From a virus, in IMG/VR virus record IMGVR_UViG_3300042305_002097, positions 1 through 26,487 of that record: a stretch of DNA of 26,487 nucleotides; one strand, written 5' to 3'. The position numbers and the translations under genes are program-made. The notes beneath the pieces were generated by a model, which ran no database searches, had not been told where the DNA came from, and saw only the letters and a list, made by a program, of their open reading frames with translations. The stretch's first letter is position 1; the number at the start of each line of letters is the position of its first letter. Shown here piece by piece: positions 1 through 26,487 of the stretch.

Positions 1-704
1 TAGTTGTACCAGAACGCCATCGGCTCGAGTCGCGACGTCGTGGCGCCATAGAATGCGACCAAGCGCAGGTTGATGGCTGCCGTCGATGCTGACCCCGACG
101 CGTTGTTGAGCCGCGTTGGCGGGACCAGGTAGGCCTCCGTCTCGACGTTCTGAATCGAGTAGTAGACCGAGTTGCCGTCGCCTGCGATCTGATCCAGCAT
201 CGATCGATCCGACGCGAGCTCTTGCCCACTACGGAGGCCAGTCACCCAGACGGTGATGCGCTTGGTCTCGTTGTCGAACAGGAGGCTCTCGATCTCGATG
301 ATGCTGCCGCCCGTCGAGGAGACAGCCGCAAGCGTGCCGACGTACTCCGGCAGGTCGTTGACCTCGCGGAACCCATGGTCGGCATCCGAGCCGACGTACT
401 CGTAGAACTTGCCGCCCGCGGCGAGCACCGGTCGTGTGCCGGTCGGCGAAGCGTATGCGCCGATAGCTTCGATCTTGTTGCTGACGAGCTGCGTCGTACC
501 GCCGCTGTCGCGGAACGCGGTGGCGGGCTCGATGACCGTTGGGCTCTTGGTGACGAGGTTGAAGCCCTGTCGCGTGTCGAACGCGCCCTTCTTGATCGCC
601 TGCACGTTGACGAGCTGCAGCATCTCAGTGCCCTGCACCGAGAAGACGTCGTCTTCCTCGTTGATGCCTCCGACAAGAGGTACGTTGACGACACGCTCTT
701 CCAT
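1..704 (-). CDS. Tail structural protein (nozzle/hub-like), N-terminal part, cut by left edge
   Basis: The frame opens at ATG 704 and stays open for 234 codons to the window edge, so the protein is larger than seen. Its start overlaps the stop of the preceding gene (TGATG), which suggests translational coupling. The N-terminus has a pattern (VGGINEEDDVF, then MLQLVNVQ, then KGAFDTRQGF) that resembles the start of podoviral tail nozzle/stabilisation proteins of the P22 gp10 or T7 gp12 type. The following region is beta-rich and glycine-containing. Its place after the head-tail adaptor fits a tail tube/nozzle role. The family assignment is by position and general pattern, not a firm motif. It could be another tail hub protein. 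Confidence 0.7.
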   Translation of the reverse strand, partial: MEERVVNVPLVGGINEEDDVFSVQGTEMLQLVNVQAIKKGAFDTRQGFNLVTKSPTVIEPATAFRDSGGTTQLVSNKIEAIGAYASPTGTRPVLAAGGKFYEYVGSDADHGFREVNDLPEYVGTLAAVSSTGGSIIEIESLLFDNETKRITVWVTGLRSGQELASDRSMLDQIAGDGNSVYYSIQNVETEAYLVPPTRLNNASGSASTAAINLRLVAFYGATTSRLEPMAFWYN

Positions 705-1120
705 CACCGAATCTCCAGCTGAAGACGAACGGGATCGAGGATATCATTCCCGTCTGCGTCCTTGGGAGCGATGTAGCGCAGCCTCATGATCTTCTGCCCA
801 AGGGGACCAGCCACCGGCACGAGCTGCAGGTTCGGCACGGCCGCGGGCGCGCTGCTCGCGAGCGGCGTGTTGGTCAAGACCTTCGCGATGTTGAACCCGT
901 TTGGGATCCGCCCCAGGTTGTGCGGGATGTCGATGGCCTGTCCAGGCCGGAAGACCACGCCCTGGTCAGGCTTGTTCTTGATGAGCGACTTGACCGTCGT
1001 CTGGTTCGGCGGCCCGTTGCGCACGGACTCCGTCGTCTGCCGGACGACGTCCTGCAGCTTGTCGACCGTCGCGTCCCCGGTCGGCGCCGGGGTGTACTGC
1101 TGCGGCTTCGTCTGTGCCAT
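704..1120 (-). CDS. Small virion-associated protein of unknown function
   Basis: This 138-residue protein starts at ATG 1120 after a strong GGAGGTAAGCC ribosome site and ends in a TGATG overlap with the tail gene. The first 50 residues are polar and probably helical or extended. Residues 54-75 hold a PGQAIDIPHNLGRIPNGFNI segment. This 'hypothetical-loop, HNLGR-P-GF' pattern occurs in small phage proteins encoded among head and tail genes and usually lies in a beta-sandwich. The location between adaptor and tail tube suggests a minor structural or appendage protein. No catalytic motif is visible, and the function is inferred from context only. Confidence 0.75.
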   Translation of the reverse strand: MAQTKPQQYTPAPTGDATVDKLQDVVRQTTESVRNGPPNQTTVKSLIKNKPDQGVVFRPGQAIDIPHNLGRIPNGFNIAKVLTNTPLASSAPAAVPNLQLVPVAGPLGQKIMRLRYIAPKDADGNDILDPVRLQLEIR

Positions 1121-1123
1121 GGC

Positions 1124-2137
1124 TTACCTCCAGGGGAATGCGCGTCGGCTGAGGAGACGTACGTCGCGGATCTTTTCGGGCTGAGACGCGTCACGCTCGG
1201 ATGCATGAAGCTGGAAGCGGGAGAAGAGCTCGTCGCGCACCGCCTTGATGGCGGCGGCCTGCTCGACGCTCTCCTCCTTGATGAGGCACTTCATCGCGGA
1301 GTCCTTCACGACCCACTCATCCCAGCCAGCGCGGCCATCGATGCGCTCGACATCCGACAGCATCCGCTTCGGCGCTGGGTAATACCAAATACGGTACGTG
1401 CCCGAAATCATTGGCGCAAGAGCGACCTTTTCGCGTCCGGAGAGCGTGTACACGCGGTAGAGCGGAAGCGCCGCAAGGCCGCCGTACAGGTCCGCCTGAC
1501 GCAACGCGTTCTGTTCCTCCCACTGAAAGCGACGCAGCGGATTCCATCCGCCCGGCGATGCCGCGTTCGTGTCGCCGATCCACACGCCCTTGCACTTGTA
1601 AAAGTCGCTCTCGATGATGACGCTCGTGACCCCGCCGCTACCGCCGAGAATCGACTGAATCGACACGTTCTCAAAGTCTCCGGCTGCGCTCGTGCCGCTA
1701 CTCGCTCCGTACCCGAACCCCGAACTTGTGAGCTCCAGCGCGATGACCGCACCCGACACGATGTCGATGCTGGTCACGCGCGCCGTCGCGGCGACGAAGT
1801 GCGCCGGGGGCGACACAGGGTACAGCGTGACCTCTTCTCCAACCACGTATCCGGTACCCGAGCCCGGGCTGCCTGGGTTTGCAACCTGCAGCACGATGCC
1901 GGTTTGACCGTCCACCAGTACGTCGAAATCCCCGTTCGCGCTCGACGCTGCGGCGGAGATATCGACGTACCGCAGGAGGTATTCCTGGTCGAAGAGGACG
2001 ATCCGGTCGTAGAGCTCGGCCCACGACTGGTTGATGTAGGCTCGAACCTCCGCGGACGTCACGAACTGCGAGTTCACCATGTCGGATTCACGCCGCACGG
2101 CCAGTTCGAGCTCAGCGAGCGTCCGGGAGTATGCCAT
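1124..2137 (-). CDS. Head-tail adaptor protein with an inserted glycine-rich domain
   Basis: The 337-residue protein begins with a helical segment (residues 1-55, including LAVRRESDMVNSQFVTSAEV and YINQSWAELYD) like the head-completion/adaptor proteins of the P22 gp4 and T7 gp11 group, which bind under the portal ring. A second part of the core (about 178-337) has the FYKCKGVWIG, WNPLRRFQWEEQNALR, YYPAP and DEWVVKDSAMKCLIKEES segments seen in this family. Between them residues 74-176 form a glycine-, serine- and threonine-rich beta-like insertion with GTGYVVG and SSGFGYG, which most relatives appear to lack. The start at 2137 has a GAGGACTGACAG ribosome site. The adaptor call is confident; the role of the insertion is unknown. 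Confidence 0.85.
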   Translation of the reverse strand: MAYSRTLAELELAVRRESDMVNSQFVTSAEVRAYINQSWAELYDRIVLFDQEYLLRYVDISAAASSANGDFDVLVDGQTGIVLQVANPGSPGSGTGYVVGEEVTLYPVSPPAHFVAATARVTSIDIVSGAVIALELTSSGFGYGASSGTSAAGDFENVSIQSILGGSGGVTSVIIESDFYKCKGVWIGDTNAASPGGWNPLRRFQWEEQNALRQADLYGGLAALPLYRVYTLSGREKVALAPMISGTYRIWYYPAPKRMLSDVERIDGRAGWDEWVVKDSAMKCLIKEESVEQAAAIKAVRDELFSRFQLHASERDASQPEKIRDVRLLSRRAFPWR

Positions 2138-2140
2138 CTG

Positions 2141-2392
2141 TCAGTCCTCTTCCTCGTATCCACAGGACTTCACGGCGTCCTTGAAGAGCGCCGCAGCCTT
2201 GTCCCACTTGCCCTTGGCTTTCGCCTCTTCGTAGGCCTGGAGCACGGAGCCGAGCTCCGCGTCCATGCCCATCTCTTCGCCCTCGCCCTCGTCTTCGGAA
2301 GCGAGGGAAGGGGAGGAGCCGCGCTCCTTCCCCATCCCCGGCTTCTTCTTGCCGATGGCGATCATGAGGGCCATGCCGCCCTTGCCCTTCAT
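2141..2392 (-). CDS. Small acidic/basic bipartite protein in the head operon
   Basis: This 83-residue protein starts at ATG 2392, overlapping the stop of the preceding gene (TGATG). The N-terminus is basic (MALMIAIGKKKPGMGKER). The middle is strongly acidic (DEGEGEE) and the end is helical (residues 45-70) with an EEED tail. Similar short proteins with an MAxMIAIGKKK start occur near capsid genes of podoviruses, but I know of no assigned function. A capsid-associated or assembly role is possible. Internal ATGs at codons 7 and 10 could also serve as start; the coupled ATG is preferred. Confidence 0.7.
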   Translation of the reverse strand: MKGKGGMALMIAIGKKKPGMGKERGSSPSLASEDEGEGEEMGMDAELGSVLQAYEEAKAKGKWDKAAALFKDAVKSCGYEEED

Positions 2393-2781
2393 CAGGCCGG
2401 CACCGAGCTAAGGGTGCAGACGATGGCGAGCGAAAGCTCGGAGCCGCTCGGCGGATCGCCGGCTCCGCCGTTCTGCGGGTTGACCGTCGAGAACGTCACC
2501 GAGCTCGTCGTCGTCGCCGTCGGGACGATGATGACGTGGTTGCCGGCGGCGTACGGGGTCGCCGTGACGCTGCCAGACACATCGACAATCGTGTAGACGG
2601 ACGACGCGTTGTCGAGCGTCACCGTGTAGACGCCCGCGCTGGCGCGAGCCACGGTCACGCCACGTCCGGCAACGATGCCGGTAACGGCCCCAGCAGCGCC
2701 GATGGACACTCGCGTGAACAGCGTCGCCTGCTGGACGAGGTTGGTCCCCTTCTGGGGGTACAGGTATCGGTTCAGTGCCAT
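2392..2781 (-). CDS. Putative capsid decoration or head-fibre protein
   Basis: The 129-residue product starts at ATG 2781 with a good AAGGAG site seven bases upstream. After a short basic start (MALNRYLYPQKG) it is almost all beta-strand-forming: alternating Val, Thr, Ala and Gly, an ASAGVYTVTLDNASSVYTIV core and a DPPSGSELSLAIV end. Phage proteins with this 'GVYTVTL ... DPPSGSEL' layout are commonly encoded directly after the major capsid protein and are thought to coat the head or form fibres. Small size, low charge and position support a decoration role. There is no direct proof. Confidence 0.75.
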   Translation of the reverse strand: MALNRYLYPQKGTNLVQQATLFTRVSIGAAGAVTGIVAGRGVTVARASAGVYTVTLDNASSVYTIVDVSGSVTATPYAAGNHVIIVPTATTTSSVTFSTVNPQNGGAGDPPSGSELSLAIVCTLSSVPA

Positions 2782-2807
2782 GATTCGGCTCCTTTCTCAG
2801 GCTCCGA

Positions 2808-4142
2808 TCAGAGACCGAAGTTGGTGATGACGATGTTCGCGCCCGGGTTCGAGCAGATGAACTGGCCGTAGTGACCGAAGCGGATCTCGTACTGGTCCGC
2901 ATCGACGACGCGGAGGAAGTCGTTGTTGTCCCAGTCGAGGAGCTGCGGCGCCGGGCCGAGCGTGCTGAGCTCCCACGAGGAAAGCTGGAGCATGAACGCC
3001 TTGTTGCGCGGGCAGAAGGGCGCCGAGATGATCTTCATCGGACCGTTCATGCCGTCGTACTCGATGGCCTTGAACGAGACGCCGGCAACGTTGCTGGCGA
3101 CGCGGTCGTAGACGATGTCCGACCCGAGAGCCTTCTTGAGGTTCTGGAGGTCGAGCGGGTTCACCACGATGGTGTCCGGGCTGCCCACGCCCTGAATGGC
3201 GACCTGGGCCTCGGCCTCCATGAGGGCCTCGTTCATCGGGAGACCGGTCGCCACGAGGCGCTGGCCGCCGAGGCGGACAGGATCGGCCGAGCGGTTGAGT
3301 TGCCAGAACGAGTCCGTCGGGGAGATGCTCGCCGGGATCCACGCCTGGATGCCGGTCACGACGCCGTTGGCCGAGCCCTGCGCGGCCACACCAACCGAGG
3401 CCACCGGAAGGAAGTCACCCGCACGCGAGATGACGTCGTTCAGCGCCGGAGGCGTGGCGAACGTCGGGAGGGTCGCGGCACCGTTGATGAGGCAGGTGAC
3501 GTCGATGGTGCCAGCCTTGCGGTCGATGGCCGTGACGTAGAGACCGTCGCTTCCCGCGTTCGTCTCCGGGCGCGCCGTGTTCGGCAGCGTGAAGAAGTTG
3601 AGACGCATGCCGAGGTTGAAGTAGACCGCGTCCGCGGGCGTCGCGAACTGAACGCGGAACGCCGTCGCCGACGCCGGGCTCGGGCTCGTGTACGTGGAGA
3701 CCACGCCACGGACGCCGGTGCCGTCGCCGAAGAGCTGGAACTCAAGGTCCGCCATCTCGTTCTTCGAGATGCCGTCCGTCTCGTTGTTCCAAAGGTCGAC
3801 GAGCGCGCCGCTCGTGCGGACCGCCGCCTTCATGGTCTCGCCGTCCATGCGGAGGATGCCGTAGTGGCGCGTGCGGTAGACCTGGAAGCGGTTGTACGAG
3901 CCGCCGCCGCCGCGGAGACCCTCGGTCGCGATCTGGCGCGCGACGGAGAAGTCGCTCGAGGAGCCCTGCGGACGCTCGTTCTGGAGCGCCACGACCTTGA
4001 ACTCACCGTCGAAGTTCGTCGTCTTCTTGACGAGCGAGAGGAGCGGGAAGTCCTTGTAGAGCGCCTGCGGAAGGGCGCCGTCCGGGTACTTGATCTTGAG
4101 GATCGACTGAACGGCTGCGAACGTCGGGTTGGTGTACGGCAT
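2808..4142 (-). CDS. Major capsid protein (HK97-like fold expected)
   Basis: The 444-residue product lies directly after the scaffold gene and has an AGGAG ribosome site before ATG 4142. Features typical of podoviral HK97-fold capsid proteins are visible: an N-terminal helical arm (YPDGALPQALYKDFPLLSLVKK), a spine-like stretch near residues 60-115 with glycines (EGLRGGGG), RHYGILRMDGETMKAA, and a C-terminal axial-domain-like region (YDGMNGPMKI, then the FGHYGQF and NIVITNF end). The length fits the family. The scaffold-capsid order and absence of another candidate make this the main shell protein. No protease gene is adjacent, so assembly probably relies on the separate scaffold. Confidence 0.92.
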   Translation of the reverse strand: MPYTNPTFAAVQSILKIKYPDGALPQALYKDFPLLSLVKKTTNFDGEFKVVALQNERPQGSSSDFSVARQIATEGLRGGGGSYNRFQVYRTRHYGILRMDGETMKAAVRTSGALVDLWNNETDGISKNEMADLEFQLFGDGTGVRGVVSTYTSPSPASATAFRVQFATPADAVYFNLGMRLNFFTLPNTARPETNAGSDGLYVTAIDRKAGTIDVTCLINGAATLPTFATPPALNDVISRAGDFLPVASVGVAAQGSANGVVTGIQAWIPASISPTDSFWQLNRSADPVRLGGQRLVATGLPMNEALMEAEAQVAIQGVGSPDTIVVNPLDLQNLKKALGSDIVYDRVASNVAGVSFKAIEYDGMNGPMKIISAPFCPRNKAFMLQLSSWELSTLGPAPQLLDWDNNDFLRVVDADQYEIRFGHYGQFICSNPGANIVITNFGL

Positions 4143-4154
4143 GACTGATCACTC

Positions 4155-5144
4155 CTAGTTGGTTGCTGCTTGCTTGGTTTTGTTGACTGCGGCCACGAGG
4201 GCAGCCCGCTGCTCTTCAGCAGAGAGCTGTCCAAACGGCTTGCCAGCAGTCCGCGTTTCGCTGGCAGCCTTGGTCGAGATGGTCTTCGCCGAGCCTGGCT
4301 TCTTGGCCGCAGGCGAAGACACGGCAGCCGGGGCCGCCTTGCCGGAGAGTCGCTCGAGCCGAGCCTTGTACTTGGTCTCGAGGTGGCGGATGACCGCGCG
4401 GTCGTCCGGGGCTTCGCCGTGCTGCTCCTCGTGGAGCTCGGCGATGCGCTGCGCCTCGATCCAGAGCGGCTCTGGGTCGTCCTGGAACATGTTGAAGAGC
4501 GTCGGGTACTCGCGCTCGCTCACCTGCCCGAGGAACTCGCGGCGGGCCTCCTGGAGCATCTGGCGCTGCTGCTGCTCTTCCTTCTGCGCACGCAGCTCCT
4601 CGCGCTCCTTTTGAAGCTCGCGGATCTGCTGCTTGACCTCGTCGATCTCGGAGAACGCGCCGTCGTGGGCCTGGCCTTCGCGCATGCCCGCGTCGATGAG
4701 CTCCTGGAAGTCGAAACCGAACTCCTTGAAGGTCCGCGCGGGGGCGCGGCGGAGCTTGCGGAAGATGTCCTCCACGACCTCCTTGCGCGACATATTGACG
4801 CGATCGTCGGCCTTCTCGAGCTTCGCTTCGAGTTCGCGCGCGCGAGACTCGGCTTGGCGCACACGGCGCTCGGCAGCCTGACGTACCGCCAGGATCTGGT
4901 CGGCGATGTCTGGCTGGGCTTCATCGGCTTGCTCCTCGGCTTCCTCGGCTGCGGGCTCCTCGCCTTCCTCGCTAGCCTGCGCCTCGGCCTCGATGGGCCG
5001 ATCTTCGGCAGCCTGCGCGTCGCCGGCCTCAAGGACAGGGGTCTCCTCGGCGGAAGCCTCGGGCGCAGCCTCCTCGACAGGATCGGACGTTTTGATGGCA
5101 GCGTTCACCGCTGCCTGCATTCGCGCGTACAGGTCGTCAGACAT
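4155..5144 (-). CDS. Capsid scaffolding protein
   Basis: The 329-residue protein is highly charged and rich in Glu, Ala, Gln and Arg. Residues 20-80 are acidic and low in complexity. Residues 80-215 should form a long coiled coil (VRQAAERRVRQAESRAREL, then KQQIRELQKEREELRAQK). The C-terminus is basic and Ala/Lys-rich, as expected for the capsid-binding end of scaffolds. It sits between portal and capsid genes, overlaps the portal stop by eight bases, and has a GGAGGAACC ribosome site before ATG 5144. Scaffolds guide procapsid assembly and leave before DNA fills the head. The call rests on composition and position; scaffold sequences are poorly conserved. Confidence 0.88.
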   Translation of the reverse strand: MSDDLYARMQAAVNAAIKTSDPVEEAAPEASAEETPVLEAGDAQAAEDRPIEAEAQASEEGEEPAAEEAEEQADEAQPDIADQILAVRQAAERRVRQAESRARELEAKLEKADDRVNMSRKEVVEDIFRKLRRAPARTFKEFGFDFQELIDAGMREGQAHDGAFSEIDEVKQQIRELQKEREELRAQKEEQQQRQMLQEARREFLGQVSEREYPTLFNMFQDDPEPLWIEAQRIAELHEEQHGEAPDDRAVIRHLETKYKARLERLSGKAAPAAVSSPAAKKPGSAKTISTKAASETRTAGKPFGQLSAEEQRAALVAAVNKTKQAATN

Positions 5145-6999
5145 TGGGTGGTTCCTCCATTGGCGGCGCTTCTGGCGCCGGTGCTCCTGCGGGCGGCTGC
5201 TGCGCGGCGGCCTGAGCGGCTTGCTGCTCGGCCTGCATCTGCGCGATGAGCGCCTCGATCTTGTTCAAGTACTCGTTGAGCTCCGCGACGCGGTCCTCGG
5301 GGACGCCATCGACGCGGGCCTTGTTGTAGTGGCGGCGCGCGCGGTCGTACGCGACGTCGAGCAGCAGGCGCTTGTCGGGGTCCGGGTACGGCTCGCCGCG
5401 GAGGATGAGCGCGCAGGTCTTGTCGACGATGTCGATGTCCGACGTCTCCATGTCGCGCGTGGCGACGATGTCGCCGAGGTCGAGCAAGTGCGCGATCTCG
5501 CGGCGGTCGACGAAGATCTTCCGGTCCACGAGCTCCATGACTTCCTGGAACTTCGCGGCCTTCGACTGGGAGAGCGAGGAGATAGGCTCACAGCGTAGCG
5601 TGTACTCGCGGCGGTCCATCTGGACGTCGGCCCAGTTGATCCGCTCGAGCGCGCCCTGACCTGGAGCCAGGATCTCCACCTGCTCGCCAGCCTCGGACGC
5701 CTCTTCGCAGGCATCGACGATGAGCCAGCCGATGTCGACGTGGAACTGGCGCACAGCCTCGTGCGCGACGCGGAACCGCGCGTCTTCCATGTCGTCGTAG
5801 ACGTTGAGGGCACGACCCGACGCCTGCCGCAGGCCCGCCGGGAGGACGCTCTGGGCCGCGAGCTCGCTGATGCCCTGATAGCGCAGCATGTTCTGCGCGA
5901 TCATGTCCTTGTACGCGTACGTGTCCGGGTGGACCGGCTGCGGGTTGAAGACGTCTGGCTTCTGCCCGTTGTACTCGATGATGGTGCCGACATCGTTGTC
6001 GATCTTCGACTTCCCGAGGGTGCCGGCCTGCACCATGATGTGGCTGCCGCCCATGAGCTCGTGGGCGACCTGGATCTTGGACGACAGACGGTCGTACTCG
6101 TCCTGCGCGGCCGCAAGGTCGAGCGCCATCGACGGACCGTAGAAGCCCGAGAGCACCGCGTTGAGGCGGAGGAAGGCGAACCCGAAGTTCGTGTTGCGGG
6201 ACCACGGCGTCGAAACGAGCGTACCCGTCGAGAGCGCGATGGCGCGAAGTCCGTCCGTGGCCTTGGGGCCCGACGCAAGGTGCGTGGCCTCGTAGACCAG
6301 GATCTGGTCCGAGTACCGTCCGCTGTTCATGTACGTCGAGTCGTCGTCCGCGGGCTTCGGCGCATCGAAGATGGCCTTGCGGCGGTCAGCCTGCGAACCG
6401 TAGAGTCCGGGGCCATCTTCGCCACCGAACGCCTCGAGGACCACAGAGCGGTCCATGTAACAGCGGTGGTAGAGGCAGCGCGGCGTGCCGTACCGAGACT
6501 CGGCCTCGGAGACCAGCAGGTCGAAGATCGGGACGCGTTCAATCTGCACCGAGCCGTCCTGGATGTACACCTTCACGCACGCCGTGCCGAAGACGAGGAC
6601 GTCGAGCAGGAGCTGCGGGTAAATCTTGGCGTAGCTCGCGGCGTAGAAGGCGCCGTGCAGGAAGCGGTCAAGGCGCTGCGCGCGGTACCGCTGGAGAAAG
6701 TCGCCGCCAACCGTCAGCGAACTCGGCAGAGGCATCTGCCGCGCAAGTTTCGCCTGCATCGTGTTGATGGCATTGGCCGCGACATTGAACGACACCCGGT
6801 CGTCCCACGCGTTCTTGATCGGCATGCCGAACATGCGGAGATCGGTGCCGTAGACCTCGGCAGCGCGGCTCCACATGCCGCGACGGGTGGCCGCCTCGTT
6901 GCGGATTGAGGTCACAGCGGAGACGACTGCGTCCGCGGGGTCTTCCTCCCGCTCGTGAACGAGCCACCACGCGTCGGTCGTCTCCATGATACCCGGCAT
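5137..6999 (-). CDS. Portal protein
   Basis: The 620-residue protein follows the large terminase and precedes the scaffold. It contains the portal pattern of podoviruses: WDDRVSFNVAANAINTMQAKLARQMP, a QRYRAQRLDRFLHGAFYAA helix, DVLVFGTACVKVYI, a PIFDLLVSEAE strand, and LRQASGRALNVYDDMEDARF in the stem/crown region. The last 40 residues are Gln/Ala/Pro-rich and likely flexible. Portals form the dodecameric ring at one capsid vertex through which DNA is packaged and to which the adaptor binds. Neither ATG 6999 nor ATG 6987 has an obvious ribosome site, so the start may be four codons later. Confidence 0.92.
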   Translation of the reverse strand: MPGIMETTDAWWLVHEREEDPADAVVSAVTSIRNEAATRRGMWSRAAEVYGTDLRMFGMPIKNAWDDRVSFNVAANAINTMQAKLARQMPLPSSLTVGGDFLQRYRAQRLDRFLHGAFYAASYAKIYPQLLLDVLVFGTACVKVYIQDGSVQIERVPIFDLLVSEAESRYGTPRCLYHRCYMDRSVVLEAFGGEDGPGLYGSQADRRKAIFDAPKPADDDSTYMNSGRYSDQILVYEATHLASGPKATDGLRAIALSTGTLVSTPWSRNTNFGFAFLRLNAVLSGFYGPSMALDLAAAQDEYDRLSSKIQVAHELMGGSHIMVQAGTLGKSKIDNDVGTIIEYNGQKPDVFNPQPVHPDTYAYKDMIAQNMLRYQGISELAAQSVLPAGLRQASGRALNVYDDMEDARFRVAHEAVRQFHVDIGWLIVDACEEASEAGEQVEILAPGQGALERINWADVQMDRREYTLRCEPISSLSQSKAAKFQEVMELVDRKIFVDRREIAHLLDLGDIVATRDMETSDIDIVDKTCALILRGEPYPDPDKRLLLDVAYDRARRHYNKARVDGVPEDRVAELNEYLNKIEALIAQMQAEQQAAQAAAQQPPAGAPAPEAPPMEEPPNV

Positions 7000-7032
7000 G
7001 TCTGGCCAAGTATCCAGTTTTCCAGTGAGCCC

Positions 7033-8643
7033 TCAAGGACGAAACAAGCGGCCTTTGGCTGCACGGTCATTTTTGCGACGTAACTTCTTTTCCAGGGTGT
7101 TCCAGATCTGCTTCTCCTCCTCCGGCATGCCCTGGTAGTCGTCCTCGAAGGAGCCCTGTGCGCGGCTGAGTGACTCCTCGTGCCAGCGCGTGAGGGCCAT
7201 GCAGATGGCGGGGGCGTAGTCGGCGTGACGCCCGTCGTTCGTGCGTGTCAGGTCGATGCTGATGCCGTTCTGCGTGTACCGCTTCACGACGCGCTGCATG
7301 TCCTGGCGCACGAGCGGGTCCGGCGGAAGCTCGACCTCGCCGATCTCGAACATGGTGCGCAGCGTCATGTATCTCTTGCTGCGCTCACCGTTGGTCCAGT
7401 GGTGGGGCACGAGCACGAGCCCGACCTGGAACGCGAGGTCGCGAAGGGCGTCGCCCATGTACTGGTCGCTGTCGAGCACGGTCACCCGGTAGGCCCGGAG
7501 GATGTGCGAGATCTCCTCAAGCACAGCGAGCGGACGCAGGGGATTCGCAGGGCTTCCGGTCCACTGCTTGGCTAAGCAAATAACTTTTTGCTTACGCCCG
7601 GAGCCCGTGGCGACGACGAGCGTGAACGAGTTGCCGCGCGTTGCGGGGTCGATGGCCGCGGTGTACGTCGCGCCGGGTATGGGCGGGGCGATGATGGGCT
7701 CCTTCCGCGTCGCCGTGTCCAGCATCGCGGTCGTGAAGAGCGCCTCTTCGGGGTCGGCGAAGTCGGCCTCGATGTCGGTGCGGTAGATGCGCGGGTCGCG
7801 CTTGGCGATCTCGAGCTTGTCGGGCGTCCAGATGAGCGGGGCCATGTCGTAGGCCGGCGCTTTGACCACGATGCAGTCGCGGTCCGGCTTTCCCCAGCGT
7901 TCTTTCACGAGATCGTAGAGGAACCCCATCGGAGCCCACGGGGAGCTGATGTAGACGAGTTGCGCGCCCGGCAGGATGCGCAGGAGCACGGCGTCGCGCA
8001 GGTCGTTGACCGAGACAGCGGCGTCGTCCGAGCCCCAGCGCGCCACTTCGTCGAGGATGACGCCCGCGGACCAGCGAGCGACGAGCGACGAGCCAGCTTT
8101 GGAGCTCGCGACGACCTTGATTTCGACCGGACGACCGCTCGGATGGCGGATCATGAGCGTATCGGCGGTCGGCGTCTCCAAAATCAGCTTGGAAAGGATG
8201 GGGGACGCCATCATTCGGCCCACGATGTGGCCGAAGACGACGTCCGCGAGGTCTTTCGACAGCGAGACGATGGAGATACGAGGGATTTCGCCTGGGCCTA
8301 GCCTGGAAAGGTCGGCCCGCTGCGACCAGTGGACTGCCAGCGCCGCGGCCGAGAGGCTTTTCGCGGTACGAATGCCTGAGACGATGGCAAATTCCGCAGG
8401 TTTGACCGGGTCTGGCAGGCGTCCACCAAACGCACGGACGACTGCGGGGTCCTCCGCAAGATCATCCAGAGGGCGACCGTCGGCAACACGAGCAATCGCG
8501 CGCTGCAGAGGGCTAGCAGTAGTAAGACCGAAGCCCAGAGGGCTCGTGAGAAGGCCCTCGAAGTGGACGAGCGACTTCGCTTCGAGCTGCTGCTTGACCG
8601 CAGCCTCGAACGATTCGAGGATCGCATCGGCCTTCTTGCTCAT
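7033..8643 (-). CDS. terL: Terminase large subunit (packaging ATPase/nuclease)
   Basis: The 536-residue protein shows both terminase domains. ATPase: a deviant Walker A SGIRTAKS at 89-96, Walker B GVILDE at 194-199 (D198, E199) and a coupling motif YISSP at 231-235. RNase H-like nuclease: D332 (AAIDPA), D391/D393 (VLDSD) and D475 (HADYAPA). The enzyme docks on the portal, drives DNA into the head by ATP hydrolysis and cuts the concatemer. Its start overlaps the stop of the preceding gene (ATGA). A small subunit is not obvious next to it; candidates are the AT-hook protein upstream and the HTH protein at 21651. The C-terminal tail is basic, as expected for portal contact. Confidence 0.95.
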   Translation of the reverse strand: MSKKADAILESFEAAVKQQLEAKSLVHFEGLLTSPLGFGLTTASPLQRAIARVADGRPLDDLAEDPAVVRAFGGRLPDPVKPAEFAIVSGIRTAKSLSAAALAVHWSQRADLSRLGPGEIPRISIVSLSKDLADVVFGHIVGRMMASPILSKLILETPTADTLMIRHPSGRPVEIKVVASSKAGSSLVARWSAGVILDEVARWGSDDAAVSVNDLRDAVLLRILPGAQLVYISSPWAPMGFLYDLVKERWGKPDRDCIVVKAPAYDMAPLIWTPDKLEIAKRDPRIYRTDIEADFADPEEALFTTAMLDTATRKEPIIAPPIPGATYTAAIDPATRGNSFTLVVATGSGRKQKVICLAKQWTGSPANPLRPLAVLEEISHILRAYRVTVLDSDQYMGDALRDLAFQVGLVLVPHHWTNGERSKRYMTLRTMFEIGEVELPPDPLVRQDMQRVVKRYTQNGISIDLTRTNDGRHADYAPAICMALTRWHEESLSRAQGSFEDDYQGMPEEEKQIWNTLEKKLRRKNDRAAKGRLFRP

Positions 8644-8957
8644 GTGGCCTTGCGTGGGCGCCCTCGGCGCTTTTGCTCGGGCTGCTCGACCACGACGTCG
8701 CTCACGTTGATGCTCTCAAGCACCTCTTCGACGGTCATCTGGCGCGGGTCGACGGCGGGCGCCACGGGCTTCTCCTCGGTGTAGACCTGGAGCTCGACGA
8801 CGTTCGTGAGTGGCACAAGCAGGGGGCCGGAACGGACGAGGCCGTCCTCGAGCCGCAGGTCAACGTGCTTTGGGCGGTACAGGGTCGTCGTGATCCGGCT
8901 CGCGTCCGCCGGGTCGTACACTCCCTTGAGGAAGATAGCGCGCTTGAGTTCTTGCAT
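8640..8957 (-). CDS. Small protein with a C-terminal AT-hook, next to terL
   Basis: ATG 8957 is chosen over an in-frame upstream ATG because AAGGAG lies five bases before it. The 105-residue product begins MQELKRAIFLKGVYDP and has a beta-rich middle and an acidic helix (MTVEEVLESINVSDVVVEQPE). It ends in KRRGRPRKAT, a textbook AT-hook core (RGRP flanked by basic residues) that binds the minor groove of AT-rich DNA. Its stop overlaps the terminase start (ATGA), so the two are probably translated together. A role in DNA recognition for packaging or in late regulation is possible but unproven; it could be the small terminase. Confidence 0.75.
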   Translation of the reverse strand: MQELKRAIFLKGVYDPADASRITTTLYRPKHVDLRLEDGLVRSGPLLVPLTNVVELQVYTEEKPVAPAVDPRQMTVEEVLESINVSDVVVEQPEQKRRGRPRKAT

Positions 8958-9243
8958 GATGGCTCCTTGCGAGTGGTTCGAGGGCCTCAATCGAGGCCAT
9001 TGAGAGTTGCTGAACGTGCTTGAAGTCAGGGGAGACGAGCTTCACCCAGCCGTCTCCGAAGCTGTGGATGTTCCACCCCATGGCGGCGGCGATAGGCTCG
9101 GCGTACTTGCGCCACGCGTCGCAGTAGGCCTTGGCGCCTTGAACCATGCGTCCACCGGGTACGGCTTTCCTGGGCGCCGGCTCGAACTTGGGGCGGTCGC
9201 CCTTGGCGACGTGAACCGGGTCGAACTTCTCGTCTTTGCTCAT
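8860..9243 (-). CDS. Hypothetical protein overlapping the AT-hook gene
   Basis: ATG 9243 is preceded by GGAGGACAAGCC, so it is preferred to earlier in-frame starts. The 127-residue product has a basic N-terminus and a compact central part (AYCDAWRKYAEPIAAAMGWNIHSFGDGWVKLVSPDFKHVQQLS split over residues 40-82) that looks like a small alpha/beta domain. The last 33 codons overlap the next gene in another frame (8860-8957). That tail is Arg/His/Pro-rich and probably unstructured, so the conserved part likely ends near residue 94. The start overlaps the preceding stop (ATGA). The function is unknown. Confidence 0.65.
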   Translation of the reverse strand: MSKDEKFDPVHVAKGDRPKFEPAPRKAVPGGRMVQGAKAYCDAWRKYAEPIAAAMGWNIHSFGDGWVKLVSPDFKHVQQLSMASIEALEPLARSHHARTQARYLPQGSVRPGGREPDHDDPVPPKAR

Positions 9244-9467
9244 GGCTTGTCCTCCACTCTCAGGTCCGCCAGCGCATCGGCGATGGCCTCTCCGTTGTTC
9301 TCCCACGCCCTGCACCACTGTTGGCAGGCGAGGCGCATCTCTTCTGCGCCGCGCGTGAACGCCGTGCGCGCATCGGCTCTTGCTTGTCGCGCTTCGCGTC
9401 CGAACTCGTCCGCAAGCCTACGGAGCCGCTCGATCGTTGCGTACGCTTCGGTAAGTTCGGGGCTCAT
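9240..9467 (-). CDS. Small coiled-coil protein, paralogue of the end of the 9724 gene
   Basis: ATG 9467 follows a GGGGGAG site by four bases and overlaps the preceding stop (ATGA). The 75-residue product is nearly all helix. It starts with SPELTEAYATIERLRRLADE, carries the motif AFTRGAEEMRLACQQW (residues 36-51) and ends DALADLRVEDKP. The same layout, AFRRGAEAMREAC followed by DAIRALPIPEDK, forms the end of the zinc-binding protein encoded two genes upstream. Such 'F-x-GA-x-x-M-R-x-AC' helices are common in phage accessory proteins without known function. It may dimerise with its paralogue. Confidence 0.7.
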   Translation of the reverse strand: MSPELTEAYATIERLRRLADEFGREARQARADARTAFTRGAEEMRLACQQWCRAWENNGEAIADALADLRVEDKP

Positions 9468-9724
9468 GGCTCCCCCTCGCACGCTTCCGCGAGCTGCCGC
9501 AGGTCCGTGCGCATGTCCGCCGCGAGCGCACGCAAGAGCTGCTGCGCGTGCTCGTAGGGCAGGTAAAAGGACGCGGCATCCTTGTTGTCGAGCGTGACGA
9601 CGACAAGGAATGACAGCCGGTCGCGGCGGTCCGAGTGCCCCGCGTCAAACTCAATGCGCACCGATGTCGCCTCGCCTGTGCAATCGTTGTCGCCGATCAC
9701 TGGGAGTTGGTTGAAGTAGCCCAT
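9464..9724 (-). CDS. Hypothetical small alpha/beta protein
   Basis: ATG 9724 overlaps the upstream TAA (TAATG) and has a GGAGGACAAG ribosome site, which lies inside the end of the upstream gene. The 86-residue product appears to have a beta-sheet half (VRIEFDAGHSDRRDRLSFLVVVTLDNKDAASFYLP in parts) and then a helix (YEHAQQLLRALAADMRTDLRQLAEACEG). It has no Cys pair, signal or catalytic motif that I can recognise. It is flanked by two genes that share a helical motif. A regulatory or inhibitor role is possible but nothing in the sequence shows it. Confidence 0.7.
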   Translation of the reverse strand: MGYFNQLPVIGDNDCTGEATSVRIEFDAGHSDRRDRLSFLVVVTLDNKDAASFYLPYEHAQQLLRALAADMRTDLRQLAEACEGEP

Positions 9725-10395
9725 TACTTGTCCTCCGGGATCGGCAGGGCGCGGATGGCGTCGAGCACCGCTTGTTTCATTTCGCTCGCAAGTGGCCGAA
9801 ACTTCGTCATGCGCTCGTATGCCTTGTCTCCGCCACGGATCGCACACGCCTCGCGCATGGCCTCGGCGCCGCGGCGGAAGGCGTCTTGACTCGCGACGCG
9901 GTTCGCATCGGGTAGCTTCCGCAATTGCTCGCGGTAATCTTGCACTTCCGCCCGCGCCTCGTCGCGCTCCTTGGTGACCTTTTCCAGGCGTTCCAAGAAC
10001 AGCATGACGTCGTTGCTGGCGGAGGTCGGGGCGGAGCGGTGGTAGAAGCGCCAGTGCTCGGCGCGCTTCTCGAAGAGTTCGTCCTCGGTCATCTTGGGTG
10101 GGTCCTGAAGAGGGGAGAGTCCGCTGCAGCGGTAGCACTTCCAGTCGTGGGTCCAGCCGCGGGTCTTCTGACCCTTGTAGCCGCAGGCGCAGCGCAGGAC
10201 GCGGGTCTCGCGGATGAGGCAACCGCAGCTCTTGATGAGGCCTTGGCGGAGGCCGATGCCGGAGGCGACGCGCTCTCCTCCGCACTCGCAGCGGCAGATC
10301 CAGTTGGCGCCCTTGTGGTAGGCGTTCTCCGGGTTGCGGCGGACGACGGTGAGGCGACCGTAGCGGTTGCCGGTCTCGTCGATGGTGCGGCCCAT
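9724..10395 (-). CDS. Zinc-binding protein with coiled-coil C-terminus
   Basis: The 223-residue product begins DETGNRYGRLTVVRR, then WICRCECGGERV and LIKSCGCLIRE. This 'GRLTV ... CxCxCG ... SCGCL' module is widespread in phages, often attached to AP2 or HNH domains that bind DNA. A second cysteine set follows (RCACGYKG and WKCYRC), giving Cys 34, 36, 38, 57, 59, 69, 71, 87 and 90. Residues 110-160 form a coiled coil, and the end (AFRRGAEAMREAC to PIPEDK) matches the 9240-9467 protein. No AP2 or HNH catalytic part is present, so it is probably a DNA- or RNA-binding accessory protein. The start overlaps the preceding stop (TGATG). Confidence 0.75.
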   Translation of the reverse strand: MGRTIDETGNRYGRLTVVRRNPENAYHKGANWICRCECGGERVASGIGLRQGLIKSCGCLIRETRVLRCACGYKGQKTRGWTHDWKCYRCSGLSPLQDPPKMTEDELFEKRAEHWRFYHRSAPTSASNDVMLFLERLEKVTKERDEARAEVQDYREQLRKLPDANRVASQDAFRRGAEAMREACAIRGGDKAYERMTKFRPLASEMKQAVLDAIRALPIPEDK

Positions 10396-10640
10396 CAGGA
10401 TGCAGCCTCCAGTGCGGATGGCGGAGCGTCGTCTGGGTAGATCTCCTTGATAACGTCGCTCGTGTTCACGGTCTCACTCACCATCCGTCGCACCTCGGCT
10501 TGCCGTTCCTCGCGATTGGCGCGCCATTGCTTGAGCCACTGCTTGCCCTCGTCCGTCTTGAGCCATTCCTCTGCGCTGACGCGCTCGTTGCGCTTCTCGG
10601 CCATCCACATGCCGACCTTGGACTTGCGCTTGAGCTTCAT
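10395..10640 (-). CDS. Small basic helical protein
   Basis: ATG 10640 follows GGAGG by seven bases and overlaps the preceding stop (ATGA), so it is preferred to an upstream in-frame ATG. The 81-residue product starts KLKRKSKVGMWMAEKRNE and continues as a charged helix rich in Trp, Lys, Arg and Glu (EEWLKTDEGKQWLKQWRANREERQ). It ends in a shorter acidic segment. The basic helix could bind nucleic acid. No family is recognised. Confidence 0.65.
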   Translation of the reverse strand: MKLKRKSKVGMWMAEKRNERVSAEEWLKTDEGKQWLKQWRANREERQAEVRRMVSETVNTSDVIKEIYPDDAPPSALEAAS

Positions 10641-10990
10641 GGCGCAGCCTCCAGTGCGGCGACGAGGGCTTCGGCCTCGGCGCCATATACGCGGGCTCCT
10701 GGCTCCGCGCTCCACACGCGCCAAGCGTTGCCTTCTGGGCGCGCATGCAAGGCCTGGTTTGCCCACGCCTCGCGCACCAGCGCAAGCAGGCACCCCAGCG
10801 TCGCGGGGTCAGTGAGGTCGGGCACGTCAATGTCGGTCGTGAAGACCGCAGGAATGCGAGCTGCCCGACGAGGGAAGTTGCGGTCTTCGCAGCACTCGCA
10901 ACCATCGACGTGCGGGAGCAGCAGCATCCCCGGCATCCACCGCCAGTGCTTGCACGCCACCGCGCGGCGGCCAAGGTCTTCGAGGTTCAT
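10637..10990 (-). CDS. Conserved hypothetical protein with a CKHWRWMPGM motif
   Basis: ATG 10990 overlaps the upstream stop (ATGA) and has a GGTGG site. The 117-residue product holds two segments, ACKHWRWMPGM near residue 12 and LPDLTDPATLGCLLALVREAW-like text (here VPDLTDPATLGCLLALVREA) near residue 63. This pairing occurs in many small proteins of phages and high-GC bacteria, where the function is unknown. Between them lie a CECCEDR cysteine cluster and a DIDVPD turn. It may be a small metal-binding domain. Four cysteines lie within the first 42 residues (ACKHW plus CECC). Confidence 0.75.
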   Translation of the reverse strand: MNLEDLGRRAVACKHWRWMPGMLLLPHVDGCECCEDRNFPRRAARIPAVFTTDIDVPDLTDPATLGCLLALVREAWANQALHARPEGNAWRVWSAEPGARVYGAEAEALVAALEAAP

Positions 10991-11556
10991 GGCTTGCCAC
11001 CGAAGGTGTGGCACTCGTTGCAGATGTACTCTTCGCCGTCGGGGTTACCTGACGGCTGCCAGCCCTTGGGGGTGCCGGAGTCCATGGGGACGAGGGTGCT
11101 CTTGTGGCACGAGTCGCACGCGTACTCGTCCATCTCTTCGTCGTGCGCCATGGCGGCGTCTGCAGCGGCGCGCATCTGTTCGACGGTGGCGGCGGGCCTT
11201 GGGGCGTCGTGGTTGACACCAACGTAGCCAGTGACAGATGGCTGTGTGGTGCGGATGTCAACCTCTGTCGCCTTCCACCAGGTAGGCGCCCAGGTAGGCG
11301 CCACCGTGCCGATGCCGATGGACGACCCGCGCTTCTGCTCACGGTGAGCGTCAACGCCAGCCTCCGCGAGCTTGAGCAACTCCTCTTGGACGGTGAGTGC
11401 GACGTCGACAGCGAGCCAAGGCTTCTTGGTCCGCGCGAGCTCGATGAGCCCGAACATCAGCGTCTCCATGCGGACGATAGCCCACGGAGTCTCTTCGAGT
11501 TCCTTGCACAGCGTCCGCACGATGTCGCGGAGCTCACGCACGTCTGACTTCTTCAT
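10987..11556 (-). CDS. First gene of the leftward operon; C-terminal zinc ribbon
   Basis: ATG 11556 has a strong GGAGGAACC site directly upstream and is the first start after the divergent control region. The 189-residue product begins with a helical domain (residues 1-75, KKSDVRELRDIVRTLCKELEE). A low-complexity linker with Trp, Pro and Thr follows. The C-terminus is a zinc ribbon: YACDSCHK ... YICNECHTF (two CxxC pairs about 27 residues apart). The ribbon suggests a nucleic-acid-binding or regulatory role. Being first in the operon, it could act on late transcription, but that is inference. Confidence 0.75.
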   Translation of the reverse strand: MKKSDVRELRDIVRTLCKELEETPWAIVRMETLMFGLIELARTKKPWLAVDVALTVQEELLKLAEAGVDAHREQKRGSSIGIGTVAPTWAPTWWKATEVDIRTTQPSVTGYVGVNHDAPRPAATVEQMRAAADAAMAHDEEMDEYACDSCHKSTLVPMDSGTPKGWQPSGNPDGEEYICNECHTFGGKP

Positions 11557-11653
11557 GGTTCCTCCACCAAGCACCCCACCACAAGTCACCCCACCCGTCA
11601 ACAAAAGAAGTAACCCCACAAATCAAATCCACGAGTGTTGAATCTGACTTCCA

Positions 11654-11674
11654 ATCATACGCTGTCTGAGCGTA
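11654..11674 (-). promoter_or_regulatory. Candidate leftward -10 box overlapping an inverted repeat
   Basis: On the minus strand TATGAT occupies 11659-11654 and matches the sigma-70 -10 consensus at five of six positions. It overlaps the inverted repeat TACGCT-GTCTG-AGCGTA (11658-11674), six-base arms with a five-base spacer. No convincing -35 box lies 17 bases upstream, so the promoter would be weak alone or need an activator. The dyad is well placed for a repressor or activator controlling the late operon whose first ATG is about 100 bases downstream. This is a candidate only. Confidence 0.35.
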
Positions 11675-11812
11675 GAAGGGGACTGAGGGGTCTCTCGAGT
11701 CTGTGAAGTGTGATTTGACCTGAAGCCGTCAGGCGCACAGGGCACATCACCACGAACACCCCCACGTGCCGAAGGGCACAGGCACCCTCGGAGAGGCCTG
11801 GAAAGGAGCGCG

Positions 11813-11836
11813 TGAGTGTTTCACGTGAAACGCTCA
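11813..11836. promoter_or_regulatory. parS-like: parS-like centromere site
   Basis: Positions 11817-11832 read TGTTTCACGTGAAACG. The bacterial chromosomal parS consensus is TGTTTCACGTGAAACA, so 15 of 16 bases match. Bases 11818-11831 are a perfect 14-base palindrome, and a TGAG/CTCA pair outside one mismatched position extends the dyad to 24 bases. ParB-type CTPases load on this sequence. No ParA or ParB gene is present in the window. The site lies in non-coding DNA between the two divergent operons. Confidence 0.75.
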
Positions 11837-12080
11837 GGCGTGGAAAATTTTCGAGGGGGGTACCCACCCCCTCCCCTCCCTACGAATTGCAGACAGGGGT
11901 CACTCGAGGTCACCCCGGAGCTGTCGAGGGGGCGCGATGGGCCAGGGAACGCGACGATTCGCTTGCAACGCGCTCTTTTCGAGGGTAGTTCGAACGTTGG
12001 AGCGCTGGCACGTGAGGTGCCCCTCCGACGGTCCCCGAGACCTACCGTCGCCACGGCTAGACCCGCGGAGGCGCCGGGAG

Positions 12081-12192
12081 GTCAAGCGACGGAGGGTGAC
12101 TCACGACAGAGGCACGCGTCAAGCGCCTCTCGTGACTCACTAACGAGTCACTGTGCAACCGTTGCGATATGATATGACTGCGCTGTCATATC
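12081..12192. repeat. Imperfect tandem repeat with hairpins, possible operator or origin element
   Basis: GTCAAGCG occurs at 12081 and 12118, and GTGACTCAC at 12096 and 12132, so the unit recurs with a 36-37 base period. Within it lie three dyads: AGAGGC/GCCTCT (12108-12130), GTGACTC-ACTAAC-GAGTCAC (12132-12151) and GATATGAC-TGCGCT-GTCATATC (12171-12192), the last two with perfect arms and six-base spacers. A TATGAT -10-like box sits at 12168-12173 with only a weak -35 (GAGTCA, 17 bases upstream). This arrangement fits a regulated rightward promoter or a replication element. Confidence 0.55.
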
Positions 12193-12328
12193 TACCTAAG
12201 TGAGCGAAACGACTAGTAGAACTCGCGAAAAGGGCGCTTTGAAGGTTCGCGACCATGACAACGCTGTCGCGCTTGGCATGATGCCTCGCTTCACCGGCAT
12301 AGATGCTTGGCGCTCGGGGAAACGCTAG

Positions 12329-12344
12329 AGAATCGATAGATTCT
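12329..12344. promoter_or_regulatory. Operator-like dyad upstream of the rightward genes
   Basis: AGAATC-GATA-GATTCT is a perfect six-base inverted repeat with a four-base centre, 35 bases before ATG 12379. It is AT-richer than its surroundings. It could be an operator or an RNA hairpin in the leader. No bound protein can be named. Confidence 0.35.
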
Positions 12345-12378
12345 ACTCGCTTGGTATGGTGCTCGCAGGGTGTCCTGC

Positions 12379-12636
12379 ATGAAGCGCGATACACTCACCG
12401 AATCCAAGCAGTGGCGGGAACTCCCCATCACGATGATCGGCATCTTTACGCCGGACTACGACACGCAATGGGATGTGCAGATTGAGACCGTCGTCGGATG
12501 CGCCATGATCTCTCGTGAGGTCGTCCGCACGTTCGCCACGCGCGCCGACGCTGAGGCATTCATCGCCGCTGAGTTCGGCATCGTTCGCCAAGCAATGGAC
12601 GGCGACGACGCCCACGAAGGGTGGTGGCTTTCATGA
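12379..12636 (+). CDS. First rightward gene, small hypothetical protein
   Basis: The 85-residue product is read from ATG 12379; a GTG three codons earlier is the alternative, and the ribosome site is weak in both cases. It has a beta-rich first half (ITMIGIFTPDYDTQWDVQIETVVG) and a helix with TFATRADAEAFIAAEFG, a pattern of small two-layer phage proteins. The stop overlaps the next start (ATGA). Being first after the control region, it is probably expressed early. The function is unknown. Confidence 0.6.
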   Translation: MKRDTLTESKQWRELPITMIGIFTPDYDTQWDVQIETVVGCAMISREVVRTFATRADAEAFIAAEFGIVRQAMDGDDAHEGWWLS

Positions 12637-12890
12637 GCACGTGTGCACCTGAACACCGTCAAAAGGTCGTTATTGCGCGCATGCACTTGGACGACGCGCT
12701 GCTCGAAGCGGGCATCTTCGGCGACCATTGCGGCTACGTCGAACGCGCGCGCGCTCGCCTTCTCGCGCTCATCGGCGAGCCAGACAAGCTCGTCCAAAGC
12801 GTCACGCATGCACGCTGGTCCCTACGCTATCGCTTGCACGCACGGCGCGGGACGCTTGGCGAGTATCTCGACGCCTTCCTTCCGCGCTGA
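12633..12890 (+). CDS. Small helical hypothetical protein
   Basis: ATG 12633 overlaps the upstream TGA (ATGA) and has AAGGGTGG about eight bases before it. The 85-residue product is mostly helical, with Ala, Arg and Leu (HLDDALLEAGIFGDHCGYVE, ARARLLALIGEPDKL) and a basic C-terminal third (RWSLRYRLHARRGTLGEYLD). No motif is recognised. It is followed by a 124-base gap rich in palindromes. Confidence 0.55.
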   Translation: MSTCAPEHRQKVVIARMHLDDALLEAGIFGDHCGYVERARARLLALIGEPDKLVQSVTHARWSLRYRLHARRGTLGEYLDAFLPR

Positions 12891-12903
12891 ACCTTCGCCG
12901 CTC

Positions 12904-12980
12904 GCGAGCCCACTAGGCTCGCCATGCGTCAACGTTACGCGAACGCGTATCGCGTCACGTTGACGCGTGCAATTGCACGC
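12904..12980. repeat. Cluster of three strong palindromes between genes
   Basis: Three dyads fill most of the gap before the 13015 gene. The first is GCGAGCC-CACTA-GGCTCGC (12904-12922). The second is a long hairpin at 12926-12966 with ten perfect outer pairs (GCGTCAACGT/ACGTTGACGC), one mismatch and five inner pairs (ACGCG/CGCGT). The third is the perfect 16-base palindrome GCGTGCAATTGCACGC (12965-12980). None is followed by a T-tract, so they are not standard rho-independent terminators. They could act as protein-binding sites, RNA-processing hairpins or an origin. Confidence 0.6.
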
Positions 12981-13014
12981 AAAGCCGCGCCATCACGGGC
13001 GCTGAGGTATCATC

Positions 13015-13770
13015 ATGGCAAAGCCTACCGGTTACGTACTCTACCAAGGTCCGTCGCTTTTCGACGGTCGCGACGTCGTCGTGATCGCCACGACGAAATC
13101 GCACAACGCGAAGACCGCGGACATGGTTCAAACTTGGATCCTCGCCGCGGACGTGTCGCCGAACGCCGCCGTCCGCAGTGGCGACGATGGCACCGTGTGC
13201 GGAGACTGCATCTTCCGCGCGGGGCATGGCTGCTACGTGCGTGTCGACAACGCGCCGCGCTCCGTGTGGGCGGCGTGGCGCCGCGGACGCTACGTTGACA
13301 TCAGCGGCGACCTCGCGGCTATCGCCTCCGTCGGCGCCGAACTGACGGTGCGGCTCGGAGCGTATGGTGATCCCGTTGCGGTACCCGACGAGATTTGGAC
13401 CGCGCTCGTTTCGCGCTCGCGCGCCCATACCGGCTACACGCATGCGTGGCGAGTCGCGCCGCGCGCGTTCCGGTCCCTTGTTATGGCGAGTTGCGACACG
13501 GAATCCGACAAGGTGCGCGCTTCGCTTCGTGGCTTCAGAACGTTCCGAGTCTCTGACGGCACGGACGCGCCGCGCCTCCGCGGCGAGATGACCTGCCCCG
13601 CCTCCGCTGAAGCGGGGCACCGTCGCTCATGCGCCGACTGCCACGCGTGTGACGGCACGCGCGGCGAGGGTCTGTCCACGCACGACGTAACCATCCGATT
13701 GCATGGCGCGCTTGCCAGTCGCGCGCGCCATGCGATCGCGCGAAAGCGCGTTGTCGAGGTGACGCCGTGA
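13015..13770 (+). CDS. Conserved cysteine-rich phage protein of unknown function
   Basis: The 251-residue product starts at ATG 13015 after GAGG. Residues 7-42 (LYQGPSLFDGRDVVVIA, NAKTADMVQTWIL) are followed by VCGDCIFR and GHGCYV, then APRSVWAAWRRGRYV, RLGAYGDPVAVPDEIWTALV, HTGYTHAWR and, at the end, CPASAEAGHRRSCADCHACDG. This ordered set of motifs occurs in a family found in many phages and some bacteria. Its cysteines suggest metal or Fe-S binding. No activity is known to me. GTG of the next gene overlaps the stop (GTGA). Confidence 0.8.
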   Translation: MAKPTGYVLYQGPSLFDGRDVVVIATTKSHNAKTADMVQTWILAADVSPNAAVRSGDDGTVCGDCIFRAGHGCYVRVDNAPRSVWAAWRRGRYVDISGDLAAIASVGAELTVRLGAYGDPVAVPDEIWTALVSRSRAHTGYTHAWRVAPRAFRSLVMASCDTESDKVRASLRGFRTFRVSDGTDAPRLRGEMTCPASAEAGHRRSCADCHACDGTRGEGLSTHDVTIRLHGALASRARHAIARKRVVEVTP

Positions 13771-13988
13771 CCCTTACGTTCGCCTCCGTCATGGGCGCGC
13801 CCGTCGCGCCGCGCCCGTCGCGGCAACCCTCGCACGTGCCCCCATGGGTCGTGGCGGAGGCGCGCCTCGTGCGCGCGCTCCCGGCGCCTCGCACGGGCAT
13901 GATTCGCCAGCTGCTAGCGTGGTCGTTCGCGGCCTCCTGCGCGCTTCTCGCGGTCTCGTTCTGTATCTGCGCCATGGCGGCGCTCTAA
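13767..13988 (+). CDS. Small tail-anchored membrane protein
   Basis: GTG 13767 overlaps the upstream TGA and has GAGGTGA before it. The 73-residue product has a Pro/Ala/Arg-rich N-terminal half and one hydrophobic segment near residues 47-72 (LLAWSFAASCALLAVSFCIC in part). It is therefore predicted as a single-span, C-terminally anchored inner-membrane protein with the N-terminus in the cytoplasm. The phage role is unknown; host takeover or superinfection exclusion are possible but not shown. Confidence 0.55.
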   Translation: MTLTFASVMGAPVAPRPSRQPSHVPPWVVAEARLVRALPAPRTGMIRQLLAWSFAASCALLAVSFCICAMAAL

Positions 13989-14011
13989 TATCCCCTGGGG
14001 GAAAGCCTCTC

Positions 14012-14182
14012 ATGATGACCATGCGCGATATCCTCGACACGCTATCCGACCTCGAGCGCGCGCCGTGCCCCACGTGCTCGCGCGCGTGCGGATTCACCTG
14101 GAACGGCGCTCGCGACAAGGCATGCGCTTACGCGTGCAATGCATGCGACGCCGAAACCGCGCCGTGCGACGACGACGCTTAA
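14012..14182 (+). CDS. Small zinc-ribbon-like protein
   Basis: The 56-residue product starts at ATG 14012 or the next codon, ATG 14015, after a GGGGGAAAG site. Cysteines are arranged CPTCSRAC ... CAYACNAC ... C, a spacing that fits a small zinc ribbon. Basic residues are few and the C-terminus is acidic (CDDDA). Such mini-ribbons are common in phage early genes and may bind nucleic acid or a host protein. Confidence 0.55.
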   Translation: MMTMRDILDTLSDLERAPCPTCSRACGFTWNGARDKACAYACNACDAETAPCDDDA

Positions 14183-14217
14183 ACGCGTCTTTTCCTGGCC
14201 GCCGAAACGGAGGAACC

Positions 14218-14409
14218 ATGCCATTCGCAGACCTTGTCGCCATCGCCGAAGAGAAAGCCCGCCAGGTCGACCTGGCGGAGGACCTTGGACTGTCACGCGC
14301 GGTCACCCGCGCCGCGCGGCTCGAGTACCGCGCCGCGCTCGCGAAGCTCCGCGCGCACCCGGACTACCACACTCGCGCAGGTGTGCGCGTCGGGTGTGAC
14401 TGGGTGTAG
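14218..14409 (+). CDS. Small helical hypothetical protein
   Basis: ATG 14218 is directly preceded by GGAGGAACC, the strongest ribosome-site type in this genome, which decides the start. The 63-residue product is a charged, Ala/Arg-rich helix (ADLVAIAEEKARQVDLAEDL) with a second helix (RAARLEYRAALAKLRAHPDY). No family is recognised. Confidence 0.6.
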   Translation: MPFADLVAIAEEKARQVDLAEDLGLSRAVTRAARLEYRAALAKLRAHPDYHTRAGVRVGCDWV

Positions 14410-14431
14410 ACTGACGCCCGCCGTCTGCCCG

Positions 14432-14481
14432 CGATTCCCTGGAATCGTGCGCAGTCGGGGGGAACTGCAGTCGAATCCCCC
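14432..14481. repeat. Dyad and stem-loop upstream of a promoter
   Basis: CGATTCC-CT-GGAATCG (14432-14447) is a 16-base dyad with seven-base arms, and GGGGGA ... TCCCCC (14458-14481) forms a stem with a 12-base loop. They lie in the 140-base gap between 14409 and 14550, directly before the TTGACG box. The dyad may be an operator and the stem a weak transcription stop. Confidence 0.4.
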
Positions 14482-14510
14482 TTGACGAACCGTAATTCCC
14501 GGGCCATAAC
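14482..14510 (+). promoter_or_regulatory. Candidate sigma-70 promoter
   Basis: TTGACG (14482-14487, five of six to consensus) is followed after 17 bases by CATAAC (14505-14510, four of six). The box pair lies in a true intergenic gap 40 bases before a gene with a perfect AGGAGGTCATC ribosome site. It would drive the 14550-18279 block, which may end at the hairpin at 18288. Confidence 0.45.
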
Positions 14511-14549
14511 ACCCGCATCACCGCGCCGCGTGGCGCTTAGGAGGTCATC

Positions 14550-14750
14550 ATGATCGCATGCTCAATCGGTCGCAAGCGCCACACGTGGCGCAGGTCTAAC
14601 ATCGGCTGCCGGGAAAACCCCGGCGTCGTTTCGCTCGGCGGGACGCTTCTTGCGTTCGTCGACCAGTGCCCGCACTGCGGCACCGTCCGCACCGTCCGCC
14701 GGGACTACGTCACCCGGCGCTCGTCCACCTCCTATGAGGTTGCGCCGTGA
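14550..14750 (+). CDS. Small hypothetical protein with a CPHC motif
   Basis: ATG 14550 follows AGGAGGTCATC, a near-ideal ribosome site. The 66-residue product is basic at the N-terminus (IGRKRHTWRRSNIGC) and has a CPHCGTVRTVRRDYV hairpin that could be half of a zinc knuckle. Earlier cysteines (positions 4 and 20) may complete the site. The next gene starts at an overlapping GTGA. The function is unknown. Confidence 0.6.
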   Translation: MIACSIGRKRHTWRRSNIGCRENPGVVSLGGTLLAFVDQCPHCGTVRTVRRDYVTRRSSTSYEVAP

Positions 14751-14983
14751 GACATCACCCCGACGGCTGGGAACTTCCCGAACCCCTCGACGCCGCCGAC
14801 GCCGCCGACGTCGACCGGCTCGTTTCCGACGACGAGCTCCCGGACTACGTCCTCGACTGCTTGGACGAGTACACCCCCGCGGAATTGCTTGACGCGAAGC
14901 GCGACGTCCTCGCCGCTCGCCTGCAGGCTGAGCGCGACGAGGCCCGTTGCGACTCCCGCCGCTCGCGCTGGGGGGATGACTGA
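14747..14983 (+). CDS. Small acidic hypothetical protein
   Basis: GTG 14747 overlaps the upstream TGA and has GAGG in place. The 78-residue product is strongly acidic in residues 10-45 (Asp, Glu, Ala, Leu) and helical and basic at the end (LAARLQAERDEARCDSRRSR). Acidic early phage proteins often act as DNA mimics or bind host enzymes. That is only a possibility here. Confidence 0.55.
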   Translation: MRHHPDGWELPEPLDAADAADVDRLVSDDELPDYVLDCLDEYTPAELLDAKRDVLAARLQAERDEARCDSRRSRWGDD

Positions 14984-15123
14984 TGCCCGCCATTTTCCTG
15001 GGCGTGCTTTTGCTCCTCGCCGGGGGCAACGCCCAGGTTTTCCCGGCCCTGCTTTTCTTCGCTTTGCCGATTGTCATCCCCTGCGCGCTCGTCGCGCTGT
15101 TCATTGGAGGAACCAAGCAATGA
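14983..15123 (+). CDS. Tiny two-span membrane protein
   Basis: ATG 14983 overlaps the upstream TGA (TGATG) and the stop overlaps the next ATG (ATGA). The 46-residue product is almost wholly hydrophobic: IFLGVLLLLAGG (4-15), a turn, then a longer span near residues 19-42 (VFPALLFFALPIVIPCALVA). It ends GGTKQ, and those codons also form the GGAGGAACC ribosome site of the next gene. It could be a holin-like or membrane-targeting peptide, though it lies far from the probable lysis genes. The coupled start and stop support a real gene. Confidence 0.55.
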   Translation: MPAIFLGVLLLLAGGNAQVFPALLFFALPIVIPCALVALFIGGTKQ

Positions 15124-15377
15124 CCGCCAAACTCACCCACGCCGACGTCGCCGCCGAGCTCGTCGCCACGTACGCCCGCCTGCGCGGGCTCTCCTCACTG
15201 CTCGACCTCAGCGTGGCGCGCGAGTCCGCGACCGCCGCCATGATCGAGACCGCCGCGAGCACCGCCCTCGGCGCCGCGTTCCGGCTCGACTCGGAAGCCG
15301 CCGAATCCGCCGCGCGCTCGCCCCGTTGCGACATCGCCGCGCAGCAGCTCGCCTGCCACGGGCTGGTGCAACCGTGA
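15120..15377 (+). CDS. Small helical hypothetical protein
   Basis: ATG 15120 has GGAGGAACC upstream and overlaps the preceding stop. The 85-residue product is Ala-rich and mostly helical (THADVAAELVATYARLRGLS, MIETAASTALGAAFRLDSEA). No recognised motif is present. The next gene begins at an overlapping GTG (GTGA). Confidence 0.6.
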   Translation: MTAKLTHADVAAELVATYARLRGLSSLLDLSVARESATAAMIETAASTALGAAFRLDSEAAESAARSPRCDIAAQQLACHGLVQP

Positions 15378-15715
15378 GCCGCGTTGCAGAATCCCGTCAA
15401 CCGTGGGAGCCTGCCACGCTCCCTGACTGGCTCGACTGCGAGCGCGACCGCGTGTGCCAGCTCCTGGGCGAGCGCGTCGCGGAATCCGGGGGTAAGCTCG
15501 ACGCCCGTGCCGAGCACCTCGTGCGCGTGGCGCAGGCGCTCGACTTCGTGACGTGCGCCCCGCTCGGGCACCGCGTCACCGTCCGCGCCATCGGCATTGC
15601 CCTGCGCGCACGCGTCGCGGAGCTCGAGGAGGCCGGCTCTTCGCCCGAGCTGACCGAGGCGCGCGAATTCCTGGGGCACGTCGAGCGCATCCTTGACTGG
15701 ACGCAGAACGGATGA
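15374..15715 (+). CDS. Helical hypothetical protein
   Basis: GTG 15374 overlaps the preceding TGA. The 113-residue product starts SRVAESRQPWEPATLPDWLD and continues as three helical segments (DRVCQLLGERVAES, EHLVRVAQALDFV, AIGIALRARVAELEEAG). It ends in a probable fourth helix. No enzymatic motif is seen. Its start and stop are both coupled to neighbours, so it is co-translated with the recombination block. Confidence 0.6.
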   Translation: MSRVAESRQPWEPATLPDWLDCERDRVCQLLGERVAESGGKLDARAEHLVRVAQALDFVTCAPLGHRVTVRAIGIALRARVAELEEAGSSPELTEAREFLGHVERILDWTQNG

Positions 15716-16104
15716 CGCCCAGGTTCCTTCCGCCTAAGCCCATCAGCGAGTCGACGCTCCGCGAGGTCGACGCGCGCTTGGACCGGCGCATCCGTGAACT
15801 TGAGGCGCAGGTGCATCGGCTCGCCGAACAGGTCGCCGCCCTGCACCTCGGGTCCACCTGCCACCCTGACTGGGTGAATCCCGGAAAGGGTAGCGTCGCC
15901 GCCGCGCGCCGCGCCTCGGTCGTCGAGGCGGTGCTCGCAGCCGCCGGACCCCGGGGCATGAACCTGCCCGAGCTGTCCGCCTACCTTCACATTCCCATGG
16001 GTCGGCGCGACACGGTGTTTGCCGACCTCTCGTACCTCATCGCAGAAGAACGCGCCGAGCGCGTGCCCACCCGCGCCAAGCGTTGGCGCATCAAGGAGAA
16101 ATGA
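15712..16104 (+). CDS. Coiled-coil protein with a possible winged-helix end
   Basis: ATG 15712 overlaps the preceding TGA. Residues 14-47 form a coiled coil (STLREVDARLDRRIRELEAQ and onward). Residues 60-130 look like a winged helix: ASVVEAVLAAAGPRGMNLPE, SAYLHIPMGRRDTVFADLSY, then a basic RVPTRAKRWRIKEK wing. This layout suggests a dimeric DNA-binding protein just ahead of the recombination genes. It is a prediction from pattern only. Confidence 0.6.
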   Translation: MTPRFLPPKPISESTLREVDARLDRRIRELEAQVHRLAEQVAALHLGSTCHPDWVNPGKGSVAAARRASVVEAVLAAAGPRGMNLPELSAYLHIPMGRRDTVFADLSYLIAEERAERVPTRAKRWRIKEK

Positions 16105-16106
16105 CC

Positions 16107-16814
16107 ATGGCCAAGACCAAGACCGCCCCCACCGTGACGACCATCGACCCGCAGCACCCGAACCTCGCCCTGTGGGAGAGCGTCCAAGCGACGGACCCGG
16201 ACTACACCAAGTCGTTCTCCCGCTCCGGCGGATTCCGGGGCACCGCGATCAACCACACCTACCAACAGAAGAGGGCCACCCAGGCCTTCGGCCCGAAGGG
16301 CCTGGGCTGGGGCTCGCGCGTCATCGAGGAGCGGTACGCCGAGGGCGCACCGATCTTGCACAAGGACAACGTGATCGGCCGAGAGATCGTCCACGTTCTC
16401 CGCATCGAACTCTGGTACGTGCGCGAGGGCCAGCGCGGCAGCGTCGAGGCCTTCGGTCAAACGCAGTTCGTCGGCAGCAACAAGCACGGGGTCTACACGG
16501 ATGAGGAGGCTCCGAAGAAGAGCCTCACGGACGCGGAGAGCAAGGCGCTCGCGTCGCTCGGATTCTCGGCGGACGTTCACCTCGGGCTGTTCGACGACTC
16601 GAAGTACGTCAACGACCTATCCGCCCGCGTTGCCGAGGCGGAGAAGCCCAAGGGGCCGAGCCTCGCCGAGCTGACTGCCAAGGTCGACGCGGCGTCGAAC
16701 CTCGACGAGCTCAAGGCTGCCGTCGCCCAGGCTGCCGCCCTCAACGACGCGGACCGCACGACCCTGCGCGCCAGCTACACCGCACGCAAGGCGGCGCTCG
16801 AGGCTGCGTCGTGA
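16107..16814 (+). CDS. Putative single-strand annealing/recombination protein
   Basis: ATG 16107 is preferred to ATG 16101 because AAGGAG then sits eight bases upstream. The 235-residue product has a segment order seen in a phage protein family placed with Rad52/Sak-type annealing proteins: GGFRGTAINHTYQQKRATQA, FGPKGLGWG, a HVLRIELWYVREG strand, FGQTQFVG, then KKSLTDAESKALASLGFSAD and HLGLFDDSKYV. The C-terminal 70 residues form a separate Ala-rich helical tail. The next gene is a Cas4-like nuclease, and annealing protein plus exonuclease is the standard phage recombination pair. The family call is moderate; an unrelated DNA-binding function is possible. Confidence 0.6.
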   Translation: MAKTKTAPTVTTIDPQHPNLALWESVQATDPDYTKSFSRSGGFRGTAINHTYQQKRATQAFGPKGLGWGSRVIEERYAEGAPILHKDNVIGREIVHVLRIELWYVREGQRGSVEAFGQTQFVGSNKHGVYTDEEAPKKSLTDAESKALASLGFSADVHLGLFDDSKYVNDLSARVAEAEKPKGPSLAELTAKVDAASNLDELKAAVAQAAALNDADRTTLRASYTARKAALEAAS

Positions 16815-17566
16815 AGCTCCCGATCCTCTCCGCCTCCTCGACCCGGCGGTGGCTCGCATGCGCTCTTAGCGCCCAGTTGCCCCAGGACGAGGGGGAGAAG
16901 CATCCGAGCGCAGCAGTGGGCACCCGGTTCCACGAGCTCGTGGAAGGGGCCATAACGGCCCGGCAATGGCCAACCATCGACCCGCTCGAGGAGCACATGG
17001 CGCCCGCCCTCCGTGCGACGCTCGACTGGTTCGCCACCGTGACCCCGTCCGGGAGCGAGACCATCCTGGCGGAGCAGGCCTACGACCTCGCGCCCCTCGG
17101 AACGTACGTCAAGGGGGAGCGGCGCGAGCCAACGTGGCGAGACTCCATGGTCTGCGAGCGCCTGCCTCGTGGCGGGCACCGCAATTATCCCGGGGCGCGA
17201 AGCCACATCTACGGCACGGCCGACGTCGTCATCCTCGACAAGGGTCACGCCCACGTCATCGACTGGAAGACGGGTCGCGCGAGCGATGACCACGAGCCGC
17301 AGCTCAAGACGCTCGCGCTCATGGTCGCCGAGGCCGAGCACGTGCAGCACGTCACCGCGTCCGCGGTCTACGTGAACCTGCAGACGGCCAAGGTAAAGGC
17401 ACAGACCTGGGTCTTCGACTCGTTCGACCTGCACCTGCACGCGGGAGCCATCACAGGCCTCGCGCGCACGCTGCTCGACAAGCGCACCGCAGACCCGACG
17501 CCCGGCAAGTACTGTTTCTTCTGCCCCGCTGTCGGGTGCCCTGAAAAACTCCGGGGCTCACGATGA
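16811..17566 (+). CDS. PD-(D/E)XK nuclease, Cas4/AddB-like, with Fe-S cysteines
   Basis: GTG 16811 overlaps the preceding TGA. The 251-residue product has the fold's motifs: GTRFHELVE (H41), E88, GTADVVIL (D138), VIDWKTG (D151, K153) and Q164. Four cysteines (C17, C235, C238, C243) have the Cas4/AddB layout of one N-terminal and three C-terminal residues, which bind a 4Fe-4S cluster. It should be a DNA exonuclease that makes single-stranded tails for the preceding annealing protein. The stop overlaps the next ATG (ATGA). Confidence 0.85.
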   Translation: MKLPILSASSTRRWLACALSAQLPQDEGEKHPSAAVGTRFHELVEGAITARQWPTIDPLEEHMAPALRATLDWFATVTPSGSETILAEQAYDLAPLGTYVKGERREPTWRDSMVCERLPRGGHRNYPGARSHIYGTADVVILDKGHAHVIDWKTGRASDDHEPQLKTLALMVAEAEHVQHVTASAVYVNLQTAKVKAQTWVFDSFDLHLHAGAITGLARTLLDKRTADPTPGKYCFFCPAVGCPEKLRGSR

Positions 17567-18078
17567 CCACCACCTTCCGCGGCATCGCCCACACCGCCGA
17601 CGGACAACCTTTCATCCTCACCGAAGAACACGAGAAGAACATGAACGACGACACCCTCCGCCGCATCGAGCAGAAGCTCGACGAACTCCTGAAGATTGCC
17701 AAGGCCACGCCCACGGCGACGGTCGACTACAAGAAGAAGACGGTCGACGACGCAGACCTCGACGGCAAGTACGGCAACCCCGAGGTCCGCATGATCCCGA
17801 GCAAGTGGCACGGCCAGGACTTCAAGGGCTGGAAGTACAGCGACTGCCCGCCCGAGTTCCTCGACGAGCTGTCCGGCATGCTCGACGCCATCAGCCGCAA
17901 GCAGGCGGGCGATCCCGCCAAGGCAAAGTACGCCGACTGGTCGGCGAAGGACGCCGCCCGCGCTCGAGCCTGGGCCGAGCGTCACCGCGCGAAGGGCACC
18001 GGACCCGTGCTCGTGCCGCCCCCGGCGGTGGACTGGGACGGCCCCGGCGACACCATGAGCGACGACATTCCATTCTGA
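17563..18078 (+). CDS. Protein with SSB-type C-terminal acidic tip
   Basis: ATG 17563 overlaps the nuclease stop; ATG 17641 is an alternative start. The 171-residue product contains DADLDGKYGNPEVRMIPSKW, FKGWKYSDCPPEFLDELSGM, a helical middle, a Pro-rich linker (VLVPPPAVDWDGPG) and the end SDDIPF. The last five residues, DDIPF, match the tip by which SSB proteins recruit repair and replication partners. No OB fold is evident. It could be a functional SSB analogue or an SSB-partner decoy of the recombination module. Confidence 0.7.
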   Translation: MTTTFRGIAHTADGQPFILTEEHEKNMNDDTLRRIEQKLDELLKIAKATPTATVDYKKKTVDDADLDGKYGNPEVRMIPSKWHGQDFKGWKYSDCPPEFLDELSGMLDAISRKQAGDPAKAKYADWSAKDAARARAWAERHRAKGTGPVLVPPPAVDWDGPGDTMSDDIPF

Positions 18079-18096
18079 ACCAAGGAGACCAAGACC

Positions 18097-18279
18097 ATGC
18101 GCACCCTCATCGCCCTCGCCATCGTTATCCTGTCCGCGAGCTCGGCCCCTGCCGCTGAGCCGCAGGCCTCCCGCTGCCTCGCCTACCCGCCCTTCTGCCC
18201 GTACGGGCAGGCGCCCCTGTGCGTGTGCGAGAACGACCTCTCGTACAACTGCATCTGGATGTGCGCCTCGACGCGCTGA
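18097..18279 (+). CDS. Secreted six-cysteine peptide
   Basis: ATG 18097 has AAGGAG about ten bases upstream. The 60-residue product starts with a signal peptide (MRTLIALAIVILSASSAPAA, cleavage likely after residue 20). The mature part, about 40 residues, has six cysteines (27, 34, 42, 44, 52, 56), an even number suited to three disulfides in the periplasm. The CPYGQAPLCVC stretch resembles small exported proteins of some high-GC bacteria. A strong hairpin follows, so the gene can form a unit of its own. It may be a host-derived moron gene; the target is unknown. Confidence 0.7.
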   Translation: MRTLIALAIVILSASSAPAAEPQASRCLAYPPFCPYGQAPLCVCENDLSYNCIWMCASTR

Positions 18280-18287
18280 CCAGAACG

Positions 18288-18328
18288 AAGCGCCGGGCCC
18301 CGCACACGTCATACGGGGTCCGGCGTTT
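18288..18328 (+). terminator. Rho-independent-like terminator
   Basis: CGCCGGGCCCCG (18291-18302) pairs with CGGGGTCCGGCG (18314-18325) through 12 pairs with one G-U, leaving an 11-base loop. The stem is followed by TTTC, a short T-tract. It lies nine bases after the stop of the cysteine-rich peptide gene, in a 79-base gap. The short T-run makes it a moderate rather than a strong terminator. Confidence 0.6.
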
Positions 18329-18358
18329 CAACCCATGACCATCACAGGAGATACCAGT

Positions 18359-18655
18359 ATGCCCGCGCACCCCGTCCAAATCCACATTCTCCTCACACAC
18401 GACTCCGGCCGCACCGCCGAGCGCACCTACCTCCGCGACGAGGACGGCTGGGCGCTGCTCACCCGCATGCTCGACAGCGACGGCAACGCGCACGAGGAGG
18501 TCGAGCACCAACTTGAGTTCACCAACGAGGCGCTCTTCGACGCGCTGCAGGCGGTGCATGCAGCCTTCGGGACCATGGTCGTGAGCGGCGACGCCCCGCT
18601 GCCCTCGCTCGTGCCGGTCGACACCCGGCCCCAAGATCCTGGGGTGATGAACTGA
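18359..18655 (+). CDS. Small hypothetical protein
   Basis: ATG 18359 has AGGAG eight to nine bases upstream and is preferred to ATG 18335, which has none. The 98-residue product has a beta strand start (PVQIHILLTHDSGRTAERTY) and a helical middle (DGWALLTRMLDSDG, NEALFDALQAVHAAFG). It ends in a Pro-rich tail. No motif is recognised. The 145 bases after it (18656-18800) hold no supported gene; the only structure there is a small hairpin GTGGA-CTTC-TCCAC at 18751-18764. Confidence 0.6.
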   Translation: MPAHPVQIHILLTHDSGRTAERTYLRDEDGWALLTRMLDSDGNAHEEVEHQLEFTNEALFDALQAVHAAFGTMVVSGDAPLPSLVPVDTRPQDPGVMN

Positions 18656-18800
18656 TTGCGCACCGCGTCCACCCGTGGCACAAAGAACTTGCCCCCGGAA
18701 CTTTGGCGAGTCCCGAGGGCGACAACCAGAACGGCAAGAAGCAGGATAGCGTGGACTTCTCCACCTGTCGAGTGCCTTGCCGCATTCCACGGAGAAGACC

Positions 18801-19022
18801 ATGAGGAAGGCCGTGTTCATCCCGATGTGGGACACGTCACTCGACCCAAAGACGCCGTCGCACGAGCTACGTGTCGAGCTCCACCACGACCACGTATCGC
18901 TGACCATCGGCCACGCCGCTGAGGGTGCTTCGTCGCAGTACAAGTGCCGCATGGCTCCTGCATATGTCCTCGACGTGGCGCGGTTCATGTGGTCCTGCGC
19001 CAAGACACTTGGAGCACTGTGA
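18801..19022 (+). CDS. Small hypothetical protein before the replication genes
   Basis: ATG 18801 follows CGGAGA at six bases. The 73-residue product starts RKAVFIPMWDTS and has a beta-rich middle (HELRVELHHDHVSLTIGHA) and a helix with two cysteines in the second half. The stop overlaps the start of the replication initiator (TGATG), which suggests joint expression. The function is unknown. Confidence 0.6.
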   Translation: MRKAVFIPMWDTSLDPKTPSHELRVELHHDHVSLTIGHAAEGASSQYKCRMAPAYVLDVARFMWSCAKTLGAL

Positions 19023-19714
19023 TGGCCAAGTACGCACAGCTGCACACCGACGATGGGCTCGCCGTCCTGAAGGCTGGCCTGACGAAGGAGTACGTCCTCG
19101 CCCTGACGTTCATCGCCCAGCACGAGGACGTATCCATCCCGGTCCGAGAGTTCGAAAAGGCGATCAAAAAGCTGGCCGAAATCGGTGTCGAACTGAGCCT
19201 CCAGCGAGCCATCGGGAAGACTCTGTCCGACAACGCTCGCTCGAAGCGATACTACGAGAAAACACAGGCGAAGCTGAAAGAGTCTCACGTGAGAACTGAC
19301 GTCAGTCATGACGTCGTACCTCACACGAATCTCTTACCTAGCCCTATCCCTAATCCTTCTCCTGCGGAGAAGGATATTGCGCGCAAGACGCGCAAGCCAA
19401 GGGCCGTCGCCACCTTCGACTCATGGATGCCGAAGGACGACCACATCGCCATCGCCAAGGAGCGCAACCTGAACCTCGCCGCCGAGCACATCGCCATGCG
19501 CGACTGGCTCGCGTCCACCGGCCGGACGTACAAGGACTACGACGCCTTCGCTCGCAACTGGCTACGCCGCGCGACGCCGCAGCGCTCCACACCGATCAAC
19601 ACCGGCAACTATCTGCGGCAGCCGCACCCTCGTGAGATCCCCACCGATCCCGAAGCAGCCAGGGTCTACTGGCTGGGAGAACAGAAAGATGAGCCACGAT
19701 TCGATTTCGGATGA
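19022..19714 (+). CDS. Replication initiator-like protein (phage O-type)
   Basis: ATG 19022 overlaps the upstream TGA and has GGAG eight bases before it. The 230-residue product has an N-terminal helical region (LAVLKAGLTKEYVLALTFIA, REFEKAIKKLAEIGVELSLQ), a variable linker at about residues 88-135 and a C-terminal domain with FDSWMPKDDHIAIAKERNLN, HIAMRDWLASTGRTYKDYDA, FARNWLRRA. That last set is typical of phage replication proteins encoded before a DnaC-like loader. It would bind the origin and recruit the loader. The linker DNA contains palindromes, as lambda O contains its origin. The family level is inferred. Confidence 0.7.
   Translation: MAKYAQLHTDDGLAVLKAGLTKEYVLALTFIAQHEDVSIPVREFEKAIKKLAEIGVELSLQRAIGKTLSDNARSKRYYEKTQAKLKESHVRTDVSHDVVPHTNLLPSPIPNPSPAEKDIARKTRKPRAVATFDSWMPKDDHIAIAKERNLNLAAEHIAMRDWLASTGRTYKDYDAFARNWLRRATPQRSTPINTGNYLRQPHPREIPTDPEAARVYWLGEQKDEPRFDFG
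19283..19375. other. Candidate replication origin inside the initiator gene
   Basis: Two perfect 12-base palindromes abut: TCTCACGTGAGA (19283-19294) and ACTGACGTCAGT (19295-19306). A second TGACGTC follows at 19309. Then comes a pyrimidine-rich stretch with CCTA recurring at a six-base period (ACCTAG CCCTAT CCCTAA, near 19337-19354). A hairpin with ten-base perfect arms and a three-base loop ends it (ATCCTTCTCC/GGAGAAGGAT, 19353-19375). The segment is less GC-rich than its surroundings and encodes the variable linker of the initiator. Confidence 0.45.
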
Positions 19715-20375
19715 CCCGCTCGCGACCATGATCGCCGCGACCATGCAGGCCTCGCTCGCCGCCATGCAGCAGCCCCCTGCGCAGCCGGCCCCGCCTCCGC
19801 CCGTCACGCTCGACGGCCTGCTCGAGAGCCAGGGCGCCAAGTACCTGCCCGAGCGGTACCGCCCCATCGTCTCGTCGGTGCTGGCCAAGGGCGTGCCCGC
19901 CTCGATGCTGCCGCTCATCGAGCATCTGCTCGTCCGCGACGGGCGCACCCCGTTCGTCGTGCTCATCGGCCCGACCGGCGCCGGCAAGACCACGCTCGCG
20001 CTGACCCTGCCGCTGGCCATGGCGCTGCACCTCGGCGAGCGCCGCTTCGAGCGCCCGATGTTCGTCCACGCCGACGACGTGTGCGCAGCCCGCCGCTTCG
20101 CCAAGCTCGGCGACGAGCCCGAGCTCCTGAGCAAGGCGCGCACGAAGCGCCTCGTGATCCTCGACGACGTCATCGGCCAGAAGGACGAGGCCGGTGATCT
20201 CTACCGCGTCATCCGCCACCGCGAGGAGAACGCCCTGTCGACGATCATTACGGCCGGCTTTGGTCGCGCCGATGCTGCCACCTCGTACGGCGAGCAGTTC
20301 GCCCGGCGGATGTTTGCCGGCATCTCCCACATCGTAGCCCCAAAAGGTGTCGAGCCCACCCGCGGCGGCAGGTGA
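19689..20375 (+). CDS. DnaC/IstB-like helicase-loader ATPase
   Basis: ATG 19689 lies within the end of the initiator gene (26-base overlap). The 228-residue product has a Pro/Ala-rich N-terminus (about 1-40) and an AAA+ core: Walker A GPTGAGKTT (94-102), Walker B LVILDD (155-160), sensor-1-like STIITAGFG (184-192) and an arginine region (QFARRMFAGISHI, 203-215). Loaders of this kind place the replicative helicase on origin DNA together with an initiator. No helicase gene is in the window, so the host DnaB is probably used. The possible confusion is with an IstB transposase helper, but no IS element is present. Confidence 0.85.
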   Translation: MSHDSISDDPLATMIAATMQASLAAMQQPPAQPAPPPPVTLDGLLESQGAKYLPERYRPIVSSVLAKGVPASMLPLIEHLLVRDGRTPFVVLIGPTGAGKTTLALTLPLAMALHLGERRFERPMFVHADDVCAARRFAKLGDEPELLSKARTKRLVILDDVIGQKDEAGDLYRVIRHREENALSTIITAGFGRADAATSYGEQFARRMFAGISHIVAPKGVEPTRGGR

Positions 20376-20444
20376 GCCCGACGTGGCTGACCCTAGTGGG
20401 GGAGGAACCAAGAACAGCCGGGACGCATGATACACGAGGACAAC

Positions 20445-20792
20445 ATGAGCGCACTCAAGAAAGCCATCAGTCTGAAGAAGGTCCACAAGAACCCCAAGGG
20501 CGGCCTATCCGAGGCTGGCCGCAAGGCGTACAACCGGTCGACCGGGTCGAACCTCCAGCCGGGGGTCCGAGGCGCCGCCAACACCCCCGAGAAGATGCGC
20601 CGGAAAGGGTCCTTCCTGGCCCGCATGTTCTCGAACCCGACCGGAGGGGCGGTGAAGGACGGAAAGCCCACCAGGAGGGCGCTGAGCGCCGCTGCGTGGG
20701 GTGAGCCCGTGCCGAAGACGACGAGCGCCATGGCCGCCCTTGCCGCCAAGGGTCGGCGGATGCTCGAGAAGTACAAGGCGATGAAGAAATGA
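20445..20792 (+). CDS. Basic conserved phage protein (DUF6321-like)
   Basis: ATG 20445 follows GAGGA at about six bases; ATG 20427 in the same frame is the alternative. The 115-residue product is very basic. Its segments GGLSEAGRKAYNRSTGSNLQPG, TPEKMRRKGSFLARMFSNPTG and KPTRRALSAAAWGEPVPKT (each split here) match a phage family I recall as DUF6321. The stop overlaps the start of the PAPS-reductase-like gene (ATGA), suggesting a shared job. A ribosome-site-like GGAGGAACC at 20400 has no start codon at the right distance. Confidence 0.7.
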   Translation: MSALKKAISLKKVHKNPKGGLSEAGRKAYNRSTGSNLQPGVRGAANTPEKMRRKGSFLARMFSNPTGGAVKDGKPTRRALSAAAWGEPVPKTTSAMAALAAKGRRMLEKYKAMKK

Positions 20793-21658
20793 CCTGGCAG
20801 GAAAAGCTCGCGGGGAGGCGCGTCATCGCCAGCGTAAGCGGCGGGAAGGACTCGGCTGCGCTCAGCCTCTGGCTCAAGGAGCAGGGCATCGAGCACGAGC
20901 GCGTCTTCCTCGACACCGGGTGGGAGCACCCCGACACCTACGAATACCTGCGCGGCGACCTCGAGCGCGCGCTCGGGCCCATCACCTGGGTCACGCCACC
21001 GCGCCAGATGGAGGAGCTCGTGCTGCACAAGGGCATGTTTCCCTCGAGGATGCAGCGTTTCTGCACGCAGCTCCTCAAGGTCAAGCCGATGGCCAAGCAC
21101 ATCTCCGCCTACCAAGACCAGCACGGCGAGGTCGTCAACGCCGTCGGCGTCCGGGCTGCGGAGAGCGAGGCCCGCTCGAAGCTCCCCGAGTGGGAGTGGC
21201 AGGACGGGTTCGACTGCGAGGTGTGGCGCCCGCTGCTTCGGTGGAGCGAGCAGGACGTCATCGACATGCACACCCGCCACGGGCTCAGGCCCAACCCGCT
21301 CTACCTCAAGGGCGCGACCCGCGTGGGCTGCTGGCCCTGCGTGTACGCGAAGAAGGACGAGCTTCGCCTCATGCAGCAGATCGACCCGACCCGCGTCGAC
21401 AAGCTGCGGGAGCTCGAGGGTCTCGTGACGCTTAAGGCCAAGGCTCGCGCCGAGGCCAAGGGCGAGACGCTCAAGAACAACCCCGGATGGTTCCAGGCCA
21501 AGACCGGGTACGGGCGCGAGTGCTGGCCCATCGACGACGTGATGAAGTGGTCGCTCACAAGCCACGGCGGCAAGCAGTACGAGCTCTTCAGCGCCGAGCC
21601 TCACGAGCAGGGGTGCGTGCGCTGGGGGCTTTGCAACACGGAGGAACCAAATGGCTAG
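20789..21658 (+). CDS. PAPS reductase-like PP-loop enzyme
   Basis: The 289-residue product has a PP-loop SGGKDS (17-22), FLDTGWEHP, RFCTQLLKVKP (R90, C92), GVRAAES (120-126) and two later cysteine pairs (C181/C184, C276/C282). These are hallmarks of the phosphoadenosine phosphosulfate reductase/ATP-pyrophosphatase superfamily found in many phages. Possible roles are sulfur transfer, DNA or RNA modification or nucleotide activation. The true substrate is not known, and the name should not be taken as proof of sulfate reduction. The gene is coupled to the DUF6321-like gene before it and overlaps the next by eight bases. Confidence 0.85.
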   Translation: MTWQEKLAGRRVIASVSGGKDSAALSLWLKEQGIEHERVFLDTGWEHPDTYEYLRGDLERALGPITWVTPPRQMEELVLHKGMFPSRMQRFCTQLLKVKPMAKHISAYQDQHGEVVNAVGVRAAESEARSKLPEWEWQDGFDCEVWRPLLRWSEQDVIDMHTRHGLRPNPLYLKGATRVGCWPCVYAKKDELRLMQQIDPTRVDKLRELEGLVTLKAKARAEAKGETLKNNPGWFQAKTGYGRECWPIDDVMKWSLTSHGGKQYELFSAEPHEQGCVRWGLCNTEEPNG

Positions 21659-22166
21659 GAAGAAAGCGATCATGCAGTCGGTGAAGGCTGCGCGGGACGT
21701 TCCGAAGCTCGACCGTCCGCTGCTCCCGACGCGCACGAGCAGTCACGACGTGGCTGTCGAGGCGGTCGCGAAGCTCATGTACGCCGGGCAGTGGTCCGGC
21801 GACAGCCGCGAGCGGACGTTCAAAGAGCTCGGCTGCAGCCGCGCCGCCATGGACAAGTACGAGCGCGAGGCCCAGCGCCTCGTGCGCATGTCCATGAAGC
21901 ACAGCACCAAGGCGTTCGACCGCCTCGCGGGCGTGCTCAACGAAGTCATCGACCGCAGCCTCGAGGACGGCGACCTGCGCACCACGGTCATGGCCGCAGG
22001 CAAGCTCGCCGACATCACCGGCCTCAACAAGCAGGTCGTCGAGCACCGCGAGGGAGACAAGCTCGAGGAGTTCCGGCGCCGCGCTTTGGCTGGAGAAGAT
22101 CCCGTAGAGCTTGCAAAGGAAGCAACGAACTTCCTACTTGGTGTCGAATCGGGTATGTATCAGTGA
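21651..22166 (+). CDS. Probable terminase small subunit
   Basis: ATG 21651 follows GGAGGAACCAA. The 171-residue product has an N-terminal region with a helix-turn-helix-like segment (RTFKELGCSRAAMDKYEREA), a helical middle (STKAFDRLAGVLNEVIDRSL), LRTTVMAAGKLADITGLNKQ and an acidic helical C-terminus. This order of DNA-binding, oligomerisation and C-terminal parts is that of small terminases, which select phage DNA for packaging. It lies in the rightward early block, on the opposite strand to terL. A different HTH regulator is the alternative. Confidence 0.55.
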   Translation: MARKKAIMQSVKAARDVPKLDRPLLPTRTSSHDVAVEAVAKLMYAGQWSGDSRERTFKELGCSRAAMDKYEREAQRLVRMSMKHSTKAFDRLAGVLNEVIDRSLEDGDLRTTVMAAGKLADITGLNKQVVEHREGDKLEEFRRRALAGEDPVELAKEATNFLLGVESGMYQ

Positions 22167-22176
22167 GGAGGAACCA

Positions 22177-22680
22177 ATGGCCAAGAAGAGAATCACCGAA
22201 GAAGAGCTCGACATCCCTGACTTCGCCCACGAGGTAAAGGGCGGCTACCAGACAGCCGTCTGGATCGATGACGAGTACGACATGCAGGTCCACATCTACG
22301 CGCCGGTCATGCCGAGCCCCCGGCCTCGCGTGACGTCGCGTGGGACGTTCATGCCGAGCGACTACCGCAAGCACTGCTCGAAGCTCGCGTGCTCGCTCGC
22401 GTTCGCGCGCGGGTGGTACGAGACCAAGCGCGAGCAGCGGTGGCCGTCCGAGCGCCGCATGGCGGTGAAGATGACGTTCTTTACGCCCGCGCCGAAGGGC
22501 GACTGCGACAACCTCGCCAAGACCATCCTCGATGCGGGTCAACTCCACCGCGGCGACAAGCCCGGAGCCGAGCTCTGGCGCAACGACGACCAAGTCTGGG
22601 AACTGCAGGTCTCGAAGCTCCCATCCGACGAGCCGAACTTCTACCTCACCATGCTGCGCATCCGCGCGATGGCGGTGTGA
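22177..22680 (+). CDS. RusA-like Holliday junction resolvase
   Basis: ATG 22177 has GAGGAGGAACCA upstream, which decides the start over earlier frames. The 167-residue product has PSPRPRVTSRGTF near residue 47, GDCDNLAKTILDAG (D109, D111, K115, D119) and RNDDQVWELQV (D137, D138), which are the metal-binding aspartates and lysine of RusA nucleases. The enzyme cuts branched DNA before packaging. Its place after the probable small terminase fits a role in clearing DNA for packaging or recombination. Confidence 0.88.
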   Translation: MAKKRITEEELDIPDFAHEVKGGYQTAVWIDDEYDMQVHIYAPVMPSPRPRVTSRGTFMPSDYRKHCSKLACSLAFARGWYETKREQRWPSERRMAVKMTFFTPAPKGDCDNLAKTILDAGQLHRGDKPGAELWRNDDQVWELQVSKLPSDEPNFYLTMLRIRAMAV

Positions 22681-22682
22681 CC

Positions 22683-23075
22683 ATGAACAGCCCCTTCAAG
22701 ATCTGGCTCGAGCCCGGCACCGACGCCGTCATGCGGCGCTACTGCCACGAGACACGGACCCCCATCAACCAGTTCATCAAGTTCGCCATCGGCGCCATGT
22801 GCGCGAGGCTCACGAAGGCTGACGTCTTCGACGTGCCGTCGCATTCCCAGATTTACGGGCGGCTCTCGGAGCAGAGCATCACCGTGCGCCTCTCGCCGCA
22901 TGAGCGGAGGGCGCTCGAGAAGCTGGCCGTGCGCATCATGATGCCGGAGAGGCGGAGCTACAGCCGCCTCATCCGGTTCGCGGTTACCCGCGCTTGCCAG
23001 CAGATTTCTTTTTCCGACGACTCACATCGAGAGCAATCGCCAGCGCCTGCTTGCGAGGGTAGCCCTCCTCCTTGA
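22683..23075 (+). CDS. Tandem ribbon-helix-helix-like regulator
   Basis: The 130-residue product holds two similar segments: FKIWLEPGTDAVMRRYCHET with INQFIKFAIGAMCARL (about 5-42), and ITVRLSPHERRALEKLAVRI with SYSRLIRFAVTRAC (about 62-105). Both follow the strand-helix-helix order of Arc/MetJ-type DNA-binding domains. A single chain with two such units could act as a pseudodimer repressor. It is the last rightward gene. Its final 92 bases are shared with an opposite-strand gene, and the last 22 residues (SDDSHREQSPAPACEGSPPP part) look unstructured. The ribosome site is weak. Confidence 0.65.
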   Translation: MNSPFKIWLEPGTDAVMRRYCHETRTPINQFIKFAIGAMCARLTKADVFDVPSHSQIYGRLSEQSITVRLSPHERRALEKLAVRIMMPERRSYSRLIRFAVTRACQQISFSDDSHREQSPAPACEGSPPP

Positions 23076-23124
23076 GCTTCGTCAGATTCTTGCCGATGTT
23101 CTTCTTGCCGGGCTTCATGGGCAT
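22984..23124 (-). CDS. Tiny basic phage protein, convergent overlap
   Basis: On the minus strand ATG 23124 (or ATG 23118) follows GGAGACC. The 46-residue product, MPMKPGKKNIGKNLTKLKEE then GYPRKQALAIALDVSRRKKK and a basic end, has the 'GKNIxxLxxEGxxxKQAxAIAL' pattern of short phage proteins (DUF6496-like). Such proteins are often found late, near lysis or tail genes. It ends the leftward operon and overlaps the rightward regulator by 92 bases. Confidence 0.7.
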   Translation of the reverse strand: MPMKPGKKNIGKNLTKLKEEGYPRKQALAIALDVSRRKKKSAGKRG

Positions 23125-23133
23125 GGGGGTCTC

Positions 23134-23733
23134 CTAGAGCATGATGACGCCAGGAAGCTGGACGCCCTGCAGCTCTCGAGTGTAGCGCCGAGCGATGGAG
23201 TTCACGATCTTCGTGTACTCCTCCTCGCTGGCCGTGAAGTAGCCGCGCTTCTTGAGTTCTCGCACGTAGCCCGTGGCGTCACCCTTCTTCGCGGCCTCGA
23301 CAGCAGCGGGGAAGCGCCGGAACAGCAGCTCCAGGTGGTCTTTCGCAGCCGTATCGAGATCGTCCCACGAAGCGAAGCAGTTCATCGACTGCTTGCCAGA
23401 GACCTTCACGGTCTTGAACTTGTCGTCCTGCTTGAGCACCGTCACCTCGCCCGGCTTGGCCGAGGCGATGAGCTGGTCCGCCGCCTTGTGCGGAAGGCGC
23501 TCCGTCGTCGTGAAGTAGCACCAGTCGTTGTCTCCGTGCTTCTTGGCGCCGCCCAGGTTGAAGTTCATGATGGACTTCCAGTGCCCGGTCTCGAGGGCCG
23601 ACTGCGCGTGAAGGATGTGGATGATCTTGCGGTCTGGAGCGGACCCCGTGAGCAGTTGCCACGCGGTCGCCAGAGCCAGGAATACCTGCTCGGGAGTCAC
23701 GGGCGTTCGCTTAGCAGGACGCTCCTGGCCCAT
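23134..23733 (-). CDS. Lysozyme-like peptidoglycan hydrolase
   Basis: ATG 23733 overlaps the upstream TGA (TGATG). The 199-residue product has a lysozyme-fold pattern like glucosaminidases of the FlgJ/GH73 type: HILHAQSALETGHWKSIMNF (likely catalytic E48), NLGGAKKHGDNDWCYFTTTE, a FASWDDLDTAAKDHLELLFR helix, and GDATGYVRELKKRGYFTASE near the C-terminus. It is either the endolysin or a virion cell-wall hydrolase. There is no signal peptide, so a holin-type membrane protein would be needed if it is the endolysin. Confidence 0.8.
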   Translation of the reverse strand: MGQERPAKRTPVTPEQVFLALATAWQLLTGSAPDRKIIHILHAQSALETGHWKSIMNFNLGGAKKHGDNDWCYFTTTERLPHKAADQLIASAKPGEVTVLKQDDKFKTVKVSGKQSMNCFASWDDLDTAAKDHLELLFRRFPAAVEAAKKGDATGYVRELKKRGYFTASEEEYTKIVNSIARRYTRELQGVQLPGVIML

Positions 23734-24290
23734 CAACGCTTCCGCTTTTTCGCCTGCGTCATGTAGGCGAGTGACATGTTGGGCTCCGGCTGCACCGGGC
23801 GAGACGCCACTGGGCTCATGAACGGAGTCACCGGGGCGCCACGCGCATACTGATACCCCACCGTCCTGTCGGGGTATGACATGACGGCGGACGGGTACTG
23901 CTGCATGAACTGCTCTTCGTACCCAGGCGCTGGGTACTGCTCGCCAGGCTGCGCAAACGGGCTCTTGCCCTGGCGAAGGCGCTGCTCGCCGTAGGCTCGC
24001 GCCTTGTCGTAGACAGCATCCGGCCACTCGCCGCCACCAACAACCGCGTCAAGCTCATCGCGCGTGAGCGTGGGCACCATGCTCGGATAAAGACGGTCCG
24101 TCTTGTGCGTGTAGGCGCGCGACGTCGGCTCCCCGTATCCGATGCTGAGCTCCGTACTCATCTTGCCAGACGAGTGTTGCACGGGACCAAAGTACCCCTG
24201 CTGCTTTACAGTCTCATCCTCGCGGATTTCATCGGGGCTGGGCTGCCCCTCGATGACCTTTGCGAGCGCGCCCTTCTTTGGCTTTGGCAT
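23733..24290 (-). CDS. Conserved phage structural or late protein
   Basis: ATG 24290 has GGAGGATTGATAT before it. The 185-residue product contains GYFGPVQHSSGKMSTELSIG, PSMVPTLTRDELDAVV and KARAYGEQRLRQGKSPFAQP. This pattern is found in phage late proteins of many podoviruses. The C-terminus is Pro/Tyr/Gln-rich and basic at the end (KKRKR), typical of a disordered virion protein. A role in the virion or in lysis is possible. Confidence 0.7.
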   Translation of the reverse strand: MPKPKKGALAKVIEGQPSPDEIREDETVKQQGYFGPVQHSSGKMSTELSIGYGEPTSRAYTHKTDRLYPSMVPTLTRDELDAVVGGGEWPDAVYDKARAYGEQRLRQGKSPFAQPGEQYPAPGYEEQFMQQYPSAVMSYPDRTVGYQYARGAPVTPFMSPVASRPVQPEPNMSLAYMTQAKKRKR

Positions 24291-24291
24291 A

Positions 24292-24471
24292 TCAATCCTC
24301 CGTGCCGTCGAGGGCCTGGAGCTTCCGCAGCTTCTGCTCAGCGGCGCTCGGCCCGGCGAGGATGGTCTTGGCGGGAGGCACGTCGTCGTAGAGGCGCGCG
24401 AGCAGCTCAGGCGCGTTCTTCGCCAGCCACTCGATTACGTAGCGCAGCACTTCCTCGGCGGTGATGTTCAC
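24292..24471 (-). CDS. Small helical protein in the lysis block
   Basis: GTG 24471 has GGAGGGGCC directly upstream and overlaps the preceding TGA (GTGA). The 59-residue product is helical (ITAEEVLRYVIEWLAKNAPE, AAEQKLRKLQALDG). No membrane span is present. The function is unknown; position suggests a lysis or late accessory protein. Confidence 0.55.
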   Translation of the reverse strand: MNITAEEVLRYVIEWLAKNAPELLARLYDDVPPAKTILAGPSAAEQKLRKLQALDGTED

Positions 24472-24731
24472 GGCCCCTCCAGCTTGATGAGCACGGTCTT
24501 CAACTCCCCGTAGACCTGGATGCAGGCTTCCGCCTCGTCCTTGGTCTTGGACTCGTCGGCGCATCGCTTGTCGCCGTCTTTGACGGCGAGCGCGAGGTAG
24601 CGGACGTAGCTCTGGGCGGGAGCCAACCCCTGCGACGCAGGCCAGCGGACAGGGCAACAGCCCACAGCCGCAGCAGCAGCCACCAGAAGCGCCAGCCGTT
24701 TCGCATGACCATAGGCATAGGCATGGGTCAT
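24468..24731 (-). CDS. Putative lipoprotein, possible outer-membrane spanin
   Basis: ATG 24731 has GGAGG six bases upstream and overlaps the preceding stop (ATGA). The 87-residue product has a basic start and a hydrophobic segment ending in a lipobox-like AVGC (A22-C25): KRLALLVAAAAAVGCC. After that it is polar and helical (YVRYLALAVKDGDKRCADES, AEACIQVYGELKTVLIKLEG). A lipid-anchored short protein next to small membrane proteins and a hydrolase fits an outer-membrane spanin subunit of a Gram-negative phage. The -3 position is Ala rather than Leu, so the lipobox is not ideal. Confidence 0.6.
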   Translation of the reverse strand: MTHAYAYGHAKRLALLVAAAAAVGCCPVRWPASQGLAPAQSYVRYLALAVKDGDKRCADESKTKDEAEACIQVYGELKTVLIKLEGP

Positions 24732-24946
24732 TGATTGCCTCCCGCTACGAATTGACCAATGGCCTGCACCATCTTCACGGGGTCCCAGCCGATGGCGCGG
24801 ATCAGCCGCGTCACCGCGGCGAAGCGCGGGTACTTCTCCCCGCGCTCCACCCACTCCTCCGGAGTCCTCGTGCGGAAGAGGACGTTGAAGATGCCGGTGA
24901 TGGCCGGCCAGATGAACACCGCCCAGAGTTCCACTCTGTCGCTCAT
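24728..24946 (-). CDS. Small membrane protein, holin candidate
   Basis: ATG 24946 follows GGGGAAGCC and overlaps the preceding stop (ATGA). The 72-residue product has one hydrophobic segment near residues 6-24 (ELWAVFIWPAITGIFNVLF) and then a soluble charged part (RTRTPEEWVERGEKYPRFAA) with a C-terminal helix. One span and small size allow a holin/antiholin or inner-membrane spanin role; none is proven. Confidence 0.6.
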   Translation of the reverse strand: MSDRVELWAVFIWPAITGIFNVLFRTRTPEEWVERGEKYPRFAAVTRLIRAIGWDPVKMVQAIGQFVAGGNQ

Positions 24947-25200
24947 GGCTTCCCCAAGAACTGGTGGCCGTACTTGGCGAGGGCCCACATAGCGCCGGAG
25001 AGGATGACGCCAAACACCACGCGCATGAATTGGCTGGTGCTCTCCTCTGCCTGCATCCTCAGCTTGCGGCCAAACCGAAGGTCCTCGCGGAAGGCGTTCA
25101 CCGAGTCGACCGAATCGATGTCCACCCCGATGAGGAAGAACACGTCTCGAACAGCCTTTTCGGCTGCCTCCTCGGCGACCGTCTTCTGCGAGGGGGCCAT
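24943..25200 (-). CDS. Small membrane protein with C-terminal span, holin candidate
   Basis: ATG 25200 overlaps the preceding TAA (TAATG). The 85-residue product has a helical N-terminus (VAEEAAEKAVRDVFFLIGVD), then SVNAFREDLRFGRKLRM and a C-terminal hydrophobic segment (VVFGVILSGAMWALAKYG). The GVDxDSxxSVxxFREDLRF pattern recurs in small phage proteins of the late region. Single-span, C-out topology fits a holin or antiholin partner of the next gene. Confidence 0.6.
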   Translation of the reverse strand: MAPSQKTVAEEAAEKAVRDVFFLIGVDIDSVDSVNAFREDLRFGRKLRMQAEESTSQFMRVVFGVILSGAMWALAKYGHQFLGKP

Positions 25201-25391
25201 TACGCTTGCGCCGGCGGCTCCGCTGCCGCGACCACGGGGGCCGCCTGCTGCGGAGGCTGAAGGCCAAGGGCCTTGTTCACCGTCTGGAGCGACTCGTTGA
25301 CCGCGACCGCCTCGTGGAGTTCGAGCAGCCCCGCCTTCTGGGCGCGCATGACGATGAGGACGAGGTTCTGAAATGCTTGTTCCGTGTTCAC
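25200..25391 (-). CDS. Small helical late protein
   Basis: GTG 25391 follows GGAGGAATC and overlaps the preceding TGA (GTGA), so the non-ATG start is well supported. The 63-residue product is helical at first (TEQAFQNLVLIVMRAQKAGL, AVNESLQTVNKALG) with a Gln/Ala/Pro-rich end. No function is known. Confidence 0.6.
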   Translation of the reverse strand: MNTEQAFQNLVLIVMRAQKAGLLELHEAVAVNESLQTVNKALGLQPPQQAAPVVAAAEPPAQA

Positions 25392-25762
25392 GATTCCTCC
25401 TGGGTGTCCACGGAAGGTGCCACGGGAGCGGCAGTGTCGTCAACCACCGGAGCAGGCTCCTCGACGGGCGCAGGCTCCGGCGTCGGCTCGGGCGGTGCGG
25501 GCGGCGCGTCGGGCACGATCTCGATGATGGTCAGGCCGAGCTGCGCGGCGGTGTAGGTGTACAGGTACGCGTCATCCGAGCCCCACGCCGTATAGGCGTC
25601 GCCGGTCAGCGCGATGCTGTTTTTGCCGACGGTCACGCCTTGCGCGTCAAAAAGCGTCCACTGATAGAACGCCGACGCGCCGGGAGTGACCTGAACGGCG
25701 CCGACTTGGAGAGTCGTCGCTGGCGATGGGTATGCGGGAACGGGTTCGATAATCGCAAACAT
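25388..25762 (-). CDS. Small late protein with Pro/Ala-rich tail, tail-fibre neighbour
   Basis: ATG 25762 has GAGG seven bases upstream; an in-frame GTG at 25774 is less likely. The 124-residue product has a beta-rich N-terminal domain (QVGAVQVTPGASAFYQWTLF, YTAWGSDDAYLYTYTAAQLG) and a Pro/Glu/Ala-rich tail from about residue 86. Small proteins of this type follow tail-fibre genes in several phages and may be fibre-attached or assembly factors. That is inferred from position. Confidence 0.65.
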   Translation of the reverse strand: MFAIIEPVPAYPSPATTLQVGAVQVTPGASAFYQWTLFDAQGVTVGKNSIALTGDAYTAWGSDDAYLYTYTAAQLGLTIIEIVPDAPPAPPEPTPEPAPVEEPAPVVDDTAAPVAPSVDTQEES

Positions 25763-25770
25763 GGTTAGCC

Positions 25771-26487
25771 TCACACGAGAGAACGGAGTTTGAGCGCACG
25801 CCAGCGGAATGTTTCCGCCGAGCCGCTGTTATTGGTGATCGTCAGCGCGCCGGCTGCGTTGTTGATGGTGCAGAGCACCGATCCGACAACAGACACCAAC
25901 GCGCCGCTTGCGGCACCATTCTGGAGCACCATTGCGTGCGCCATTACACCCGTGTTCGATGTTGCCTGAATATACACGATGTATTCGGACGACGCCGCGG
26001 GCGTGAACAGTGCCGCGGACGTGCCTCCGGACGCGACGGATGCGGTGGTGCCGGATAGGCTGTACGTCGCAAGGTCGGTCGTGGTGAGTACGCCCGACGA
26101 GTCGATGCGGGCGCGTTCGGTGTTGGCACCTGCGCCGTTCGTGCGCGTGGCAAACGCAAGATACCCGCCATACTGGCCGCTCGTGCCATTTTCCTTGCGT
26201 CCGCTGATCTGCGCCCAGTGCGTCGAGTTGGTCGCGTCATAGAGGCCGCCAAATGCAAGCGAACCGCCCTTGTCTGCGCCCTGCGCATCGCTGGATCGGA
26301 CGGAGAGCACGCCCCACGCAAGCTGGTCGACGCTTGCCCCCGCGATGTCCGTACGACTTACCGGACTCGCCGTGCCGATGCCGACGTTGCCGGCGCCGTT
26401 GTTCGGCGCGAGGTACAGGTTCGTGCCGACGTATCCGATGTACCCGAGGTTATTCGAGGTGTTGATGAAGCGAAGGTATGAGTCGGT
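25771..26487 (-). CDS. Tail fibre protein, C-terminal part, cut by right edge
   Basis: The frame is open from the window edge to the stop at 25771, giving 238 residues. Features are typical of fibres: NNLGYIGYVGTNLYLAPNNG, a GNVGIGTASP motif, SLAFGGLYDATNSTHWAQIS, GRKENGTSGQYGGYLAFATR and ERARIDSSG, followed by a beta-rich Ser/Thr/Ala tip. No S74 peptidase (intramolecular chaperone) is visible at the end, though the 'GIGT-SP' fibres often have one. It should bind the host receptor. The start lies outside the window. Confidence 0.85.
   Translation of the reverse strand, partial: TDSYLRFINTSNNLGYIGYVGTNLYLAPNNGAGNVGIGTASPVSRTDIAGASVDQLAWGVLSVRSSDAQGADKGGSLAFGGLYDATNSTHWAQISGRKENGTSGQYGGYLAFATRTNGAGANTERARIDSSGVLTTTDLATYSLSGTTASVASGGTSAALFTPAASSEYIVYIQATSNTGVMAHAMVLQNGAASGALVSVVGSVLCTINNAAGALTITNNSGSAETFRWRALKLRSLV

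Follow-up and report, generated by a model that had tools for sequence, protein, structure and literature searches.

Introduction

In phage lambda, the replication origin lies within gene O, between its N- and C-terminal parts, and carries tandem inverted-repeat iterons (PMC6022878; PMC7466680). Gene 18 of P22 and of phage L encodes distantly related initiators, each with distinct in-gene iterons, which in phage L take the form of six imprecise 11-bp repeats (PMC8022706). Within the initiator gene 38 of SPP1, oriL combines direct repeats with an AT-rich unwinding element, with gp39 as the helicase loader and gp40 as the helicase (PMC6316719).

We analysed a phage fragment of 26,487 bp, the complete IMG/VR record IMGVR_UViG_3300042305_002097, hereafter the window. 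From its sequence and that of related phages, we put the probability that positions 19283–19375 form the core of a phage replication origin within the initiator gene at roughly 80%. The layout is already known from lambda, P22, phage L, and SPP1, and by its architecture the predicted origin would be of the lambda-O type. As in lambda, tandem iterons lie inside the gene between the two protein domains, and a loader gene comes next (P after O in lambda); the low-GC tract that follows the iterons in lambda is clear in most relatives but weak in the window. Lambda, however, has four 18-bp iterons spaced 20–24 bp apart, whereas the units here are 12 bp long (10 bp in relatives) and abut; the loader is DnaC/IstB-like where lambda has P, and the N-terminal domain matches no recognized family. 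The 11-bp repeats of phage L are near in size to these units, but their sequences differ, and the phage L repeat reads TGTCCAACGGA in print, which is no palindrome. SPP1 shares the pairing of an in-gene origin with a helicase loader (gp39). It also has oriR, a second origin, whereas the window, a fragment, showed no second array. What appears to be new are the iterons themselves, together with a predicted all-helical N-terminal domain that has no match in the families or folds searched.

Results

The predicted initiator gene (19022–19714, + strand) encodes 230 amino acids with weak matches to phrog_1032 and phrog_1408, and divides into an N-terminal domain (approximately residues 1–87), a linker (approximately 88–130), and a C-terminal domain (approximately 131–230). 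Adjacent to it on the same strand, positions 19689–20375 encode a DnaC/IstB-like ATPase and predicted helicase loader (IstB, 1e-06; phrog_50, a DnaC-like helicase loader family, 1.8e-10). The genes 5′ of the initiator include a PHROG exonuclease/RAD52-like gene, a PD-(D/E)XK nuclease, and a conserved early gene of no confident family (17563–18078, + strand), which served as an anchor for finding relatives. These matches mark the genes around the initiator as a module for phage replication and recombination. The replication block also holds a phosphoadenosine phosphosulfate reductase family gene (20789–21658; PF01507, 9.6e-28; phrog_424, 5.8e-58).

The C-terminal part of the initiator is 36% identical over 99 amino acids to mycobacteriophage replication initiation proteins such as Jung gp63 (tblastn, 3e-4), and matches phrog_1032 with E values of 0.0016 (window) and 7.5e-5 (related locus L014). 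These matches, weak but consistent, suggest a C-terminal part common to annotated replication initiators. The mycobacteriophage initiators have linker repeats too (a 25-bp pair, and three copies of ACCATTACCAAC), but these are unrelated to the repeats of the window, and their N-terminal domains have no match to the window domain.

The proposed origin-binding domain is the N-terminal one (19022–19282, + strand), which has no match in Pfam or PHROG; a PDB sequence search likewise gave no match. On sequence and structural modelling, this domain places the initiator outside the O family. Among the loci compared, only the window and L035 carry this domain (N-type 1, defined by these two sequences), and seven others carry a second type (N-type 2). 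The full-length structure model is poor (pLDDT 56), with the linker at low confidence. The N-type 2 domain of L032 yields a confident, all-helical four-helix model (pLDDT 82), for which no similar fold turned up in either PDB or BFVD. A profile comparison of the two types is weak (probability 16%, P 0.0016); we consider them likely to be homologous, which would make the window domain remote kin of the all-helical domain of the seven loci, and homology of the window domain to the L032 four-helix model itself is only suggestive.

The linker begins with the features that drew the initial annotation to this region, namely two abutting perfect 12-bp palindromes, CCTA repeats with a period of 6 bp, and a hairpin with 10-bp arms, all of which are present. 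Both palindromes are real, TCTCACGTGAGA at 19283–19294 and ACTGACGTCAGT at 19295–19306. What had been missed is that they are units 1 and 2 of a four-unit array with a 12-bp period, continued in register by the imperfect unit CATGACGTCGTA (19307–19318) and by CCTCACACGAAT (19319–19330), which is degenerate and the weakest of the four. The functional unit is probably the 12-bp iteron array (four units in the window, five in L035) and not the two palindromes. A pyrimidine-rich tract follows (19331–19358), in which CCTA starts at 19337, 19343, and 19349; it is a possible, weak unwinding element. The hairpin, ATCCTTCTCC-TGC-GGAGAAGGAT (19353–19375), has 10-bp arms around a 3-nt loop, and no other hairpin in the window combines perfect arms of at least 9 bp with a loop of 3–8 nt; its arms were matched by none of 200 synonymous-codon shuffles of the initiator gene.

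Single palindromes mean little here, because the window contains 18 of at least 12 bp where about 11 are expected. The expected number of abutting 12-bp pairs in the window, where the earlier estimate was a chance of about 0.002, computes to 0.0016 with equal bases and to 0.0046 with the real base composition. Since the top periodic stretch of the window gene lies elsewhere, at residue 180, and not in the array, we adopted palindromicity in register as the statistic. Over three units in a 10–13-bp register, the array scores 14 of 15 pairs, which is the maximum of the window (the runner-up reaches 12 of 15) and is reached in 2 of 400 synonymous-codon shuffles of the gene. All statistics from the window alone are post hoc, the feature having been picked first, so the comparison across phages is the independent evidence and the real test.

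Further initiators were collected from scans with the N-terminal domain of L002 (contig IMGVR_UViG_3300010354_000887), the loader, an initiator alignment, and the conserved upstream gene. In all nine initiator genes, a tandem array opens at codons 84–90, straight after the N-terminal domain. The units are 12 bp long and TSACGTSA-like in the window, and 12 bp long and TCTGATATCAGA-like in L035, whose five units are TCTGATATCAGA, CCTGATGTCAGC, ACTGATATCAGA, TCTGACGTGAGA, and TCTGATGCAGCT. L002, L011, L014, L015, L032, and L033 have 10-bp, TCACGTGA-like units, and L018 has 10-bp units of the form ACCACGTGGT/ACCACCGGGT. The period follows the N-terminal domain: it is 12 bp with the window type, in the window (C-type 1) and L035 (C-type 2), and 10 bp with the L002 type, in L002, L011, L014, L015, and L018 (C-type 1) and in L032 and L033 (C-type 2). 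Each N-terminal type is found with each of two unrelated C-terminal types, and therefore the array goes with the N-terminal and not the C-terminal domain. This co-variation is the strongest argument that the N-terminal domain would be the part that reads the array.

Other scans returned no relatives: pattern scans of 84,980 bacterial and archaeal genomes with the initiator protein and a five-sequence alignment found none, the window N-terminal domain alone had no match among viral contigs, and the loader alignment gave no confirmed relatives. L040–L048, found via the upstream gene, had no match to the initiator profile; one of them, L044, carries a long run of 24-bp, CGCGACGAGGGAC-like repeats at 5952–6280, not matched to an initiator. 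More distant initiators with other N-terminal domains have linker repeats of their own (L003:2762–2996, L005, L009, L020, L024, L025, and L026), exemplified by GGGGACAGCGGC in L024, GGGGTGCAGC in L026, GGGGTAAAGACGTG in L009, and CTCGCGAG in L005, which suggests that in-gene origins may be common.

Unit 1 and the core of parS have TCACGTGA in common, and a perfect parS-like GTTTCACGTGAAAC occurs elsewhere in the window (11818–11831), as might be expected if the array were a parS-like centromere for host ParB. The array units, however, lack the 14-bp GTTTCACGTGAAAC, for which the site at 11818 is the only match in the window, and we rejected a parS identity for the array. The units diverge freely from parS (TAACGTTA, TGATATCA, CCACCGGG), the array type tracks the phage N-terminal domain, and no ParB_N gene was found in the six phage records searched; a centromere is accordingly an extremely improbable explanation. 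The site at 11818–11831 is itself non-coding, between two gene blocks, with single perfect copies in the L002 and L011 contigs. Phages with such a lone site may use host ParB, or the site could be a repressor operator.

The DNA repeats could in principle be a by-product of a repetitive, disordered protein linker, with four-residue repeats such as SHVR/TDVS/HDVV, and R-D-V-T repeats in L002; the low confidence of the modelled linker fits this. Synonymous shuffles, however, seldom recreate either the palindromes of the window (2 of 400) or the periodicity of six relatives. In L014, L015, L018, L032, and L033, the top periodic stretch is the array or the tract just 3′ of it, and its periodicity was reached in none of 300 shuffles for each gene; for L035, it was reached in 1 of 300. 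The excess is weaker in L002 and L011 (6 and 14 of 300) because their peptides repeat too, and their four-unit palindromes in register were recreated in none of 400 shuffles.

Synonymous conservation points the same way. We compared degenerate codons encoding the same amino acid in the array and following tract with those in the rest of the gene. Between L002 and L011, 49 of 53 such codons are unchanged in the array and tract, and 79 of 144 elsewhere (Fisher p 2e-7), although this conservation could in part reflect recent transfer of the segment; between L032 and L033, the counts are 59 of 60 and 150 of 180 (p 0.0014). Moreover, the peptides vary from one phage to another, whereas the DNA core remains similar, and the 10-bp period is out of codon frame. 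An origin of the repeats in the protein linker is on these grounds highly unlikely, and the constraint appears to act on the DNA.

L035 has a 6-bp-period tract, TTAGCATTAGCATTAACC, where the window has the CCTA tract, and keeps the inner 8 bp of the hairpin. The initial annotation had counted both the CCTA repeat and the hairpin as parts of the candidate origin; both elements exist, and comparative support for these putative roles comes from L035 only. In seven of nine genes, the 40-mer of lowest GC is found at the array or immediately 3′ of it, and here the low-GC tract is clear; in lambda O, the same test finds a strongly AT-rich 40-mer (GC 0.20) immediately 3′ of the annotated iterons. In contrast, the tract is weak in L035 (GC 0.50) and in the window, where its GC is just modestly reduced (0.53 vs 0.65 overall) and the GC minimum of the gene lies elsewhere. 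The window 50-mer at 19307–19356, with a GC of 0.50, falls at about the 2nd percentile of the window. Cumulative GC skew, which had been proposed as a check, has no turning point at 19.3 kb; in the block of rightward genes, the skew passes from clearly negative values to almost zero at about 20–20.5 kb, a change confounded by gene orientation.

The sister phage L002 is 88.9% identical to the window over 15359–18803 and 92.2% identical over 19387–20335. Between these homologous flanks lies a cassette (18804–19386, + strand) comprising a short ORF, the N-terminal domain, the iterons, and the hairpin, which measures 583 bp in the window and 386 bp in L002 and is without nucleotide similarity between the two. 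The replacement linker of L002 carries 10-bp units, the cores of which are TCACGTGA and TAACGTTA. From this alignment, the N-terminal domain and its array are swapped together as one cassette within DNA that is otherwise 89–92% identical.

Such an exchange raises the question of whether the region serves mainly as a joint at which phages recombine to swap N-terminal domains, its conservation reflecting recent exchange. On the hairpin side, the window and L035 share a 48-bp block of 94% identity, beyond which the C-terminal domains are unrelated, and one edge of the cassette falls at 19386/19387. A joint would nevertheless give no reason to expect palindromes in tandem at a constant position, nor the match between array and N-terminal domain, and as the main role of the region it has a very slim chance. 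The 48-bp hairpin segment may additionally serve as a joint next to the candidate origin.

Discussion

The initial annotation had likened the region to the lambda O origin within the initiator linker, and this is the best-supported reading: eight related genes carry arrays at the same codons, array type follows the N-terminal domain, the two are exchanged together, and synonymous sites are conserved in two close pairs. In the mechanism we propose, the initiator N-terminal domain would bind the palindromic 12-bp iterons of its own gene, probably as dimers, and bound initiators would line up next to one another, at intervals of about one helical turn, in a nucleoprotein array. The strand-biased, low-GC tract beside the array would then open together with the hairpin, and the C-terminal domain and adjacent DnaC-like ATPase would bring the DnaB helicase of the host to each of the two strands.

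Binding by the N-terminal domain could also serve regulation. Plasmid iterons often act in both replication and autoregulation, and an autorepressor would likewise show tandem palindromic sites with a cognate binding domain, so the array might be an operator through which the N-terminal domain controls how the replication genes are transcribed or translated, while replication starts elsewhere. We regard this as unlikely, as the array lies 260 bp into the coding sequence, at the linker position occupied by the origins of lambda, P22, phage L, and SPP1, a low-GC tract lies 3′ of it in most relatives, and a helicase loader is encoded next door.

Beyond the origin itself, we tentatively suggest an all-helical domain, new to description, that recognizes origins by reading abutting short palindromes about one DNA turn apart (12 or 10 bp, depending on the subtype), with domain and sites forming one swappable cassette, such that each exchange would change origin specificity. 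The nine loci, with two domain types, offer a natural experiment in which a proposed binding domain and its sites are fused in an exchangeable segment, and they give the uncultured phages of this group a testable candidate origin. They also suggest a cheap approach to finding origins, namely searching the linkers of initiator genes for repeats constrained at synonymous sites.

Three further features of the window lie outside the initiator gene. ARAGORN calls a tRNA-Lys (ctt) at 9548–9641 on the + strand, amid − strand genes; the call could be genuine or spurious. A 20-bp perfect palindrome is located at 14259–14278. A perfect 18-bp palindrome, TTCCACGAGCTCGTGGAA, lies at 16928–16945 within the PD-(D/E)XK nuclease gene and is identical in L002.
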